From NCBI GenBank assembly GCA_017465225.1, contig JAFTWQ010000006.1:35509-99508 (forward strand): a stretch of 64,000 nt of DNA, given 5' to 3'. The stretch comes from Bacteroidales bacterium (GTDB lineage Bacteria; Bacteroidota; Bacteroidia; Bacteroidales; UBA932). Both the position numbers and the translations under genes were made by a program. The number at the start of each line of letters is the position of its first letter. Position 1 is the stretch's first letter. Below, one piece after another: positions 1-64,000 of the stretch. Below the pieces are notes generated by a model that saw only the letters and a program-made list of their open reading frames with translations, was not told the DNA's origin and ran no database searches.

Positions 1-1071
1 CCGCTTCTCGACCTTCTGGTTGTCAGCATCGCTTCTGACCTGGTGTCAGTTACAGATGAAAACCGTATTCTTGCCCATTTCGGACTGAAGCAGCTGAACG
101 GAAATCCTCGTGAGGGACTTCTCGCGATGATCCAGCTTTCAGGCCTTGAACCGACCCACATCTCGATCGATGACATCGTCTTCAAGATCGGACCGCGTAT
201 CAATGCGGCCGGCAGAATGGAGTCCGGACGTATTGCCGTAGAGCTTCTTACCGCCTCGAATGTAGAGGAGGCGATCCGTATCGGTACGGAGATCAACGAG
301 CATAACAACGAAAGAAAGAACATCGACCGCCGCATCACGCAGGAGGCTCTTGAAATGGTCCATACCGGTAACTGTCTCTCCAGCGGAAATGCGACAATCG
401 TATATAATCCTCAGTGGCACAAGGGAGTCGTGGGCATCGTGGCCTCGCGTCTTGTGGAGGCATTCTATAAGCCTACAATCGTGTTCACCCAGTCGCAGGG
501 CGGCCTTGTGACAGGCTCAGCGCGAAGTGTGCATGGCTTCGACCTTTATGATGCAATCGAGAGCTGTTCAGACCTTCTGGAGAACTTCGGAGGTCATCTT
601 TATGCTGCAGGACTCACCCTCAAGGAAGAGAATCTCCCTGCGTTCTGCGAAAGGATAGAAAAGTCCATCTCCGGTACGATCATTCCTGAGATGCAGACTC
701 CTGTGGTGGATGTGGATGCAAGGCTCAATTTCTCGCAGATCACTCCTAAATTCCTCCGTATCCTCAAGCAGTTCCAGCCTTTCGGCCCGGGCAATTCGGC
801 TCCGGTGTTCCTGACAGAGAATGTTTATGACAACGGAATGGGAAGAAAGGTAGGCGCAGAGGGAGGCCATCTCAAGCTCGAGCTTATCCAGGAGTCACAT
901 CCTTACCATCATATTTCGGCCATCGCATTCAATATGGCTGATTTCTTCGATCACATCAAGACCGGCAATTCCATCGATGTGTGCTACTCCATCGTAGAGA
1001 ACTATTACAGGGGAACTGCCAACACCCAGCTCCGCATCAAGGATATGCATGAGCGTGATGAAATGATCTGA
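1..1071 (+). CDS. recJ: Single-stranded-DNA-specific exonuclease RecJ, C-terminal part (5' end cut by window edge)
   Basis: RecJ degrades single-stranded DNA 5' to 3' in recombination and mismatch/base-excision repair. The frame is open from the first base, and the 356 residues visible are the C-terminal two thirds of a roughly 570-residue protein. The first residues read as the end of the DHH domain (IASDLV...DENR). PRINAAGR lies near residue 65, and the DHHA1 motif HKGVVGIVASRL begins near residue 140. The C-terminal part, with QFQPFGPGN, fits the OB-like RecJ domain. A GTG at 43 lies inside the conserved DHH region and is not the true start. The gene ends 63 bp before a helicase gene on the same strand. 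Confidence 0.93.
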   Translation, partial: PLLDLLVVSIASDLVSVTDENRILAHFGLKQLNGNPREGLLAMIQLSGLEPTHISIDDIVFKIGPRINAAGRMESGRIAVELLTASNVEEAIRIGTEINEHNNERKNIDRRITQEALEMVHTGNCLSSGNATIVYNPQWHKGVVGIVASRLVEAFYKPTIVFTQSQGGLVTGSARSVHGFDLYDAIESCSDLLENFGGHLYAAGLTLKEENLPAFCERIEKSISGTIIPEMQTPVVDVDARLNFSQITPKFLRILKQFQPFGPGNSAPVFLTENVYDNGMGRKVGAEGGHLKLELIQESHPYHHISAIAFNMADFFDHIKTGNSIDVCYSIVENYYRGTANTQLRIKDMHERDEMI

Positions 1072-1102
1072 TTTCCATTGTATTACAATTGATATTTTTG
1101 CC

Positions 1103-1110
1103 TATATTTG
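1103..1110 (+). promoter_or_regulatory. Bacteroidetes-type -7 box (TATATTTG) for the helicase gene
   Basis: TATATTTG matches the Bacteroidetes TAnnTTTG box and lies 24 nt upstream of the ATG at 1135, with a TTG about 22 nt further upstream. A second match, TATTTTTG at 1093-1100, is also possible. AGGAGG at 1121-1126 is a strong ribosome binding site. Confidence 0.55.
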
Positions 1111-1134
1111 CTGAAAATATAGGAGGATAGCGAG

Positions 1135-3315
1135 ATGGAGGGAAATAACGCACTGAATACGGCATGGGAATTTGTGGAGAAGACAGGAAAGAGCGTCTTT
1201 CTGACCGGAAAGGCCGGAACGGGAAAGACCACATTCCTGCGGAAGGTTGTAGAGGAGTCGAGGAAAAGGGTAGTCGTTGTCGCTCCGACGGGCATCGCCG
1301 CCATAAATGCAGGAGGCGTCACGATCCATTCATTCTTCCAGCTTCCGCTGCATCCTTTCATCCCCGGAGCTAAGATCGAGTCCAAATTTGCATTCAGCAA
1401 GGAAAAGAGAAGCATAATAAAGACCATGGACCTGCTCATCATTGATGAGATAAGTATGGTGCGCAGTGACCTCCTTGATGCGGTGGATTCCGTGCTCAGA
1501 CGTTTCCGCAACCGTTTCAAGCCCTTCGGCGGCGTACAGCTTCTGATGATCGGCGATCTTCAGCAGCTGACTCCGGTAATAACCGATGAGGAGATCCAGC
1601 TCCTAGCCCCATATTATTCAAACCCGTACTTTTTCGGCAGCCGCGCCTTGAGTCAGGTCGATTATGTGACCATAGAGCTGAAGGAAGTGTACCGCCAGCA
1701 GGATGATGCATTCATTTCCATCTTGAATTCCGTGCGCTGCGGCAGACCTTCGCCAGATGTGATCCGTGCATTGAACCAGCGGTATGACCCCAATTTCATC
1801 CCGTCATCGGATGAGGGCTATATCCGTCTTACGACCCACAACAACATAGCAAACAGCTACAACGAGCAGCAGCTCGACATGATCGATGAGCCGATCCATT
1901 GCTTTGATGCTGTGATTGACGGCAACTTCCCGGAATATTCTTACCCTACCGAAGCACGGCTTGAACTCAAGGTCGGGGCACAGGTCATGTTCGTGAAGAA
2001 TGATCCTTCGGCGGAACGTCGTTATTTCAATGGAAAGATCGGCGTCGTGACGGATTTCTATGAAGAATACATCCTTGTGCAATGTCCGGGAGATGATGAG
2101 AAGATAGCCGTTGAGCCTCTTGAATGGGAGAACTGCAGGTATGTCATCAATGAGCAGACGCAGGAGATGGAGACCGAAGTGGTGGGTATCTTCAAGCAGT
2201 ATCCATTGAGGCTTGCATGGGCCATCACTATCCATAAAAGCCAGGGCCTTACATTCGACAAGGCCATAATTGATGCCGCCTCTTCCTTTGCATCAGGGCA
2301 GGTTTATGTGGCCTTGAGCCGCTGCCGCACTCTTGAGGGAATGGTGCTGGCGACTCCATTGCGTCAGGATGCCGTGATTACGGATCATAGGGTGGATGAC
2401 TACATTGACGGGCAGGAGGAAGCTGCGCAGCGTAGTGTAGCCCGGCTTGAGTCCATAAAGGAGGAATATTATAAGGAACTTCTTGGGGAACTGTTTGATT
2501 TCAAGGGACTTGCCTCTCTTCAGAAAAGAATGCTGGGAATCTGCATGGAGTTCCCTTCAGGCACGGTCGTAGGCCTCGCACAGAAACATAACGATATTCT
2601 GAATTCGTTGAATGAGACTGTCGTGCCGGTAGGCGCGAAATGGCAGAGGCTGATAATGCAGAAGCCATATCAGGAGGTCTCTTCGCAGGAGTTCAGCGCG
2701 AGGGTGAAGAACGGATGTGCGTATTTCCTTTCGGAGCTTGACGGCATGTATGGTGATTTCCTTGACAAGACCAGGGACATCAAGGCCGAGAACAAGGAAC
2801 TGGTGAAGCGCTATGGAAATGTCTGGAATGATCTGGATATGGAGCTTTCAGGCATCAGGATACTCCTGAAGGCCATGTCGGCTGTGCCGTTCTCTACTGA
2901 AGCCTATCTCAGGGAGCGTCAGATTGCGGTGTTCGAGGCATCGGGATTCGTACCAAAAGAACTGAAGACTCCGAAATCCTCAAAGAAGCCGGCATCCAAG
3001 CCACAGAAGGAAAAGAAGGAAGACACGAAGGTGACTACCTTCAAGCTTTACAAGCAGGGTCTTTCAGTAAAGGAGATTTCCAAGGAACGTGATCTCAATC
3101 AGCAGACTATTGTCCGCCATCTTGCCCATTATGTTGCGAAAGGAATGATTTCAGTGGAAGATCTTGTTCCATCCTCTAAAGTAGATTCCATCCAGGAAAT
3201 CATTTCCGGCCTCGGCTCAGTAAAAAGCCTTTCAGCCATCAAGGAAGCCTGCCCTTCCGACATCACCTATCAGGACATCACCCTCGTCATCGCCGCCATG
3301 GAATCCCAAGCCTGA
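1135..3315 (+). CDS. PIF1/RecD-like superfamily 1B DNA helicase with C-terminal helix-turn-helix
   Basis: This is probably a 5'-3' DNA helicase of the PIF1/RecD2 type. It has Walker A GKAGTGKT at residues 25-32, Walker B IIDE at 102-105, a motif V-like AITIHKSQG near 363-371 and the following YVALSRC. Middle residues 480-610 are helical and may hold an HRDC-like module. A lysine-rich linker near 615-632 leads to a helix-turn-helix at 632-680 (LSVKEISKERDLNQQTIVRHL) resembling the HTH found at the end of RecQ-type helicases. The ATG at 1135 follows AGGAGG at good spacing. Its 3' end overlaps the convergent shikimate kinase gene by 29 bp. The biological substrate is not known from sequence. Confidence 0.88.
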   Translation: MEGNNALNTAWEFVEKTGKSVFLTGKAGTGKTTFLRKVVEESRKRVVVVAPTGIAAINAGGVTIHSFFQLPLHPFIPGAKIESKFAFSKEKRSIIKTMDLLIIDEISMVRSDLLDAVDSVLRRFRNRFKPFGGVQLLMIGDLQQLTPVITDEEIQLLAPYYSNPYFFGSRALSQVDYVTIELKEVYRQQDDAFISILNSVRCGRPSPDVIRALNQRYDPNFIPSSDEGYIRLTTHNNIANSYNEQQLDMIDEPIHCFDAVIDGNFPEYSYPTEARLELKVGAQVMFVKNDPSAERRYFNGKIGVVTDFYEEYILVQCPGDDEKIAVEPLEWENCRYVINEQTQEMETEVVGIFKQYPLRLAWAITIHKSQGLTFDKAIIDAASSFASGQVYVALSRCRTLEGMVLATPLRQDAVITDHRVDDYIDGQEEAAQRSVARLESIKEEYYKELLGELFDFKGLASLQKRMLGICMEFPSGTVVGLAQKHNDILNSLNETVVPVGAKWQRLIMQKPYQEVSSQEFSARVKNGCAYFLSELDGMYGDFLDKTRDIKAENKELVKRYGNVWNDLDMELSGIRILLKAMSAVPFSTEAYLRERQIAVFEASGFVPKELKTPKSSKKPASKPQKEKKEDTKVTTFKLYKQGLSVKEISKERDLNQQTIVRHLAHYVAKGMISVEDLVPSSKVDSIQEIISGLGSVKSLSAIKEACPSDITYQDITLVIAAMESQA

Positions 3316-3970
3316 TTATGGTTTCGGCGATTTCGTCGATGGTTTTGCCGTCGGTGTCGATGATTATATGGGCAGTAGATTCATATGTGGCAGAACGCCG
3401 CTCCATAAGTCCTGATATCCTATCTCTCAAGGATTCTCCCAGCAGCATCGGACGATTAGCTGTCTCTCCTTCCAGATGGCTGACGAGTGTCTCAACAGAT
3501 GCCTTCAGGTATATGCATATGGTTCCGTTTTGCACGATGTCAGCACATTCACGGGTCATTACAGTTCCTCCGCCCAATGCCAACACCATTTCAGCTTTCT
3601 CAAATGGTACATCATTATCTATGCTTTGCGTTGTTTCTGATGATTCTGTCGGGAGAGCAGAGGTGTCTCGGACGTTCGCTTCGCTCACCCCACCACTTCG
3701 CTTCGCTTGTGGTCCCCCCGCTTCCGTGCCGCGGGTGGCACGGTCCTCAATCACCTCATGCCCTCCCGACAGAATAGAGCCAAGCCTCTCTGCTTCAATC
3801 GTCCTGAAACCAGCCTCTCCCTTTTCAGCAAAGATCTCCGGAATACTCTTTCCGGCCCATGCTTCAATCTCCTCATCAAGATCCATAAAAGGACAGCAGA
3901 GCAGCTCCGAGAGTCTCCTCCCGACACTGCTCTTGCCGCATCCCATGAATCCTGTCAATGATATTATCAT
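3287..3970 (-). CDS. aroK: Shikimate kinase with in-frame palindromic insertion
   Basis: AroK phosphorylates shikimate with ATP in chorismate synthesis. Walker A GFMGCGKSS is at residues 7-15, the shikimate-binding DLDEEIE at 30-36, FR at 55-56, ALGGGTV at 131-137 and the lid RPMLLG after that. The family is usually about 170-180 residues; this one has 227. The excess lies between the helix ERLGSIL and the strand MVLALGGG: residues 66-110 are encoded by a 133-bp palindromic element (3643-3775). Reading frame and all catalytic motifs continue on both sides, so this is an insertion rather than a broken gene. The ATG overlaps the parC stop by one base (TGATG), which suggests translational coupling. 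It is the last gene of a minus-strand cluster. Confidence 0.9.
   Translation of the reverse strand: MIISLTGFMGCGKSSVGRRLSELLCCPFMDLDEEIEAWAGKSIPEIFAEKGEAGFRTIEAERLGSILSGGHEVIEDRATRGTEAGGPQAKRSGGVSEANVRDTSALPTESSETTQSIDNDVPFEKAEMVLALGGGTVMTRECADIVQNGTICIYLKASVETLVSHLEGETANRPMLLGESLRDRISGLMERRSATYESTAHIIIDTDGKTIDEIAETIIRLGIPWRR
3643..3775. repeat. 133-bp palindromic element inside aroK
   Basis: The outer arms ATTCTGTCGGGAGAGCA (3643-3659) and TGCCCTCCCGACAGAAT (3759-3775) are inverted repeats matching at 16 of 17 positions. Between them lie smaller hairpins: GTGCC...GGCAC near 3726-3741, and a CACTTCGCTTCGCTTGTGG stem near 3702-3720. The element has no internal stop in the aroK frame and encodes residues 66-110. 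Its composition (Ser, Gly, Thr, Arg, Ala) differs from the enzyme core. It resembles a REP/MITE-like unit or the Rickettsia palindromic elements that sit in coding genes. No second copy of the outer arms was noticed in this window. Confidence 0.8.
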
Positions 3971-6645
3971 CAGAATAAAGTCAACTGTGCATCGTCATCT
4001 AAAATGATGTCGATAGGTTCGGTATCCTCGACATCCGAATTGTCGATCTCACCGGCCTGATTCTCCGCCTCTGAAGCCTCCGGGAGAATATCATCCTCCG
4101 GCTTGTGGAGAGGTTCGATGAAATGAACCTTCCTGACGTCATATGGACTGGTCTTCTTGCCCTTTGCCTGAAGACCCTTCTTTGCGATGAACTCCTCTGC
4201 GTCTATGTGCTCCGGATCCCTGTTCTCGTTCTTGCCGCCGAAGATCACTTCGATCTGCGGATGCTTGTCATCGCTGACCGCAACGAGATATGAACCCTTT
4301 GCCTCTGAAATGAAGCTGACAGGCGTGTTGTCGCTGATATCGAATGAGAATCTCTTCACATAGAAAGCCGTTACCGCTTTGTCATAATACAGGGCCGTGT
4401 AGACCTTGTTTGTGTCGAGCTTTTCGATCTTCAGGAGATCGCCCTGATACCTGTTGCTCAGGTCGAATGTCGTCGTGTAGTATGTTCCGTCCTTGAAGAT
4501 CGCTAGGATATGGTCGCCTGTGTTGAACTGACCGAGGTGGAGTCCGCGTCCGTCCTCGTTGAGGCGCTGGATGTCCTCGTCAAACCAGATGTCCTTTCCT
4601 CCGATGGTCGAGATTCCCTTCGACTTGAGGTTGATCTTCTGGATAGGATTCTTCGATACGAGATTACCTCGTGAAGCACGTCCCTTGATGCCGAGCTGTG
4701 AGAAATCGTACTCGTCGATGAGCTTCTTGAGCTTCGGACGCGGGCGGAGGTAGATCTTCACGGTCTCGGCCTCACCGTTATGGTTTACTGTAAACCAGAG
4801 GATCTTCGAACCAGGTGTGCCCTGGGTGATGTCATATTCCTTGTCACGTGTGATGCCCGTCACGGCGAATCTCTTTGCATAGCTGAGAGATGTCTTTCCT
4901 TCACGGTAGATCACGTTGTAGATGGTTCTGCTGTCGTTTCTGTTGAAGATGCCGACATAAAGGATGTCCTTTCCGAAGAATGCCTTCTCGCTTACCTTTG
5001 TCACGACATACTTTCCGTCGTTGTGGATAACGATGATCTCCGAAAGGTCCGAACAGTCGCAGATATATTCTGCATTGTCCTCCTTCTTGAGGTTTGTGCC
5101 GACGAATCCTTCCGCCTTGTTGGCATAGAGCTTGGCGTTGTTGCTTACGACCTTTGTCGACTCGATGGACTCGAATTCAACGATCTCCGTAAGTCTTGGG
5201 TATGCCTTTCCGTACTTCTTCTTGAGATTCCTGAAGTAGCTGATCGCATACTCTGTAAGATGGTCGAGATGGTTCTGAACCTCCTCCATCTCGGCTTCGA
5301 TTCCCCGGAGTTTCTCGTCAACGGCCTTGGTGTCGAATTTAGAGATCTTGCGAACAGGCTTCTCGACGAGTCTGTTGATGTCCTCCATGAGGATAGGCCT
5401 CTTGAGGAACTTCTGATATTTCATCATCTCGTCGAACACCTCCTGGAGCTGGTCTTCCCATGTCTTCGCATCACCCTCGAGAATCTTGTAGACCTTGTTC
5501 TCGAAGAAGATCTTTTCGAGGGAGTTGTAATGCCAGTCATTCTCCAGCTCGCTGAGCCTGATCGAGAGCTCCTGACCGAGAAGGTCGCGTGTATGGAAGG
5601 TGCTGTGACGGAGAATGTCGTTCACGCTGAGTACCTGCGGCTTGTTCTCATGGATCACGCATGTGTTCGGAGTTATGGCCACTTCACATGCCGTGAATGC
5701 ATAAAGCGCATCTATGGTCTTGTCCGGAGACACATCGTTCGGGAGATGGATGAGGATATTTGCTGTGGCACTGGTAAGGTCGTCGATCTTCTTGATCTTG
5801 ATCTTGCCGCTCTCCTTCGCCTCCATGATGGACTCCTTGACTGCGTCGGTAGTCTTGCTGAAAGGGATTTCGGTGATGGCGAGGGTGTTCTTGTCGATCT
5901 TTTCGATCTTCGCGCGCACCTTGATCTTTCCTCCCTTCTTCTTGCTGCTGTACTTCGAGCAGTCAGCCGATCCTCCTGTAAGGAAGTCAGGGAAAATCTC
6001 GAAATCCTTGCCTTCGAGGACTGCTACCGATGCATCGATAAGCTCGTTGAAGTTGTGAGGAAGGATCTTCGAGGCGAAACCGGTACCGATACCCTCCGTA
6101 CCCTGTGCGAGCAGGATAGGGAACTTCACAGGAAGCTCTACAGGCTCCTGGTTACGTCCGTCATAAGAGGTCATCCAGTTGGTGGTCTTAGGGTTGAACA
6201 TCACCTCCTTGGCGAACTTGCTCAGACGTGCCTCGATATATCGGGGAGCGGCATTCGCATCGCCGGTAAGGATGTTACCCCAGTTACCCTGACAGTCCAC
6301 CAGATAGTTCCTCTGGCCGATCCATACGAGGGCGCCGAGAATGGACTGGTCGCCGTGAGGGTGGAACTGCATCGCCTGTCCGACGATGTTCGCAACCTTT
6401 GTGTAGCTTCCGTCATCAATGCGCCACATTGCATGGAGCACGCGCCTCTGCACCGGCTTCAGTCCGTCGATGAGATGCGGCACGGCTCGGTAGAGGACAG
6501 TATATGACGCATAGTCGATATACCAGTCCTTGAACATTCTGGCAAGCTTGTGCTTTTTGCTTGTATCGAAAAGTTTGTCGAATTTACCCGGAGCACTGTC
6601 TTCTGCAGCTTCCTCCTCCGGGAGTTCGATGTCCTCAAAACTCAT
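3970..6645 (-). CDS. parC: DNA topoisomerase IV subunit A / gyrase A-like
   Basis: This is a type IIA topoisomerase breakage-reunion subunit that decatenates or relaxes DNA together with a GyrB/ParE-type ATPase not present here. The conserved QRRVLHAMW lies near residue 67, FHPHGDQS near 94, and the catalytic tyrosine is Y136 in NAAPRY. A coiled-coil region follows at 430-500, then the C-terminal beta-pinwheel region (550-820) and an acidic tail. The length of 891 residues fits the Bacteroidetes ParC-like family better than classic E. coli ParC (about 750). The ATG at 6645 follows a purine-rich GAGGT site. era lies 26 bp upstream and aroK overlaps downstream. Annotation as gyrA is possible but less likely. 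Confidence 0.87.
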   Translation of the reverse strand: MSFEDIELPEEEAAEDSAPGKFDKLFDTSKKHKLARMFKDWYIDYASYTVLYRAVPHLIDGLKPVQRRVLHAMWRIDDGSYTKVANIVGQAMQFHPHGDQSILGALVWIGQRNYLVDCQGNWGNILTGDANAAPRYIEARLSKFAKEVMFNPKTTNWMTSYDGRNQEPVELPVKFPILLAQGTEGIGTGFASKILPHNFNELIDASVAVLEGKDFEIFPDFLTGGSADCSKYSSKKKGGKIKVRAKIEKIDKNTLAITEIPFSKTTDAVKESIMEAKESGKIKIKKIDDLTSATANILIHLPNDVSPDKTIDALYAFTACEVAITPNTCVIHENKPQVLSVNDILRHSTFHTRDLLGQELSIRLSELENDWHYNSLEKIFFENKVYKILEGDAKTWEDQLQEVFDEMMKYQKFLKRPILMEDINRLVEKPVRKISKFDTKAVDEKLRGIEAEMEEVQNHLDHLTEYAISYFRNLKKKYGKAYPRLTEIVEFESIESTKVVSNNAKLYANKAEGFVGTNLKKEDNAEYICDCSDLSEIIVIHNDGKYVVTKVSEKAFFGKDILYVGIFNRNDSRTIYNVIYREGKTSLSYAKRFAVTGITRDKEYDITQGTPGSKILWFTVNHNGEAETVKIYLRPRPKLKKLIDEYDFSQLGIKGRASRGNLVSKNPIQKINLKSKGISTIGGKDIWFDEDIQRLNEDGRGLHLGQFNTGDHILAIFKDGTYYTTTFDLSNRYQGDLLKIEKLDTNKVYTALYYDKAVTAFYVKRFSFDISDNTPVSFISEAKGSYLVAVSDDKHPQIEVIFGGKNENRDPEHIDAEEFIAKKGLQAKGKKTSPYDVRKVHFIEPLHKPEDDILPEASEAENQAGEIDNSDVEDTEPIDIILDDDAQLTLF

Positions 6646-6671
6646 AAATTACCTCACTTCTTCTATGGTTA

Positions 6672-7574
6672 TCAGTATTCGTAACCGAATTTTCTCAGTT
6701 CCTTCTTGCTTTCTCTCCAGTCAGGATCCACCTTGACGAAGAGTCTGAGGAAGACCTTCTTCTGGAAGAAGTCCTCCATGTCGATGCGTGCCTGTGTGCC
6801 TACCTTCTTGAGGGACTGGCCGCCTTTGCCGATGATGATACCCTTCTGCGTGTCACGCATCACGTATATCACCGCGCTGATGTCATATCTTTCCTCACCT
6901 TCCTTGAATTCTTCCACTACCACCTCGCAGCTGTACGGAATCTCCTCCTTATAATTAAGGAATATCTTCTCACGTACGATCTCGGATGCGAAGAAACGGA
7001 GGTTCTTGTCAGTAAAGACATCCTTGTCATACCATGCCGGTGCTACAGGGAGATTCTCTACGATGGCATCGAAGATGTTGTCGAGGTTGAATTTCTCCTG
7101 GGCAGATGCCGGGAAGATGATGGCGTGCGGAAGCTGCTCCTTCCACCAGTTCATCAGTTCGAGCACCTGGTCCTGGCTGCTTATGTCGATCTTGTTGATC
7201 ACAAGGACTACAGGGCACTGGATCTTCTGGAGCTTTGCGATGTATTCGTCGTTCTTGTCGCCTTTCTCCACTGTGTCGGTCACATAAAGGATGATGTCGG
7301 CATCGCCGATGGCTGTGTCAACGAAGTTCATCATGCTCTGCTGAAGCCTGTAGTTCGGCTTCAGGATGCCCGGGGTATCGGAATATACGATCTGATAGTC
7401 GTCACCGTTGACGATACCCATGATCCTGTGTCTTGTGGTCTGCGCCTTTGCTGTGACGATAGAAAGTTTTTCGCCTACAAGGGCATTCATAAGCGTAGAT
7501 TTGCCAACATTCGGATTACCGATGATGTTGACAAATCCTGCGCGATGTCTTTTATTGCTGTTCTCTGTTGCCAT
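6672..7574 (-). CDS. era: GTPase Era
   Basis: Era is an essential GTPase that binds the 3' end of 16S rRNA in 30S subunit maturation. The 300 residues show G1 GNPNVGKST (residues 18-26), G3 DTPG, G4 NKID and G5 SA, followed by the KH domain with IIGKGGQSLKKVG near residue 250. The length is normal. It lies 9 bp downstream of an rRNA pseudouridine synthase gene, a sensible pairing for ribosome assembly, and 26 bp upstream of parC. These genes look co-transcribed. Confidence 0.96.
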   Translation of the reverse strand: MATENSNKRHRAGFVNIIGNPNVGKSTLMNALVGEKLSIVTAKAQTTRHRIMGIVNGDDYQIVYSDTPGILKPNYRLQQSMMNFVDTAIGDADIILYVTDTVEKGDKNDEYIAKLQKIQCPVVLVINKIDISSQDQVLELMNWWKEQLPHAIIFPASAQEKFNLDNIFDAIVENLPVAPAWYDKDVFTDKNLRFFASEIVREKIFLNYKEEIPYSCEVVVEEFKEGEERYDISAVIYVMRDTQKGIIIGKGGQSLKKVGTQARIDMEDFFQKKVFLRLFVKVDPDWRESKKELRKFGYEY

Positions 7575-7583
7575 TACGAACGA

Positions 7584-8777
7584 TTAAAGATATGCACCCA
7601 TCCGGAGGAGGTTGATCTCGCCTTCTGTGAGATATCTCCACTCTCCTCTCTTGAGACCCCTCTTTGTGAGACCTGCGAAATAAACTCTGTCGAGAGCCTT
7701 CACCTCATATCCGAGAGACTCGAATATTCTTCTTACGATACGGTTCTTTCCCGAGTGGATCTCGATGCCGAGCTTTCTGTGGTCGTCCTCCTCGATGTAC
7801 TCGAGCTCGTCTGCAGCGATAAGGCCGTCGTTGAGCTCGATACCGCTGAGGATCTTGTCATAGTCCTCCTTCTTGAGCTTTCCGTCGAGAGATACCTGAT
7901 AGATCTTCTTCTTGTCGTATGATGGGTGTGTGAGCTTCTCCGCGATCTCGCCGTCGTTTGTGAACATGAGAACGCCGGTAGTGTTCTTGTCAAGTCGTCC
8001 TACAGGGAAAACGCGTGAAGAGCATCCCTTGAGGAGATCCATCACGGTCTTGTCTGCATGAGGGTCGCTTGCTGTGGTCACATAGCCCTTCGGCTTGTTC
8101 ATCACGATATATACCTTGTCCTCACCCTTGAGTCTCTCACCGTTGAACCTGATGTCATCGGTATTGATGTTCACCTTTGTTCCGAGCTCGGTAACGACCT
8201 CGCCGTTCACAGTAACCACTCCTGCAAGGATGAAGTTGTCAGCCTCTCTTCTTGAACATACGCCAGAGTTCGCGATGAACTTGTTGAGTCTTACTTCCTC
8301 CTTGATTGGAGCTGCAATCATGTCGTTGTCAGAGTAGATATCGTCGCTGACCTGCGGCCTCTTGCTTATCATCTTGTTGATTCCGCTCTCGTTCTCGTCA
8401 CGGAAGTAGTTGAAATCCTTCTTGTAGAAGCTTTTCTTTCCGGTGTTTCTGAAGCCGCCTGACTGTCTTCTGTCTCCGCCAGACTGCCTTCTGTCGCCAC
8501 CGAAGCTTCTTCTTTCACCATTGCTGCTTCCATAGCTTCTTCTTTCTCCGTTGCCGCTGAAAGGTCTTCTTTCACCGCCCTCCGAGAAATTTCTGCGTGG
8601 TCTTCTTTCAGAGTTCTCGCCGAATGATCTTCTCTCTCCGTTGTCAGAGAATGATCTGCGAGGTCTGTCGCTGCTGAAGCTTCTTCTTTCGCCATTGCTG
8701 TTTGAATGGCTCCTTCTTTCACCGTACTCTCTACGGCCATCTCTGCGGCCATTGCCGCCTCTTCTGTTGTCTTCCAT
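7584..8777 (-). CDS. RsuA/RluB-family rRNA pseudouridine synthase with repetitive basic N-terminal tail
   Basis: This enzyme isomerises a uridine of rRNA to pseudouridine. An S4 RNA-binding domain (LNKFIANSGVCSRREAD) lies near residues 160-220, and the catalytic aspartate is in GRLDKNTTG at about D263. The catalytic core is normal in size. About 140 residues precede it, made of imperfect repeats of GERRS with Gly, Asn, Ser and Arg, a low-complexity RNA-binding-like extension. I use the ATG at 8777 (397 residues); an upstream TTG at 8798 gives 404 residues but lacks a better ribosome site. Whether it is RluB, RluE or RluF cannot be settled here. It lies 79 bp after tonB on the same strand. Confidence 0.88.
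   Translation of the reverse strand: MEDNRRGGNGRRDGRREYGERRSHSNSNGERRSFSSDRPRRSFSDNGERRSFGENSERRPRRNFSEGGERRPFSGNGERRSYGSSNGERRSFGGDRRQSGGDRRQSGGFRNTGKKSFYKKDFNYFRDENESGINKMISKRPQVSDDIYSDNDMIAAPIKEEVRLNKFIANSGVCSRREADNFILAGVVTVNGEVVTELGTKVNINTDDIRFNGERLKGEDKVYIVMNKPKGYVTTASDPHADKTVMDLLKGCSSRVFPVGRLDKNTTGVLMFTNDGEIAEKLTHPSYDKKKIYQVSLDGKLKKEDYDKILSGIELNDGLIAADELEYIEEDDHRKLGIEIHSGKNRIVRRIFESLGYEVKALDRVYFAGLTKRGLKRGEWRYLTEGEINLLRMGAYL
8480..8745 (-). repeat. Degenerate tandem repeats encoding GERRS/GDRRQSGG units
   Basis: The 5' part of the pseudouridine synthase gene repeats short units encoding GERRS-like peptides, ending with a duplicated GGDRRQS. Both DNA and protein are repetitive, so length may vary between strains. 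Confidence 0.7.
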
Positions 8778-8856
8778 TGTGTTACGCCTTAAAGGCAATT
8801 TTAATGTTTAATAATAGTATGTTGGCTCACGCCAATTATTATGGTCTTTGACCTTA

Positions 8857-9645
8857 TTAATCAAGTCTGAAAATGTATGTTATCGTTCCCTTCTGGATTG
8901 CAGGAGCATCTGCACTCATGTTGAATGTAGCCTTCAGCGCAGCCTTTCTTGCCTCCTGCCAGAGGGCCTTGTCCGTTACAGTGGTTCCTTCCGCACCGGC
9001 CACAGCTGTCTTTACGATTCCATACTGGTCTACGGTAATCTCGACCACCACCTTGCCGGATGCCTGGATGTCATATGTGGGCTTCGGAAGAGAACCTACG
9101 ATGTTTCTTCCCGCCAGCTTCGCATTAGGCTCACCGGCAGTCTCTCCGGTCTTTGTGTTGCCCTGCGCATGTCCGGCCTTGAGAGCATCGCTGACTTCAT
9201 GGGCTGTCTGCGCCGCCAGCGTGTCCTTCTGGGTCTTGTTGTCCGCTGCAGAGAAGAGGGCCCTGCGGTCTATCTCCTTCTTGCGCTCCGGTTCCTTCAC
9301 ATCCACGTCGCCGAAATCGTCCACAGTAGCTTCAGGAGCCTCATTGCTCTTCGTGCCGACATGCTGTGCCTCGGACTGCTGCACGAGGTTGATGTCCTTT
9401 GACGGATCCGGATTGACCGCTCTCGGCCTTGTCCCGTCCCATGTCTGCTTCGGCCTCTGGAGCTCCGGCTCGTCGAACTCGATGAGGATCTGCTCCCTTT
9501 CAGGCGGTGGCGGAACCAGATAGGTGAATCCCATCATGAAGCAGCATGCAAGGATGACAAGGTGTGCAGACACCGTAAGGGCGACACCTGTCACCCTCGA
9601 TTTCTTTTCCTGTCTTTCCCTTTCTCTGAGATACTGCTCTGCCAT
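8857..9645 (-). CDS. tonB: TonB-family energy transducer
   Basis: TonB carries energy from the ExbB-ExbD proton channel to outer-membrane TonB-dependent receptors. It has a short basic cytoplasmic start, one membrane helix at residues 19-43, then PPPPERE and a charged periplasmic linker. The TonB C-terminal domain (about 180-262) contains the typical GKVVVEITVDQYGIV and a conserved ending. It lacks the long Pro-Lys repeats of enteric TonB, as is common in Bacteroidetes. It follows exbD by 10 bp, so the order exbB-exbD-tonB forms one operon. The SusC protein in this window is a plausible client. Confidence 0.9.
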   Translation of the reverse strand: MAEQYLRERERQEKKSRVTGVALTVSAHLVILACCFMMGFTYLVPPPPEREQILIEFDEPELQRPKQTWDGTRPRAVNPDPSKDINLVQQSEAQHVGTKSNEAPEATVDDFGDVDVKEPERKKEIDRRALFSAADNKTQKDTLAAQTAHEVSDALKAGHAQGNTKTGETAGEPNAKLAGRNIVGSLPKPTYDIQASGKVVVEITVDQYGIVKTAVAGAEGTTVTDKALWQEARKAALKATFNMSADAPAIQKGTITYIFRLD

Positions 9646-9655
9646 ATCCGCTTTC

Positions 9656-10069
9656 CTATTCCGGCGATGTCGCCATGATTACCTTGTAATGATTCCTTTT
9701 CGCAATGTTCATCACTGCCACGACCTCCCTGATCGGAACGGTCTCGTCCGCATAGATCGAGAATGTCGGATCCTCCTCTGTCTGGAGAAGCTCGATGAGC
9801 TCGTCTTCGATAAGGTCGAATCTTATCGGGGTCTCGTCACCGTTGATGTGGTATGAGAAATTGTCCGTGTCCTGCCAATGCTTGATAGATACGCTCACTG
9901 TAGCCTTTGCCGAAACCTGGCCTGTGCTCTTCGGAAGGAGGAGCTTGAGGGCGTTAGGGTTGATCAGCGTCGAGGTCACCAGGAAGAAGATGAGCAGGAG
10001 GAACACGATGTCGGTCATTGACGACATCGAGAAGCCTGAATCTACCTTTGTTGTCCTTTTGATTGCCAT
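9656..10069 (-). CDS. exbD: ExbD/TolR-family biopolymer transport protein
   Basis: This is the stator subunit of a proton-driven channel that works with ExbB and TonB. It is 137 residues long with a single membrane helix (about 18-38). The essential membrane aspartate is D20 in SMTDIVFLLL. The rest is a small periplasmic domain. A GGAGACAGG ribosome site precedes the ATG. It sits between exbB (12 bp upstream) and tonB (10 bp downstream). Confidence 0.93.
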   Translation of the reverse strand: MAIKRTTKVDSGFSMSSMTDIVFLLLIFFLVTSTLINPNALKLLLPKSTGQVSAKATVSVSIKHWQDTDNFSYHINGDETPIRFDLIEDELIELLQTEEDPTFSIYADETVPIREVVAVMNIAKRNHYKVIMATSPE

Positions 10070-10081
10070 TTTCCTGTCTCC

Positions 10082-10780
10082 TTATCTGCCTGCAGGCTCG
10101 TGAAGCATGTCGATGAATTCGATTGTTGTGCTCTCCATCTTGAACACGAGGTTCGAGATCTGTGAGGTGAGGAAGTTGTATCCGAAGTATGCGATGATAC
10201 CGACGAAGAGACCGCCTACGGTTGTAACCATGGCCTCATAGATACCTCCCGAGAGAAGCGTGATGTCGATGTTGTTGCCTGCGGTCGACATTCTGAAGAA
10301 TGCCTGGATCATACCTGAGACGGTACCGAGGAATCCGATCATCGGCGCTCCACCGGCGATTGTCGCAAGCATAGGAAGGCCCTTCTCAAGCCTTGCAACC
10401 TCTACATTGCCCATGTTCTCTACTGCCGCCTGGATGTCAGGAAGCGGTCTTCCGATCCTCTCGATTCCCTTCTCGACGAGTCTTGCGACCGGAGAGTCAT
10501 ACTTCTCGCAGAGAGCGAGAGCAGACTTGATCTTTCCCTCGTGGATAAGGTCATGGATGTCCTTCATGAAGTTCTTGTCGATGTTTCCGGCCTTGCGGAT
10601 CATCCACCACTTGTTTCCGAAGATGTAGATCGCGATGATCGAAAGGATAAGGAGGACGATCATGAGCCAGCCACCCTTCATCGCCATTTCGATAAGAGAG
10701 AAATTCATCTCCTGCGAAACCGGTGCCGCAGGAGCAAGTGCCGTCGTGTCGACGGCTGCCTGTAGAAGATTGAAAAGCAT
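10082..10780 (-). CDS. exbB: ExbB/TolQ/MotA-family proton channel protein
   Basis: This is the pentameric proton-channel subunit of the TonB energising complex. It has 232 residues with three predicted membrane helices, near 37-58, 130-155 and 175-200. The conserved GTVSGMIQAF and the following TTVGGLFVGI match the MotA/TolQ/ExbB family. It is the first gene of exbB-exbD-tonB, 63 nt after a -7 box. The N-terminal leader before the first helix is longer than in E. coli ExbB, as usual in Bacteroidetes. Confidence 0.93.
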   Translation of the reverse strand: MLFNLLQAAVDTTALAPAAPVSQEMNFSLIEMAMKGGWLMIVLLILSIIAIYIFGNKWWMIRKAGNIDKNFMKDIHDLIHEGKIKSALALCEKYDSPVARLVEKGIERIGRPLPDIQAAVENMGNVEVARLEKGLPMLATIAGGAPMIGFLGTVSGMIQAFFRMSTAGNNIDITLLSGGIYEAMVTTVGGLFVGIIAYFGYNFLTSQISNLVFKMESTTIEFIDMLHEPAGR

Positions 10781-10843
10781 AGTATTTTACGGTCTTTTTA
10801 ATTATCGTTTTCGGGTCTCGTTTCGCATACGCGCGAAATCGTG

Positions 10844-10851
10844 CAAAATTA
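10844..10851 (-). promoter_or_regulatory. -7 box (TAATTTTG) for the exbB operon
   Basis: On the minus strand the bases read TAATTTTG, matching TAnnTTTG, 63 nt upstream of the exbB ATG. A TTTG lies about 25 nt further upstream. Confidence 0.6.
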
Positions 10852-10876
10852 GTCAAAAATTCGGGAATACTCAAAT

Positions 10877-11653
10877 TTATTTGTACGCTGCACCGCTGAA
10901 GAAAAGAGCCTTGCCCGGTACGGAACTGCCGGCGTCCGATCTCGTGCCGTTGGCGATGAGCTCCGCTATCCATTCCGGAGAACGCTTTCCGCGGCCCACC
11001 TCGACCAGCGAACCGACCACGGCCCTGACCATGTTCCTGAGGAAGCGGTTCGCCTTGATCCTGAACACGATATAGTCCCCATCCCTGTATGGATATCCCA
11101 TGAGATCCACATGCGCCGGACGGTAGAGGCTCCATCCGGCTTCGGTCACCGTGCAAATCGATGTGGCGTTGTTTCCTCCTGTCTTCTCGAAGCAGCTGAA
11201 GTCGTGTTCCCCCAAAAGATGTGCCGCGGCTTCATTCATTCTTCCGATATCCAACGGATAACGCATCCTGTATGAGAATTTCTCGCAGAAAGGGTCCTTG
11301 CAGAAGTGGATGAAATAGTGATATTCTCTCGAACGGGCGTCAAATCTTGCATGAAAGTCTTCAGATGTCTCCGAAACTTCGTGTACGGCCACTTCACGAG
11401 GCAGGATGGCATTTAATTTGTAGCAGAGTTGCGCCGCATCGATCCTGACTTCGTCAGGGATTTCGAAATGAGCGATATAGTTTATGGCGTTGACTTCAGA
11501 GTCTGTCCTGCCGGCACCAGTGACCTGGATTTCCGAGCCTGTGAGTGTCCTCAAGGCCTTTTCCAGATCGCCCTGTACGGTGCGGTCGTTGTTCTGGATC
11601 TGCCAGCCGCAGAAGGCGCTGCCGTCATATGAAAGCCTGATAATGTATCGCAT
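10877..11653 (-). CDS. truA: tRNA pseudouridine(38-40) synthase TruA
   Basis: TruA modifies uridines 38-40 in the anticodon stem of many tRNAs. From the ATG at 11653 the protein is 258 residues, normal for the family, and begins MRYIIRLSYDGSAFCGWQ, the typical TruA start. The catalytic aspartate is D51 in GAGRTDSEV. The later RFLRNMVRAVVG is the conserved second motif. An upstream in-frame start at 11701 would place the -7 box inside the coding region, so I reject it. It is divergent from moxR, with facing promoters in a 59-bp gap. Confidence 0.95.
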   Translation of the reverse strand: MRYIIRLSYDGSAFCGWQIQNNDRTVQGDLEKALRTLTGSEIQVTGAGRTDSEVNAINYIAHFEIPDEVRIDAAQLCYKLNAILPREVAVHEVSETSEDFHARFDARSREYHYFIHFCKDPFCEKFSYRMRYPLDIGRMNEAAAHLLGEHDFSCFEKTGGNNATSICTVTEAGWSLYRPAHVDLMGYPYRDGDYIVFRIKANRFLRNMVRAVVGSLVEVGRGKRSPEWIAELIANGTRSDAGSSVPGKALFFSGAAYK

Positions 11654-11668
11654 ATTGCAAAAAATGAG

Positions 11669-11676
11669 TAATTTTG
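11669..11676 (+). promoter_or_regulatory. -7 box (TAATTTTG) for the moxR-bat operon
   Basis: TAATTTTG lies 36 nt before the moxR ATG in the truA-moxR divergent gap. It overlaps the leader of truA, so the two transcripts may influence one another. Confidence 0.6.
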
Positions 11677-11689
11677 TAGGTTTAAAATG

Positions 11690-11697
11690 CAAAAATA
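11690..11697 (-). promoter_or_regulatory. -7 box (TATTTTTG) for truA
   Basis: On the minus strand TATTTTTG lies 36 nt upstream of the truA ATG at 11653, about 14 nt from the opposing moxR box. Confidence 0.55.
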
Positions 11698-11712
11698 TCA
11701 AAAATCATATTT

Positions 11713-12705
11713 ATGGAGAGCATAAACATCAAAGAATTGAATGACCGCATCCAGAGAGAAAGCTCTTTTGTGGACATCCTTACGATGGAGATGAACAAGG
11801 TCATCGTGGGACAGAAACACCTCGTGGAGAATCTCCTGATCGGCCTTCTGGCCAACGGACATATCCTTCTCGAGGGTGTGCCCGGTCTTGCAAAGACATT
11901 GGCCATCAATACCTTGTCCCAGGCTGTAGACTCAAAGTTCAGCCGTATCCAGTTCACTCCGGACCTTCTTCCTGCAGACGTGCTCGGTACCCTCATCTAC
12001 TCACAGAAGAGCGAGCAGTTCCAGATCAAGAAAGGCCCGGTTTTCGCTAATTTCGTGCTTGCGGACGAGATCAACCGTTCGCCTGCAAAGGTGCAGTCGG
12101 CTCTTCTCGAGGCCATGCAGGAGAGACAGGTGACCATCGGTGACGAGACATTCCCGCTCCCGCAGCCTTTCCTCGTGATGGCGACACAGAACCCGATCGA
12201 GCAGGAAGGTACATATCCGCTTCCGGAGGCGCAGCTCGACCGTTTCATGCTTAAGGTGGTCGTGACATATCCGAAGAAGGACGAGGAACGCAGGATCATC
12301 CGCATGAACAACAGCGGCGAATTCCCTAAGGCTCAGCCGGTTCTCAAGCCGGAGGACATCGTGAGGGCACGTGAGGTTGTGAAGGATGTTTACATGGATG
12401 AGAAGATCGAGAGATACATCGTGGACATCGTCTATGCGACCCGTACACCGCAGGACTACAACCTCGGAAAGATCGCGAATTTCATTTCATACGGAGCGTC
12501 GCCACGTGCCAGCATCTCGCTTGCGATGGCAGCGAAGGCATATGCATTCATCAAGAGAAGGGGATATGTGATTCCTGAGGATGTACGTGCCGTATGCTAT
12601 GAGGTGCTCCGCCACCGTATCGGCCTTACCTATGAGGCAGAGGCGGAGAACATGACCACTGACCAGATCATTTCTGAAATCATCAATGCTGTAGAAGTTC
12701 CATAA
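11713..12705 (+). CDS. MoxR-family AAA+ ATPase of the Bat operon
   Basis: MoxR ATPases act as chaperones that mature or activate von Willebrand factor A (vWA) proteins. The 330-residue protein has the MoxR Walker A variant GVPGLAKT (55-62), Walker B ADE at 117-119 and the helical lid. It heads an eight-gene co-directional run. The stop codon overlaps the next ATG (TAATG). Two vWA proteins in the same operon (BatA and BatB) are the likely clients. Confidence 0.92.
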   Translation: MESINIKELNDRIQRESSFVDILTMEMNKVIVGQKHLVENLLIGLLANGHILLEGVPGLAKTLAINTLSQAVDSKFSRIQFTPDLLPADVLGTLIYSQKSEQFQIKKGPVFANFVLADEINRSPAKVQSALLEAMQERQVTIGDETFPLPQPFLVMATQNPIEQEGTYPLPEAQLDRFMLKVVVTYPKKDEERRIIRMNNSGEFPKAQPVLKPEDIVRAREVVKDVYMDEKIERYIVDIVYATRTPQDYNLGKIANFISYGASPRASISLAMAAKAYAFIKRRGYVIPEDVRAVCYEVLRHRIGLTYEAEAENMTTDQIISEIINAVEVP

Positions 12706-13595
12706 TGGGAGAAATGAGTGCAAACGACCTTCTGAAAAAGGTCAGGAAGATAGAGATCAAGACCAGGGCGCTTTCGCACCAGATCTTTGCAGGAGAATAC
12801 CATTCGGCCTTCAAGGGCCGCGGTATGGCCTTCAGCGAAGTGCGCGAGTACCAGTATGGGGATGATGTGCGCAATATGGACTGGAATGTCACTGCGCGCA
12901 TGCGTTCGCCGTATGTGAAGGTCTTTGAAGAGGAGAGAGAGCTGACCGTCGTGCTTCTGGTCGATGTCAGCCGCTCGAGACTTTTCGGAACCGTGGGCAC
13001 AAGCAGGAAGGACATGCTTGCCGAAATCGCGGCGGTTCTTTCATTTTCGGCCATAATCAACAACGACAAGGTCGGAGCTCTCTTCTTCAGCGACAAGGTC
13101 GAGAAATTCATCCCGCCGAAGAAAGGCCGCAGCCATCTGCTCCATATCATCAGGGAGATCATCGAGTTCGAGCCGTCATCTGACGGTACCGACATTTCGG
13201 AGGCATTGCGTTATCTGACGAATGCGATAAAGAAGAAATGTGCAGCATTCCTTCTTTCCGACATGCTCGATGTCAATAAGGATGGAAGCCCGCGATATGA
13301 AGAGGCGTTGAAGGTTGCTGTCAACAGGCATGACCTTTCGGTGATCGAGGTCTTTGACCCTCGCGAAAGGAGCATTCCGAATGTCGGCCTGGTCCACATA
13401 AAGGACTCCGAGACCGGCAAGGCGGCATGGGTGAACACTTCAGACAGGAAGATGAGGCAGGCATATGAGGAATGGTTCCGTAATGTGGAGCAGACCTCCA
13501 GCCGTCTTTTCATGAAATATAATGTCGACAAGGTCAGCATCGCACTTGACGATGACTATGTCAAGGGACTTATGGCCTTGTTTAAAAACAGATAG
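12705..13595 (+). CDS. DUF58 domain protein
   Basis: This 296-residue protein belongs to the DUF58 family, which is almost always encoded next to MoxR. The signature YQYGDDVRNMDWNVTARM is near residues 46-63. A vWA-like segment follows (LLVDVSRSRLFG). No signal peptide or membrane helix is visible, so it is probably cytoplasmic. Its start overlaps the moxR stop, and the next gene starts 6 bp after its end. The molecular role is unknown; the Bat operon is tied to envelope stress and aerotolerance in Bacteroides. Confidence 0.9.
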   Translation: MGEMSANDLLKKVRKIEIKTRALSHQIFAGEYHSAFKGRGMAFSEVREYQYGDDVRNMDWNVTARMRSPYVKVFEEERELTVVLLVDVSRSRLFGTVGTSRKDMLAEIAAVLSFSAIINNDKVGALFFSDKVEKFIPPKKGRSHLLHIIREIIEFEPSSDGTDISEALRYLTNAIKKKCAAFLLSDMLDVNKDGSPRYEEALKVAVNRHDLSVIEVFDPRERSIPNVGLVHIKDSETGKAAWVNTSDRKMRQAYEEWFRNVEQTSSRLFMKYNVDKVSIALDDDYVKGLMALFKNR

Positions 13596-13601
13596 TAGTT
13601 T

Positions 13602-14675
13602 ATGCGTAATGCATTGATATACTTGATGATGCTTCTTTGCATGGCTCCGCTTTCCGCACAGGAGGCGGATACGCTTGCCGGGCATGGGGCAGACTCTTCA
13701 GAGGTGCTCCCGAAAGGCAGGCTGATACCTGTGAAGGGGGCGTTCCTCCAGCAGCTGCAGGAAAGGGACTCGGTCCTTATCGCCGATCAGCTGCTTTACG
13801 GATTCGAACTTGACGGAGTGCTCGAGGGAACTCAGCTTGTTCTTCCGGAACTTCCGCAGAAGCAGGATTACAGGCTAATGTATCTTTCTCCGTGGAGGAT
13901 GGATACGCTCAAGGTCACGAAGCAGGGGAAGGATCAGCCGCGTCTGATGGACCTCAAGGGAAGCGTGGTGATATCTTCCTTTGAAGAAGGTCTGTATGAA
14001 CTTCCGCAGATCGTGGTAGGAAGAATGACGGCCGACGGAGTGCTCGATACCCTTGTCTTCGACCCTATGCGTCTGGAAGTCAAGACGATGCCTGTGGATA
14101 CGGCGACATTCGTCCCTCACGACATAAAGGGACAGATCCGTTATCCGGTGACATTTGCGGAGGTTATGCCTTGGCTGGGACTCTTCTGGCTTTGCGCCAT
14201 GATCATCATTCTGACGGTCAGCCTTATCATCATGCACCGTCGCAGGAATGATCCCGCATTCGAGCATAAGGATCCGGCTCATATCGTCGCTTTGAGAAAG
14301 CTTGACCAGTATCGCGGCAACAGGATGTGGGCTCCGGAAAAGCAGAAGGCATTCTATTCGGGAGTCACCGATACATTGAGGGAGTATATCTCGGAAAGAT
14401 ATGGAATCGGTGCGATGGAGATGACTACAGCCGAACTTTTCGATGACCTGAAGGACACTGAAGTATCCAAGGAGCTTGCTTCAGAGCTCCGTGACCTGTT
14501 CGACAGGGCGGATTTCGTGAAGTTCGCGAAGTTTACGGCATCGGATGAGGATAATGCCGCAGCCCTGCCTGTCGCCGTGCGATTCGTGACGGAGACATAT
14601 CAGGCAGACGTGGAAAGTGAAACTCCTGTCATGCCGAGCGAAGTCGAGACATCTAAAAATGGAGGGCAGGAGTGA
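13602..14675 (+). CDS. Bat-operon membrane protein of unknown function (DUF4381-like position)
   Basis: This 357-residue protein has a signal peptide (1-19, ending LSAQ), a periplasmic region to about 188, one membrane helix (190-212) and a cytoplasmic helical domain (220-340). The topology and position between DUF58 and BatA match the small unnamed protein of other Bacteroidetes Bat operons. The last residues PVMPSEVETSKNGGQE are encoded partly by a repeat arm (14628-14654) found elsewhere between genes. The stop overlaps the batA ATG (TGATG). The exact function is unknown. Confidence 0.8.
   Translation: MRNALIYLMMLLCMAPLSAQEADTLAGHGADSSEVLPKGRLIPVKGAFLQQLQERDSVLIADQLLYGFELDGVLEGTQLVLPELPQKQDYRLMYLSPWRMDTLKVTKQGKDQPRLMDLKGSVVISSFEEGLYELPQIVVGRMTADGVLDTLVFDPMRLEVKTMPVDTATFVPHDIKGQIRYPVTFAEVMPWLGLFWLCAMIIILTVSLIIMHRRRNDPAFEHKDPAHIVALRKLDQYRGNRMWAPEKQKAFYSGVTDTLREYISERYGIGAMEMTTAELFDDLKDTEVSKELASELRDLFDRADFVKFAKFTASDEDNAAALPVAVRFVTETYQADVESETPVMPSEVETSKNGGQE
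14628..14654. repeat. Single arm of a dispersed palindromic repeat, inside the coding end of the upstream Bat gene
   Basis: GTCATGCCGAGCGAAGTCGA followed by GACATCT resembles the GTCATYCTGAGC...GATCT arms near groES, groEL and udk/asnS. Here it is translated as part of the C-terminus just before the stop codon. Only one arm is present. Confidence 0.6.
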
Positions 14676-15661
14676 TGTTTTTTGAGTATCCGGAACTTTT
14701 ATGGCTTCTTGTGATACCGGCTCTGCTGGTATTGCACTACATATACCTTGAGATCTCGGAAAGACATCCTCATCTGAGGGTTTCCACTTCGGTGCCATGG
14801 ATGGCTTCGGGCCGTTCGGTAATGGCATTGATGCGCCATGTGCCCTTCCTGTTGAGGATCTTCGCCTTGTCGATGATAATAGTGGCGATAGCGCGTCCGC
14901 GTTCGTCCGAGGAAATGGAAAGGATTGATACCGAGGGTATTGACATCATTCTTGCAATGGACGTATCCACATCTATGCTGGCCCGCGACCTTACTCCGGA
15001 CCGAATCAGCGCATCGAAGGATATCGCGATCGAATTCATTGCGCAGCGTCCTACTGACAGAATGGGAATCGTCGTGTTTGCGGGGGAGAGCTTCACACAG
15101 TGTCCTCTCACTACCGACCGTGCTACACTGATAAATCTGATGAAGGAAGTCCAGACCGATCTCATCGAGGACGGTACGGCTATAGGAAACGGTCTTGCGA
15201 CTGCCGTTGCGCGTATGAAGGATTCCGATGCGAAGAGTCGTGTTGTGATCCTGCTTACTGACGGTGTCAACAACAGGGGAGAGATTTCCCCGCAGATGGC
15301 GGCCGAGATTGCGAAGACATATGGCGTACGAGTCTATACCATCGGTGTGGGAAAGGAAGGAATGGCTCCATATCCGGTAATGACCCCATGGGGAGTCGAG
15401 GTGCAGAATGTGAAGGTGGAGATCGACGAGGCGCTTCTTGCAGAGATCGCCGAGTCGACGGGAGGCCGTTATTTCAGGGCAACCGACAATACGAAGCTTG
15501 CCGAGATCTACAGCGAGATCAACAAGATGGAGAAGGCCCGTACGACTGTGGACAGCTTCCCTATTTATAAGGAACTTTTCGGAAGATATGCGCTGCTCGC
15601 TCTGATCGCCGTTCTTCTGGAACTTGTGTTTAACTGGTTTGTAATAAGGAGGTTGCCATGA
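14675..15661 (+). CDS. batA: BatA, von Willebrand factor A membrane protein
   Basis: BatA is one of two vWA proteins in the Bacteroides aerotolerance operon. Counted from the ATG at 14675 it has 328 residues: an N-terminal membrane helix near 8-22, a second near 55-73, a vWA domain with MIDAS D96-x-S98-x-S100 and a downstream TDGVNN, and a C-terminal helix near 305-322. A GTG codon at 14672 is an alternative start one residue longer. Its stop overlaps the batB ATG by four bases (ATGA). A periplasmic or membrane-face complex with BatB and the TPR protein BatC is expected. Confidence 0.93.
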   Translation: MFFEYPELLWLLVIPALLVLHYIYLEISERHPHLRVSTSVPWMASGRSVMALMRHVPFLLRIFALSMIIVAIARPRSSEEMERIDTEGIDIILAMDVSTSMLARDLTPDRISASKDIAIEFIAQRPTDRMGIVVFAGESFTQCPLTTDRATLINLMKEVQTDLIEDGTAIGNGLATAVARMKDSDAKSRVVILLTDGVNNRGEISPQMAAEIAKTYGVRVYTIGVGKEGMAPYPVMTPWGVEVQNVKVEIDEALLAEIAESTGGRYFRATDNTKLAEIYSEINKMEKARTTVDSFPIYKELFGRYALLALIAVLLELVFNWFVIRRLP

Positions 15662-16662
15662 TAAATTTTGCTAATGCCCAATATCTTCTGCTTCTCCTTC
15701 TGATCCCGTTCTTCTTCGTCATCCAGGCCGTGGTCCTGAAGGTGCGCAGGAACAGGCTCAGGAAGTTCGGTGACGAGGCTCTGGTAAGCAGGCTGATGCC
15801 TTCTTATTCCAAGGCCAAGACATGGGTGCGTCTGGTGCTCTTTTCTCTCGGTTTCTTCTTTTTTGTGATCGGACTTTCCAGACCGCAGATCGGAGCCAAG
15901 CTTAAGGAACATGAGACCAAGGGTGCGGAGATCATGATAGTTCTCGACGTGTCCAATTCCATGCTTGCGGAGGATTATTCTCCGAACAGGCTTGACCGTG
16001 CCAAGCTGGCGATATCGAGACTGGTGGACAAGCTCCGTGACGACCGTATAGGACTTATAGTGTTTGCGGGAAATTCATTCGTCCAGCTTCCTATTACGAC
16101 GGATTATGTGTCGGCGAAGATGTTCCTCGGATCCATATCGACAGAGTCGGTTCCTGTCCAGGGAACGGCAATCGGTGATGCGATCAATACCGCGATGCGA
16201 AGCTTCAGCGCCCAGAGCGAGAAGAGCCGTGCAATCATCGTTATTACGGATGGTGAGAATCATGAGGATGATCCGGTTGAGGCTGCAAGGCAGGCTGCGG
16301 AGATGGGTGTACGTGTGTTTACGATCGGAGTCGGATCGCCGGAGGGAAAGCCTATCCCTATGGACGGGGAGCTTCTGAAGGACAAGGATGGGGAGATTGT
16401 GGTGACAAGGCTGGATGAGGCTGTGCTTCAGGATGTTGCGGCAGCCGGAAACGGTGTGTATGTGAGGGCAGGAAACAGTGAGTTCGGATTGAATCCTATC
16501 ATTGATGATATAAAGAAGATGGATGATGAGAAATATAATTCCATCGTGTTCGAGGAGTATGATGAGCAGTTCATGTATTTCTTCGGGTTTGCGTTGTTCT
16601 TCTTTGTGATTGAGATGCTGGTAGGAGACAGGAGGTCAAGGAGACATTTGTTTAAACGTTGA
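15658..16662 (+). CDS. batB: BatB, von Willebrand factor A membrane protein
   Basis: BatB is the second vWA protein of the operon, with 334 residues. Membrane helices lie near 9-27 and 57-75. The vWA MIDAS residues are D97, S99 and S101 in LDVSNSM, followed by TDGENH. A final helix near 305-322 precedes a basic tail. The architecture is the same as BatA, consistent with an old duplication. It overlaps batA by four bases and is followed after 44 bp by batC. Confidence 0.93.
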   Translation: MINFANAQYLLLLLLIPFFFVIQAVVLKVRRNRLRKFGDEALVSRLMPSYSKAKTWVRLVLFSLGFFFFVIGLSRPQIGAKLKEHETKGAEIMIVLDVSNSMLAEDYSPNRLDRAKLAISRLVDKLRDDRIGLIVFAGNSFVQLPITTDYVSAKMFLGSISTESVPVQGTAIGDAINTAMRSFSAQSEKSRAIIVITDGENHEDDPVEAARQAAEMGVRVFTIGVGSPEGKPIPMDGELLKDKDGEIVVTRLDEAVLQDVAAAGNGVYVRAGNSEFGLNPIIDDIKKMDDEKYNSIVFEEYDEQFMYFFGFALFFFVIEMLVGDRRSRRHLFKR

Positions 16663-16706
16663 TTATCTGCCACTTACGATTACAAGGCATACAATCAGGA
16701 GTGTAA

Positions 16707-17474
16707 ATGTATATTATGAAGCAGTATAGATATATAATATTGGTTGCCGTCACTTTTTTAATGGGGGTGAGCGCAATGGCGCAGGTGGACAAGAAGGATG
16801 TGAGGAGAGGTAACCGTGACTTCAGGAAGGAGAATTTCAGGGAGGCTGAAATCGACTACAGGAAGGCATTGGTGAAGGACTCAATGTCGGTAGCGGCGAA
16901 CTACAACCTGGCATCCACCCTTTACAGGGAGGGTGACTATGCCCAGGCCATGCAGACTCTTGAGAGGGTGAAGGATGTGGCTCCGATGTCTCCGGCATCG
17001 GCTGATTATTATTTCAATCTGGGTGATGCGGCTCTGCAGCAGCAGGACTATCAGAAGGCTGTGGAGGCTTTCGGAGAGTCCCTGATACGCAGGCCTGACG
17101 ACCTGCAGGCAAAGGAGAATTTCATCTATGCGAAGAAGAAGCTTCAGGACCAGCAGCAGAATCAGCAGAACCAGAACAACGATCAGAATCAGGATAACCA
17201 GGACAATCAGGATCAGAACGACCAGAACCGGAATGATGATCAGAACAATCAGGATCAGCAGAATGATCAGGACAAGAATGATCAGAATCAGGACCAGAAC
17301 CAGGATCAGAATGACCAGCCGCAGCAGTCTCAGGGACAGCAGCCGAAGATAAGCCCTCAGGCTGCCCAGCAGATGCTTCAGGCTATCCAGGCGAAGGAAA
17401 AGGAGACGCAGGACAAGGTCAACAAGCAGAAGGCGGAAGCCTTGAAGTCAAGACAGAAGGAGAAGAATTGGTAA
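16707..17474 (+). CDS. batC: BatC, TPR protein with Gln/Asn/Asp-rich segment
   Basis: BatC is a periplasmic tetratricopeptide protein of the aerotolerance operon. It has a signal peptide (about 1-25, ending AMAQ) and three TPR-like units from about 28 to 145. A low-complexity stretch of Asp, Gln and Asn runs from about 150 to 215, followed by a charged helical end. AGGAG lies at good spacing before the ATG at 16707. batD starts 1 bp after its stop. TPRs suggest a scaffold for BatA and BatB. Confidence 0.9.
   Translation: MYIMKQYRYIILVAVTFLMGVSAMAQVDKKDVRRGNRDFRKENFREAEIDYRKALVKDSMSVAANYNLASTLYREGDYAQAMQTLERVKDVAPMSPASADYYFNLGDAALQQQDYQKAVEAFGESLIRRPDDLQAKENFIYAKKKLQDQQQNQQNQNNDQNQDNQDNQDQNDQNRNDDQNNQDQQNDQDKNDQNQDQNQDQNDQPQQSQGQQPKISPQAAQQMLQAIQAKEKETQDKVNKQKAEALKSRQKEKNW
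17150..17340 (+). repeat. Low-complexity CAG/GAT/AAC repeats encoding a Q/N/D-rich segment of BatC
   Basis: Short imperfect units such as CAGGATCAGAAT repeat for about 190 bp in the coding frame. Copy number may vary between strains; the units are too short and too degenerate for a CRISPR array. Confidence 0.75.
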
Positions 17475-17475
17475 T

Positions 17476-20097
17476 ATGAAAAGATTATTTGTGACAGTGC
17501 TGCTTGCAATGTATGCCGTCATGGCTTTTGCACAGACAAGCATCAAGGTACAGACACACAATGTCGTAGCTGCGGACGAGCAGTTCAATGTGACATTCAT
17601 CATAGAAGGCGAGGCGAAGTCTTCCGACTTCTCATGGGAGCCCGGAGATGATTTCCAGCTTCTGTGGGGACCTCAGCAGGGACGTTCGACAAGCGTGCAG
17701 ATGATTAACGGAAAGACAACGAAGTCTGTCCAGACCACATATTCATATGTGCTTCGTCCTGTAAAGGCGGGAAAGTTCACGATCGCAAGGGCAAGCGCCA
17801 AGGTCAAGGGACAGGATATCTATTCCGAGCCTGTTACGATCGAGGTGGTTGCTGCAGGCGCATCTTCAGGTTCGTCACGCGGGCAGCAGTCTTCTTCGCA
17901 GGGCAGTTCGCAGACCCAGCAGAGACAGTCCCAGGCCGGAGTCGTCCAGGATGATGACATTTTCCTGACCCTTACTCTTAATCGCACGAATGTTGTTGTG
18001 GGTGAGCCGGTTACAGCTACCATAAAGCTCTATCAGAGAGTGAATGTCGCAGGTTTCGAGAGCGCTAGCTTCCCTACATTCAACGGTTTCTGGAGCCAGG
18101 AACTCGAGGCTCCGACCAATATCGAATTCACTCGTGAGACATATGACGGACAGATCTACAATTCCGCTCTTTTAAGGAAATTCATTCTGATCCCGCAGCA
18201 GCAGGGAGCTGTGAAGATAGATCCTGCAGAACTTGTATGTCTCGTGAATGTACGCGTATCTTCAGGCGGTACCAGCATATTCGATGGCTTCTTCGATGAT
18301 TACAGGACTGTGAGAAAGAAGGTGGCTTCAAAGCCGGTTACGGTAAATGTGTCTCCTCTTCCGGCCGGTGCTCCGGCGTCATTCGGAGGCGGAGTCGGTG
18401 AATTCACCATTTCTGCCAAGGTGAGCAAGGATTCTCTGAAGACTCATGAGGCTGCTTCCCTCGTCGTTACTGTTTCAGGAAAGGGCAATGTGTCTCTCCT
18501 TGAGGCTCCGAAGGTAAGCTTCCCTCCTGATATGGAGGTATATGACACAAAGGTATCGGACAAGATCGACCGTGGCGGGCTTTCGGGCAGCAAGGTGTAT
18601 GAATATCCGTTCATCCCGAGAAGTTACGGCGATTTCGTGATCGAGCCTGTAAAGTATTCGTACTATGATGTTTCCAAGAAGAAATACGTAACATTGGAGA
18701 CTCCGGCCATACCGGTAAGTGTCGCCAGAGGAAATGAGACAGATGGCGGCGGTGTCGTGGTTAGCGGCGGTTCTCTTCCAAAAGACGTAAGGACCCTCGG
18801 AAGCGACATCCGATTCATCAATGTCAAGAATCCGGGCCTTGCTTCGAAAGGACGTTTCTTTGTCGGATCGCTTGCATTCTGGCTCATCATTGCGCTTCTG
18901 GTTGCTGCGGCTGCAGTATGCTGGGCGGCATTGAGAGGCCTCGCCGCGAGAAGGGCAGATGTCGTGGGAACAAAGAACCGCAAGGCTACGAAGATGGCTC
19001 TCAAGCGTCTCCAGCTTGCAAATACCTTCCTCAAGCAGAATCTTTATACCGCTTTCTATGAGGAACTCCACAAGGCTCTTCTCGGCTTCATTTCCGACAA
19101 GCTGAACATGCCGGTTTCGGAGCTTTCACGCGACCGTATCGCTGAGGCTCTCAAGGATGGAAAGGTCGATGAGCATTATGTGGATACATTCATCGGCATC
19201 CTCGATGCATGTGAGTTCGCAAGGTATGCTCCTGATGCCGGACATGAGGCGATGGAGGCTCATTACAAGTCGGCGGTTGATGTGATTTCGTCAATAGATT
19301 CAAACATGAAGGCAAAGAAAAACGCGCCTAAGGGTGCCGTGATGGCTGTTGTCATGCTGATGATGCTTCCTTTTGCAGCATCTGCCCAGGAGAAGGATTA
19401 TGTGGATTCACTCTGGAATGCGGCTAATGAGGCATATGTGGAAGGCCGCTGGAACGATGCGGTGTCTGGCTATGAGATGATCTCGTCCATGGGCCTGGAA
19501 TCGGCCTCACTCTACTGCAATACGGGAGATGCATGGTTCAAGGATGGAAATGTGCCTAAGGCCATTCTCTACTACGAACGTGCCCTCAAGCTGGATCCTT
19601 CCTATTCAGATGCAAGATACAATCTTGAGCTGCTCAACAGCGGCATCCAGGACAGAATCGATCCGGTGCCGGAATTCGTGCTCAAGGCATGGGCAAGGGA
19701 TATATGCTATATAATGGATTCGGACGCATGGGCTGTATGCTTCATGGTGCTTCTGGCTCTTACACTGGCTATGGCACTCCTTTTCATCCTCGCTCCTACG
19801 GCCGGCGGAAGGCGTGCGGGATTCTTCACCGGCATCGTGCTCCTGCTGCTTGCGGCCTTCTCGTTGAGCTTCTCGATATGGCAGAAGAAGGACTATATGA
19901 ATGCAGATAGCGCTATCGTGATGCGTCCTGTGACATCGGTCAAGAGTTCTCCGTCTTCGGAGGCTTCAAAGGATCTGTTCATCCTTCATGAAGGAACGAA
20001 GGTCACGATCATCGACTCTGTCGGCTCATGGAACAACATAGAGCTTGCTGACGGCCGTCAGGGATGGATCCCGTCAGGTGACATCGAAATCATTTAA
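17476..20097 (+). CDS. batD: BatD-BatE fusion protein
   Basis: The first 600 residues are BatD: signal peptide (1-19), Ig-like periplasmic domains, a membrane helix near 461-487 and a cytoplasmic helical domain. From residue 611 the sequence restarts with MKAKKNAPKGAVMAVVMLMM and ends PFAASAQ, a perfect signal-peptide pattern. It then has TPRs (about 635-705), two membrane helices (752-773 and 782-803) and an SH3-like domain at the end, which together make BatE. In related operons BatD and BatE are, to my knowledge, separate genes. No stop or frameshift separates them here. The ATG at 19306 might also act as an internal start. Confidence 0.9.
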   Translation: MKRLFVTVLLAMYAVMAFAQTSIKVQTHNVVAADEQFNVTFIIEGEAKSSDFSWEPGDDFQLLWGPQQGRSTSVQMINGKTTKSVQTTYSYVLRPVKAGKFTIARASAKVKGQDIYSEPVTIEVVAAGASSGSSRGQQSSSQGSSQTQQRQSQAGVVQDDDIFLTLTLNRTNVVVGEPVTATIKLYQRVNVAGFESASFPTFNGFWSQELEAPTNIEFTRETYDGQIYNSALLRKFILIPQQQGAVKIDPAELVCLVNVRVSSGGTSIFDGFFDDYRTVRKKVASKPVTVNVSPLPAGAPASFGGGVGEFTISAKVSKDSLKTHEAASLVVTVSGKGNVSLLEAPKVSFPPDMEVYDTKVSDKIDRGGLSGSKVYEYPFIPRSYGDFVIEPVKYSYYDVSKKKYVTLETPAIPVSVARGNETDGGGVVVSGGSLPKDVRTLGSDIRFINVKNPGLASKGRFFVGSLAFWLIIALLVAAAAVCWAALRGLAARRADVVGTKNRKATKMALKRLQLANTFLKQNLYTAFYEELHKALLGFISDKLNMPVSELSRDRIAEALKDGKVDEHYVDTFIGILDACEFARYAPDAGHEAMEAHYKSAVDVISSIDSNMKAKKNAPKGAVMAVVMLMMLPFAASAQEKDYVDSLWNAANEAYVEGRWNDAVSGYEMISSMGLESASLYCNTGDAWFKDGNVPKAILYYERALKLDPSYSDARYNLELLNSGIQDRIDPVPEFVLKAWARDICYIMDSDAWAVCFMVLLALTLAMALLFILAPTAGGRRAGFFTGIVLLLLAAFSLSFSIWQKKDYMNADSAIVMRPVTSVKSSPSSEASKDLFILHEGTKVTIIDSVGSWNNIELADGRQGWIPSGDIEII

Positions 20098-20109
20098 CAC
20101 AAAAACTGA

Positions 20110-23256
<3,147 letters not shown>

Positions 23257-23271
23257 TGAATATATAAGTTT

Positions 23272-23325
23272 GGCCGGCAATAGGTAAGGATCGTTTGATT
23301 TTTTCCTGTTGCCGGCCTTTTTATG
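23272..23325 (+). terminator. Rho-independent terminator after lacZ
   Basis: GGCCGGCAA (23272-23280) pairs with TTGCCGGCC (23309-23317), followed by TTTTT. It probably ends the long moxR-bat-lacZ transcript. Confidence 0.85.
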
Positions 23326-23380
23326 TCAGATATGCTGAAAAACTTTCAGCGAACGGTAAAAAACACGGGATTTTTGCCGT

Positions 23381-23983
23381 TTACCATTTCCCGTAATGTA
23401 TGTTTTCCGGTTTCCATTTGTCTTTTGGCTGCTCGTTGCCTGCAGGATGTCCGATAGGGATCGCGCAGAACGGCTGGACGGTAGAAGGAAGACCGAGGAA
23501 GTCGTGGAGCCTGGTGTAGAGTTCCGCATTGGGATAGACACCGGTCCATACGGCTCCGAGTCCGAGGGCTTCGGCTGCAAGAAGCAGGTTCTGTGTCGCT
23601 GCCGCGCAATCCTGCTGCCAGTACGGGTTCTCGTTTCCGCCCATCCAGACTGTCTCGCCGCATACGACGATCGCAAGAGGGGACTGCTTCAGCATCTTTG
23701 CATAAGGAAGGATCTCGGCCATGGCGTCAAGCTCTGCACGCTCTGTGACCACTACGAATCTCCATGGCTGGAAGTTGACAGCAGAAGGTGCGGCCATGGC
23801 GGCTCTTAACATGGTTTCCACCTGCTCCTCGGAAACAGGCTCGGAGGTGTACTGACGTACGCTTTTTCGGCTGTGGATGTTGTCCAGTACCGCATCTGCT
23901 GTGTTTCCGCCTTTGTTGCAGCAAGCGCTCATGGCAATCAATGTTACGCCCAGAAGGGCAAGTTTCACGATGATGTTCTTCAT
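23381..23983 (-). CDS. Exported lipoprotein nitroreductase-family flavoprotein
   Basis: This is a 200-residue nitroreductase-like FMN enzyme. SRKSVRQYT (about 38-46) and SAVNFQPWRFVVV are the FMN-binding signatures; GLGAVWTG and IPIGHP are conserved in the later part. The N-terminus MKNIIVKLALLGVTLIAMSACC is a lipoprotein signal peptide with a lipobox before the first Cys of CC. A flavoenzyme of this family with a lipoprotein signal is unusual, since most members are cytoplasmic. The substrate is unknown. It lies downstream of glyA on the same strand, behind the glyA terminator. Confidence 0.85.
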   Translation of the reverse strand: MKNIIVKLALLGVTLIAMSACCNKGGNTADAVLDNIHSRKSVRQYTSEPVSEEQVETMLRAAMAAPSAVNFQPWRFVVVTERAELDAMAEILPYAKMLKQSPLAIVVCGETVWMGGNENPYWQQDCAAATQNLLLAAEALGLGAVWTGVYPNAELYTRLHDFLGLPSTVQPFCAIPIGHPAGNEQPKDKWKPENIHYGKW

Positions 23984-23997
23984 AATTGATAAGGTAT

Positions 23998-24031
23998 TAA
24001 AAAAGCCGGCTTTCAGATGTGAATGCCGGCT
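23998..24031 (-). terminator. Rho-independent terminator after glyA
   Basis: On the minus strand AGCCGGC and GCCGGCT form the stem around a 14-nt loop, followed by a run of T. It lies just before the nitroreductase gene. Confidence 0.8.
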
Positions 24032-24052
24032 CTGTGGTTATTGTATGTTGTT

Positions 24053-25381
24053 CTAGTATCGGTTCAAAGGCATTCCGTTGGTCTTCATGCGCACCTGCTT
24101 CTTTACAGCTGTGAGCACTTCCTCGTATGCTTCGCGTCCCTCCTCTGTCTTGCCTGCGATGAGGTCGAGGTTCTGGGCTGCGTTTGTAAGAACCTTGTCG
24201 ATGAGGTTCACGATGAACTCCATGTCCTTCTCGACGAAGCCACGTGATGTGATCGCAGGAGTACCTACGCGGATACCTGAAGTCTGGAACGGAGTACGTG
24301 AGTCGAACGGTACCATGTTCTTGTTGACTGTGATGTCGGCCTTTCCGAGCTCCTTCTCGGCAACCTTTCCGGTAAGTTCAGGGAACTTTGTGCGGAGGTC
24401 GATGAGCATGAGGTGGTTGTCCGTACCGCCTGATACAATCTTGTAACCTCTTGATGCAAAGGCTTCTGCCATCGCCTGGGCATTTGATACGACCTGTCTC
24501 TGGTAGTCCTTGAATTCAGGCTGGAGTGCTTCATAGAATGAAACTGCCTTTGCAGCGATGCAGTGCTCGAGCGGACCGCCCTGGACGCCTGGGAATACGC
24601 TTGAGTTGAGGATCTGCGACATCTTCTTCACCACGCCCTTCGGAGTCTTGAGGCCCCAAGGGTTGTCGAAATCCTTTCCGAGGAGGATGATACCTCCACG
24701 AGGACCGCGGAGAGTCTTGTGGGTTGTTGATGTCACGATATGTGCATATTTCACAGGGTTGCTGAGGAGACCTGCAGCGATGAGGCCTGCTGTATGAGCC
24801 ATGTCGATCCAGAGGATTGCTCCTACCTTGTCGGCGATCTCGCGCATACGTGCATAATCCCACTCTCTTGAGTATGCTGATGCTCCTCCGATGATGAGCT
24901 TCGGCTTGAACTCGAGGGCTCTCTGCTCCATCTGCTCATAGTCGATCATTCCTGTAGCCTCGCTGAGACCGTATGCAACCGCATTGTAGAGGATTCCTGA
25001 CATGTTTACAGGCGAACCGTGGGTGAGATGTCCTCCGTGTGCAAGGTCAAGACCCATGAAAGTGTCTCCAGGCTTGAGGCATGCCATCATTACGGCCATG
25101 TTTGCCTGGGCGCCAGAGTGAGGCTGTACGTTGGCATATTCCGCCTCATAGAGTTCGCACAGACGGTCGATAGCGAGTTGCTCGATCTGGTCTACGACTT
25201 CACATCCGCCATAGTATCTTGCTCCCGGATATCCTTCCGCATATTTGTTTGTGCAGATAGAGCCGAGGGCTGTCAGCACCTGCTGGCTTACGTAGTTTTC
25301 TGAAGCGATGAGCTCGATTCCTGAGGTCTGTCTTTCCTCTTCTTTCTTGATGAGATTGAAAATCTGAAGATCCTGTTTCAT
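24053..25381 (-). CDS. glyA: Serine hydroxymethyltransferase
   Basis: GlyA interconverts serine and glycine with tetrahydrofolate and supplies one-carbon units. The 442-residue protein is full length. The PLP lysine is K222 in [14 protein letters not shown]. Other family features are [19 protein letters not shown] and the C-terminal GTPAITSRG. The enzyme is cytoplasmic. The gene has its own -7 box and terminator, so it is probably monocistronic. Confidence 0.97.
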
Positions 25382-25403
25382 AAATCTTGGTTTAAAGCGA
25401 ATG

Positions 25404-25411
25404 CAAAAATA
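25404..25411 (-). promoter_or_regulatory. -7 box (TATTTTTG) for glyA
   Basis: On the minus strand TATTTTTG lies 22 nt upstream of the glyA ATG. It faces the promoter of the divergent methyltransferase gene. Confidence 0.6.
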
Positions 25412-25430
25412 CTCATTTTTTTATTTTTAT

Positions 25431-25438
25431 TACCTTTG
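25431..25438 (+). promoter_or_regulatory. -7 box (TACCTTTG) for the TrmH-type methyltransferase
   Basis: TACCTTTG lies 23 nt before the ATG at 25462. An in-frame GTG at 25438 overlaps the box and so cannot be the start. Confidence 0.65.
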
Positions 25439-25461
25439 TGTTGATAACTTTTTGGAATAAT

Positions 25462-25992
25462 ATGAGTAATCGCAAACTTTTGAACATAGAGCTCGGAAGA
25501 GTATCGGCCGAGGAGTATAAGGAACTGCCTGAATCAGGCCTGGTTGTGGTGCTTGACAACATCCGCAGCGCCCACAATGTAGGTTCTGCATTCCGCACTT
25601 CGGATTCGTTCAAGATCGACAAGGTCTGGCTGTGCGGAATATGTGCAGTGCCGCCTTCGGCGGAAATCCATAAATCGGCCCTTGGCGCGGAGGACAGCGT
25701 GGAGTGGGAGCATGTTGATGATACGATGGATGCGGTCCGCCGTCTGAAGGAGGACGGGTATACGGTCGTATGCGCCGAGCAGACGGTGGGTTCTGTAATG
25801 CTCGACGGCTTTGTCCCTGAAAAGGGGCGGAAATATGCCGTGGTTTTCGGAAATGAAGTGGCTGGAGTGCGTCAGGATGTGGTGGATGCCGCTGACATGA
25901 GCCTCGAGATCCCGCAGTTCGGCACTAAGCATTCGCTCAATGTGTCGGTCAGCATCGGAGTCATCCTGTGGCATTTCCGTCTTCACCTATAG
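25462..25992 (+). CDS. TrmH/SpoU-family RNA 2'-O-methyltransferase
   Basis: This enzyme probably methylates a ribose 2'-OH in tRNA or rRNA. From ATG 25462 it has 176 residues. DNIRSAHNVGSAFRTSD is motif 1, the later VFGNEVAGV is motif 2 and LNVSVSIGV is motif 3 of the trefoil-knot SPOUT fold. No extra RNA-binding domain is present, so it is a minimal TrmH/TrmL-type enzyme. Its 3' end overlaps the convergent DUF819 gene by 6 bp. The RNA target cannot be read from sequence. Confidence 0.9.
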   Translation: MSNRKLLNIELGRVSAEEYKELPESGLVVVLDNIRSAHNVGSAFRTSDSFKIDKVWLCGICAVPPSAEIHKSALGAEDSVEWEHVDDTMDAVRRLKEDGYTVVCAEQTVGSVMLDGFVPEKGRKYAVVFGNEVAGVRQDVVDAADMSLEIPQFGTKHSLNVSVSIGVILWHFRLHL

Positions 25993-27153
25993 AAGCCCGA
26001 GCAGCTGGGACATCAGGAAGCCCAGGTAGTTGCCGGCTGCATATCCTATCACGCCGATGGTAAGGCCGGGTATGAGCACGTCTTTGTTCTTCATGGCGGC
26101 CGCCATCATTGGGACGAAAGGTGGAGAATTGATGTATGTTACGGAAGATATCACCATCATGTCGGAATCTATCCTGAATATCTTTGCGAATATCACCTGA
26201 AGGATGAGCGAGCCGAAGACTGCTGCAAGCAGATAGCCGAGAAGGCCTATGCCACCGGCGAAGTCCAGCTTGCTGAGATCGGCCATGGAAGCTACTGCAA
26301 TGCAGAAAATGTATATGAAATACATTCCCATGTCATAGCTGTATTTCATCTCTCTGACAGGCTTAATGAACGAACATGCGATGCCGAGAGTCGTAAGAAG
26401 CAGGATGAATACTGTCATGAACATACCGGAAGGCAGCAGCAGGACGATGCCTGCGGATACTCCGACTATCAGGGCTGTCAGGCCGAGAAGCTTGCCGGCC
26501 TGTACCATGCCCGGGCGTGTGAACAGGCCTTTGTAAGGATTCTGGTTCTCTTTCCCGATCTCTGCCCGGATCGCCGCTTCGTCTTCCTCTGAATATGATT
26601 TTCTCTCGTTCGGAAGGAACTTCCTGAACAGCTTGATACCTATGGTCAGGAGAAATGTCAGGTAAAGGAAACTGACGAGTATGTCATATGAATTTATCAT
26701 TATGTATGTCTCGTCGCTTACTCCCAGCATAGTCTTCAAGGCTGCCAGATTGATCGTTCCGCCCGTGTAGACGCCGACAAGCATGCCTCCGACCTTGTTG
26801 CCTTCAGGTATGTTGTCACCGAAGATCAGGAAACCTATGACGACGGCTGTCGCTACCGATATCATTCCGGTTATCAGGGCCAGCAGCTGCGACCTCGCTC
26901 CGCTTAACTTGAAGGTGCAGCCGAACAGCATGAGAGGAATAGCCAGCGGGACCATTGCGTTTGACATAAGCTCCTGTACAGCAGGAAGCTGGCCCGGCAT
27001 AAGGCCGATGTTTCCGATGATTATGCCGATGAAGTACAGTATGAGCACGGGCCCTATCTTTCCGAGAAGGCTGAATCTGCGGCAGAGCCATAGCACTCCT
27101 GCAGGAATGAGACAGAATGCCGCGATCAGTATGGTCCAGTTGACGATTTCCAT
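25987..27153 (-). CDS. DUF819-family membrane protein
   Basis: This is a 388-residue integral membrane protein of the DUF819 family (YjcL-like), with about ten hydrophobic helices across its length. Conserved small-residue stretches such as GGTINLAALK and SVTYINSPPFVP are typical of the family and reminiscent of anion/solute transporters. A hydrophilic loop near 190-215 divides the two halves. No substrate is known. It is transcribed from a promoter facing groES. Confidence 0.85.
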   Translation of the reverse strand: MEIVNWTILIAAFCLIPAGVLWLCRRFSLLGKIGPVLILYFIGIIIGNIGLMPGQLPAVQELMSNAMVPLAIPLMLFGCTFKLSGARSQLLALITGMISVATAVVIGFLIFGDNIPEGNKVGGMLVGVYTGGTINLAALKTMLGVSDETYIMINSYDILVSFLYLTFLLTIGIKLFRKFLPNERKSYSEEDEAAIRAEIGKENQNPYKGLFTRPGMVQAGKLLGLTALIVGVSAGIVLLLPSGMFMTVFILLLTTLGIACSFIKPVREMKYSYDMGMYFIYIFCIAVASMADLSKLDFAGGIGLLGYLLAAVFGSLILQVIFAKIFRIDSDMMVISSVTYINSPPFVPMMAAAMKNKDVLIPGLTIGVIGYAAGNYLGFLMSQLLGLL

Positions 27154-27174
27154 TGATTCAAGGTTTTAGCAGGA

Positions 27175-27182
27175 CAAAATTA
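27175..27182 (-). promoter_or_regulatory. -7 box (TAATTTTG) for the DUF819 gene
   Basis: On the minus strand TAATTTTG lies 21 nt upstream of the ATG at 27153. Confidence 0.6.
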
Positions 27183-27227
27183 TGATTTTATCGCGTCTTT
27201 TCAAATATGACATCATACGCGCGTGCG

Positions 27228-27267
27228 TGACAAAATGTCAGTCTTTTGTGGCTGGCACTCCTTTTGT
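27228..27267 (+). promoter_or_regulatory. Inverted repeat plus sigma-54-like promoter upstream of groES
   Basis: TGACAAAATGTCA (27228-27240) is a palindrome with a 3-nt centre. Thirteen bases later TGGCAC-N5-TTGT (27253-27267) matches the sigma-54 -24/-12 pattern except that the last base is T instead of C. The spacing between the GG and the downstream G is exactly that of sigma-54 promoters. I infer an RpoN-dependent heat-shock promoter with an upstream regulator site. No CIRCE inverted repeat was seen, only a lone GGCACTC that falls in this box. Confidence 0.5.
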
Positions 27268-27279
27268 CCATAGGGCTGT

Positions 27280-27305
27280 GTCATCCTGAGCACAGCGCAG
27301 GATCT
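27280..27305. repeat. Single arm of dispersed palindromic repeat in the groES leader
   Basis: GTCATCCTGAGCACAGCGCA followed by GGATCT. ATCCTG and CAGGAT within it can form a small hairpin. It lies between the proposed promoter and groES, so it would be in the 5' untranslated region. Confidence 0.7.
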
Positions 27306-27333
27306 ATAAGAAATAATAACAATAAAAAATACT

Positions 27334-27600
27334 ATGATCAGACCATTAGCAGACAGAGTTGTGATCGAGCCGAAGGCGGCCGAGACACAGACAGCGTCAG
27401 GACTTTTCATTCCTGACACAGCAAAGGAGAAACCGCAGCAGGGAACAGTAGTTGCCGCTGGTCCGGGCAAGAAGGATGAGCCTATGGAAGTAAAGGTAGG
27501 CGATGTGGTTATCTACGGAAAGTACGCAGGTACCGAGGTTTCGGTAGAGGGAAAGGACTACCTCATCATGAAGCAGTCTGACATATTGGCAATTCTCTGA
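27334..27600 (+). CDS. groES: Co-chaperonin GroES
   Basis: GroES caps GroEL and closes the folding chamber. The 88-residue length is usual for Bacteroidetes. [12 protein letters not shown] at the start and the mobile-loop and roof regions ([12 protein letters not shown]) match the family; the end SDILAIL is typical. groEL follows after 83 bp, and a palindromic repeat fills most of that gap. Confidence 0.97.
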
Positions 27601-27607
27601 TAATGTC

Positions 27608-29312
<1,705 letters not shown>

Positions 29313-29352
29313 CGGTGTCGTTCAGTGCCCTTACGGGCCGGTAAATATGTTT

Positions 29353-29400
29353 TAAATCAAAGCCTTCCTGCACATTTAAGTGCAGGAAGGCTTTGATTTA
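29353..29400. terminator. Perfect 21-bp inverted repeat after groEL
   Basis: TAAATCAAAGCCTTCCTGCA plus C (29353-29373) is exactly complementary to 29380-29400 around the loop ATTTAA. It is a strong stem directly after groEL. The T tract is short, so it may act as an mRNA-stabilising structure as well as a terminator. Confidence 0.75.
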
Positions 29401-29619
29401 TTGTAGTTCTGTATTTAAGATGTTCTTGGGTTTCAGACTCTTATGAATATAAAAAATAATTAAAAATTATAATCGGTTGGGTGATGCTGAAAAATTGCTT
29501 ATAATTTGAAAGTAAAATATGGGATAAATGAAGAAATAATTTTAAAAATAACTCTAAAACGCTATTGGACGACATATTTAGTGTTGTTTTAAAAGTTTGG
29601 AATTGTAAAATTGATTTTC

Positions 29620-29627
29620 TAGGTTTG
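29620..29627 (+). promoter_or_regulatory. Candidate -7 box (TAGGTTTG) for the susC operon
   Basis: TAGGTTTG fits TAnnTTTG and gives an untranslated leader of about 100 nt before the susC ATG. A TTG lies about 15-17 nt upstream. The palindrome TAGTGTAACACTA at 29683-29695 would lie in the leader and could be a regulatory site. Confidence 0.45.
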
Positions 29628-29732
29628 CAGTCAACAGCCAAATAAACGTTCCTTTTGGGGAATAATTTGATCAAAAAGAGTGTAGTGTAACACTATCGAT
29701 ATTTATGTTTAACTAATTTAAAGATCAACACT

Positions 29733-32700
29733 ATGAAAAAATGTTTATTGCTGTTGATGGCCTTGCTCTATGTGAGTATAGGTCTTGCGACTGCCCAGAC
29801 CCTTTCGGTGACGGGAACGGTTGTTGCTGAGAAGGATAATCAGCCGGTCGCTGGAGCCTATGTGCTTGTTAATGGTACGACATTGGGTACCATTACCAAT
29901 GAAAATGGTGAATTCGACATCAGTAACGTACCATCTGATGCTAAGGAAATCATTGTCACTTTCCTAGGTATGAGTACGACTTCTGCTCCTGTTCAGGCAG
30001 AACCTCTCCGTATCGTGATGCATGAAGATGTCACTTTCCTTGAAGAAACCATTGTGACAGCCCTCGGTATTTCACGTTCCGAGAAAGCCATCGGTTATGC
30101 GGCAACAAAGGTCGACGGCGACGAGATTGCAGCATCACGAAACGCCAATGCTCTTGATGCACTGCAGGGCAAGGTTGCAGGACTCCAGATTCAGGCAACC
30201 TCTTCAGACCCAGGCTCGGCCAACTCTGTGACAATCCGTGGTTTCAGCTCTATCAATAGCAGCAACCAGCCTCTGTATGTCGTTGATGGTGTGCCTCTTC
30301 AGAATGGAACCCTTACGTCTCAAGGACACTCGATTTCTACTGCTGGTATCGCTAATATCGCTCCTGATGATATCGCATCAATGACAATCCTCAAAGGTGC
30401 CGCAGCTACAGCGTTGTACGGTAGCCGTGCCTCGAACGGTGTCATCGTCATCACGACTAAGACCGGATCAAAGGAAGATGGAAGGAATTTCACACTTTCA
30501 TATAATGGTGGTATGCAGATCCGTCAGGTTTCTCTTCTTCCTGAAATGCAGAACAAGTGGGGACAGGGATGGAACGGCGCGCAGACATTTATCGAAAATG
30601 GTTCATGGGGACCGGCTTTTGATGGTTCTCTTCAGGTCTACGGACCTATCTGGAATAATTCTCAGAAATACCATACTTATGATGCTAAGGTGAAGAATGT
30701 ACAGGACTTCTTCGACCTAGGAATCTCTCACAATCATAATGTGTCTCTCAGTGGTGTGTCAAGGGATAGGAGCATGACTTACTATCTGTCATATTCACAT
30801 ACATCTGACAATGGTATCATGCCTACTGACAAGGATGCGTACAAGAGAAATACCATCAGTATGAGAAATACATACGATGCAGCAAAATGGCTGAAGGTAA
30901 GTTCTTCTTTCAATTTTGCTAACTCTGCTACAGATATCGTTGGATCATATCAGGGTACTTCTGTTATAGACGGTCTCCTCGAGATGCCTCGTGATATGTC
31001 TATCGTTGACCTTAAGGACCTGAACGATCCTTTCAATACTCCTGAAGCATATCTCACTCCTTACGGAATCACCAATCCATATTGGGCGATGGCCAACAAT
31101 TATAACCATACCGACAGCAAACAGATGTTCGGTAAGATCCAGGCAGATTTCAAACCATGGGAATTCCTGACTTTCACATATCGCTATGGCTTTGATTATA
31201 TGGATTATGATTACAAGAGTGGTACACCTCAGATCGAGCTTGATGATGCGCTTATCAATGAAGATTATGGTTATGCACCTTCATCGATGAACGGAAATGG
31301 TTCAGTATACAACAGATACTATCGTTCATATGACCTCAACCATGACTTTATGGTAAATTTCAACAAAACTTTTGCTGAGAAGTTTGATGTAAATGTCGTG
31401 GCTGGTGTCAATGTGTGGGAAAGGAGCTATACATATATGGATGGTTCTACAGAAGATCTTACATTCCATACTGGATTCTGGGATCTCAGCAACGGATCGA
31501 CCAAGAGTACGTTGGCAGAGACTCAGATGAAGCGCAGACTAGTCGGCGTATTCGGCGATGTGACTCTCGGATGGGATAATATGGTATTCCTCAACCTTAC
31601 TGCACGAAACGACTGGTCTTCGACTCTGCCTATTGGAAACAACGATTACTTCTATCCTGGTGCAACTCTCAGCTGGGTGTTCACCGAACTTTTCCCTAAC
31701 AAGGTGCTTACCTTCGGAAAGGCTCGTCTGGCATATGGAAAGACCGGTAACGATGCAGGTGCATACATGACCAGTGCAAATTTCGTACAGGGCTATGCCA
31801 ATGGATATTATCAGTCAAGCATCGTGAGTTTCCCTATGAACGGAACAAATGCATTCCAGGCTTCAAGCACAATCGGTAGTTCTTCGCTCAGACCAGAGAT
31901 GACATCGGAGTTTGAAGTGGGTATGAACCTTCAGTTCTTCGATGGAAGAATCGGCATTGATGCGGCTTATTACAACCGTACTACATCCGATCAGATCTTC
32001 ACCCTTCCGGTAGACCCAGCTACAGGATATTCAAGCATGGTGACAAACTTCGGTCAGGTCCGTAACAGAGGTGTTGAACTCCTTTTGTCTACAACTCCTG
32101 TTCATACACGCAATTTCCGTTGGGATGTGGATGTGAACTTTGCACTCAACAGGAACAAGGTCCTCAGTATGCCTGAAAGCCTTGAGGGAGGTAAGGTTAC
32201 CATCAATGGATTCTCAGCAGGTGATGATGCCGTTTATATGTATGCTGAGGTAGGAAAGCCGCTTGGAACACTCTATACATATCTTCCTAAGACCGTAACA
32301 GATGAAAACAGCCCGTATTTCGGTTCTCCTGTAGTAGATGCACATGGACAGCCTGTACTCGGTGATGAGGTTGAATTTACCGGATGTGATGTTAACCACA
32401 AGTGGACTGGCGGTGTTACAACATCACTCACATTCCACGGTGTCACCTTGAGCGCGACTCTTGATGCTCGAGTTGGAGGTACAATGTTCTCAAGGACCAA
32501 GAATCTCATGCAGTTTACTGGAAACAGTGTGATTACTGCCTATAACGAGCGTCGTCCATTCATTATTCCTGGTTCGGTTGTTGACGCAGGCGATGGTACA
32601 TATGTGCCTAACACTGTCCCTATTCAGCAGACTGACGGTAGCTATCAGGATTATTTCAACCTTTACGGATGGGGTAACGGAGGAACAGCTTATCTTCTTG

Positions 32701-32954
32701 ACCGTTCGTTTGCGAAACTCCGTAATGTCAGCGTGACATGGGATCTGCCTAAGAAGTGGCTTGGCAAAGCCAATATTGCTGGTTTGAGCATTTCTGCATT
32801 TGTTAACAATGCGTTCGTATGGACTGCTTCAGACAATTATTATGTAGATCCTGAGACCACGACAGAAGGAACTGATCTTGGTGGCGCATTCGGTGAGCTT
32901 TACACTAACCCTTCATGCCGCATTTACGGATTCAACTTGAACGTCAAATTCTAA
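29733..32954 (+). CDS. SusC/RagA-family TonB-linked outer-membrane transporter
   Basis: This is a 1073-residue TonB-dependent importer. It has a signal peptide (1-21, ending ATAQ), a carboxypeptidase-regulatory-like Ig domain (about 23-105), a plug domain (about 115-240) with ALYGSRASNGVIVITTKTG, and a 22-strand barrel ending in an aromatic residue (YGFNLNVKF). The extra STN domain of regulatory SusCs is absent, so it should not signal to an anti-sigma factor. The partner SusD follows 14 bp later. The gene is less GC-rich than the Bat genes. The substrate is not shown directly; the four-gene order resembles oligopeptide importers. Confidence 0.95.
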   Translation: MKKCLLLLMALLYVSIGLATAQTLSVTGTVVAEKDNQPVAGAYVLVNGTTLGTITNENGEFDISNVPSDAKEIIVTFLGMSTTSAPVQAEPLRIVMHEDVTFLEETIVTALGISRSEKAIGYAATKVDGDEIAASRNANALDALQGKVAGLQIQATSSDPGSANSVTIRGFSSINSSNQPLYVVDGVPLQNGTLTSQGHSISTAGIANIAPDDIASMTILKGAAATALYGSRASNGVIVITTKTGSKEDGRNFTLSYNGGMQIRQVSLLPEMQNKWGQGWNGAQTFIENGSWGPAFDGSLQVYGPIWNNSQKYHTYDAKVKNVQDFFDLGISHNHNVSLSGVSRDRSMTYYLSYSHTSDNGIMPTDKDAYKRNTISMRNTYDAAKWLKVSSSFNFANSATDIVGSYQGTSVIDGLLEMPRDMSIVDLKDLNDPFNTPEAYLTPYGITNPYWAMANNYNHTDSKQMFGKIQADFKPWEFLTFTYRYGFDYMDYDYKSGTPQIELDDALINEDYGYAPSSMNGNGSVYNRYYRSYDLNHDFMVNFNKTFAEKFDVNVVAGVNVWERSYTYMDGSTEDLTFHTGFWDLSNGSTKSTLAETQMKRRLVGVFGDVTLGWDNMVFLNLTARNDWSSTLPIGNNDYFYPGATLSWVFTELFPNKVLTFGKARLAYGKTGNDAGAYMTSANFVQGYANGYYQSSIVSFPMNGTNAFQASSTIGSSSLRPEMTSEFEVGMNLQFFDGRIGIDAAYYNRTTSDQIFTLPVDPATGYSSMVTNFGQVRNRGVELLLSTTPVHTRNFRWDVDVNFALNRNKVLSMPESLEGGKVTINGFSAGDDAVYMYAEVGKPLGTLYTYLPKTVTDENSPYFGSPVVDAHGQPVLGDEVEFTGCDVNHKWTGGVTTSLTFHGVTLSATLDARVGGTMFSRTKNLMQFTGNSVITAYNERRPFIIPGSVVDAGDGTYVPNTVPIQQTDGSYQDYFNLYGWGNGGTAYLLDRSFAKLRNVSVTWDLPKKWLGKANIAGLSISAFVNNAFVWTASDNYYVDPETTTEGTDLGGAFGELYTNPSCRIYGFNLNVKF

Positions 32955-32968
32955 ACAGGAGGAAGAAA

Positions 32969-34456
32969 ATGAAAAAGATATTTACAATGCTGATTTTGGC
33001 AGTAGGACTGATGACTTCATGTCAGGATTATCTGGACATCAATAAGTCTCCGAATTCTCCTTCTGCAGAAAATATGACTCCGGACATGATGTTTCCGGCT
33101 GTTGAGATGAACCTCGCTGCCAGTTATGGCGATTTCCTCAGAATTGTCGGAGGTTACTATTCTCAACATTATTCACAATTGACAGGTACATCGAACTATC
33201 TCGATTACAGCCAGTTCAATATGTCGGCTACACGTTCCAGCGGTACCTATACGCAACTTAATACCCGTGTTCTCGGAAACCTGAAGACAATCCGTGACTA
33301 TGCTGCGGCAAATGAGGAATGGGGAACGTATCTGGCAGCCACTGTCCTTCGCGCCTTTACATATCAGGTGCTTGTCGACTGCTATGAGCAGGTTCCATAT
33401 ACTGAGGCGATGAATACAGCCTATCCTTCACCGAAATATGATGACGGACTTACTGTTTATCAAGGCGTAATTGCCGAGATTGATGATGCTCTTGCGAAGG
33501 CTTCAGAAAGTGATCTGGTATGCAGCAACTTTCTCTTCCCGTCTGCAGGTGCACAGGAATGGGTCAGGTTCGCCAATGCCCTTAAACTGAAGATGTATAT
33601 GAGAATAAGCGGTGTCGCTGATGTGCAGTCTGCCGTTGATGCCCTTGTGGCTGAAGGGAATTTCCCTACATCAGATGTGGCTTGGATGGGATGCTGGACT
33701 GATGAGGGTGGCAAGGCTAATCCATATTTCTCAGAAGAGTTCGGATCGTATACTTCAGTTCAGAAGAATGTTTCTCTTAATCTGGCACTCCAGGGTACAA
33801 TGGCTTCTTATAATGATGCTCGACTTGCAGCATTCTTTGATCCAAGCTCGAACGGAAACTACACCGGTGCGATTTCCGGAACGAACTTCTCGGTCAGTGC
33901 AAGCGATCATGGGGCAGGATACTGGTGCCGTCCAGCTGTGAGATTCAATTCGCCTGTATATCTGATCACTGTGTCGGAAGTTGAATTTTTCCTGGCCGAG
34001 TATTATGCAAAGAAGGATCCTTCAAAGGCAGAGGCTCATTACAAGGCTGCAGTGGATGCTTCGTTTGCTTCCGCTGGAGTGACAGGCGCAGATGCAGTCT
34101 ATGGTTCTGGTGCTGCTTATGCATGGGATGCTTCTGCATACAAGGAGGTGATCGGTGTACAGAAGTGGGTGGCTCTTTCAGGAACCAACAATTTTGAGGC
34201 TTGGTGCGAGCTTCGACGTCTTGGATACCCTGCATTCAGCGGCCAGAAAGGTGACGACTTCTATAATGTGCAGTCGGGAGATTATGATGCGACAACCTAT
34301 ATCCCTGGCACACTCTATACTCCTATTACAGTAAATGCAATTCTCGGAGCCGGCAAGGTCCTTCAGCGTTTCCCGTTTGCCGACAGCTCATCAAGCCGCA
34401 ACGAGAATGTGCCTGAGTATAAGGGAGATGGTGCTCCGATGTTCTGGGTGAAATAA
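32969..34456 (+). CDS. SusD/RagB-family surface lipoprotein (SusD-like 2 type)
   Basis: SusD proteins form a lid over SusC and bind the substrate. From ATG 32969 it has 495 residues; AGGAGG lies just upstream. The lipobox LMTSC puts the lipid on C18, followed by DYLDINKSPNSP, the hallmark of the second SusD-like family. TPR-type helices occupy the rest. The C-terminal half contains FLAEYYAKKDPSKAEAHYKA, typical of the family. An upstream in-frame start at 32915 lies inside susC and is rejected. Confidence 0.93.
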   Translation: MKKIFTMLILAVGLMTSCQDYLDINKSPNSPSAENMTPDMMFPAVEMNLAASYGDFLRIVGGYYSQHYSQLTGTSNYLDYSQFNMSATRSSGTYTQLNTRVLGNLKTIRDYAAANEEWGTYLAATVLRAFTYQVLVDCYEQVPYTEAMNTAYPSPKYDDGLTVYQGVIAEIDDALAKASESDLVCSNFLFPSAGAQEWVRFANALKLKMYMRISGVADVQSAVDALVAEGNFPTSDVAWMGCWTDEGGKANPYFSEEFGSYTSVQKNVSLNLALQGTMASYNDARLAAFFDPSSNGNYTGAISGTNFSVSASDHGAGYWCRPAVRFNSPVYLITVSEVEFFLAEYYAKKDPSKAEAHYKAAVDASFASAGVTGADAVYGSGAAYAWDASAYKEVIGVQKWVALSGTNNFEAWCELRRLGYPAFSGQKGDDFYNVQSGDYDATTYIPGTLYTPITVNAILGAGKVLQRFPFADSSSSRNENVPEYKGDGAPMFWVK

Positions 34457-34481
34457 TTTCGAACCTATAAATTGAAAGAAT

Positions 34482-35180
34482 ATGAAAAGAATATTAAATA
34501 TATTCATGGGCCTTTTCTTTGTGGCAGGAATGGTTTCCTGCGAAAAGACGACAGAAGGGCTTACTGCTATCACTTATTATCCTGTGATCGAGCTTAATGG
34601 AGGTACTGAGGTTATTTATCTGGGTGAAACATATGTGGATCCAGGCTGTACCGCTGTCATGAATGGTGTGGACATTACTGATAAAGTGGTGGTTTCGGAC
34701 AATATTGACAATAACTCTGTAGGAATTTATACTGTGAATTATTCTGCAGTGAACGAGCAAGGCTTCTCAGCAAGCGCTTCGCGTACAGTCTATGTGGTAG
34801 CTGAAAGTGGCATTGCCAACCTTTACGTCGGACGTATGACAACCCCGAAGGGGCAGGTTCTTTCCGGAGGTACTCATCTTATCACTGACAACGGTGATGG
34901 TACCTATACTCTTGACGACGTTATGGGTGGCTACTATTGCTGGTATACCTATCCTGGATATGATGCTATGGGATATGACTTCTTTGCTGAAGTTGACTTC
35001 TCTGTTGATTCAGACGGAGTGATGACTCAGGTCGGTGATGTCGGCAACTGGTATTTTGCAAGTCAGGTCGAACTCTTCATCATTGACGGCCAGTATGATG
35101 CAGGTACGGGAGTCGTGACTTTCAACACCTCATATAACGGTGCTACAATTAATGTTGTTCTTACTCCATTGACAAAATAA
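34482..35180 (+). CDS. Surface lipoprotein with Ig-like (DUF5011/DUF5012-type) domain
   Basis: This 232-residue lipoprotein has a lipobox ending in C20 (GMVSC). Residues 40-105 carry an immunoglobulin-like fold with YLGETYVDPGCTA and GIYTVNYSAVNEQGFSAS, as in DUF5011/5012 proteins. Residues 110-232 form a beta-rich domain with NGDGTYTLDDVMGG. It follows susD by 25 bp and is followed by another lipoprotein. In such loci these proteins sit on the cell surface as accessory binding proteins. The ligand is unknown. Confidence 0.82.
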   Translation: MKRILNIFMGLFFVAGMVSCEKTTEGLTAITYYPVIELNGGTEVIYLGETYVDPGCTAVMNGVDITDKVVVSDNIDNNSVGIYTVNYSAVNEQGFSASASRTVYVVAESGIANLYVGRMTTPKGQVLSGGTHLITDNGDGTYTLDDVMGGYYCWYTYPGYDAMGYDFFAEVDFSVDSDGVMTQVGDVGNWYFASQVELFIIDGQYDAGTGVVTFNTSYNGATINVVLTPLTK

Positions 35181-35188
35181 TAGAAGGT

Positions 35189-35686
35189 ATGAAAAAGTTA
35201 TTATATATTTTGGCAACGTCTGTTGCGCTTTTATCTTCATGCGCAAAAGACCCGATAGAAAACACTGCAACAGTAGGGATGGCAGGTGAATGGTATGTGA
35301 CCGTTGATGCAGTTGATGAGAATGGTGAGGTGCTCTATGAGGATCCTTATGGGGTGGGTTATTTCATCGTCAGCACCTTCAATACTGCAGCCAATGTGCC
35401 TACAGAAATGTTTGTATTTGATAATTATAATTTCTGGGAGTTTCAGGTGCAGGTGAAGGCTGATCCTGAGACCATGACATTCGCGACTGATGGAATGGCG
35501 CCGAATCTCGCATATGACAGCAATGTGCAGATCACAGGTGGTAAGGTATCATATGGAACAGCAACGACTCCAAGCGGGCAACCAGCTGATGCAATCGAGT
35601 TCTGTGTGAAATTCGATGACGATGATTACGGTTTTACCTACAAGTTTCACGGCTACAGGTATACCGGATTCGTGGCTGACGAATAG
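35189..35686 (+). CDS. Lipid-binding-hydrolase-like surface lipoprotein
   Basis: This 165-residue lipoprotein has a lipobox with C18 (LSSC). The start of the mature protein (MAGEWYVTVDAVDENG) and a beta-barrel-like sequence resemble the small lipid-binding hydrolase-like family (Lipid_bd) that closes many SusCD loci. It starts 8 bp after the preceding gene. It is the fourth and last gene of the operon; a stem-loop follows. No catalytic residues can be assigned. Confidence 0.75.
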   Translation: MKKLLYILATSVALLSSCAKDPIENTATVGMAGEWYVTVDAVDENGEVLYEDPYGVGYFIVSTFNTAANVPTEMFVFDNYNFWEFQVQVKADPETMTFATDGMAPNLAYDSNVQITGGKVSYGTATTPSGQPADAIEFCVKFDDDDYGFTYKFHGYRYTGFVADE

Positions 35687-35724
35687 TCTGAAAACCTTCT
35701 GGTTGATTACATAAATATTGACGA

Positions 35725-35757
35725 AGCCGGATGGCGCCTGTGAAGGACCATCCGGCT
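35725..35757 (+). terminator. Stem-loop terminator after the susCD operon
   Basis: AGCCGGATGG (35725-35734) pairs with CCATCCGGCT (35748-35757). The T tract is weak, so termination may be partial. Confidence 0.6.
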
Positions 35758-35791
35758 GTCTTGTTGCTTGGGTGCGGGCTTGCTTTACAAA

Positions 35792-35820
35792 GAAAAAGCG
35801 GCAATCTTTCGATTGTCGCT
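35792..35820 (-). terminator. Terminator after rpsT
   Basis: On the minus strand AGCGACAATC and GATTGCCGCT form a ten-base stem with one wobble around a 4-nt loop, followed by TTTTT. It lies 37 bp beyond the rpsT stop. Confidence 0.75.
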
Positions 35821-35856
35821 TTCCAGCTATAGAACCCTTTAAAAGGAAATCTTTCT

Positions 35857-36111
35857 TTATGAAAGTTTATTGATATAAACTGCGATACCGCTCTTGAGGT
35901 TTGCAGCTTTGTTCTTGTGGATAACACCGATCTTTGCGAGCTTGTCGATCATTGCATAGACCTTTGGAGCGTTAGCCTCGGCTGCTGCCTTGTCGGTTGT
36001 GTTACGAATCGCACGGATTGCGTTTCTTGTAGTCTTTGCATAATACTTATTATGCAATCTGCGCCTTTCGCTCTGGCGATAGCGCTTGTCTGCTGATGCG
36101 TGATTTGCCAT
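35857..36111 (-). CDS. rpsT: 30S ribosomal protein S20
   Basis: S20 is a primary 16S rRNA binding protein of the small subunit. It is 84 residues, very basic, with the helical repeats of the family and the conserved start [19 protein letters not shown]. It lies 24 bp after tRNA-Glu on the same strand and likely shares its promoter. A terminator follows. Confidence 0.97.
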
Positions 36112-36135
36112 TGTTTTTATTTTTTATATTTCTTG

Positions 36136-36207
36136 TAGTCGGTAGGGGAATCGAACCCCTCTTGCAAGAATGAAAATCTTGAGTCCTAACCGATAGACGA
36201 ACCGACC
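36136..36207 (-). tRNA. tRNA-Glu (anticodon TTC)
   Basis: On the minus strand a 72-nt cloverleaf begins GGTCGGT and ends ACCGACT plus discriminator A. The anticodon stem CAAGA/TCTTG encloses TTTTCAT, giving TTC. The T arm GAGGGGTTCGATTCCCCT is perfect. The CCA is not encoded (CAA follows). Confidence 0.96.
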
Positions 36208-36236
36208 AAACTGACCATTTTTCACAAATGGGAGTG

Positions 36237-36244
36237 CAAAGGTA
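36237..36244 (-). promoter_or_regulatory. -7 box (TACCTTTG) for tRNA-Glu and rpsT
   Basis: On the minus strand TACCTTTG lies 29 nt upstream of tRNA-Glu. It is the only good promoter before the tRNA and rpsT, so both may be on one transcript. Confidence 0.65.
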
Positions 36245-36285
36245 AGAATTAAATATTAAATTACAAAAATATTTTCCAATTTTCT

Positions 36286-37299
36286 TTACTTATCCTCTTC
36301 CTTCGCCCACTCGAAAGAGTAGAGTACAGACTCTACCTGCCTGAGGTAGTGACGTTTGTCGTATCTTGGCGCATAAACGAATGCAAGAATCACGATCATG
36401 TCCTTGCCGTCCTTGCTGTAGAATGCATGTGCGACAAACGGGCCTCCCATGAAATCATTATGTACGTCCCAGAGACCTCTTACCTCGGCGAAATCAAGCC
36501 CTTTGTACTTCATGTACTTTACTGAAGGGATGACAGCCGGTGAGATGGTCATGTAGGTGTTCTCGAATGAACCCGGTACATTCTCCTCAAGCTCCGTATT
36601 GATGTTTGCGATGAGGCTTTCCCTGCTCATCATATCTTCGCCCTCTACAACAGGATACTTCATCACCAGGATATTCTGCTGCACGTACTGTGGGGAGTAT
36701 GCGATCCATACGAAATCACTTGTTTTCTTCCTGAGCTTGTATCCGGAAGGGAAATGAGGCGAGCCTCCTGCAACTTCGGTCACGACCGGTGCAAGTGCGA
36801 GCTCCTCGTATTTCTTTGCGTTTGCGATGACCCTGTCTCTCTCGGCCTGCTCCAGAGTGGTCTTGATCTTCTGGCTGTTCTCCTTGAAGAGCGCTACTGC
36901 AGTTTCTGTGTCAGGAGCATTGATGCCGATCACGCACTGGGGTGCTGCCCAGACATTCTGTCTGTAGACTACTCCCGGCTCGGTCACGCTGCTGCTGATA
37001 TTGACGAGAATGAGGTTCCTGTGTACCTGGAACACGCTGTTGAATCCGCTTGGGGCGAGATCCACCAATGTATAGAGCGGCTCTCTCTGGGGGAGGAACG
37101 GGCAGTCGGCTGCGAGGGTGTCGCGGATCACTGTGCCGATGGCTCCTTCCCAGGCGCCCTTGTCGATCACGACTACCACTTCACCGGCCTTGCCGCTGAT
37201 GTTTGGCAGGAGGGCCTTCTTTCTTTTTTCCTCGCTGCATGATGTGATGGCCAGGACTGCCATTGCAGCCATCGCCAGATATGTCAGGATTCGTTTCAT
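36286..37299 (-). CDS. DUF4837-family lipoprotein
   Basis: This 337-residue lipoprotein has a lipobox with C21 (AITSC). It matches DUF4837, a family found in Bacteroidetes, with the early GKAGEVVVVIDKGAWEG and a later YSPQYVQQNILVMKYP. The function is not known. It lies 21 bp after rseP and is the last gene of the run M23 peptidase-dxr-rseP-DUF4837, so an envelope role is likely. Confidence 0.85.
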   Translation of the reverse strand: MKRILTYLAMAAMAVLAITSCSEEKRKKALLPNISGKAGEVVVVIDKGAWEGAIGTVIRDTLAADCPFLPQREPLYTLVDLAPSGFNSVFQVHRNLILVNISSSVTEPGVVYRQNVWAAPQCVIGINAPDTETAVALFKENSQKIKTTLEQAERDRVIANAKKYEELALAPVVTEVAGGSPHFPSGYKLRKKTSDFVWIAYSPQYVQQNILVMKYPVVEGEDMMSRESLIANINTELEENVPGSFENTYMTISPAVIPSVKYMKYKGLDFAEVRGLWDVHNDFMGGPFVAHAFYSKDGKDMIVILAFVYAPRYDKRHYLRQVESVLYSFEWAKEEDK

Positions 37300-37320
37300 G
37301 ATACTTTACTTTATTATTGG

Positions 37321-38658
37321 TTATCTGATTAGTCTTGCAATATCGTTGCCGAACGCCAGGAACATTAGTCCGAATATAAGGAGCATTCCTATGATCTGCG
37401 TGATGTAAAGGAACTTGTCGCTTGGCTTGCGTCCGGTGATGATTTCATACAATGTGAATACGATGTGGCCGCCGTCGAGTGCCGGTATCGGCAGAAGGTT
37501 CATCACTCCCAGCATGATCGAAAGCAGGGCTATGATGTTGAGGAAGCTGTACCAGTCCCATGCGGACGGGAATATCTGTCCGATGGCGATGAAGCTGCCT
37601 ACCGATTTGTAGGCTTCGGTGCTTGGGGTCGCCACAAGCTTGAGGTCCTTGAGATAGTCACTGATAGAGGCGAATGTCTTTCTGAAGCCTGCCGGAATTG
37701 CAGACAGGACTGTGTACTCCTTTGTCGTGATCTCCGGCTGCATGAGGAATACACCAAGTCTTCCGGCCGTGTCCACAGCCATCTCGAGGTCGAGAGTGTC
37801 CGATCCTCTGATCACGGTCACGGGAACTTCTGTCCCGCGAAGCTCCTTGAGTATAGACCATGCGTCCTGCACGAAATCGACCTCATTGCCTGAAATGCAT
37901 GCGATCCTGTCGCCTTTTTCAAGTCCGAGAGCGCTGTTCGGCGAGTCTGCGGAAATCTCCTTCACTACAAACGGAACCGCCAGATCGAACATTCCGGGAG
38001 AGTTCATGACTTCTCCGAACAAGGTCTGGTCGATGTGGAATGAGGCTGTGTCGCCGTCTCTGAGCACAGTCACTTTTTCTGTGGAGTTGCGTACCAGGTC
38101 TGCCTGAAGCATGGTGAAGCTCTCCGGAACATAATCGTCGAAGCGGAGGATTTCGTCACCGTTTCTGAAACCCATCTCGCTCGCAAGCTCGTTCACATAT
38201 ATCCTGTTGCCCTTGTTGCTTATGTAGCTTTCTCCCCATCCGGCAAGAAGGCTCGTGTACATGATGATGGCGAATATGAAGTTGAACAGCACTCCTCCTG
38301 CCATGACAAGAAGCCTCTGCCATGCAGGCTTGGTCCTGAACTCCCATGGCTGCGGCTCGGTCTTCAGATGTTCCGTATCCATTGATTCGTCGATCATGCC
38401 GGCGATCTTGCAGTATCCTCCGAGAGGAAGCCAGCCGATGCCGTATTCTGTCTCCCATCCGGCGGCCTTCGGGCATAGCTTGATGAACCATTTCGACTTT
38501 GTACTGAAGAGCTTCCTGTCTCCTGCATCGAAGAAAAGGAAGAATTTGTCTACCCTGACGCCGAATATCTTCGCAAAGAAGAAATGGCCGAACTCATGCA
38601 CAATGATGAGTATCGACAGGGCAAGTATGACCTGAAGTGTCTTTATAAGTACTGTCAT
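37321..38658 (-). CDS. rseP: Site-2 protease RseP (zinc membrane metalloprotease)
   Basis: RseP cleaves membrane-bound regulators within the membrane. It has 445 residues. The zinc motif HEFGH is at residues 21-25 in the first helix, and the second metal site is in NLLPIPALDGGH near 392-403. Three further helices and two PDZ-like regions (about 115-200 and 205-290) lie between. It is 11 bp downstream of dxr, a very common pairing in bacteria. Confidence 0.95.
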   Translation of the reverse strand: MTVLIKTLQVILALSILIIVHEFGHFFFAKIFGVRVDKFFLFFDAGDRKLFSTKSKWFIKLCPKAAGWETEYGIGWLPLGGYCKIAGMIDESMDTEHLKTEPQPWEFRTKPAWQRLLVMAGGVLFNFIFAIIMYTSLLAGWGESYISNKGNRIYVNELASEMGFRNGDEILRFDDYVPESFTMLQADLVRNSTEKVTVLRDGDTASFHIDQTLFGEVMNSPGMFDLAVPFVVKEISADSPNSALGLEKGDRIACISGNEVDFVQDAWSILKELRGTEVPVTVIRGSDTLDLEMAVDTAGRLGVFLMQPEITTKEYTVLSAIPAGFRKTFASISDYLKDLKLVATPSTEAYKSVGSFIAIGQIFPSAWDWYSFLNIIALLSIMLGVMNLLPIPALDGGHIVFTLYEIITGRKPSDKFLYITQIIGMLLIFGLMFLAFGNDIARLIR

Positions 38659-38669
38659 CTGTTTGTCTT

Positions 38670-39848
38670 CTAGAAGTTTATCCTGCCTGAAATCCTGTCG
38701 ATAAGCTCACCGGCCTTGGCAAGAGTGGTTTCGTTAGTCCTGAATATGGTTTCCAGATCCGGTTCAGCTACAAAATCCGCACCAGCCATGCATTCCTGCA
38801 CCACTTCGGTGATGTCGTAGAAGCCGATTCTTTCCTGGAGGAATGCCGCAACGGCCGCTTCGTTGGCCGCATTCATGATGCACGCCATGTTTCCTCCCTT
38901 TTCGAGGGACTCGTACGCAAGCTTGAGTGCAGGGAACTTATCCTGGTCAGGCGCAAAGAACGACATGCTTCCGAGCTCTGCGAAATTGAGCTTGCGGTTG
39001 TCCAGAGGCAGCCTGAAAGGATAGCTGAATGCGAACTGTATCGCCTCCCTCATGTCCGGATGGCCCATCTGGGCGATGACGGATCCGTCCGCATATTCGA
39101 TCATCGAATGAATTATCGATTCGGGATGTATCACGACCTGGATCTTGTCGCCCGGAGTGCCGAAGAGCCAGCGTGCCTCGATGATTTCGAGGCCTTTGTT
39201 CATCATGGTTGCAGAGTCAATGGTGATCTTGCTTCCCATGCTCCAGTTCGGGTGGTTGAGGGCCTGTGCCCTTGTAGCCTTGGCGATGTCCTCGCGGTCC
39301 CATGTCCTGAAAGGGCCTCCTGATGCTGTGAGATGGATCTTTTCAATAGGGGCGCCTGCCGAGCCCATGAGGCATTGGAAGATTGCGGAATGCTCCGAAT
39401 CCACAGGCAGGATGCGTGCGTTGTGCTGCTGGGCAAGGCCCATCACGATCTTTCCCGCCGCTACAAGAGTCTCCTTGTTGGCCAGAGCGATGGTCTTTCC
39501 TGCCTTCACGGCCGCAACGGTCGATGAAAGGCCGCTGAAACCTACCATTGAGGTGAGCACGATGTCGATATTGTCTCCTGTGACGAGGTCACATACCGAC
39601 TGCATGCCGGCAAATACCTTTATATAGTGCGGAGCCAATGCGTCCGATACCTCCCTGTATTTGTCTTCATTGCATATTACGACTGCGTTCGCGTCAAATT
39701 CGATCGCCTGCCTGATCAGCAGGTCCGAACTGTTGTTGGCTGTGAGGAGTTCCACCTCGAACAGGTCTCTGTGCTGTCTGATGACATCCAGCGCCTGTCT
39801 TCCGATCGATCCGGTGGATCCCAATATGGCGATATGCCTCTTTTCCAT
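38670..39848 (-). CDS. dxr: 1-deoxy-D-xylulose 5-phosphate reductoisomerase
   Basis: Dxr makes 2-C-methyl-D-erythritol 4-phosphate with NADPH, the committed step of the MEP isoprenoid pathway. The 392-residue protein has the nucleotide motif GSTGSIG at 10-16, the metal/substrate region LPVDSEHSA, and SATMMNKGLE. All family motifs are intact. It sits between an M23 peptidase gene and rseP, and isoprenoid supply feeds the lipid carrier of cell-wall synthesis. Confidence 0.97.
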   Translation of the reverse strand: MEKRHIAILGSTGSIGRQALDVIRQHRDLFEVELLTANNSSDLLIRQAIEFDANAVVICNEDKYREVSDALAPHYIKVFAGMQSVCDLVTGDNIDIVLTSMVGFSGLSSTVAAVKAGKTIALANKETLVAAGKIVMGLAQQHNARILPVDSEHSAIFQCLMGSAGAPIEKIHLTASGGPFRTWDREDIAKATRAQALNHPNWSMGSKITIDSATMMNKGLEIIEARWLFGTPGDKIQVVIHPESIIHSMIEYADGSVIAQMGHPDMREAIQFAFSYPFRLPLDNRKLNFAELGSMSFFAPDQDKFPALKLAYESLEKGGNMACIMNAANEAAVAAFLQERIGFYDITEVVQECMAGADFVAEPDLETIFRTNETTLAKAGELIDRISGRINF

Positions 39849-39869
39849 GTACTTCTCTCCGTCCTCTCT

Positions 39870-40721
39870 TTAGAAGTTAATGTATCTGGTCGGATCGACC
39901 GCCTCTCCGTTGTGCCAGAGCTCGAAATGGAGATGGTCGCCCGTTGTCATCTCTCCGGTGTTTCCCACAAGCGCGATCGGAGAGCCGGCTGTGACTTTGT
40001 CGCCGACCTTCTTCAGCAGCTTTTCGTTATGCTTGTATATCGAGATGATGTTTCCTTCATGCTGAAGCTGGATGGTATGTCCGGCGTCTTCGCTCCATCC
40101 GGCATGGATCACGGTACCGTCAAGGGTGGCCTTTACCACCGAGCCTTTGGCGGCTGTGATGTCGATGTACGGATGGATAGCAGGATCATAGCCCTGCGAG
40201 ACCACGCCCTTGAGCGGCGGGAAGAAAAGCATGCCTTCGATAGGCAGGTCGCGCTTGTCCCTTTCCGAAATGTCGAACTGCTCCTCCTTCATGACGTTCT
40301 GACGCAGGAGGGAGTCCTTCTTTGCGATCTCTTCCGGTGAGATGAGGCTGGTCTCCGGATCTGTCGCCGCGTTGATGATGCTGTCGATCTTGAGCGGCTC
40401 CTCGCCTTCTACGACTCTCCGTAGATTCTCCGAATAAAGTTCCCATCGGTAAATCACGTTCTCGAGGGAGTCGATCCTGATGGCATTCTGGATCGCCGCT
40501 CTCTTCGAACGGGCGTCAGGATAGCCGGGAATGAACGTCCTTACGGGTGTGAACGCTATTATGGAGAAAATGATTGCCGTAAACATTACGACGGCGCAAA
40601 TGATTGCGACCAGACCACTTGTTCTAGTGAACTTTACCTTGAACAGGTATTCGTGTGTGCTGTCATCAGTAATCACCAGACGGAACCTGTTGGGGCTGGT
40701 GTCTTTATGGGTTTTGCTCAT
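39870..40721 (-). CDS. Membrane-anchored M23-family metallopeptidase
   Basis: This is a peptidoglycan-peptidase-like protein of 283 residues. It has a cytoplasmic start, a membrane helix at about 34-60, a coiled region and a C-terminal LytM domain. The zinc ligands are H183 and D187 (HPYID) and H255 in HLHFE (H253-H255). The domain appears complete, so it could be an active endopeptidase. It is first in the run leading to dxr and rseP. No good -7 box is visible between it and the divergent ruvX. Confidence 0.9.
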   Translation of the reverse strand: MSKTHKDTSPNRFRLVITDDSTHEYLFKVKFTRTSGLVAIICAVVMFTAIIFSIIAFTPVRTFIPGYPDARSKRAAIQNAIRIDSLENVIYRWELYSENLRRVVEGEEPLKIDSIINAATDPETSLISPEEIAKKDSLLRQNVMKEEQFDISERDKRDLPIEGMLFFPPLKGVVSQGYDPAIHPYIDITAAKGSVVKATLDGTVIHAGWSEDAGHTIQLQHEGNIISIYKHNEKLLKKVGDKVTAGSPIALVGNTGEMTTGDHLHFELWHNGEAVDPTRYINF

Positions 40722-40735
40722 AACTGCTTTTTTCT

Positions 40736-40743
40736 TAACTTTG
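40736..40743 (+). promoter_or_regulatory. -7 box (TAACTTTG) placing the ruvX start near +1
   Basis: TAACTTTG ends only 7 nt before the ruvX ATG at 40751. With the usual Bacteroidetes spacing the transcript would start at or within a few bases of the ATG, giving a leaderless or nearly leaderless mRNA. Confidence 0.5.
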
Positions 40744-40750
40744 CCGCCGC

Positions 40751-41242
40751 ATGGACAGGATCATAGGAATAGATTACGGAAGAAAGCGTGTGGGAGTTGC
40801 CGTGAGCGACCCCCTCGGCATCTTTGCATCTGCCCTGGAGACGGTACAATCTGCAAAGATAATAGAATATCTCAAAACTTATGCTGAAAAAGAAAAGGTA
40901 ATGCGCTTTGTAGTAGGCTATCCGGTCAATATGGACGGCGCTCCTTCAGAGGCCGCGAAGGACGTGGATGTCTTCCTCAAGCAGCTTGCAAAGGCTTTTC
41001 CTGATGTCCCCGTGACGCTCGAGGACGAGAGGTTCACCTCGGTGCTTGCCCATCGTGCCATGATTGACGGAGGTATGAAGGCAAAGGACAGGAAGGATAA
41101 GGAATCTGTCGACAAGATCAGTGCCGCCATCATCCTTCAGAGCTATATGGACAGGCAGGTCGGCGGCGCGAAATTTGCAGTAGATCCTCTTCTTGTGCCG
41201 GACTCCATGTCGTCCAAGGTTACGAAAAAGAAAAGAAGATAA
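40751..41242 (+). CDS. ruvX: Holliday junction resolvase-like protein RuvX (YqgF)
   Basis: YqgF/RuvX has an RNase H-like fold and is implicated in pre-16S rRNA 5' processing. It has 163 residues. GIDYGRKRVGVAVSDP (about 6-21) contains the first acidic residue, D8; the second motif is the later LEDERFTSVLA and the third is KDKESVDKISAAIILQSY. The ATG is used because it lies just after the -7 box. It is followed by def after 11 bp. Confidence 0.94.
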   Translation: MDRIIGIDYGRKRVGVAVSDPLGIFASALETVQSAKIIEYLKTYAEKEKVMRFVVGYPVNMDGAPSEAAKDVDVFLKQLAKAFPDVPVTLEDERFTSVLAHRAMIDGGMKAKDRKDKESVDKISAAIILQSYMDRQVGGAKFAVDPLLVPDSMSSKVTKKKRR

Positions 41243-41253
41243 TATATAGAATT

Positions 41254-41805
41254 ATGATATTGCCGATTTATTTATATGGTTCCGAGAAGCTCCGCAATGT
41301 AAATGCCGAAGCGGATCTTCAGGACAAGGAAGGCCTGACAAAGCTCATCGCCGATATGAAGGATACTCTTAAGGTCGCTGACGGTTGCGGCCTGGCGGCT
41401 CCGCAGGTGGGTGTGAACCTCCGTGTTGTGATCGTGGATGGAAGCGACCTTACTGACACATACGATTATCTCAAGGATTTCCGCCGTGTGATGATCAATC
41501 CTGTCATTCTTGAGGAAAGTGAGGAGACATGTGATTTCTCTGAAGGATGCCTCAGCGTGCCGGGAATCTATGCCGAGGTGACAAGGCCTTCGAAGATCAA
41601 GGTCGAGTATTATGACGAGAATTTCGAGAAGGTTGTCGAGGAATTCGACCGTTTCGGCTGCCGCATGGTACAGCACGAGCTTTCTCATCTTGAGGGTAAT
41701 CTTTTCGTTGACAACGTCTCGCCGATCCGCCGCAAGATGATTGCGCGCAAGCTTCAGGCTATCTCAAAGGGTACCGTACAGACACGCTATAAATCCAAAA
41801 GGTAA
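41254..41805 (+). CDS. def: Peptide deformylase
   Basis: Def removes the formyl group from new proteins. The 183-residue enzyme has GCGLAAPQVG, the metal-binding Cys in EGCLSVPG and HELSH with the catalytic Glu. All three motifs are intact, so it should be active with Fe2+ or another metal. It lies between ruvX and the phosphohexomutase gene in a tight run. Confidence 0.97.
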   Translation: MILPIYLYGSEKLRNVNAEADLQDKEGLTKLIADMKDTLKVADGCGLAAPQVGVNLRVVIVDGSDLTDTYDYLKDFRRVMINPVILEESEETCDFSEGCLSVPGIYAEVTRPSKIKVEYYDENFEKVVEEFDRFGCRMVQHELSHLEGNLFVDNVSPIRRKMIARKLQAISKGTVQTRYKSKR

Positions 41806-41806
41806 G

Positions 41807-43162
41807 ATGGGAGCATTTCACGCATATGACATCAGAGGAATCTACAATGTGGATTTCGATAAGGAGACCGCCTACAAGGTGGGTTTCTTCATTCCTGAAC
41901 TTCTTTCTGCAGACAAGGTGCTTGTCGGAAGGGATGCGCGTGTGTCCTCACCTGAAATCCACGAGTATCTCCTGAAGGGCCTGACCGATGCGGGAGCGGA
42001 TGTATATGATATCGGACTCAGCACGACCCCAATGGTGTATTTCGGTACAGCGAACTATGGTTTCAAGGCTTCTGTCCAGATCACAGCCTCGCACAATCCT
42101 GCCGAGTACAACGGTCTGAAGGTGTCGCGTGAGAATGCGCTTCCTGTAGGCTATGATACTGGCCTCGGCCAGATCAAGGAATGGATTGAGAGTGGACGCG
42201 AGTGTGTGCCTGCAGAGGTCAAGGGACAGGTACATCCGATGGACATAAAGGCGGATTATCTTGCCTTTCTCCTTAAATACAAGGGTGACTGGTCTGACCT
42301 GAAGATCGCGATGGACGTGTCGAACGGAATGGCATCGCTCTTTGTCCGTGACATATTCGGCGACCAGCCGGCCTATATCTATGAGAACATGGACGGAAGC
42401 TTCCCTAATCATGAGCCTAATCCTCTGGTTCAGAAGAATGTCGAGGATCTGAAGAAGCTCGTGGCGGAGACTCGTGCAGACATCGGAGTCATCTTTGACG
42501 GTGACGCTGACCGTGTGATGTTCGTGGACGAGAACAGCAGATTCATTTCTCCGGATCTCATGATCGCCGTGCTCGGACATTATTTCCTCGAGGAGAGGGG
42601 AGAGAAGGGCTACATCCATCAGGACATCAGAAGCTCGAAGGCTGTGGGTGAATACCTCGCTCCTATGGGCGGTGTGATGAACACATGGAGGGTAGGCCGT
42701 GCATATGCCGCTCTGAAGCTCCGCGAGATCGACGGAGTATATGGAGGAGAGCTTGCAGGACATTATTATTTCCGTGATTTCTTCTATTCCGACAGCGGAC
42801 TCCTTGCTGCGATCCTTATTCTCAATGTGGTAGCAAAGATGAAGGCTCAGGGCGTTTCTTTGAGCCAGCTCATCGGCCGTATCGAAAAGTATCAGAATTC
42901 AGGTGAGATCAATTTCCGTCTTGAGGACAAGAAGGGAGCGATGGATGCAGTACGCGATTACTTCATGAGCACAGAGCAGTCTACTGCATATATGGATTTT
43001 GACGGTTATCGTGTGGAGTTCCCTGACTGGTGGTTCAACATCAGGCCTTCGAACACCGAGCCATATCTCAGGTTCCTCTGCGAGGCTACCTCGAAGGAAC
43101 TTCTTGACGAGAAGGTTTCAAAGGTGAAGGAAATCCTTACTAAACAGTTCGGAGCGCAGTAG
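41807..43162 (+). CDS. Phosphomannomutase/phosphoglucomutase-family enzyme
   Basis: This is an alpha-D-phosphohexomutase that moves phosphate between C6 and C1 of a hexose. From ATG 41807 it has 451 residues; it starts 1 bp after def. The phosphoserine loop is TASHNPAEYNG, the metal loop is DGDADRVMF, the sugar loop is GGELAGHYYFRD and the phosphate-binding end is RPSNTEPYLR. The precise sugar is not settled. Products feed nucleotide-sugar pools for surface polysaccharide. Confidence 0.9.
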   Translation: MGAFHAYDIRGIYNVDFDKETAYKVGFFIPELLSADKVLVGRDARVSSPEIHEYLLKGLTDAGADVYDIGLSTTPMVYFGTANYGFKASVQITASHNPAEYNGLKVSRENALPVGYDTGLGQIKEWIESGRECVPAEVKGQVHPMDIKADYLAFLLKYKGDWSDLKIAMDVSNGMASLFVRDIFGDQPAYIYENMDGSFPNHEPNPLVQKNVEDLKKLVAETRADIGVIFDGDADRVMFVDENSRFISPDLMIAVLGHYFLEERGEKGYIHQDIRSSKAVGEYLAPMGGVMNTWRVGRAYAALKLREIDGVYGGELAGHYYFRDFFYSDSGLLAAILILNVVAKMKAQGVSLSQLIGRIEKYQNSGEINFRLEDKKGAMDAVRDYFMSTEQSTAYMDFDGYRVEFPDWWFNIRPSNTEPYLRFLCEATSKELLDEKVSKVKEILTKQFGAQ

Positions 43163-43178
43163 GATGGAGAAGGTGTCT

Positions 43179-44195
43179 ATGAAGAAACTCTTATGTATCG
43201 CTCTTGTCATGATGTCAGGAGCTTTTACTGCAGCCCATGCTGTAAATCCGGTAAGGATCGATACCGTCAGGACTCATCTGGTGATACCTCGTCCGGCTCT
43301 CGAGCCTCTCAAGTCGCTGATAACATCTCCGTCAGATGCCATCGATACATTGGATACCGCCAATGAACATATCAAGGTCGTGCTTCATGCGGATAATACG
43401 TGGCATTATTACAAGACTCCTGATTACCAGCAGGTTACCGGGGTCTATGATGCCCATTGGGATGACAATTCGACAAATCCTTACGGAATCGAGCAGAAGG
43501 ATCTTCCGAACGAATGGGCCATCTGGCTTGTGGACAGCCTCGATCAGTATCATTGTCCGTTCCAGGGTTCGGTATATCACAGGGGCAAGTTCGGAGTCCG
43601 TCGTGGCCGCCGCCATCAGGGAGTCGACATCCCTCTCAAGACGGGTGATCCCGTATATGCGACATTCACTGGAAAGGTCCGCGTTTCCAAATACTGGGGG
43701 GCTTTCGGCAATCTCATAGTGATCCGTCATGAAAACGGGATAGAGACTTTCTATGCCCATCTTTCAAAGAGGAACGTAGAGGTCGGAGACTGGGTTAATG
43801 CCGGTGATGTGATCGGTCTCGGAGGTTCTACTGGCCGTTCAACCGGTCCGCATCTCCATTTCGAGACAAGATATAACGGATTTGCATTCGACCCGCAGTG
43901 GCTCATCGACTTTGAGAAAGGCATTCTCCGTCACCGTCTCTTCGTGCTGAAGAAGAAGTATTTCAACATCTACAGCAACTATGAGCAGGATTTCGAGGAC
44001 GAGATCAAGAACGAGGAGGAAGACAAGAAGGAAGATGCAGAAAGAGAGGCAATGCGCTGGTACACCATCAAGTCCGGCGACACACTCGGCCGCATCGCCA
44101 TCAACAACGGCACGACAGTCAATGCCCTCTGCCGCCTGAACGGCATCAAGCCGACCACCACCCTCAAGATCGGAAGAAAGATCAGAGTGAGGTAG
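43179..44195 (+). CDS. Exported M23 metallopeptidase with C-terminal LysM
   Basis: This 338-residue protein has a signal peptide (MKKLLCIALVMMSGA...), an LytM peptidase domain at about 140-245 and a LysM peptidoglycan-binding domain at the end (WYTIKSGDTLGRIAINNG). The zinc ligands are in RRHQGVDI (HxGxD) and GPHLHFE. The ATG at 43179 follows GGAGAAGG; an upstream ATG at 43164 would give 343 residues with a poorer site. It ends the ruvX-def-mutase run and likely acts in cell-wall remodelling. Confidence 0.9.
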   Translation: MKKLLCIALVMMSGAFTAAHAVNPVRIDTVRTHLVIPRPALEPLKSLITSPSDAIDTLDTANEHIKVVLHADNTWHYYKTPDYQQVTGVYDAHWDDNSTNPYGIEQKDLPNEWAIWLVDSLDQYHCPFQGSVYHRGKFGVRRGRRHQGVDIPLKTGDPVYATFTGKVRVSKYWGAFGNLIVIRHENGIETFYAHLSKRNVEVGDWVNAGDVIGLGGSTGRSTGPHLHFETRYNGFAFDPQWLIDFEKGILRHRLFVLKKKYFNIYSNYEQDFEDEIKNEEEDKKEDAEREAMRWYTIKSGDTLGRIAINNGTTVNALCRLNGIKPTTTLKIGRKIRVR

Positions 44196-44222
44196 CAGTC
44201 TGGTTTTCAGAATATCTTACAG

Positions 44223-44260
44223 CACCTCGGACGGAAAAACGCATAAAACCGCCCGAGGTG
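44223..44260 (+). terminator. Weak stem-loop after the M23-LysM gene
   Basis: CACCTCGG (44223-44230) pairs with CCGAGGTG (44253-44260). No T run follows directly, so its role as a terminator is uncertain. Confidence 0.45.
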
Positions 44261-44267
44261 TGGCATA

Positions 44268-44307
44268 TAAAAAAGACGCCATGCGGAGAACCCGTGCATG
44301 GCGTCTT
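44268..44307 (-). terminator. Rho-independent terminator after guaA
   Basis: On the minus strand AAGACGCCATGC and GCATGGCGTCTT form a perfect 12-bp stem around an 11-nt loop, followed by a run of T. It lies 22 bp beyond the stop of the GMP synthase gene. Confidence 0.88.
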
Positions 44308-44329
44308 GAATATCATGAACCCGAGAGGA

Positions 44330-45637
44330 TTACTCCCACTCGATGGTTGCGCTTGGCTTTGGTGAGAGGTCGTAGCATACGCGGTTTACGTTCGGAACCT
44401 CTGCGAGGATGCGGTCGGTGATCTTCATGAGGATCGGCCATTCGATCTGCTCGATGCTTGCTGTCATTGCGTCGATAGTGTTGACGGCGCGGATGATCAC
44501 AGGCCAGTCGTATGAGCGTGCGTTGTTGCGTACGCCTACTGACTTGAAGTCAGGAACGACTGTGAAGTACTGCCATACCTTCTTGTCGAGGCCTGCCTTT
44601 GCGAACTCCTCGCGGAGGATTGCGTCAGCCTCGCGGAGAGAGTGGAGACGGTCGCGTGTGATGGCTCCGAGGCAGCGTACTCCGAGACCTGGGCCTGGGA
44701 ACGGCTGGCGGTATACCATCTCGTATGGAAGGCCGAGCTCAACTCCACATGCGCGTACCTCGTCCTTGAAAAGCTGCTTCAGAGGCTCTACGAGTTCGAA
44801 CTGAAGGTCTTCAGGGAGACCGCCTACATTGTGGTGGCTCTTTACCATCTTTGCAGTCTTGGTGCCTGATTCAACGATGTCAGGATAGATTGTTCCCTGT
44901 CCGAGGAAATCGATGCCGTCGAGCTTGCGTGCCTCTTCCTCGAATACGCGGATGAACTCGCCGCCGATGATCTTTCTCTTCTGCTCAGGATCTGCTACGC
45001 CTTCGAGAAGACCGAGGAAACGGTCAGTTGCGTCTACATATATAAGGTTTGCGCTAAGCTGGTTTCTGAACACTTCCACTACATTTTCAGACTCGCCCTT
45101 ACGCATGAGGCCATGGTTTACGTGAACACATACGAGGTTGTCGCCGATTGCCTTGAGAAGCAGTGCTGCAACTACCGAGCTGTCTACTCCGCCTGAAAGA
45201 GCGAGGAGCACCTTGCGGTCTCCGACCTGCCTGCGTACGAGCTCGATCTGGTCAGCCACGAAGTTCTTCATGTTCCAGTTTGCTTCAGCCTTGCAGGTGT
45301 CGAATACGAATCCCTTCACAGCCTCTTTTACAGCCTCCTCGTCGTTGCCGAACTGTGCGAGCTTCACCTCGCAGAGGGCCTTGTCATGACCTGCGGCCAT
45401 TACAGGGAAACCTGCCTCGTATATTTCCGGAAGGACGTCGATTGCAATGCCGTCAATGACATTGTTCGGCCCACCGTTGATGATGATTCCCTTTACGTTA
45501 GGCAGAGCCTTGAGTTCGGCTGCGGTAATGTCATGCGGATAGATCTCGCTGTATACGCCGAGTGCGCGGATGGCTCTGGCTACCACTGTGTTTTCGTGGC
45601 TTCCGAGATCGAGGATTACAATCATGTCTTGTTTCAT
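44330..45637 (-). CDS. guaA: GMP synthase with degenerate glutaminase domain
   Basis: This is the ATP-pyrophosphatase that aminates XMP to GMP. The synthetase part is complete: P-loop LALSGGVDSS near 145-154, then KSHHNVGGLP, PFPGPGLGVR and the typical C-terminus PSATIEWE. The N-terminal class I glutaminase region is only about 110 residues instead of about 190. It keeps LDLGSHE and NGGPNNV, but the nucleophile motif GxCxG is replaced by AAGHDKAL, and the later HPE segment with the other two triad residues is missing. The protein is 435 residues; full GuaA has 507-525. It should depend on free ammonia or on a separate glutaminase. Confidence 0.92.
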   Translation of the reverse strand: MKQDMIVILDLGSHENTVVARAIRALGVYSEIYPHDITAAELKALPNVKGIIINGGPNNVIDGIAIDVLPEIYEAGFPVMAAGHDKALCEVKLAQFGNDEEAVKEAVKGFVFDTCKAEANWNMKNFVADQIELVRRQVGDRKVLLALSGGVDSSVVAALLLKAIGDNLVCVHVNHGLMRKGESENVVEVFRNQLSANLIYVDATDRFLGLLEGVADPEQKRKIIGGEFIRVFEEEARKLDGIDFLGQGTIYPDIVESGTKTAKMVKSHHNVGGLPEDLQFELVEPLKQLFKDEVRACGVELGLPYEMVYRQPFPGPGLGVRCLGAITRDRLHSLREADAILREEFAKAGLDKKVWQYFTVVPDFKSVGVRNNARSYDWPVIIRAVNTIDAMTASIEQIEWPILMKITDRILAEVPNVNRVCYDLSPKPSATIEWE

Positions 45638-45673
45638 AGTGTTTAAAATTTAATTGTTTTTCTAACCAAGGCG

Positions 45674-45681
45674 CAAAAATA
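45674..45681 (-). promoter_or_regulatory. -7 box (TATTTTTG) for guaA
   Basis: On the minus strand TATTTTTG lies 36 nt upstream of the guaA ATG. Confidence 0.55.
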
Positions 45682-45714
45682 AAAAAAGATTGGAAAATAT
45701 TTTATAAAAATACC

Positions 45715-45722
45715 TAATTTTG
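45715..45722 (+). promoter_or_regulatory. -7 box (TAATTTTG) for typA
   Basis: TAATTTTG lies 70 nt upstream of the typA ATG, with a TTG about 23 nt further upstream. It is divergent from the guaA box. Confidence 0.55.
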
Positions 45723-45792
45723 CAAATCTTTTTCGGCCGGACTTTCCGGTCGTACAGCAGTATGCTGTCAATTGATTAATTATTAGGAGACT

Positions 45793-47601
45793 ATGCAGGA
45801 AATCAGAAATATCGCGATCATCGCTCACGTTGACCATGGAAAGACTACTCTGGTCGACAGGATGATCTATCAGGCGCGTCAGCAGCGCGAGCAGGAGAAG
45901 CTGGGAGAGCTTGTCCTTGACAACAATGACCTTGAAAGGGAAAGGGGAATCACGATCCTCGCCAAGAATGTGTCGGTGGTTTATAAGGGTGTGAAGATCA
46001 ATGTGATAGATACTCCGGGCCATAGCGACTTCGGTGGAGAGGTGGAGCGTGTGCTCAATATGGCCGACGGCGTGATCCTTCTCGTCGATGCCTTCGAGGG
46101 CTGTATGCCCCAGACGCGTTTCGTGCTGCAGAAAGCGATCGAGATGGGCAAGAAGCCTGTTCTCGTAATCAACAAGGTCGACAAGCTCAACTGCCGTCCT
46201 GACGAGGTCCAGGAGGAAGTGTTCGACCTCATGTTCTCTCTCGGCGCGACAGAGGACCAGCTTGATTTCCGTACCATCTACGGAAGTGCGAAGCAGGGCT
46301 GGATGTCATATGACTGGAAGGAGCAGACCAGTGACATCACAGCGCTTCTCGACACTATCCTCGAGGAGATCCCGGCTCCGGAAATTGCGGAGGGAACCCC
46401 TCAGATGCTGATTTCTTCTCTTGAATATTCTCCGTATGTGGGCCGTATCGCTGTCGGAAGAGTGACGCGTGGCTCGCTTCAGGCAGGTATGAACATCACC
46501 CTCTGCAAGAGGTACGATATAATGCAGAAGCAGAAGGTCAAGGAACTCATGATCTTCGACGGTCTCGGAAAGGCCAAGGTGGAAGAGGTGCAGTGCGGTG
46601 ACATCTGTGCCGTGGTAGGTCTTGAAGGGTTCGAGATCGGTGACACCGTTGCAGATTTCGAGAATCCTGAGGCTCTGCCTCCGATCGAGGTGGACGAGCC
46701 TACAATGAGCATGCTCTTCTGCATCAACAACTCTCCGTTCTTCGGTAAGGAAGGAAAGTTCGTTACGTCAAGACATCTCAAGGAGCGTCTTGAGAAGGAG
46801 CTCGAGAAGAATCTCGCCCTCAGGGTGAAGCCGGGCCCTAATGCCGATTCGTTCATCGTATACGGCCGTGGAGTCCTTCATCTTTCAGTTCTCATCGAGA
46901 CCATGCGCCGCGAGGGCTTCGAGCTTCAGGTCGGCCAGCCAAAGGTGCTCGACAAGGTGATCGGAGGACAGCGCTGCGAGCCTATCGAGATGCTGACCAT
47001 CGATGTTCCGGAGGAATTCGTGGGAAGATCGATCGAGATGGTTACCCGCAGAAAGGGAGCCCTCATCCAGATGGAAGGCAGGGGAGACAGGACCCATCTT
47101 GAATTCGATATCCCTTCACGCGGACTCATGGGACTCAGGAGCAACCTTCTTACCGCTACCCAGGGTGAGGCTGTTGTCGCTCATCGTCTCAAGGGCTATG
47201 AGCCATATAAGGGTGACATCGAGCGCCGTACCAACGGCTCGCTCGTTTCGCTCGAGACAGGCCTTTCGGTTGCATATTCGATGGACAAGCTTCAGGACCG
47301 CGGACGCTTCTTCATCGAGCCGGGAGTGGAGATCTATGAGGGACAGGTTGTGGGTGAACATACCCGTGAGCGTGACCTTACCATCAATATCTGCAAGACC
47401 AAGAAGCTTACCAATATGCGTGCTTCCGGAAGCGATGACAAGGTCATGCTTCCGCCACCAGTAGTTTTCTCTCTTGAGGAGGCCCTGGAGTATATTCAGG
47501 AAGATGAGCTTGTTGAGGTTACGCCTAAGTCTATGAGACTCAGGAAGATACTCCTCAGTGAACTTGAACGCAAGAGAAAAAGTTCAGATATAAATTGCTA
47601 A
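45793..47601 (+). CDS. typA: Ribosome-associated GTPase TypA/BipA
   Basis: TypA/BipA is a translational GTPase for ribosome assembly at low temperature and stress. It has 602 residues. G1 AHVDHGKTTL is at 11-20, G2 RGIT follows, then DTPGHSDF and NKVDK. EF-G-like domains II, III and V and the BipA-specific C-terminal domain are present. AGGAG precedes the ATG. It is followed 51 bp later by the DUF177 gene with its own promoter. Confidence 0.97.
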   Translation: MQEIRNIAIIAHVDHGKTTLVDRMIYQARQQREQEKLGELVLDNNDLERERGITILAKNVSVVYKGVKINVIDTPGHSDFGGEVERVLNMADGVILLVDAFEGCMPQTRFVLQKAIEMGKKPVLVINKVDKLNCRPDEVQEEVFDLMFSLGATEDQLDFRTIYGSAKQGWMSYDWKEQTSDITALLDTILEEIPAPEIAEGTPQMLISSLEYSPYVGRIAVGRVTRGSLQAGMNITLCKRYDIMQKQKVKELMIFDGLGKAKVEEVQCGDICAVVGLEGFEIGDTVADFENPEALPPIEVDEPTMSMLFCINNSPFFGKEGKFVTSRHLKERLEKELEKNLALRVKPGPNADSFIVYGRGVLHLSVLIETMRREGFELQVGQPKVLDKVIGGQRCEPIEMLTIDVPEEFVGRSIEMVTRRKGALIQMEGRGDRTHLEFDIPSRGLMGLRSNLLTATQGEAVVAHRLKGYEPYKGDIERRTNGSLVSLETGLSVAYSMDKLQDRGRFFIEPGVEIYEGQVVGEHTRERDLTINICKTKKLTNMRASGSDDKVMLPPPVVFSLEEALEYIQEDELVEVTPKSMRLRKILLSELERKRKSSDINC

Positions 47602-47617
47602 TAATAAAAGTTTTTGT

Positions 47618-47625
47618 TACCTTTG
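47618..47625 (+). promoter_or_regulatory. -7 box (TACCTTTG) for the DUF177-rpmF operon
   Basis: TACCTTTG lies 27 nt before the ATG at 47653. An in-frame TTG at 47614 overlaps the box and so cannot be the start. Confidence 0.65.
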
Positions 47626-47652
47626 CGGGCTCAAATCTATTTATGGGTCGAC

Positions 47653-48174
47653 ATGAACGATAAATTTATAATACCTCTAAATGGATTGGCATCCGGTGAG
47701 AACAGGTTCTCATGGCATGCCGGCAAGGAGTTCTTCGAAACTTTTGAGAATGCGGAAATCCTTGATGCTGACCTTGATGTGTCGGTGGTGGCGGAGAAGT
47801 CCGGACGATATCTCGGAGTTGACTGCGAGGTGGACGGAACAGTGACTGTGGTTTGCGACAGATGTCTGGAAGATCTGGTTATGCCGATCGGGACGGATAT
47901 CATGATGAGCGTCAAATATGGCGATGAGGATTCGTCGGAAGACCATCAGGAAGGTGAAAGGGAGATCGTCTTCGTGCCGGAAGGAGAAGCGGAGCTTGAC
48001 TTGAGTCAGATAATCTATGACTATGTGTGTCTTTCGCTTCCTATGCAGCGCCATCATGAAGAAGGGGAGTGCAATCCTGAGGCGATGAAGCATCTCACAG
48101 GAGGAGAACCTGTCGCGACAGAGGTTCCAGACATGAACAATCCGTTCGCGGCTCTGAAGGAACTGATGAAGTAG
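47653..48174 (+). CDS. DUF177 (YceD) protein linked to 23S rRNA/L32
   Basis: This 173-residue YceD-family protein is encoded in front of rpmF, as in many bacteria. The family contributes to 23S rRNA accumulation. The conserved CDRCLEDL (about residue 72) and the later YDYVCLSLPMQRHH are family signatures. The start ATG 47653 follows the -7 box. A single palindromic-repeat arm lies between it and rpmF. Confidence 0.88.
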   Translation: MNDKFIIPLNGLASGENRFSWHAGKEFFETFENAEILDADLDVSVVAEKSGRYLGVDCEVDGTVTVVCDRCLEDLVMPIGTDIMMSVKYGDEDSSEDHQEGEREIVFVPEGEAELDLSQIIYDYVCLSLPMQRHHEEGECNPEAMKHLTGGEPVATEVPDMNNPFAALKELMK

Positions 48175-48178
48175 AATG

Positions 48179-48203
48179 GCATCCCGAGCTTGTCGAGGGA
48201 TCT
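48179..48203. repeat. Single palindromic-repeat arm between DUF177 and rpmF
   Basis: GCATCCCGAGCTTGTCGAGG followed by GATCT lies 4 bp after the DUF177 stop. It shares its layout (ATYCC/TGAGC ... GGATCT) with the arms near groES and udk, though with several changes. TCCC and GGGA can form a small hairpin. Confidence 0.5.
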
Positions 48204-48241
48204 TGTTGGAAGAAAAACAAATAAATTAAAAATATAGAACA

Positions 48242-48424
48242 ATGGCACATCCAAAACACAAAGTCTCTAAGCAGAGACGTGACAAAAGAAGAACACATGA
48301 CGTGGCTGTAGTTCCTACACTCGCTACATGTTCAAACTGTGGTGCTACAATCATGTACCACAGAGTATGTCCTGAGTGCGGCTATTACAGAGGCCGTCAG
48401 ATCATCGAGAAGAAGGCTGAGTAG
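48242..48424 (+). CDS. rpmF: 50S ribosomal protein L32
   Basis: L32 is a small zinc-ribbon large-subunit protein. It has 60 residues, the start MAHPKHKVSKQRRDKRRTH and four cysteines as CSNC and CPEC, the metal-binding form. The ATG follows an A-rich leader. tRNA-Arg lies 18 bp downstream. Confidence 0.97.
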   Translation: MAHPKHKVSKQRRDKRRTHDVAVVPTLATCSNCGATIMYHRVCPECGYYRGRQIIEKKAE

Positions 48425-48442
48425 TCTTCTTTTCTTTACGAT

Positions 48443-48514
48443 GGCCCTGTAGTTCAACGGATAGAATGGAGGTTTCCTAAACCTTAGATAGCAGTTCGAT
48501 TCTGCTCGGGGCTA
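48443..48514 (+). tRNA. tRNA-Arg (anticodon CCT)
   Basis: A 72-nt cloverleaf from GGCCCTG to CGGGGCT plus discriminator A. The anticodon stem GAGGT/ACCTT encloses TTCCTAA, giving CCT. The T arm GCAGTTCGATTCTGC is intact. The CCA end is not encoded. Confidence 0.94.
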
Positions 48515-48520
48515 CGAGAA

Positions 48521-48548
48521 AGCCTGGCTGATGAAGCCGGGCTTTTTT
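48521..48548 (+). terminator. Terminator after tRNA-Arg
   Basis: AGCCTGGCT pairs with AGCCGGGCT (one G-T pair), followed by TTTTTT. It ends the DUF177-rpmF-tRNA transcript. Confidence 0.85.
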
Positions 48549-48596
48549 CGTGTCCTGCGGGCTGCTTTCCTTGTTTGGTTATAAGCAAATTATGAT

Positions 48597-48604
48597 TATC
48601 TTTG
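48597..48604 (+). promoter_or_regulatory. -7 box (TATCTTTG) for ridA
   Basis: TATCTTTG lies 25 nt before the ATG at 48630. An earlier in-frame ATG at 48606 starts 1 nt after the box and is too close to be used. Confidence 0.65.
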
Positions 48605-48629
48605 TATGCTAAACCAAATATTGTCAGAA

Positions 48630-49004
48630 ATGAAAAGAATTATTGCAACTCCGGATGCGCCAAAGGCGGTGGGCCCTTATTCACAGGCTGTAGAAGTGAA
48701 TGGAACTCTTTATATTTCAGGTCAGATTCCTGTGAATCCTGCTGACGGAAAGGTACAGGAGGATATCGTGGCTGCCGCTCACCAGTCTCTCAAGAACATC
48801 GGTGCGATCCTCAAGGAGGCAGGCATGACATATGACAATGTCGTAAAGACAACAGTACTTCTCGCTGACATCGCAGACTTCAAGGCAGTCAACGAGGTGT
48901 ATGCAGAGTATTTCACAGGTGACAAGCCTGCAAGAGCATGCTATCAGGCTGCTGCTCTTCCTCTTGGCGTGAAGGTCGAGATCGAGGCTATCGCTGTCAA
49001 ATAA
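48630..49004 (+). CDS. RidA-family reactive intermediate deaminase
   Basis: RidA hydrolyses reactive enamine/imine intermediates made by PLP enzymes. From ATG 48630 the protein has 124 residues. KAVGPYSQAV and LYISGQIPVNP are typical; the catalytic arginine is in PARACYQ, and EIEAIAVK ends the protein. Its stop overlaps the start of the next gene (TAATG). The paired downstream gene is unrelated in sequence. Confidence 0.93.
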   Translation: MKRIIATPDAPKAVGPYSQAVEVNGTLYISGQIPVNPADGKVQEDIVAAAHQSLKNIGAILKEAGMTYDNVVKTTVLLADIADFKAVNEVYAEYFTGDKPARACYQAAALPLGVKVEIEAIAVK

Positions 49005-51202
49005 TGAACAGAAAGACTCTCATACTTTGTCTGGCCGTATTGGCCGTAATGATTGCAGGTGTCGGAATTGCTGTCGCTGTCCTTTACTCGGACAGCGACA
49101 GCGGCGATGCCCGTAAAGAAAGCGCTGTGCCGGATCAGGGACGCTACAGGCTTCTGCCTGCAGTTCCCGCTGATGCCGTGCTGGTGGCTTGTTTTTCAGA
49201 TATCAAGGACGCGTCTTCGGGCGTCTTGTCCGGTTTTGGCTTTCCTCAGTCGGTTTCGGCACATATCGATGACTTCAGGTCGTTGTCTTCTGCGTCGATG
49301 ACTGTTTCGCTGCATTTCAGCGGAAAGCTTCATCCTCTTTATGTGTTCGATGCCGGCAGACCGGCTGCGGAGCCTTCGGAGGATGCTTCAGCCCTTATGG
49401 CTCTTGCTGCGGAAAAGGGCATGAAGGCTGATTTCGTTCCCGACCATTCCTTCGTGATCGTGTCGGATTCCGAGACTCTTCTCAAATCTTCTCTCCGCCA
49501 TCTGGAAAAATCAATCTCGGTAAAGGATGCTTCCGGCTTTGCTGCCGCGGCTTCTTCGGTATCGGGTAATGATGTAGTATTCTTCTCCAACACTCATGCG
49601 AAGATGCTCATGATGGAGATGTTCACACGCAGGTATGCCGCCCATAATCCTTTCATAGCGTCTCTCGCTCAATGGACGGCCGTCGGTATAGCCAAGGCGG
49701 ATGCTTCAGGTGCATACATGACTGCTGCTGCGGTCCATGAGAACGATGCTTCTGACTTCATGACCGTTCTTTCAAAGTCCGAACCTGCTGTGTCCAAGGT
49801 TGCCCGGATGCTTCCTTCCTATACGGTTTCCGCAGTATCTCTTCCAATGAAGAAGGTCGAGCCGTATGTTGAGGCATATGAGGCATATATGGACTCCAAG
49901 CAGTCCCTTCAGTCGTTCCGTAAGAAGAGGAAGGACCTGCAGACAAAGACCGGTATCAATCCGGAGGATTTCATGAAGAGGCTTGATGTGAAGGAAGTCG
50001 CAAGGGCTGTGTTCATGTCCGGCGGTGCTCTTGATACGGTCAACCTCATGAGGGTCGGCCGTCAGGATACGCTGATTTTCGTAGGCACGCAGAACAAGTC
50101 TTTCAAGGACTATGTCCCTGCCACTCATTCATGGCCATACGCATCCTTTGCCGCTTCTGTCTTTGGAAAATTCTTCGAACTCAAGGACGAGTCATGCTTC
50201 ACGTATATGGACGGATGGATCGTTTCCGGAAGCATGAAGGCCGTGGAGGAGTATGTCCAGGGCAAGACCCTTGCTTACAGTCTGGTCGAGTACATGGCTG
50301 ATGCGGGGCAGAAGGATATGCTTTCGTCAGAGGCCTCTCTCGTGGCATATTTCTCTCTTACAGAGCATCTTGAAGGTCATGATGCCATATTCAGCAAGCC
50401 CGTGGCTGAGGCTATCAAGCCTCTCTATGAGGGATGTGACTATTGTCCGGCCGTTCTTTCAGTTGCGAAGTCGAAGCATGGAATGCAGATGAATCTGCAG
50501 ATGCCTAGGCTCAACATGATGAAGACCAAGGCTCCGGAATTTGAACGTGATACGACTGTCGTGATTCCGGAAGGACCGTTCCGTGTGAAGAACTCCGGTA
50601 CCGGAAATATGAATGTCTTCTATCAGAACAGCCATGGCTCGCTTTGCCTCCAGGAGGAGGGCGGAAAGGGCCTTTGGGGCGTTCCGTTCGACGGAAAGCT
50701 TTGCGGAACCGCGCAGAATGTCGATTATTATGCGAACGGAAAGCTTCAGATCATCTTCGGGTCAGGCTCGAAGATATATATAATCGACAGGCTCGGCCGT
50801 TTCGTTACAGGATTCCCGATAGATCTCGGAAAGGAGATCCTGGTGGGTCCGGATCTGTATGACTTCAATGGTACGAAGGCATACAACATTATGGTCCTTC
50901 ATAAGGACAACACGATTGAAATGTACAATCTCAAGGGCAGGAAGCCTTCTTCATGGAAGACTATCACCGCTCCGGAGACGATAAAAGGGCTTCCTGAGCG
51001 CATACAGGTGGGCGGAAACACCTTCTGGGTGGTCAGGACGTCGATACAGACATTGATATATCCGTTCGGTGGAGGCGGAGCGCTGACGCTCTTCAAGGGT
51101 GATCAGATGATCCTTCCGGACAGTGAGGTACGGATTGTGGACGGCACCTCCGTAAGCGTCGACTGCTATGACGGCCAGGCCAGAACGGTGAAGCTTAAAT
51201 AG
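49004..51202 (+). CDS. Large single-pass membrane protein of unknown function
   Basis: I do not recognise this 732-residue protein with certainty. It has a short cytoplasmic start, one membrane helix (about 7-27) and a long extracytoplasmic part. The first 500 residues are helical and mixed, with PADAVLVACFSDIKD near 50 and repeated short Ser/Ala-rich motifs, a DUF3352-like arrangement. From about 525 to the end the sequence is beta-rich with several similar blades (GLWGVPFDGKL, KIYIIDRLGRFVTGFP), suggesting a small beta-propeller. Its start overlaps ridA by one base. An acyl-CoA synthetase follows at 26 bp. Confidence 0.75.
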   Translation: MNRKTLILCLAVLAVMIAGVGIAVAVLYSDSDSGDARKESAVPDQGRYRLLPAVPADAVLVACFSDIKDASSGVLSGFGFPQSVSAHIDDFRSLSSASMTVSLHFSGKLHPLYVFDAGRPAAEPSEDASALMALAAEKGMKADFVPDHSFVIVSDSETLLKSSLRHLEKSISVKDASGFAAAASSVSGNDVVFFSNTHAKMLMMEMFTRRYAAHNPFIASLAQWTAVGIAKADASGAYMTAAAVHENDASDFMTVLSKSEPAVSKVARMLPSYTVSAVSLPMKKVEPYVEAYEAYMDSKQSLQSFRKKRKDLQTKTGINPEDFMKRLDVKEVARAVFMSGGALDTVNLMRVGRQDTLIFVGTQNKSFKDYVPATHSWPYASFAASVFGKFFELKDESCFTYMDGWIVSGSMKAVEEYVQGKTLAYSLVEYMADAGQKDMLSSEASLVAYFSLTEHLEGHDAIFSKPVAEAIKPLYEGCDYCPAVLSVAKSKHGMQMNLQMPRLNMMKTKAPEFERDTTVVIPEGPFRVKNSGTGNMNVFYQNSHGSLCLQEEGGKGLWGVPFDGKLCGTAQNVDYYANGKLQIIFGSGSKIYIIDRLGRFVTGFPIDLGKEILVGPDLYDFNGTKAYNIMVLHKDNTIEMYNLKGRKPSSWKTITAPETIKGLPERIQVGGNTFWVVRTSIQTLIYPFGGGGALTLFKGDQMILPDSEVRIVDGTSVSVDCYDGQARTVKLK

Positions 51203-51228
51203 ATAATGTACTTTAACTTAGAAACAAT

Positions 51229-52887
51229 ATGGAATTCACATCAGTAAACAAGATTTTTGAAGCATCCTTCAGGAAGAATTGGGATCGCCCTGCGATTTCA
51301 AACTACCATGGGGAGACCCTCCATTTCAAGGATGTCGCAAGGCGTATGGAGAAGCTGCACATCATGTTCGAGGAGTGCGGCCTTCAGAAAGGAGACAAGG
51401 TTGCCATCTGTTCGAGAAACCAGGCCAACTGGGCTGTGACTTTCCTTGCGATCATGACATACGGAGCTGTTCCGGTTCCGCTTCTTCATGAGTTCAAGTC
51501 AGCGAACATCCACCATCTTGTAAACCATTCGGAGGCAAAGATCCTCTTCGTCGACGATGTAATCTGGGAGGGCCTTTCGGAGTCTGAGATGCCGGATCTC
51601 CACGCCATCATCCAGGTAAATAATTTCAGGATACTTTATGCAGCAGACGAAAATATCGTCGAGGCGAAGGCGCATCTCAACGAGCTTTTCGGAAGGAAGT
51701 TCCCGGAGGCATTCGTTCCGGAGTCCCTCAACTACTATGAGGATTCAGCGGATGAGCTTGCCGTAATCAACTATACTTCAGGCACATCTGGTTTCTCGAA
51801 GGGAGTCATGATCCCATACCGTGCGATCTTCTCGAACATTGAGTTCGGACGCAAGGTGCTTCCACAGCTCAACGAGAAGTCCAGAGTGGTCTCTATGCTT
51901 CCATGCGCCCATATGTACGGCCTCATGTTCGAGGTGCTCTATGAGCTTTCAGTTGGATGCCATGTGCATTTCCTTTCGCGTCTCCCGAGCCCGAAGGTGA
52001 TCATGCAGGCTCTTGCGGAGGTGAAGCCAAGCGTTGTGATCGCGGTGCCGCTCGTGATAGAGAAGATCTACAAGAGCAAGGTGAAGCCGGTGCTCGAGAA
52101 GGAGGGAATCAAGTTCCTCATGAAGGTTCCCGGACTCAATCAGGTCGTTCTCAACAAGGTGAAGGCCGAGCTGATCAACGCTTTCGGTGGCGAGTTCTAT
52201 GAGGTGATCATCGGAGGTGCCGCTTTCAACAAGGAGGTAGAGGCATTCTTCAAGAAGATGGAGTTCCCGTTTACCGTCGGCTACGGTATGACAGAGTGTG
52301 CTCCTATCATTACATATGACGACTGGAAGGACGAAAAGCTTTATTCTTGCGGAAAGGCTGCCCCTAACATGGAAGTGCGCATCGAGTCCAAGGATCCTGT
52401 AAACATTCCTGGCGAGATCCAGGTGAAGGGTGCTAACGTGTTCCTCGGATATTTTAAGAACGAGGAGGCTACAGCCGAGGTGTTCACCGAGGACGGATGG
52501 TTCCGTACAGGAGACATGGGTGTGCTTGACACAGACGGAAGCCTTTTCATCAAGGGCCGCACAAAGTGCATGATCCTCGGTCCTAGCGGACAGAACATCT
52601 ATCCGGAGGAAGTGGAGACGGTGATCAACAGCCAGCCATATGTGGTTGAATCACTTGTGATCGAGGATAACGGTGGTCTTACAGCCCTCATCTATCCTGA
52701 CTTCCAGCAGGGAGCAAAGGACGGAATGCCGCAGGATGAATTCGTAAAGTATATGGAAGGCACACTTTCAGAGCTTAACAAGGAACTTCCTAACTATGCG
52801 AAGCTCAAGAAGATCGAGGTGATGTCCGAGGATTTCGAGAGGACACCGAAGAAAAGCATCAAGAGATATCTTTATCAGAGAAGCTAA
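51229..52887 (+). CDS. Long-chain acyl-CoA synthetase (AMP-binding enzyme)
   Basis: This enzyme activates fatty acids to acyl-CoA (or acyl-ACP) through an adenylate. It has 552 residues. The P-loop NYTSGTSGFSKGVM is at about 181-194, YGMTECAP is the adenine motif, and DGWFRTGDMG the hinge aspartate region; the C-terminal KKSIKRYLYQRS has the catalytic Lys. It is close to the FadD/LACS-type enzymes of Bacteroidetes. No obvious promoter lies in the 26-bp gap after the preceding gene. The dCMP deaminase gene follows after 1 bp. Confidence 0.92.
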   Translation: MEFTSVNKIFEASFRKNWDRPAISNYHGETLHFKDVARRMEKLHIMFEECGLQKGDKVAICSRNQANWAVTFLAIMTYGAVPVPLLHEFKSANIHHLVNHSEAKILFVDDVIWEGLSESEMPDLHAIIQVNNFRILYAADENIVEAKAHLNELFGRKFPEAFVPESLNYYEDSADELAVINYTSGTSGFSKGVMIPYRAIFSNIEFGRKVLPQLNEKSRVVSMLPCAHMYGLMFEVLYELSVGCHVHFLSRLPSPKVIMQALAEVKPSVVIAVPLVIEKIYKSKVKPVLEKEGIKFLMKVPGLNQVVLNKVKAELINAFGGEFYEVIIGGAAFNKEVEAFFKKMEFPFTVGYGMTECAPIITYDDWKDEKLYSCGKAAPNMEVRIESKDPVNIPGEIQVKGANVFLGYFKNEEATAEVFTEDGWFRTGDMGVLDTDGSLFIKGRTKCMILGPSGQNIYPEEVETVINSQPYVVESLVIEDNGGLTALIYPDFQQGAKDGMPQDEFVKYMEGTLSELNKELPNYAKLKKIEVMSEDFERTPKKSIKRYLYQRS

Positions 52888-52888
52888 T

Positions 52889-53302
52889 ATGGAAAAATTT
52901 GACCGCAGCTACATTCAGATGGCAGGAGTCTGGGCGCAGAACTCCTACTGCAAGCGCCGCCAGGTCGGTGCACTGCTCGTAAAGGACAGAATGATCATTT
53001 CTGACGGATACAACGGTACTCCGGCAGGCTTCGAGAACATTTGCGAGGATGAGAACGGAGTGACAAAGCCATATGTGCTGCATGCTGAGGCCAATGCGAT
53101 AACCAAGGTCGCAAAATCCGGCAACAGCAGCAAGGACGCGACCTTGTATGTGACGGCATCTCCATGCGTGGAGTGTGCAAAGCTCATCATTCAGGCCGGA
53201 ATCAGGAGGGTTGTATATCGTGACGCATACCGCCTCACCGATGGAATCGACCTTCTGACAAGGGCAGGAATCGAAGTAGAACAGGTTGATGAAACGAATT
53301 AA
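52889..53302 (+). CDS. dCMP/cytidine deaminase-family protein
   Basis: This zinc deaminase probably converts dCMP to dUMP for thymidylate synthesis (ComEB-like). It has 137 residues. The zinc site is HAEANAI (His and catalytic Glu) with PCVEC downstream. The conserved start RSYIQMAGVWAQNSYCKRRQVGALLVKD fits dCMP deaminases. It overlaps the following S41 protease gene by 14 bp, which suggests coupled translation. Confidence 0.88.
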   Translation: MEKFDRSYIQMAGVWAQNSYCKRRQVGALLVKDRMIISDGYNGTPAGFENICEDENGVTKPYVLHAEANAITKVAKSGNSSKDATLYVTASPCVECAKLIIQAGIRRVVYRDAYRLTDGIDLLTRAGIEVEQVDETN

Positions 53303-54884
53303 CGATAATATCTTTGTCGCACTCCTTGGCGTCGTCCTGGGAGTGCTTCTTACTATGGTCACCTATAAGGCCATCGAACCGAAGAGGAAGTTTGACGGTG
53401 ACTACAACAGATGGCGCAAGCTCAATCTCATCCTTCATGAGGTGGAACGCAACTATGTGGATACCATCAACATGGAGGGTATGACGGATGCTGCCATCAT
53501 GGCGGCCCTTTCGGAACTTGATCCCCACTCGGTATATCTTCCCCCTGTGGAACTTACCGAGTCAGAGACCGAATTGTCCGGCAATTTCGAAGGCATCGGC
53601 ATAACATTCAATGTTCCTAATGATACCGCCGTGGTCATCAGCCCCGTGCAGGGAGGCCCTTCGGAAAAGGCCGGCCTGATGCAGGGAGACAGGATCGTGC
53701 GTGTGGATGACAAGGACATTGCGGGAGTGAAGATGCCGCAGGACAGCATGATCAGGCTCATGAAGGGCCCGAAGGGAACCAAGGTGAAGATCACCGTCAG
53801 CCGTGACGGAGTCCTGATTCCTTTCGATATCGTCCGCGACAAGATTCCGGTTCATTGCGTTGACGCAGCTTTCATGATAGATGAAACTACCGGCTACATC
53901 AAGCTGTCAAAGTTCACAAGGACCACATACAAGGAGTTCAGCGAAGCGTCTGAAAAGCTGCTCGGCATGGGCATGAAACGCCTGATCTTCGACCTCAGGG
54001 ACAATACCGGAGGCTATTTCGACCAGTCATGGAAGCTTGCCAACGAGTTCCTTGAGAGAGGTGACGAGGTCGTATATATGGAAGGACTTCACAGGCCTCG
54101 TCAGGATTTTGATGCAGACGGAAGAGGCCGCATGAAGGATATAGAGATATCCGTGCTGATAGATGAGGGTACGGCTTCTTCAAGCGAAATCTTCTCCGGA
54201 GCCATCCAGGATAACGACAGGGGTATCATCGTCGGCAGACGCTCTTTTGGAAAGGGTCTCGTGCAGGAGCCGATCAACTTTACAGACGGCTCCGGAATAC
54301 GCCTTACCGTGTCGCGTTTCTATACACCTTCAGGACGTTGCATCCAGAAGCCTTATGACGGTGATTATCAGTATGATATATATGAACGTTATGCTCATGG
54401 CGAGATGACTTCGGCCGACAGCATGAAGGTGGATACTACGGCTGTGTTCTATACTGTGCGTGGGCGCAGGGTGTATGGCGGCGGCGGTATCATTCCGGAT
54501 GTGTTTGTCCCTATCGACACTACTAAGGCCACGACATTCTACGTCGAGTGCAACAGGAAGGCTACGGCCGTGCGCTTTGCACAGACCATGTTCGACAAAT
54601 ACCGTGGCACTCTTGCCGGCATCGATGATTTCTCCAAGCTTGAGACATATCTCCAGAGTCTCGATCTTCCTGGCCAGTTCCTCGAGTATGCTTCCCGTGT
54701 GGACGGCATCAGGCCGAAGGAAGGGGAGTGGGAGGAGACCGCTTCATATATGGTCCCTCAGCTCAATGCCCTTGTCGGCAGATTCTCCAAGCTTGAGGAT
54801 GAGGCTTTCTATCGTTTCTATCTTCAGATAGACGATACCATACAGGCTGCTCTGAAGAATCCGAGCGTGGTTGAATTTCTATGA
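53289..54884 (+). CDS. S41-family C-terminal processing peptidase
   Basis: This Ser/Lys protease of the CtpA/Prc group trims envelope proteins. From ATG 53289 it has 531 residues. An N-terminal membrane helix or signal anchor lies at about 8-27, a PDZ domain at about 90-170, and the catalytic Ser in GTASSSEIF (residues 294-302), with the Lys in RRSFGKGLVQ. The length and domain order are normal. It overlaps dCMP deaminase upstream; the large LRR protein overlaps it by 4 bp downstream (ATGA). Confidence 0.93.
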   Translation: MKRINDNIFVALLGVVLGVLLTMVTYKAIEPKRKFDGDYNRWRKLNLILHEVERNYVDTINMEGMTDAAIMAALSELDPHSVYLPPVELTESETELSGNFEGIGITFNVPNDTAVVISPVQGGPSEKAGLMQGDRIVRVDDKDIAGVKMPQDSMIRLMKGPKGTKVKITVSRDGVLIPFDIVRDKIPVHCVDAAFMIDETTGYIKLSKFTRTTYKEFSEASEKLLGMGMKRLIFDLRDNTGGYFDQSWKLANEFLERGDEVVYMEGLHRPRQDFDADGRGRMKDIEISVLIDEGTASSSEIFSGAIQDNDRGIIVGRRSFGKGLVQEPINFTDGSGIRLTVSRFYTPSGRCIQKPYDGDYQYDIYERYAHGEMTSADSMKVDTTAVFYTVRGRRVYGGGGIIPDVFVPIDTTKATTFYVECNRKATAVRFAQTMFDKYRGTLAGIDDFSKLETYLQSLDLPGQFLEYASRVDGIRPKEGEWEETASYMVPQLNALVGRFSKLEDEAFYRFYLQIDDTIQAALKNPSVVEFL

Positions 54885-57800
54885 GAATGCTTCTGAAACA
54901 TGTTTTAAATGTCGCATTTGCGGCATTGTTTCTTTGTTCATGTGTGGATGAACATGGGCAGGAGGGACATGTCACAAAGCATAAGTTTTCTGTATCTGTT
55001 GCTGATGGAAGCGTGGCGGACAGTCTCTGTCTGGCCTTTGATGGTGATGTGGCTGTTTCCGGAGGCGCGGAACCTTTGAAGATAAGTAAAGGAAAGGCTG
55101 AAGGCATGGTGGCGGAAGCCGAAGAGTACTATGCTGCATATCCTGCAGAAGCCTTCCTGTATTTCTCTCCAGATGAGCCGTCTTCGGTCACCATGCGTCT
55201 TCCTGTAGTCCAGACTGCCGTAAAGGGCAGCATACCGGAGGGAACGGATCTGGCTGTCGCTTCCACTTCATCCGACGAAATGTCTTTCGAATTTGGAGAC
55301 ATGCTTTCATATATCAGGTTCAGCATTACTGAAGAGGCGGGGAAATTAAGGTCCATATCATTGATTTCCACATATGGAGCAAGAATTTCTGGAGATTTTG
55401 CAGTGAGTTGCCTTGATGAGGACAGGGAGGTTTTCCCTATGCCTTCATCGGCATCTAATGTGAGCCTGAAACCATCAGGAGAGTATTTTGAACCTGGTGA
55501 ATATTATGTTGCGGTTTTCCCTGAAGCTAACAGGGGTGAACTCTATGTCTTGTTTGAAAATGAGTCCGGAGAACTTGCCGTCAAAAGCTTTTCCGCAATG
55601 GATGATACCGCAGACGGACGGATAAGGGATATCGGGGATTTCCGTTTTCTGGATTACCGCCATGAGGATTTCTTCCCTTATTCATCGACTTTCCGTTCAG
55701 TGCAGGGTATAGGAGCCAGATCGGAAGTGTTCTTCTTTACGGGTCATGAGTTTGACGTGAGGGTCATCAGAGGCGAGGATTGGCTGCATATTGTACGTAC
55801 AAGAAGTCTGGAAATGCATTCTTTCCAGTACGAAGCTGATGCCAATGACGGCGAGGCGAGATACGGTGAGATAGCGGTTGAGAGTCTTGATGGCTCGGTG
55901 CGTCTTGTCTATACTGTTTATCAGCAGCCTGCCGTAAAGAGCCAGCCCGACGATATCCGTGAGGCATTGATCGATCTGTATGATTCAACAGACGGAGACA
56001 GATGGACAAGAAATGACAACTGGTGCTCGGATCTGCCGCTGTCCGAGTGGTATGGAATCACGACCAATAAGGAGGCCGGCATTTCAGATGATGATGGAGT
56101 GTCCAGAATCGCTCTTTCAAATAATAACCTGACAGGTACTCTTCCTTCATCAATAGGGGCGCTTTCAGGGGGAAGGACTGGTATCTCTCTGAGCTCCAAC
56201 CATATTTCGGGAACCTTGCCGAAGGAGGCTTTTCGATTAGAGACACTCGATCTGGGTAATAATGAAATAGATGCTATTGAGGCGCCTGATGATCCGTCAG
56301 GAATCATGGCCATCCATATTTATCTCCACAATAACAGGATATCCGGTCCTCTTCCCGAGTATCTTGGCTATGCTCCTGTACTACAAAACCTGAGGCTTGA
56401 AAACAACTGTTTTACCGGGCAGATTCCGTCTTCCTATTCTCGTCTGATAGCTTCGAATGCGGTGCTGCATCTGAATGGAAACGAACTTTCCGGCCGGATC
56501 CCTGATGACATCCTCGATAAGCCGGGATTCGCTACTGTATGGCCGCAGATATTCTGGCAGAACGGCGAAGGCTTTGACCTTTCAGGCGTGCGCCTTCGTG
56601 CCCCTGTTACCTATTATGTGAGGAATTACGAAACCCGTTACATCGAGGGCCCGTATTATGCTGCTGATGTCTATTGGGAAAACAAGTATACGGTAATATA
56701 TGACGGCTGGACTGAAGCCGATCTCAATCTGGATCTGCTGGCATGGTATGATGCATTTCATGATGCCGGGCTTGAGGTCATTTCCAGAGCTTCTAAATAT
56801 GATGCCGGCCTTAATGAGCTGGGACTCGAGTGGATACATGTATATGACTTCAGGTACATTCATGGCTCATATCTCCAGATGCCGTTTTATCCGAATATGG
56901 CTCTTGTCGACCGTGAGGGGTATTATGTCGTTGATCCGGTCACCGGCACTCCGGAGGAGATATTCGCATTGCTCAGGGAAGAGTTCGGCGACCTTCCGTC
57001 TCCTGTACCTCCTCCCGGACCTGAACCGGAGCCTCTGCCGGAGCCTGAAGCTTCCGTTCTTCAGGAGGCTTCCGAAGGCAATGGAATTGATGTCGTGCTC
57101 ATGGGAGACGCGTTTTCAGTCCAGGAGATCAATGACGGTACCTATGAGAGTGTCATGGAGGATGTCATGGAATATTTCTTCGATGTGGAGCCGTTCAGAA
57201 GCTACAGGCATCTTTTCAATGTGCATATGATTACGGTAGCTTCCGGGCAGAGCGGATATGCTGATGGCACCGATACACCTTTGCAATGCAGATACGGGGA
57301 TGGCAATTCCATTACTGGTTCGGATGATGCCGCTTTCAGATATGCCCGTATGGCTGTCCCGGAAGGAAGGATGGACGAGACCCTTGTAATTGTGGTCCTC
57401 AATTCCGACACGTTCGGAGGTTCATGCTATATGTACCCTCCAGATAAAGGTGACAGCGCGAACGGAAGGGCCGTGACTTATATTCCTGCAGTCGATATGA
57501 AGTTACATCTGCGCGGTCTGGTGCAGCATGAGGCCTGCGGACATGGATTCGCAAAGCTTGCAGACGAGTATTTCGAGCCTTCTGCTTCGGGGATATCTTT
57601 GGAAATGAAGCTGAAGATGGAGGAAGACGAGAAGTACGGCTGGTGGAGCAATGTGGATTTCACGGATGACCCGTCTGAAGTGAAATGGGCTCATTTCCTG
57701 TCCGATCCGAGATATGAGGATGAGAATCTGGGTGTGTTTGAAGGCGCCCGTGGCTGCTCGACAGGAATATGGAGGGCATCATACCAGAGCATAATGAAGG

Positions 57801-57943
57801 ATAATTCGGGTGAATTCAATGCTCCTTCGCGTGAAGTCATCTGGCGCAGGATTCATAGGCTTGCGTATGGTGATGCATGGGAATATTCCTACGAAGCGTT
57901 TGCGGAATACGACAGGATAAACCGCAAGCCGGAGGAATGGTGA
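54881..57943 (+). CDS. LRR/thioredoxin-like/M64-like peptidase surface lipoprotein
   Basis: This 1020-residue mosaic protein starts with a lipoprotein signal (lipobox LCSC, C21). A first beta-rich region (25-350) includes a BACON-like part. Leucine-rich repeats run about 360-560, with NNNLTGTLPSSIGAL. A thioredoxin-like fold without the CxxC motif lies near 565-705, followed by a Pro-rich linker (PPPGPEPEPLPEPE) and an M64-like metallopeptidase domain (about 715-1020). The zinc motif HEACGHGFAKLADEY begins at H883 and has one residue more than HExxH. Catalysis is uncertain. It likely sits at the cell surface. Confidence 0.8.
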   Translation: MRMLLKHVLNVAFAALFLCSCVDEHGQEGHVTKHKFSVSVADGSVADSLCLAFDGDVAVSGGAEPLKISKGKAEGMVAEAEEYYAAYPAEAFLYFSPDEPSSVTMRLPVVQTAVKGSIPEGTDLAVASTSSDEMSFEFGDMLSYIRFSITEEAGKLRSISLISTYGARISGDFAVSCLDEDREVFPMPSSASNVSLKPSGEYFEPGEYYVAVFPEANRGELYVLFENESGELAVKSFSAMDDTADGRIRDIGDFRFLDYRHEDFFPYSSTFRSVQGIGARSEVFFFTGHEFDVRVIRGEDWLHIVRTRSLEMHSFQYEADANDGEARYGEIAVESLDGSVRLVYTVYQQPAVKSQPDDIREALIDLYDSTDGDRWTRNDNWCSDLPLSEWYGITTNKEAGISDDDGVSRIALSNNNLTGTLPSSIGALSGGRTGISLSSNHISGTLPKEAFRLETLDLGNNEIDAIEAPDDPSGIMAIHIYLHNNRISGPLPEYLGYAPVLQNLRLENNCFTGQIPSSYSRLIASNAVLHLNGNELSGRIPDDILDKPGFATVWPQIFWQNGEGFDLSGVRLRAPVTYYVRNYETRYIEGPYYAADVYWENKYTVIYDGWTEADLNLDLLAWYDAFHDAGLEVISRASKYDAGLNELGLEWIHVYDFRYIHGSYLQMPFYPNMALVDREGYYVVDPVTGTPEEIFALLREEFGDLPSPVPPPGPEPEPLPEPEASVLQEASEGNGIDVVLMGDAFSVQEINDGTYESVMEDVMEYFFDVEPFRSYRHLFNVHMITVASGQSGYADGTDTPLQCRYGDGNSITGSDDAAFRYARMAVPEGRMDETLVIVVLNSDTFGGSCYMYPPDKGDSANGRAVTYIPAVDMKLHLRGLVQHEACGHGFAKLADEYFEPSASGISLEMKLKMEEDEKYGWWSNVDFTDDPSEVKWAHFLSDPRYEDENLGVFEGARGCSTGIWRASYQSIMKDNSGEFNAPSREVIWRRIHRLAYGDAWEYSYEAFAEYDRINRKPEEW

Positions 57944-57945
57944 TA

Positions 57946-58668
57946 TTACTGTGCGATGAACCGGTAGACGATCTCGCCGGTCTGCTTGACGGGGGCTGTA
58001 TTGGATGCCGAGAAGCGCGAAAGGCGTGCGGCACGTATAGCGAACTTGCGGAGGCAGTCGTCAGATGAGGATATCTCCTCCATGATCTGCGCATTGATAA
58101 CCTGTCCTTGAGGATTTACTGTAATGATTACGGTCACGTCGCCTGCTCCATAGCATCTGTAGGCCGGGATAGGGAGGTGGCTGGCCTTTCTGCCGTCAAG
58201 TGTATATGAAAGGACCGACGGGCCGCTGTAGGCCTTCTTCTGGCTGTTGTCAGGCTTCTTCTGATGCTGCATCTCTACGGTCTCATCGCTCGCGTCCTCT
58301 TCAATGCCGTCTTTTTGGCCGTTTTTAAGCTCTCTGGCGAGTCTTTCCGCGTCTTTGTATAACTGGTCCGCATCTGTGCCTCGGTCGTCCCTGAGCTGCG
58401 CTCCTGCGTCTACAGCGATGTTCCTGATCTGCCCCGAGGTCTGCTGCCTGGCTGCGGCGATCATGTCTTCGAGCTTCTGGCTTATGTCCTGCTTCATCAC
58501 CTCTTCCTTCTCCCTGCGTTCTATCTCTTCCTGCTTGGAGAAGTCGAGCACGAAGCTTTCCTCACGCTTCAGGGTCGAATCGATGGAATACAGCAACAAG
58601 ACAATAATCACCGTGAGATGAAATATCACGGTGAGATAAAGTCCAGCCCTGTTTTCCTGATTGCTCAT
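57946..58668 (-). CDS. TonB-like periplasmic energy transducer
   Basis: This 240-residue protein has one membrane helix (about 10-28), a charged linker with coiled-coil tendency (residues 35-145) and a TonB C-terminal-like domain (about 150-240) with VTVIITVNPQGQVINAQI. It lacks Pro-rich repeats. It lies 7 bp after udk on the same strand and may be an orphan TonB, or partner the ExbD genes at the end of the window. It ends 2 bp from the convergent LRR gene. Confidence 0.78.
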   Translation of the reverse strand: MSNQENRAGLYLTVIFHLTVIIVLLLYSIDSTLKREESFVLDFSKQEEIERREKEEVMKQDISQKLEDMIAAARQQTSGQIRNIAVDAGAQLRDDRGTDADQLYKDAERLARELKNGQKDGIEEDASDETVEMQHQKKPDNSQKKAYSGPSVLSYTLDGRKASHLPIPAYRCYGAGDVTVIITVNPQGQVINAQIMEEISSSDDCLRKFAIRAARLSRFSASNTAPVKQTGEIVYRFIAQ

Positions 58669-58675
58669 GGATCCT

Positions 58676-59296
58676 TTACTTCTTGCAGTTTGCCAGTGAC
58701 TTCTCTATCGTTGCGGATATCACGTCGATGGCTACCTTGTTGTGGCCTCCCTGCGGGATGATGATGTCTGCGTAGCGCTTGCTCGGTTCGATGAACTGAA
58801 GGTACATAGGCTTCACGGTCTTCGAATAGCGTTCAATGACCCAGTCAACGGTCTTTCCGCGCTCTACGATGTCGCGGGCCATCACTCTCATGAGCCTGTC
58901 GTCATCATCGGCGTCAACGAAGATCTTTATGTCCATGAGTTCGCGAAGCTCGGGGTCAGTGAAGATGAGGATGCCTTCAACGATGATGACGTCGGACGGC
59001 TTTACCGTAACGGTCTCATTCTTCGAGCGGCCGCAGGTGATGTATGAATATACCGGCTGCTCCACGACCTTTCCTTCGCGCAGCTCGGCAAGCTGCGCAC
59101 GGAGAAGATCGAAGTCTATTGAATCGGGATGGTCGAAGTTGTGTACCCTTTTCTGCTCCTCTGTATAATGGCTGAGGTCCTTGTAATATGAGTCCTGTGG
59201 TATCACGACAACATTCTCCTGAAGCTGCTCTGTGATCGCCCTGACTACTGTGGTCTTGCCTGATCCGGATCCTCCGGCTATTCCGATAATCAACAT
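58676..59296 (-). CDS. udk: Uridine kinase
   Basis: Udk phosphorylates uridine and cytidine with GTP or ATP in pyrimidine salvage. It has 206 residues. Walker A GGSGSGKTT is at 8-16, and FDHPDSIDFDLL and the later DADDDDRLMRVMARDI are family signatures. The length is usual. It lies downstream of asnS and a complete palindromic repeat. Confidence 0.96.
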   Translation of the reverse strand: MLIIGIAGGSGSGKTTVVRAITEQLQENVVVIPQDSYYKDLSHYTEEQKRVHNFDHPDSIDFDLLRAQLAELREGKVVEQPVYSYITCGRSKNETVTVKPSDVIIVEGILIFTDPELRELMDIKIFVDADDDDRLMRVMARDIVERGKTVDWVIERYSKTVKPMYLQFIEPSKRYADIIIPQGGHNKVAIDVISATIEKSLANCKK

Positions 59297-59310
59297 GGTA
59301 TTCTCACTCT

Positions 59311-59372
59311 GTCATTCTGAGCGTCAGCGAAGAATCTTTAGTCTAAAGATCCTTCACTACGTTCAGGATGAC
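59311..59372. repeat. Complete two-arm palindromic repeat between asnS and udk
   Basis: Arm GTCATTCTGAGCGTCAGCGA...AGAATCTTTAG (59311-59341) pairs with CTAAAGATCCTTCACTACGT...TCAGGATGAC (59343-59372) with a single-base loop and a few mismatches. Both arms end in GTCAT/ATGAC. This is the clearest copy of the family in the window. It could form a long hairpin in the asnS-udk transcript. Confidence 0.82.
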
Positions 59373-59381
59373 AATTATCTG

Positions 59382-60776
59382 TTAGTATTCTGCGTTCTTT
59401 GGTGTACGAGGGAAAGGAATCACGTCACGGATGTTGCTCATACCTGTGACGAAGAGGAGAAGGCGCTCGAAACCGAGGCCGAATCCGCTGTGAGGAGCCG
59501 ATCCGAAACGGCGTGTGTCGAGGTACCACTCGAGACCCTTGCGGCTCATTCCGAGCTCCTCGATACGTGCTTCGAGCTTCTGGAGTGACGACTCTCTCTC
59601 CGATCCTCCGATGATCTCACCGATCTTAGGGAAGAGAACGTCCATTGCGCGTACAGTCTTTCCGTCCTCGTTCTGCTTCATGTAGAATGCCTTGATGTCC
59701 TTAGGGTAGTCTGTAAGGATCACTGGCTTCTTGAAATGCTTCTCAACGAGATATCTCTCGTGCTCGCTCTGAAGGTCTGTACCCCAGCTTACCGGATACT
59801 CCCACTCGACACCGGCAGCCTCAAGGATCTTGATACCTTCAGTGTAGGTGAGGCGTACGAACTCTGTGTCAGCAACTCCCTCAAGACGCTCAAGAAGCTC
59901 GTTGTCATATCTGTCGTTGAGGAACTTGATGTCGTCGTAGCAGTTGTCAAGGGCATATTTCACGAGATACTTGATGAACTCCTCAGCGAGGTCCATGTTG
60001 TCCTTGATGTCATAGAATGCCATCTCAGGCTCGATCATCCAGAACTCTGCGAGGTGACGTGGTGTGTTGGAGTTCTCTGCGCGGAATGTAGGTCCGAATG
60101 TATAGATGTCACCGAGAGCCATTGCTCCGAGCTCACCCTCGAGCTGACCGCTCACTGTAAGGCTGGTCTCCTTTCCGAAGAAATCCTTTGTATAGTCGAT
60201 GCCGCCCTTCTTGTTGCGTGGAAGATTCTCCATGTCGAGAGTAGTCACGCGGAACATCTGGCCTGCTCCCTCGCAGTCAGAAGCTGTGATGAGCGGTGTG
60301 TGTACATATACAAAACCCTTCTCATTGAAGAACTGGTGGATTGCATACGCCATCTTGCTTCTTACACGGTAGATTGCTCCGAAGGTATTTGTCCTTGGAC
60401 GGAGGTGAGCCACAGTCCTGAGGAACTCGAATGATGTGTCCTTCTTCTGGAGAGGATAGCGCATAGGGTCGCACTCTCCGTATATTTCTATCTCTGTTGC
60501 CTGGATTTCTGTAGCCTGTCCGCCACCCATCGACTCCACGAGCATACCTTTTACGGCGATGCATGCACCTGTAGTCACCTTGGCAAGAACAGCCTCATTT
60601 TCAGGCGTCTTGTCTACTACAATCTGGATATTATTGATGGTAGAACCGTCATTAAGGGCGATGAAAGCCACATTCTTGTTTCCTCTCTTGGTTCTTACCC
60701 ATCCTTTTGCAAGAACCTCTTTGCCTGCTTCCGATCTGAGCAGGTCTTTGATCTTGGTTCTGATAACTGTTTCCAT
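59382..60776 (-). CDS. asnS: Asparaginyl-tRNA synthetase
   Basis: AsnS charges tRNA-Asn. This class II enzyme has 464 residues, with an N-terminal OB domain (to about 115) and a catalytic domain. Motif 2 [19 protein letters not shown] is at about 230 and motif 3 [12 protein letters not shown] near the end. The length fits AsnS rather than the longer AspS. It has its own -7 box, so it probably starts an asnS-udk-tonB transcript interrupted by a palindromic repeat. Confidence 0.97.
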
Positions 60777-60804
60777 TATATATTAACTGATTTTACAAAG
60801 TCTG

Positions 60805-60812
60805 CAAAGATA
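60805..60812 (-). promoter_or_regulatory. -7 box (TATCTTTG) for asnS
   Basis: On the minus strand TATCTTTG lies 28 nt upstream of the asnS ATG. Confidence 0.65.
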
Positions 60813-60824
60813 ATCCTTTTAAGC

Positions 60825-62036
60825 CTATTTGCCTAAAATTTTACCCTTAAAGTCTGTATTGTCCATGCGTCCCATGAATTTCTCGGCACCCTTGCCTACT
60901 GCGTATACCGGAACCGGTCCTCCGGTGTGTGAACCTGTCGTCCAGCCGATAGAGGCCTTGCGGTTCATTTCGCTGTTTTCCTTCCATCCGAGGTTGTTCT
61001 GCTTTCCGTCCTTCTCCCACTGCTCGATCAGCATCTGCCAGTTGACATGGTCCGGTCCGCTTCCAAGCGAGATTCCTCCGGTCTCATGGTCTGCCGTAAC
61101 CACGATGAGGGTTTCCTTCGGATGCTTCTTGTAGAATTCATATGCTACTGCAATTGCCTCGTCAAATTCGAGGATATCCATGATCATCGGCATCACCTTG
61201 TTCGCGTGAGCCGTCCAGTCGATCTTTCCTCCTTCGCACATGAAGAAGAAGGGCTCGTCGTCATCGAAGAATTCCATTCCGAGCTGGAGCATCTGGCCGA
61301 GAGTCGCATCTTCAGCGATCTTGCCTGAACTCACATAGTTTCCAGCACTTTCCTCCTTGTTGCTTTCCTGGCAGAATACAACCTTCTCCTTGCCTGCTGC
61401 CTCTTCCTTGAATTCCGCTATTCCGTAACTTACCTCATAGCCGTTTTTCTCAAGATAGATGTCAGTAGCCTCTTCCTTGTCGCCCTTTCCTCTGAAATCA
61501 ATGAATCCTGAACCAGCGAAGAACTCGAAACCGCTTTCAGCGATCTGCTTGCTGATGCCGTAGTAGTCGTTTCTGCTTGAACTGCTTGCATAGAATGCTC
61601 CAGGAGTTGCATGGTTGATCGGCACGGTAGATATGATACCGATCTGATAACCGTCATCCTTCAGGTCATATGCCATGCTTGTGGCCTCGTTGCCTTCTGC
61701 ATCGATGCCGAGACCTCCGTTGTATGTCTTCACTCCACATGAAATGGCTGTGCCAGCCGCTGATGAATCGGTCACATTTGCATCAGACGAATGAGATGTG
61801 GCAGTTCCGTAATATGGGAACTGGGACATTGTGAGCATAGCTCCGCCCAGCTTGCCCTGAAGGTATGAGAGATATGATTCTGCAACAGCAACATGGGTCG
61901 AGCCCATTCCGTCGCCGATGAAAAGGAATACATATTTAGCTTTTTCGTCCTTTTTCTTTGCATCGGCTTCATATGCCGGCAGATTGAACAGCATTGCGGT
62001 AATGCAGATGAATGACAGTAATTTGTGAAGTTTCAT
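60825..62036 (-). CDS. phoA: Alkaline phosphatase
   Basis: This periplasmic metallo-phosphatase has 403 residues and a signal peptide (about 1-25). The active-site Ser is in DSSAAGTAIS, the variant of the DSxxTA motif, and the first metal Asp is in IGDGMG near the start. Zn-binding His residues are in TADHETGG and TGSHTGG. All ligands are present, so the enzyme should be active. It is shorter than E. coli PhoA (about 450-470). Its own -7 box suggests a separate transcript. Confidence 0.94.
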   Translation of the reverse strand: MKLHKLLSFICITAMLFNLPAYEADAKKKDEKAKYVFLFIGDGMGSTHVAVAESYLSYLQGKLGGAMLTMSQFPYYGTATSHSSDANVTDSSAAGTAISCGVKTYNGGLGIDAEGNEATSMAYDLKDDGYQIGIISTVPINHATPGAFYASSSSRNDYYGISKQIAESGFEFFAGSGFIDFRGKGDKEEATDIYLEKNGYEVSYGIAEFKEEAAGKEKVVFCQESNKEESAGNYVSSGKIAEDATLGQMLQLGMEFFDDDEPFFFMCEGGKIDWTAHANKVMPMIMDILEFDEAIAVAYEFYKKHPKETLIVVTADHETGGISLGSGPDHVNWQMLIEQWEKDGKQNNLGWKENSEMNRKASIGWTTGSHTGGPVPVYAVGKGAEKFMGRMDNTDFKGKILGK

Positions 62037-62056
62037 GGATTTGTCAGTTTATCATA

Positions 62057-62064
62057 CAAAAATA
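62057..62064 (-). promoter_or_regulatory. -7 box (TATTTTTG) for phoA
   Basis: On the minus strand TATTTTTG lies 20 nt upstream of the phoA ATG. No PHO-box-like repeat was obvious. Confidence 0.6.
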
Positions 62065-62100
62065 CTTTTTTTTCTTATATGTTGTTCCTGTCAGTCAATA

Positions 62101-62130
62101 AAAAAAGCAGCTCCGTAAGGAACTGCTTTT
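62101..62130 (-). terminator. Rho-independent terminator after the exbD gene
   Basis: On the minus strand AGCAGTTCC and GGAGCTGCT pair around a short loop, followed by a run of T. It ends the exbB-exbD-exbD transcript before phoA. Confidence 0.82.
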
Positions 62131-62151
62131 TCTGAATATATGCTGCTGAAA

Positions 62152-62619
62152 TTATTCCGCAGTCTTTCTTGCTGTGTACATGATCTTAAGCGCAGAGCAC
62201 TTACGAAGCTCCTGCTTTACATCTGTAACAATACCCATACGAGTGTTCTCGTCAGCCTTGATTGCCACTGTCATGAATGATCTGTCGGCTTCTGACATAG
62301 CGTCACGCTCTGCAGCGATGAAGTCGCGGATCTCAGTAACAGTCTTGAATGAGTCGTTGAGCTGGATACGTGAATCAGTACCGTACTGAGCCTGTAGGTT
62401 CCTTGTAGGAGTACCGATGTTGATGTATGAAGTCAAGTCTTTTCTTTCAAGTTTCACAATCTCAGATGCTTCAGGAAGCCTGAGCTGCACCTTGCTTTCT
62501 GTTTCACGCATGGTGGTTGTCACCATGAAGAAGAACAGGAGCATGAACACGATGTCGGAAAGTGAGCCTGAAGGTGGCTGTGGCACTGTCCTTTTCTCTT
62601 TCTGTTTGAATCTTGACAT
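62152..62619 (-). CDS. ExbD/TolR-family protein, second copy
   Basis: This 155-residue ExbD-type stator protein has one membrane helix (about 20-40) with the essential Asp in SLSDIVFMLL. The periplasmic domain is longer than in the exbD of the tonB operon. It lies 14 bp after another exbD. In Bacteroidetes such paired exbD genes usually serve one proton channel. Confidence 0.9.
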   Translation of the reverse strand: MSRFKQKEKRTVPQPPSGSLSDIVFMLLFFFMVTTTMRETESKVQLRLPEASEIVKLERKDLTSYINIGTPTRNLQAQYGTDSRIQLNDSFKTVTEIRDFIAAERDAMSEADRSFMTVAIKADENTRMGIVTDVKQELRKCSALKIMYTARKTAE

Positions 62620-62633
62620 ATTGTTATCTCCTA

Positions 62634-63209
62634 TTACTTTTTAGAAACATCCTTAGGCTCTGCCTCTGAGATATTCTGAGGAACAGCCTCTCTTACAACC
62701 TTCTGCTCATCTTCGTTACACTTGATATAAAGCTTTCCGAAGTTAGCGATTGCAAACTCGTCGCGGAGTTCGTTTACGGCCTTAACGAGCTCATTCTGCA
62801 CTGCGATATATGCCTGGTAGCTGGTACCACGGTCATTCTGGAGTGAGATTACGCCCTTAGAGACCATGCATGGACCGAATCCTTCGATCTCCTTCTCCTC
62901 CTTTTCAGGCAGGTTCGGATCATCTGCAGGGTTTGAGAGGAATTCCTTGATCTTGTCCTTGAGTTGGCTGACGTGCATAGGCTCTGTACCAGCGAGAAGT
63001 CTGTCGGCTGAGTTAATCTTCACAACGATGATGTTACGACGATTAACCTTCTGATCCTGTGCCTTCTGGTTTGGATCCGGCATAGGAGGCAGACGACGCT
63101 GGAGACCCTTGTCCTGATCCATGGTGGTAGTCATCATGAAGAAACAGAGCAGGAGGAATGCCATGTCCGCCGTTGAACTTGAGTTGATTTCTGGTGTTTT
63201 TTTACCCAT
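62634..63209 (-). CDS. ExbD/TolR-family protein, longer copy
   Basis: This 191-residue ExbD-type protein has a membrane helix near 12-30 with the Asp in TADMAFLLL. A longer soluble region follows, with a Lys/Glu-rich loop near 90-110 and an acidic-basic C-terminal tail. It lies 8 bp after the small membrane protein gene. Two different ExbD proteins may form one complex with the ExbB at the window end. Confidence 0.88.
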   Translation of the reverse strand: MGKKTPEINSSSTADMAFLLLCFFMMTTTMDQDKGLQRRLPPMPDPNQKAQDQKVNRRNIIVVKINSADRLLAGTEPMHVSQLKDKIKEFLSNPADDPNLPEKEEKEIEGFGPCMVSKGVISLQNDRGTSYQAYIAVQNELVKAVNELRDEFAIANFGKLYIKCNEDEQKVVREAVPQNISEAEPKDVSKK

Positions 63210-63217
63210 GGCGTCTG

Positions 63218-63649
63218 TTATTTACGAGTTGCACCGACAATCCAACCTACAACAAGTGAAAGGATTGCAGCTCCAAAGAGGAGGTAAGTAAGGTTGAGGA
63301 CGGTGTCTACCAATTTGAGTGTGCCGTCTGACACTGGGTCGCCGAGATATCCTACGGCTGGTGTTCCTGGGGCAAGTACATAAGCGACAGCAACTACAGC
63401 TGCGATTGCAACAATACCGAGAAGGAGCTTGAGAAGGCTCTTAGGATTGTTCATACCGCCGATCACTACTACGCCGAACAATACAGCGAGGATAGCGACT
63501 GCTGCAAATGCATACGCACAGTAAAGCATGTTGTCGACAGGTGCGTTACCGTTAGATTCAAATCCTACGAGGAATCCGTAGAAACTGAACACGATACCTA
63601 CGACGAACAATACCGCCAGTACCCATTTGATTATTTTTTCGTATTTCAT
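63218..63649 (-). CDS. Small four-helix membrane protein of unknown function
   Basis: This 143-residue protein is very hydrophobic, with about four helices (7-28, 40-62, 72-92 and 112-137). A short extracytoplasmic loop PGTPAVGYLGDPVSDGTLK lies between helices three and four. No domain is recognised. It is encoded between an exbB/tolQ-type gene and two exbD genes, a position it seems to keep in Bacteroidetes, so it may be part of that channel complex. Confidence 0.75.
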   Translation of the reverse strand: MKYEKIIKWVLAVLFVVGIVFSFYGFLVGFESNGNAPVDNMLYCAYAFAAVAILAVLFGVVVIGGMNNPKSLLKLLLGIVAIAAVVAVAYVLAPGTPAVGYLGDPVSDGTLKLVDTVLNLTYLLFGAAILSLVVGWIVGATRK

Positions 63650-63665
63650 CTTGAAGAATGATCAA

Positions 63666-64000
63666 TTATTTGTTTTCCTGATACTTAACCAAAATATCCA
63701 TGAGGCTGATAGAAGCGTCCTCCATATCAATAGTGAGGGCCTCAACCTGTGAAAGGATATAGTTGTAGAAAATCTGGAGGATAACGGCAACGATCAAACC
63801 ACCTACAGTTGTGATCAAAGCGACCTTCATACCACCTGCAACGACTGCTGGAGACATGTCACCTGCAACCATGATGGCGTCGAATGCCTGGATCATACCG
63901 ATAACTGTTCCCAAGAATCCGAGTGATGGAGCGATAGCGATGAAGAGAGATATCCATGAGAGGTTCTGCTCCATCTTGCTAGCCTCAACACCACCATAAG
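63666..64000 (-). CDS. ExbB/TolQ/MotA-family protein, N-terminus cut by window edge
   Basis: This is the proton-channel protein of a second ExbB/TolQ-type system. Only the last 111 residues are visible; the frame is open to the edge, and the ATG at 63974 is internal. The typical GTVIGMIQAFD and TTVGGLIVAVI helices are present. It lies upstream of the small membrane protein and the two exbD genes. Confidence 0.9.
   Translation of the reverse strand, partial: YGGVEASKMEQNLSWISLFIAIAPSLGFLGTVIGMIQAFDAIMVAGDMSPAVVAGGMKVALITTVGGLIVAVILQIFYNYILSQVEALTIDMEDASISLMDILVKYQENK

What the first reader, a model, noticed from the sequence alone, without database searches (positions are those of the whole stretch)
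3643..3775. Palindromic element inserted in frame in shikimate kinase
A 133-bp element with 17-bp outer inverted arms (one mismatch) and internal hairpins lies inside aroK, and the reading frame runs through it with no stop. It adds residues 66-110 between the helix after FR and the strand leading to ALGGGTV. All kinase motifs on both sides remain. The protein is about 50 residues longer than the family norm. Rickettsia palindromic elements do the same in coding genes; I know of no described Bacteroidetes equivalent, though I cannot search.
Basis: partly seen in the sequence, partly recalled or inferred. Interest (0 to 1): 0.8.

Follow-up and report, generated by a model that had tools for sequence, protein, structure and literature searches.

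The report
Palindromic selfish DNA inside bacterial genes
A roughly 130-base hairpin-forming DNA element sits in frame inside a shikimate kinase gene and belongs to an apparently undescribed repeat family that litters housekeeping genes of gut Bacteroidales, much as palindromic elements do in Rickettsia.

Summary
Window 3643-3775 has 17-bp inverted arms (one mismatch) inside aroK, open in frame throughout. It is one copy of a dispersed family. A covariance model finds copies in 28 of 30 genomes of this uncultured Bacteroidales genus, up to 49 per genome and 16 in this one; outside it, in 3 of 149 other genera sampled. The aroK loop is empty in several sister species, and in five others holds family members in the opposite orientation. 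Copies also sit in frame in recG, rsmF, dnaX, truB, miaA, RNase R and others, in either orientation.

The ~70-nt core has two hairpins and a covarying H-type pseudoknot. The flanking arms are complementary but differ from site to site. Copies with alike cores in one genome mostly have unrelated arms. At RNase R and gltD, orthologous arms change on both sides together; at a SpoU-methylase site most changes are one-sided. So arms belong to the site and cores are shared. Template switching plus movement or exchange of cores is my best explanation; the mobiliser is unknown. It works like Rickettsia palindromic elements but is not one of them: a new variant of a known kind.

The parts
3287..3970 (-). 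aroK (shikimate kinase) carrying the insert; 227 aa; the only match at E <= 1e-15 in this assembly (about 78% complete)
   Evidence: ORF; Pfam SKI 8e-40; single match in G000
3643..3775 (.). whole palindromic element (133 bp), in frame, codes residues ~66-110 of AroK
3643..3673 (+). left arm (site-specific); outer 17 nt 3643-3659 pair with 3759-3775 with one mismatch
3743..3775 (+). right arm, complementary to the left arm with small bulges
3674..3742 (-). conserved family core (model R1 hit 3666-3750 on the minus strand, 80 bits, E 2.5e-22; this copy is one of the 30 the model was built from)
3674..3688 (-). hairpin P2; on the minus strand a GCGAAGC hairpin with GAA triloop
3693..3712 (-). 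hairpin P3; CCAC/GTGG stem, GCGAAGC hairpin on the minus strand
3717..3735 (-). pseudoknot stem S1: 3717-3721 CCCGC with 3731-3735 GCGGG
   Evidence: covariation
3725..3742 (-). pseudoknot stem S2: 3725-3730 CGTGCC with 3737-3742 GGCACG
   Evidence: covariation

Best explanation
It is one copy of a dispersed, selfish, protein-coding palindromic repeat family of a Bacteroidales genus. Shown: a ~70-nt folded core with a covarying pseudoknot is present in many copies per genome. Copies lie in frame and without stops inside housekeeping genes, in either orientation, so the genes appear to be translated through them. Most sites have their own inverted arms; at some orthologous sites the two arms have changed together, and the core is reversed between related species. 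Inferred: selection in essential genes keeps only in-frame, stop-free insertions. DNA-polymerase template switching between the arms helps to keep them complementary and can flip the core, while cores are copied into sites or exchanged between sites by gene conversion, so they stay alike within a genome. Less certain: the element is recognised and moved as folded single-stranded DNA (minus strand, GNA triloops), possibly by Y1-type HUH transposases acting in trans. Effect on AroK: a loop of ~45 residues added between the FR helix and the strand before GGGT, probably at the surface and tolerated.
For: Copies: 28 of 30 genus genomes, 0-49 each, 16 in G000. Exact core 32-mer in 37 stretches, all titled Bacteroidales or Bacteroidia; 20 of the 37 titles name a ruminant or horse. 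aroK: 6 species with the element among 41 loci scanned; empty loops. Twenty host proteins spanning 25 copies have Pfam matches on the ORF strand; the element runs with the gene in 12 and against it in 13. recG: close relative G008 (91% and 89% aa identity in the flanks) has a short loop, as do 26 of 30 loci read; the model hits only G058 and G015. RNase R: 9 of 32 loci have it at this site. Pseudoknot: 97.8% of 270 cells paired, covariation score 0.341 against 0.105 +/- 0.018 shuffled and at most 0.059 slid. Arms: 78 of 92 distinct copies score >= 9 for arm pairing; flanks mixed between copies reach at most 8. Compensated arm changes: 6 with 0 one-sided at RNase R (L270-L162), 7 with 2 one-sided at gltD. 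G058: 24 pairs with core score >= 0.9 have mean outer-arm similarity 0.21 against 0.18 for pairs with dissimilar cores. Core reversed at recG between G058 and G015 with arms alike by eye, and at RNase R in L272 and L276 against the others. Core less diverged than flank in all 24 orthologous comparisons at 6 sites. Template switching homogenises arms and inverts spacers (PMC8604942, abstract).
Against: No transposition event was seen: no strain-level empty/filled pair was available and no target-site duplication was found. Over the 24 overlapping orthologous comparisons one-sided arm changes (125) outnumber compensated ones (41), and compensated ones exceed one-sided ones in only 5 of 24; the SpoU-methylase, trmB and truB sites mainly show one-sided change. 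A base bulged from the left arm 12-17 nt from the core recurs in 42 of 78 copies; template switching should erase it, so some structural constraint must act too. Among the 24 G058 pairs a few do have alike arms (up to 0.71), and two G004 copies share identical arms in different flanks (the second lies at a contig end), so arms can sometimes travel. No family copy lies within about 2 kb of 27 Y1 genes (32 loci), and genomes without a Y1 match still hold up to 11 copies. In the pseudoknot test two weaker measures are unremarkable: pairs with a change on both sides (4; reached by 105 of 500 shuffles) and further pair types (9; 21 of 500); 4 of 9 pairs never vary. Outer-arm GC follows flank GC (Pearson 0.42, p 2e-4; Spearman 0.27, p 0.017; 75 copies), which fits locally derived arms. 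Translation and enzyme activity were not tested.
Confidence: 0.72

Rival explanations
1. Inverted target duplication: only the core inserts, and one arm is the native target while the other is an inverted copy made during insertion.
For: Outer-arm GC follows flank GC. In AroK the outer 6 nt ATTCTG encode I-L in register with I-L or similar residues of relatives. At RNase R the arm starts inside or next to the conserved I-I-E codons in L270, L162 and L171. At the rluA-like site the left outer arm has the length of the loop of G015. Alike cores with unrelated arms. The alignments were read by eye.
Against: At recG both arms lie inside the insertion, flush with a native loop that is only a few residues long in 26 of 30 loci. 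At the EttA-esterase intergenic site the closest relative G339 has neither arm, although a deletion there cannot be excluded.
Confidence: 0.2
2. A functional structured RNA (regulatory element, ribozyme or intron-like unit) rather than selfish DNA.
For: Pseudoknot stems covary and P2/P3 stems differ in sequence while staying paired. Cores are less diverged than flanks in all 24 comparisons, e.g. 0 of 69 against 15 of 48 and 0 of 69 against 14 of 82 differences.
Against: Both orientations relative to the gene are about equally common (12 and 13). Different host genes in different species. ORFs stay in frame, which splicing would not require. No Rfam match in the element at E <= 1 in 12 loci. 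Most C-G-closed triloops on the minus strand are GNA (71 of 93), a DNA rather than RNA favourite (recalled).
Confidence: 0.1
3. A retroelement-like repeat moved by a reverse transcriptase in trans.
For: Structured core, many copies.
Against: RVT_1 is not found in 19 of 30 genomes at E <= 1e-5, including G016 (98% complete, 39 copies) and G023 (97%, 38 copies), and the less complete G027 (49 copies) and G000.
Confidence: 0.03
4. An ordinary lineage-specific protein loop of shikimate kinase whose DNA happens to be palindromic.
For: The loop between the FR helix and the GGGT strand varies in length among species without elements.
Against: The same DNA core occurs at other sites of this genome and, in relatives, in unrelated genes in both orientations.
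Confidence: 0.02

Closest known systems
Rickettsia palindromic elements (RPE; Ogata et al. 2000 and 2002, known here only through passages of the review PMC10969869)
   Same: About 150-bp palindromic repeats inserted in frame in unrelated metabolic or housekeeping genes; several families; some copies outside genes.
   Different: Different phylum. According to the review each RPE encodes a conserved peptide; here both orientations are used. Here arms are mostly site-specific while a pseudoknotted core is shared. No sequence comparison with RPE was made.
REP elements with RAYT (Y1) transposases (PMC3733652, start of abstract in a listing)
   Same: Palindromic, many copies; 24 of 30 genus genomes have a Y1_Tnp match (22 over the curated cut-off); a single-stranded DNA fold is plausible.
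   Different: REPs are 20-40 bp and extragenic; these span roughly 110-170 bp in most copies and are mostly intragenic, and none lies beside 27 Y1 genes looked at. The Y1 gene of this genome is flanked by its own short palindromes.
Coding palindromes of Nematomorpha mitochondria (PMC6649704, abstract)
   Same: Long inverted repeats kept inside protein-coding genes that are translated.
   Different: There both arms encode conserved protein and no dispersed core is described in the abstract.
MITEs (review PMC10969869, passages)
   Same: Short non-autonomous repeats with inverted ends.
   Different: The inverted ends are mostly not conserved between copies and no target duplication was found.

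Membership tests
Rickettsia palindromic elements | ~100-150 bp palindromic repeat in frame in protein-coding genes, several loci | tested here: met
Rickettsia palindromic elements | conserved peptide encoded by each copy | tested here: not met
   12 of 25 copies in Pfam-verified genes run with the gene and 13 against it, so no single peptide is shared by all
Rickettsia palindromic elements | sequence homology to an RPE family | not tested
   no RPE sequence was at hand; Rfam gave no match in the element
Rickettsia palindromic elements | host is a Rickettsia | tested here: not met
   all 37 named stretches with the core 32-mer are titled Bacteroidales or Bacteroidia
REP/RAYT elements | 20-40 bp extragenic palindrome | tested here: not met
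   47 of 58 copies spanned by an ORF of at least 200 aa and 21 of 26 G058 copies by an ORF; most spans 110-170 bp
REP/RAYT elements | copies flank the Y1 (RAYT) gene | tested here: not met
   0 copies in 32 loci, which are 27 distinct of the 74 Y1 places
REP/RAYT elements | genome encodes a Y1_Tnp protein | tested here: inconclusive
   24 of 30 genomes at E <= 1e-3, 22 over the cut-off; copy number higher with Y1 (p 0.002; p 0.03 in the 14 genomes not chosen for copies), but up to 11 copies without it; relatedness not corrected
MITE | terminal inverted repeats conserved between copies | tested here: not met
   outer arms mostly unrelated even when cores are alike; two G004 copies are an exception
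MITE | target-site duplication | tested here: inconclusive
   none seen at recG or EttA-esterase, but no strain-level empty site

The most novel reading that the evidence does not exclude
A two-part selfish system. The ~70-nt core is a mobile cassette, active as folded single-stranded DNA, that is copied into or exchanged between resident palindromic arms; the arms are site-bound landing pads in coding genes, kept complementary by template switching. That would be a new mode of spread: cassette homing into self-repairing palindromes in genes.
Probability: 0.18. Interest if true: 0.87.

Novelty: new variant of a known kind. Interest (0 to 1): 0.72.

Why it matters
The passages of the MITE review that I saw present frequent in-frame palindromic insertions as unusual, with Rickettsia as the case. 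A large family in a gut Bacteroidales genus with more than 400 species in the collection shows that the phenomenon is not tied to obligate intracellular bacteria. The many species give a natural experiment on how DNA invades essential enzymes, how palindrome arms co-evolve, and how proteins tolerate 45-residue insertions.

Tried and rejected
Viral contigs: two degenerate core patterns gave 0 stretches; the first pattern demanded one base too many for this element's own subtype, so the result is weak. Rfam: only a sub-threshold snoRNA match outside the element. Target inverted duplication was my working idea for a time; recG and the G339 site spoke against it, so it stays as a rival. Reverse transcriptase: rejected. 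Y1 transposase: association only, no adjacency. The longest-ORF orientation count (25 with, 22 against, 5 with shorter ORFs, 6 with none, of 58 copies) is unreliable, because in GC-rich DNA the longest ORF can be antisense; I rely on the 20 Pfam-verified proteins, which include orthologous pairs (dnaX twice, trmB twice). The GC correlation used 75 of 92 copies, dropping weak arms and short flanks; the 92 distinct copies include orthologous ones. In G058, 26 copies were read of 36 found, and pairs were made only from copies with arm score >= 8. For alignment A1 I passed 30 of the 34 sequences chosen, which itself had left out nested, truncated or odd-length copies. The pseudoknot parse searches for pairing and so leans towards it; the alignment count does not. 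Structure prediction was not used: a useful alignment would have needed sequences that the tool does not accept.

Full report
Observation. The window holds a 133-bp palindromic segment at 3643-3775 inside the shikimate kinase gene aroK (3287-3970, minus strand), with 17-bp outer arms and one mismatch. The protein is open through it and matches the family on both sides. The solved shikimate kinase 4y0a aligns to residues 3-66 and 120-221, leaving 67-119 as extra. At the thresholds used, three inverted pairs of this size exist in the 64-kb window, and the fold is well beyond shuffles.

It is one of a family. A BLAST search of the same assembly (about 78% complete) found a second copy at 95% identity over query positions 21-112, with arms that are different but also palindromic. 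Of 101 genomes (this one and 100 relatives) 23 matched at E <= 1e-3, all in the same genus. A covariance model built from 30 cores found copies at E <= 1e-3 in 28 of 30 genus genomes, 0 to 49 each and 16 in this genome. These 30 were not random: 16 were known to hold copies (15, G372); of the other 14, 13 had no match and G339 was added for its empty site. In an order-wide search with stricter filters 4 of 198 genomes matched at E <= 1e-4: this genome and one genome in each of three other genera, out of 150 genera sampled; the genus member G270 had none. An exact 32-base core string lies in 37 stretches of named genomes, all titled Bacteroidales or Bacteroidia, 20 of them naming a ruminant or horse. 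I believe the genus to be the GTDB genus Cryptobacteroides, but that is recollection, not a result.

Presence and absence at aroK. Several relatives show a short or plain loop (for example G227, G339, G021, G039). In 41 loci scanned with the model (three pairs repeat the same place in G024, G032 and G039, and some may not hold the whole loop), six species carry a family member in aroK: this one, G056, G286, G024, G007 and G026. This species' copy runs opposite to the other five with respect to the gene. G007 and G026 have perfect arms of 30 and 25 bp around similar cores (read).

Host genes. Twenty proteins spanning 25 copies were scanned against Pfam; each has a family match on the ORF strand. 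By those matches and by motifs that I recognised they include RecG, an RluA-like pseudouridine synthase, DnaX, RsmF, an RlmI-like methylase, TrmB, a SpoU methylase, a GltD-like reductase, a PrmC-like methylase, TruB, MiaA, RNase R, UvrA and a DsbD-like protein. In at least eight (RecG, GltD-like, RNase R, TruB, SpoU methylase, UvrA, RsmF, the PLD protein) matches lie on both sides of, or across, the insert. The element runs with the gene in 12 of the 25 and against it in 13. The same positions recur: the SpoU methylase in six species, RNase R in 9 of 32 loci, recG in 2 of 30 loci, two further loci having other inserts there. RNase R of G008 carries what looks like a remnant, a left arm and first hairpin only (no model hit).

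Anatomy. From outside in: arms of about 20-50 nt; a hairpin P2; a hairpin P3 set in conserved ACCCCACC...GGTCCCCCC; then an H-type pseudoknot, S1 CCCGC/GCGGG interleaved with S2 CGTGCC/GGCACG. The stems vary together between subfamilies (CCCGC/GCGGG, CCCTC/GAGGG, CCCGT/ACGGG; best parse in 90 of 92 distinct copies, standard pairs in 86 and 89 of 90 at the two variable S1 positions). On alignment A1, 97.8% of 270 cells pair and 31 cells have changes on both sides (shuffled 9.1 +/- 2.1, 0 of 500 reach it); sliding the partner destroys it; the number of pairs with a double change (4) and of further pair types (9) are reached by 105 and 21 of 500 shuffles, and 4 of 9 pairs never vary. On the minus strand, 71 of 93 C-G-closed triloops called in P2 and P3 (of 135 triloops in all, 73 are GNA) are GNA. 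GNA loops, as in d(GCGAAGC), are known to me as extraordinarily stable DNA mini-hairpins (recalled; one search lists papers that mention them, of which I saw only the listing). Arm mismatches are A.C 52, G.T 28 and other 144, of which T.C or C.T 103; A.C exceeds G.T (p 0.01), which would be wobble pairs on the minus strand. A base bulged from the left arm 12-17 nt from the core recurs in 42 of 78 copies, usually C (32 of 46 such bases at 11-18 nt). These points suggest, but do not prove, that the minus strand is the folded, recognised form. Copies are related, so these counts are not independent.

How arms and cores evolve. In one genome (G058), 24 pairs of copies have a core score of at least 0.9 (7 of them 1.0) and outer arms on average no more alike than those of 157 pairs with dissimilar cores (0.21 against 0.18); a few pairs do have alike arms, up to 0.71. 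At orthologous sites arms are inherited, and at some both sides change together: 6 compensated and no one-sided change between L270 and L162 at RNase R; 7 compensated and 2 one-sided between L031 and L167 at gltD; 2 to 4 compensated with 2 to 5 one-sided among three species with another subtype at RNase R. In the SpoU-methylase group one-sided changes prevail (0-3 compensated, 2-13 one-sided per comparison), as at trmB (1 and 5) and truB (0 and 2). Summed over 24 overlapping comparisons there are 41 compensated and 125 one-sided changes, so decay also happens. Cores are less diverged than flanks in all 24 comparisons: strikingly at some, 0/69 against 15/48 (RNase R, L271-L275), 0/69 against 14/82 (truB), 2/68 against 25/84 (gltD), 1/70 against 17/82 (L154-L169); less so at others, 12/70 against 13/44 (L270-L162) and 18/69 against 16/52 (trmB). 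At recG the core is reversed between G058 and G015 while the arms look related by eye; at RNase R the core is reversed in L272 and L276 relative to the other seven.

Interpretation. Template switching of DNA polymerase between inverted repeats homogenises arms and inverts the spacer; this is described in yeast coding genes (PMC8604942, abstract). It can account for mirrored arm changes and core reversal without selection on structure, but not for the recurrent bulge. Cores that are alike within a genome while arms are site-bound need a further process: repeated recent insertion with newly formed arms, or gene conversion between cores. The data do not separate these. The simplest form of the first, an inverted copy of the target, is contradicted at recG, where the empty site is short and both arms are inside the insertion, but has support at RNase R and aroK and from GC content.

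Mobiliser. Y1_Tnp matches occur in 24 of 30 genomes (22 over the cut-off). Copy number is higher where one is found (p 0.002 for all 30, p 0.03 for the 14 not chosen for copies), without correction for relatedness or completeness. None of 32 Y1 loci (27 distinct places of 74) carries a copy, and the Y1 gene here has its own short flanking palindromes. Reverse transcriptases are not found in 19 of 30 genomes, including high-copy near-complete ones.

Comparison with what is known. The review PMC10969869 (passages) describes Rickettsia palindromic elements as ~150-bp repeats that enter ORFs in frame and encode a conserved peptide. The present family works like them but is not one of them: other phylum, no fixed peptide, mostly site-specific arms, pseudoknotted core. 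Searches of the held library for palindromic elements in coding genes, in Bacteroidetes and under the suspected genus name (listings seen) showed no description of such a family; most subscription papers are not held.

Noticed in passing
L036, L039, L148 (aroK of G024, G056, G286): A diverged subfamily (GGCCCCCTCCC...GGGGGTGGCAAAATGCC) sits in the same aroK loop; L039's AroK has a second, unrelated repetitive insert further on (...TSLRGAERRGNP...).
   Followed up: partly
G000:C80:102617-103981 (L230:1318-2682): A Y1-type (RAYT-like) gene of this genome is flanked by paired short palindromes containing ACCCACGTGC/GCACGTGGGT, a REP-like arrangement unrelated to the element.
   Followed up: partly
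L016, L164, L165, L185 and L071:1525-1577: By eye, some copies are interrupted by other short palindromes inside hairpin P3 or the pseudoknot, i.e. nested insertions.
   Followed up: no
L302, L306 and G576:C18, C56 (another family of the order): In G576 several cores lie in closely spaced inverted pairs, about 50-120 bp apart, unlike most copies of the window's genus.
   Followed up: no
L303, L307 (G087, another family): Three contigs of G087 begin with a partial core (C10, C13, C23), and L303 and L307 share their flank, suggesting that the element is part of a longer repeated sequence there.
   Followed up: no
L116/L135 (G008, rluA-like gene): A palindrome without the core (CTCCGCGGAAAT.../ATTTCCGCGGAG) occupies the loop where G058 carries the element.
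   Followed up: no
window 29353-29400: Perfect 21-bp inverted repeat with a 6-nt loop, probably a terminator-type hairpin.
   Followed up: no
L308 (G000:C25:91210-91293): Another, apparently intergenic copy of this genome with ~21-bp arms, in the same style as G377's intergenic copy (L195).
   Followed up: no
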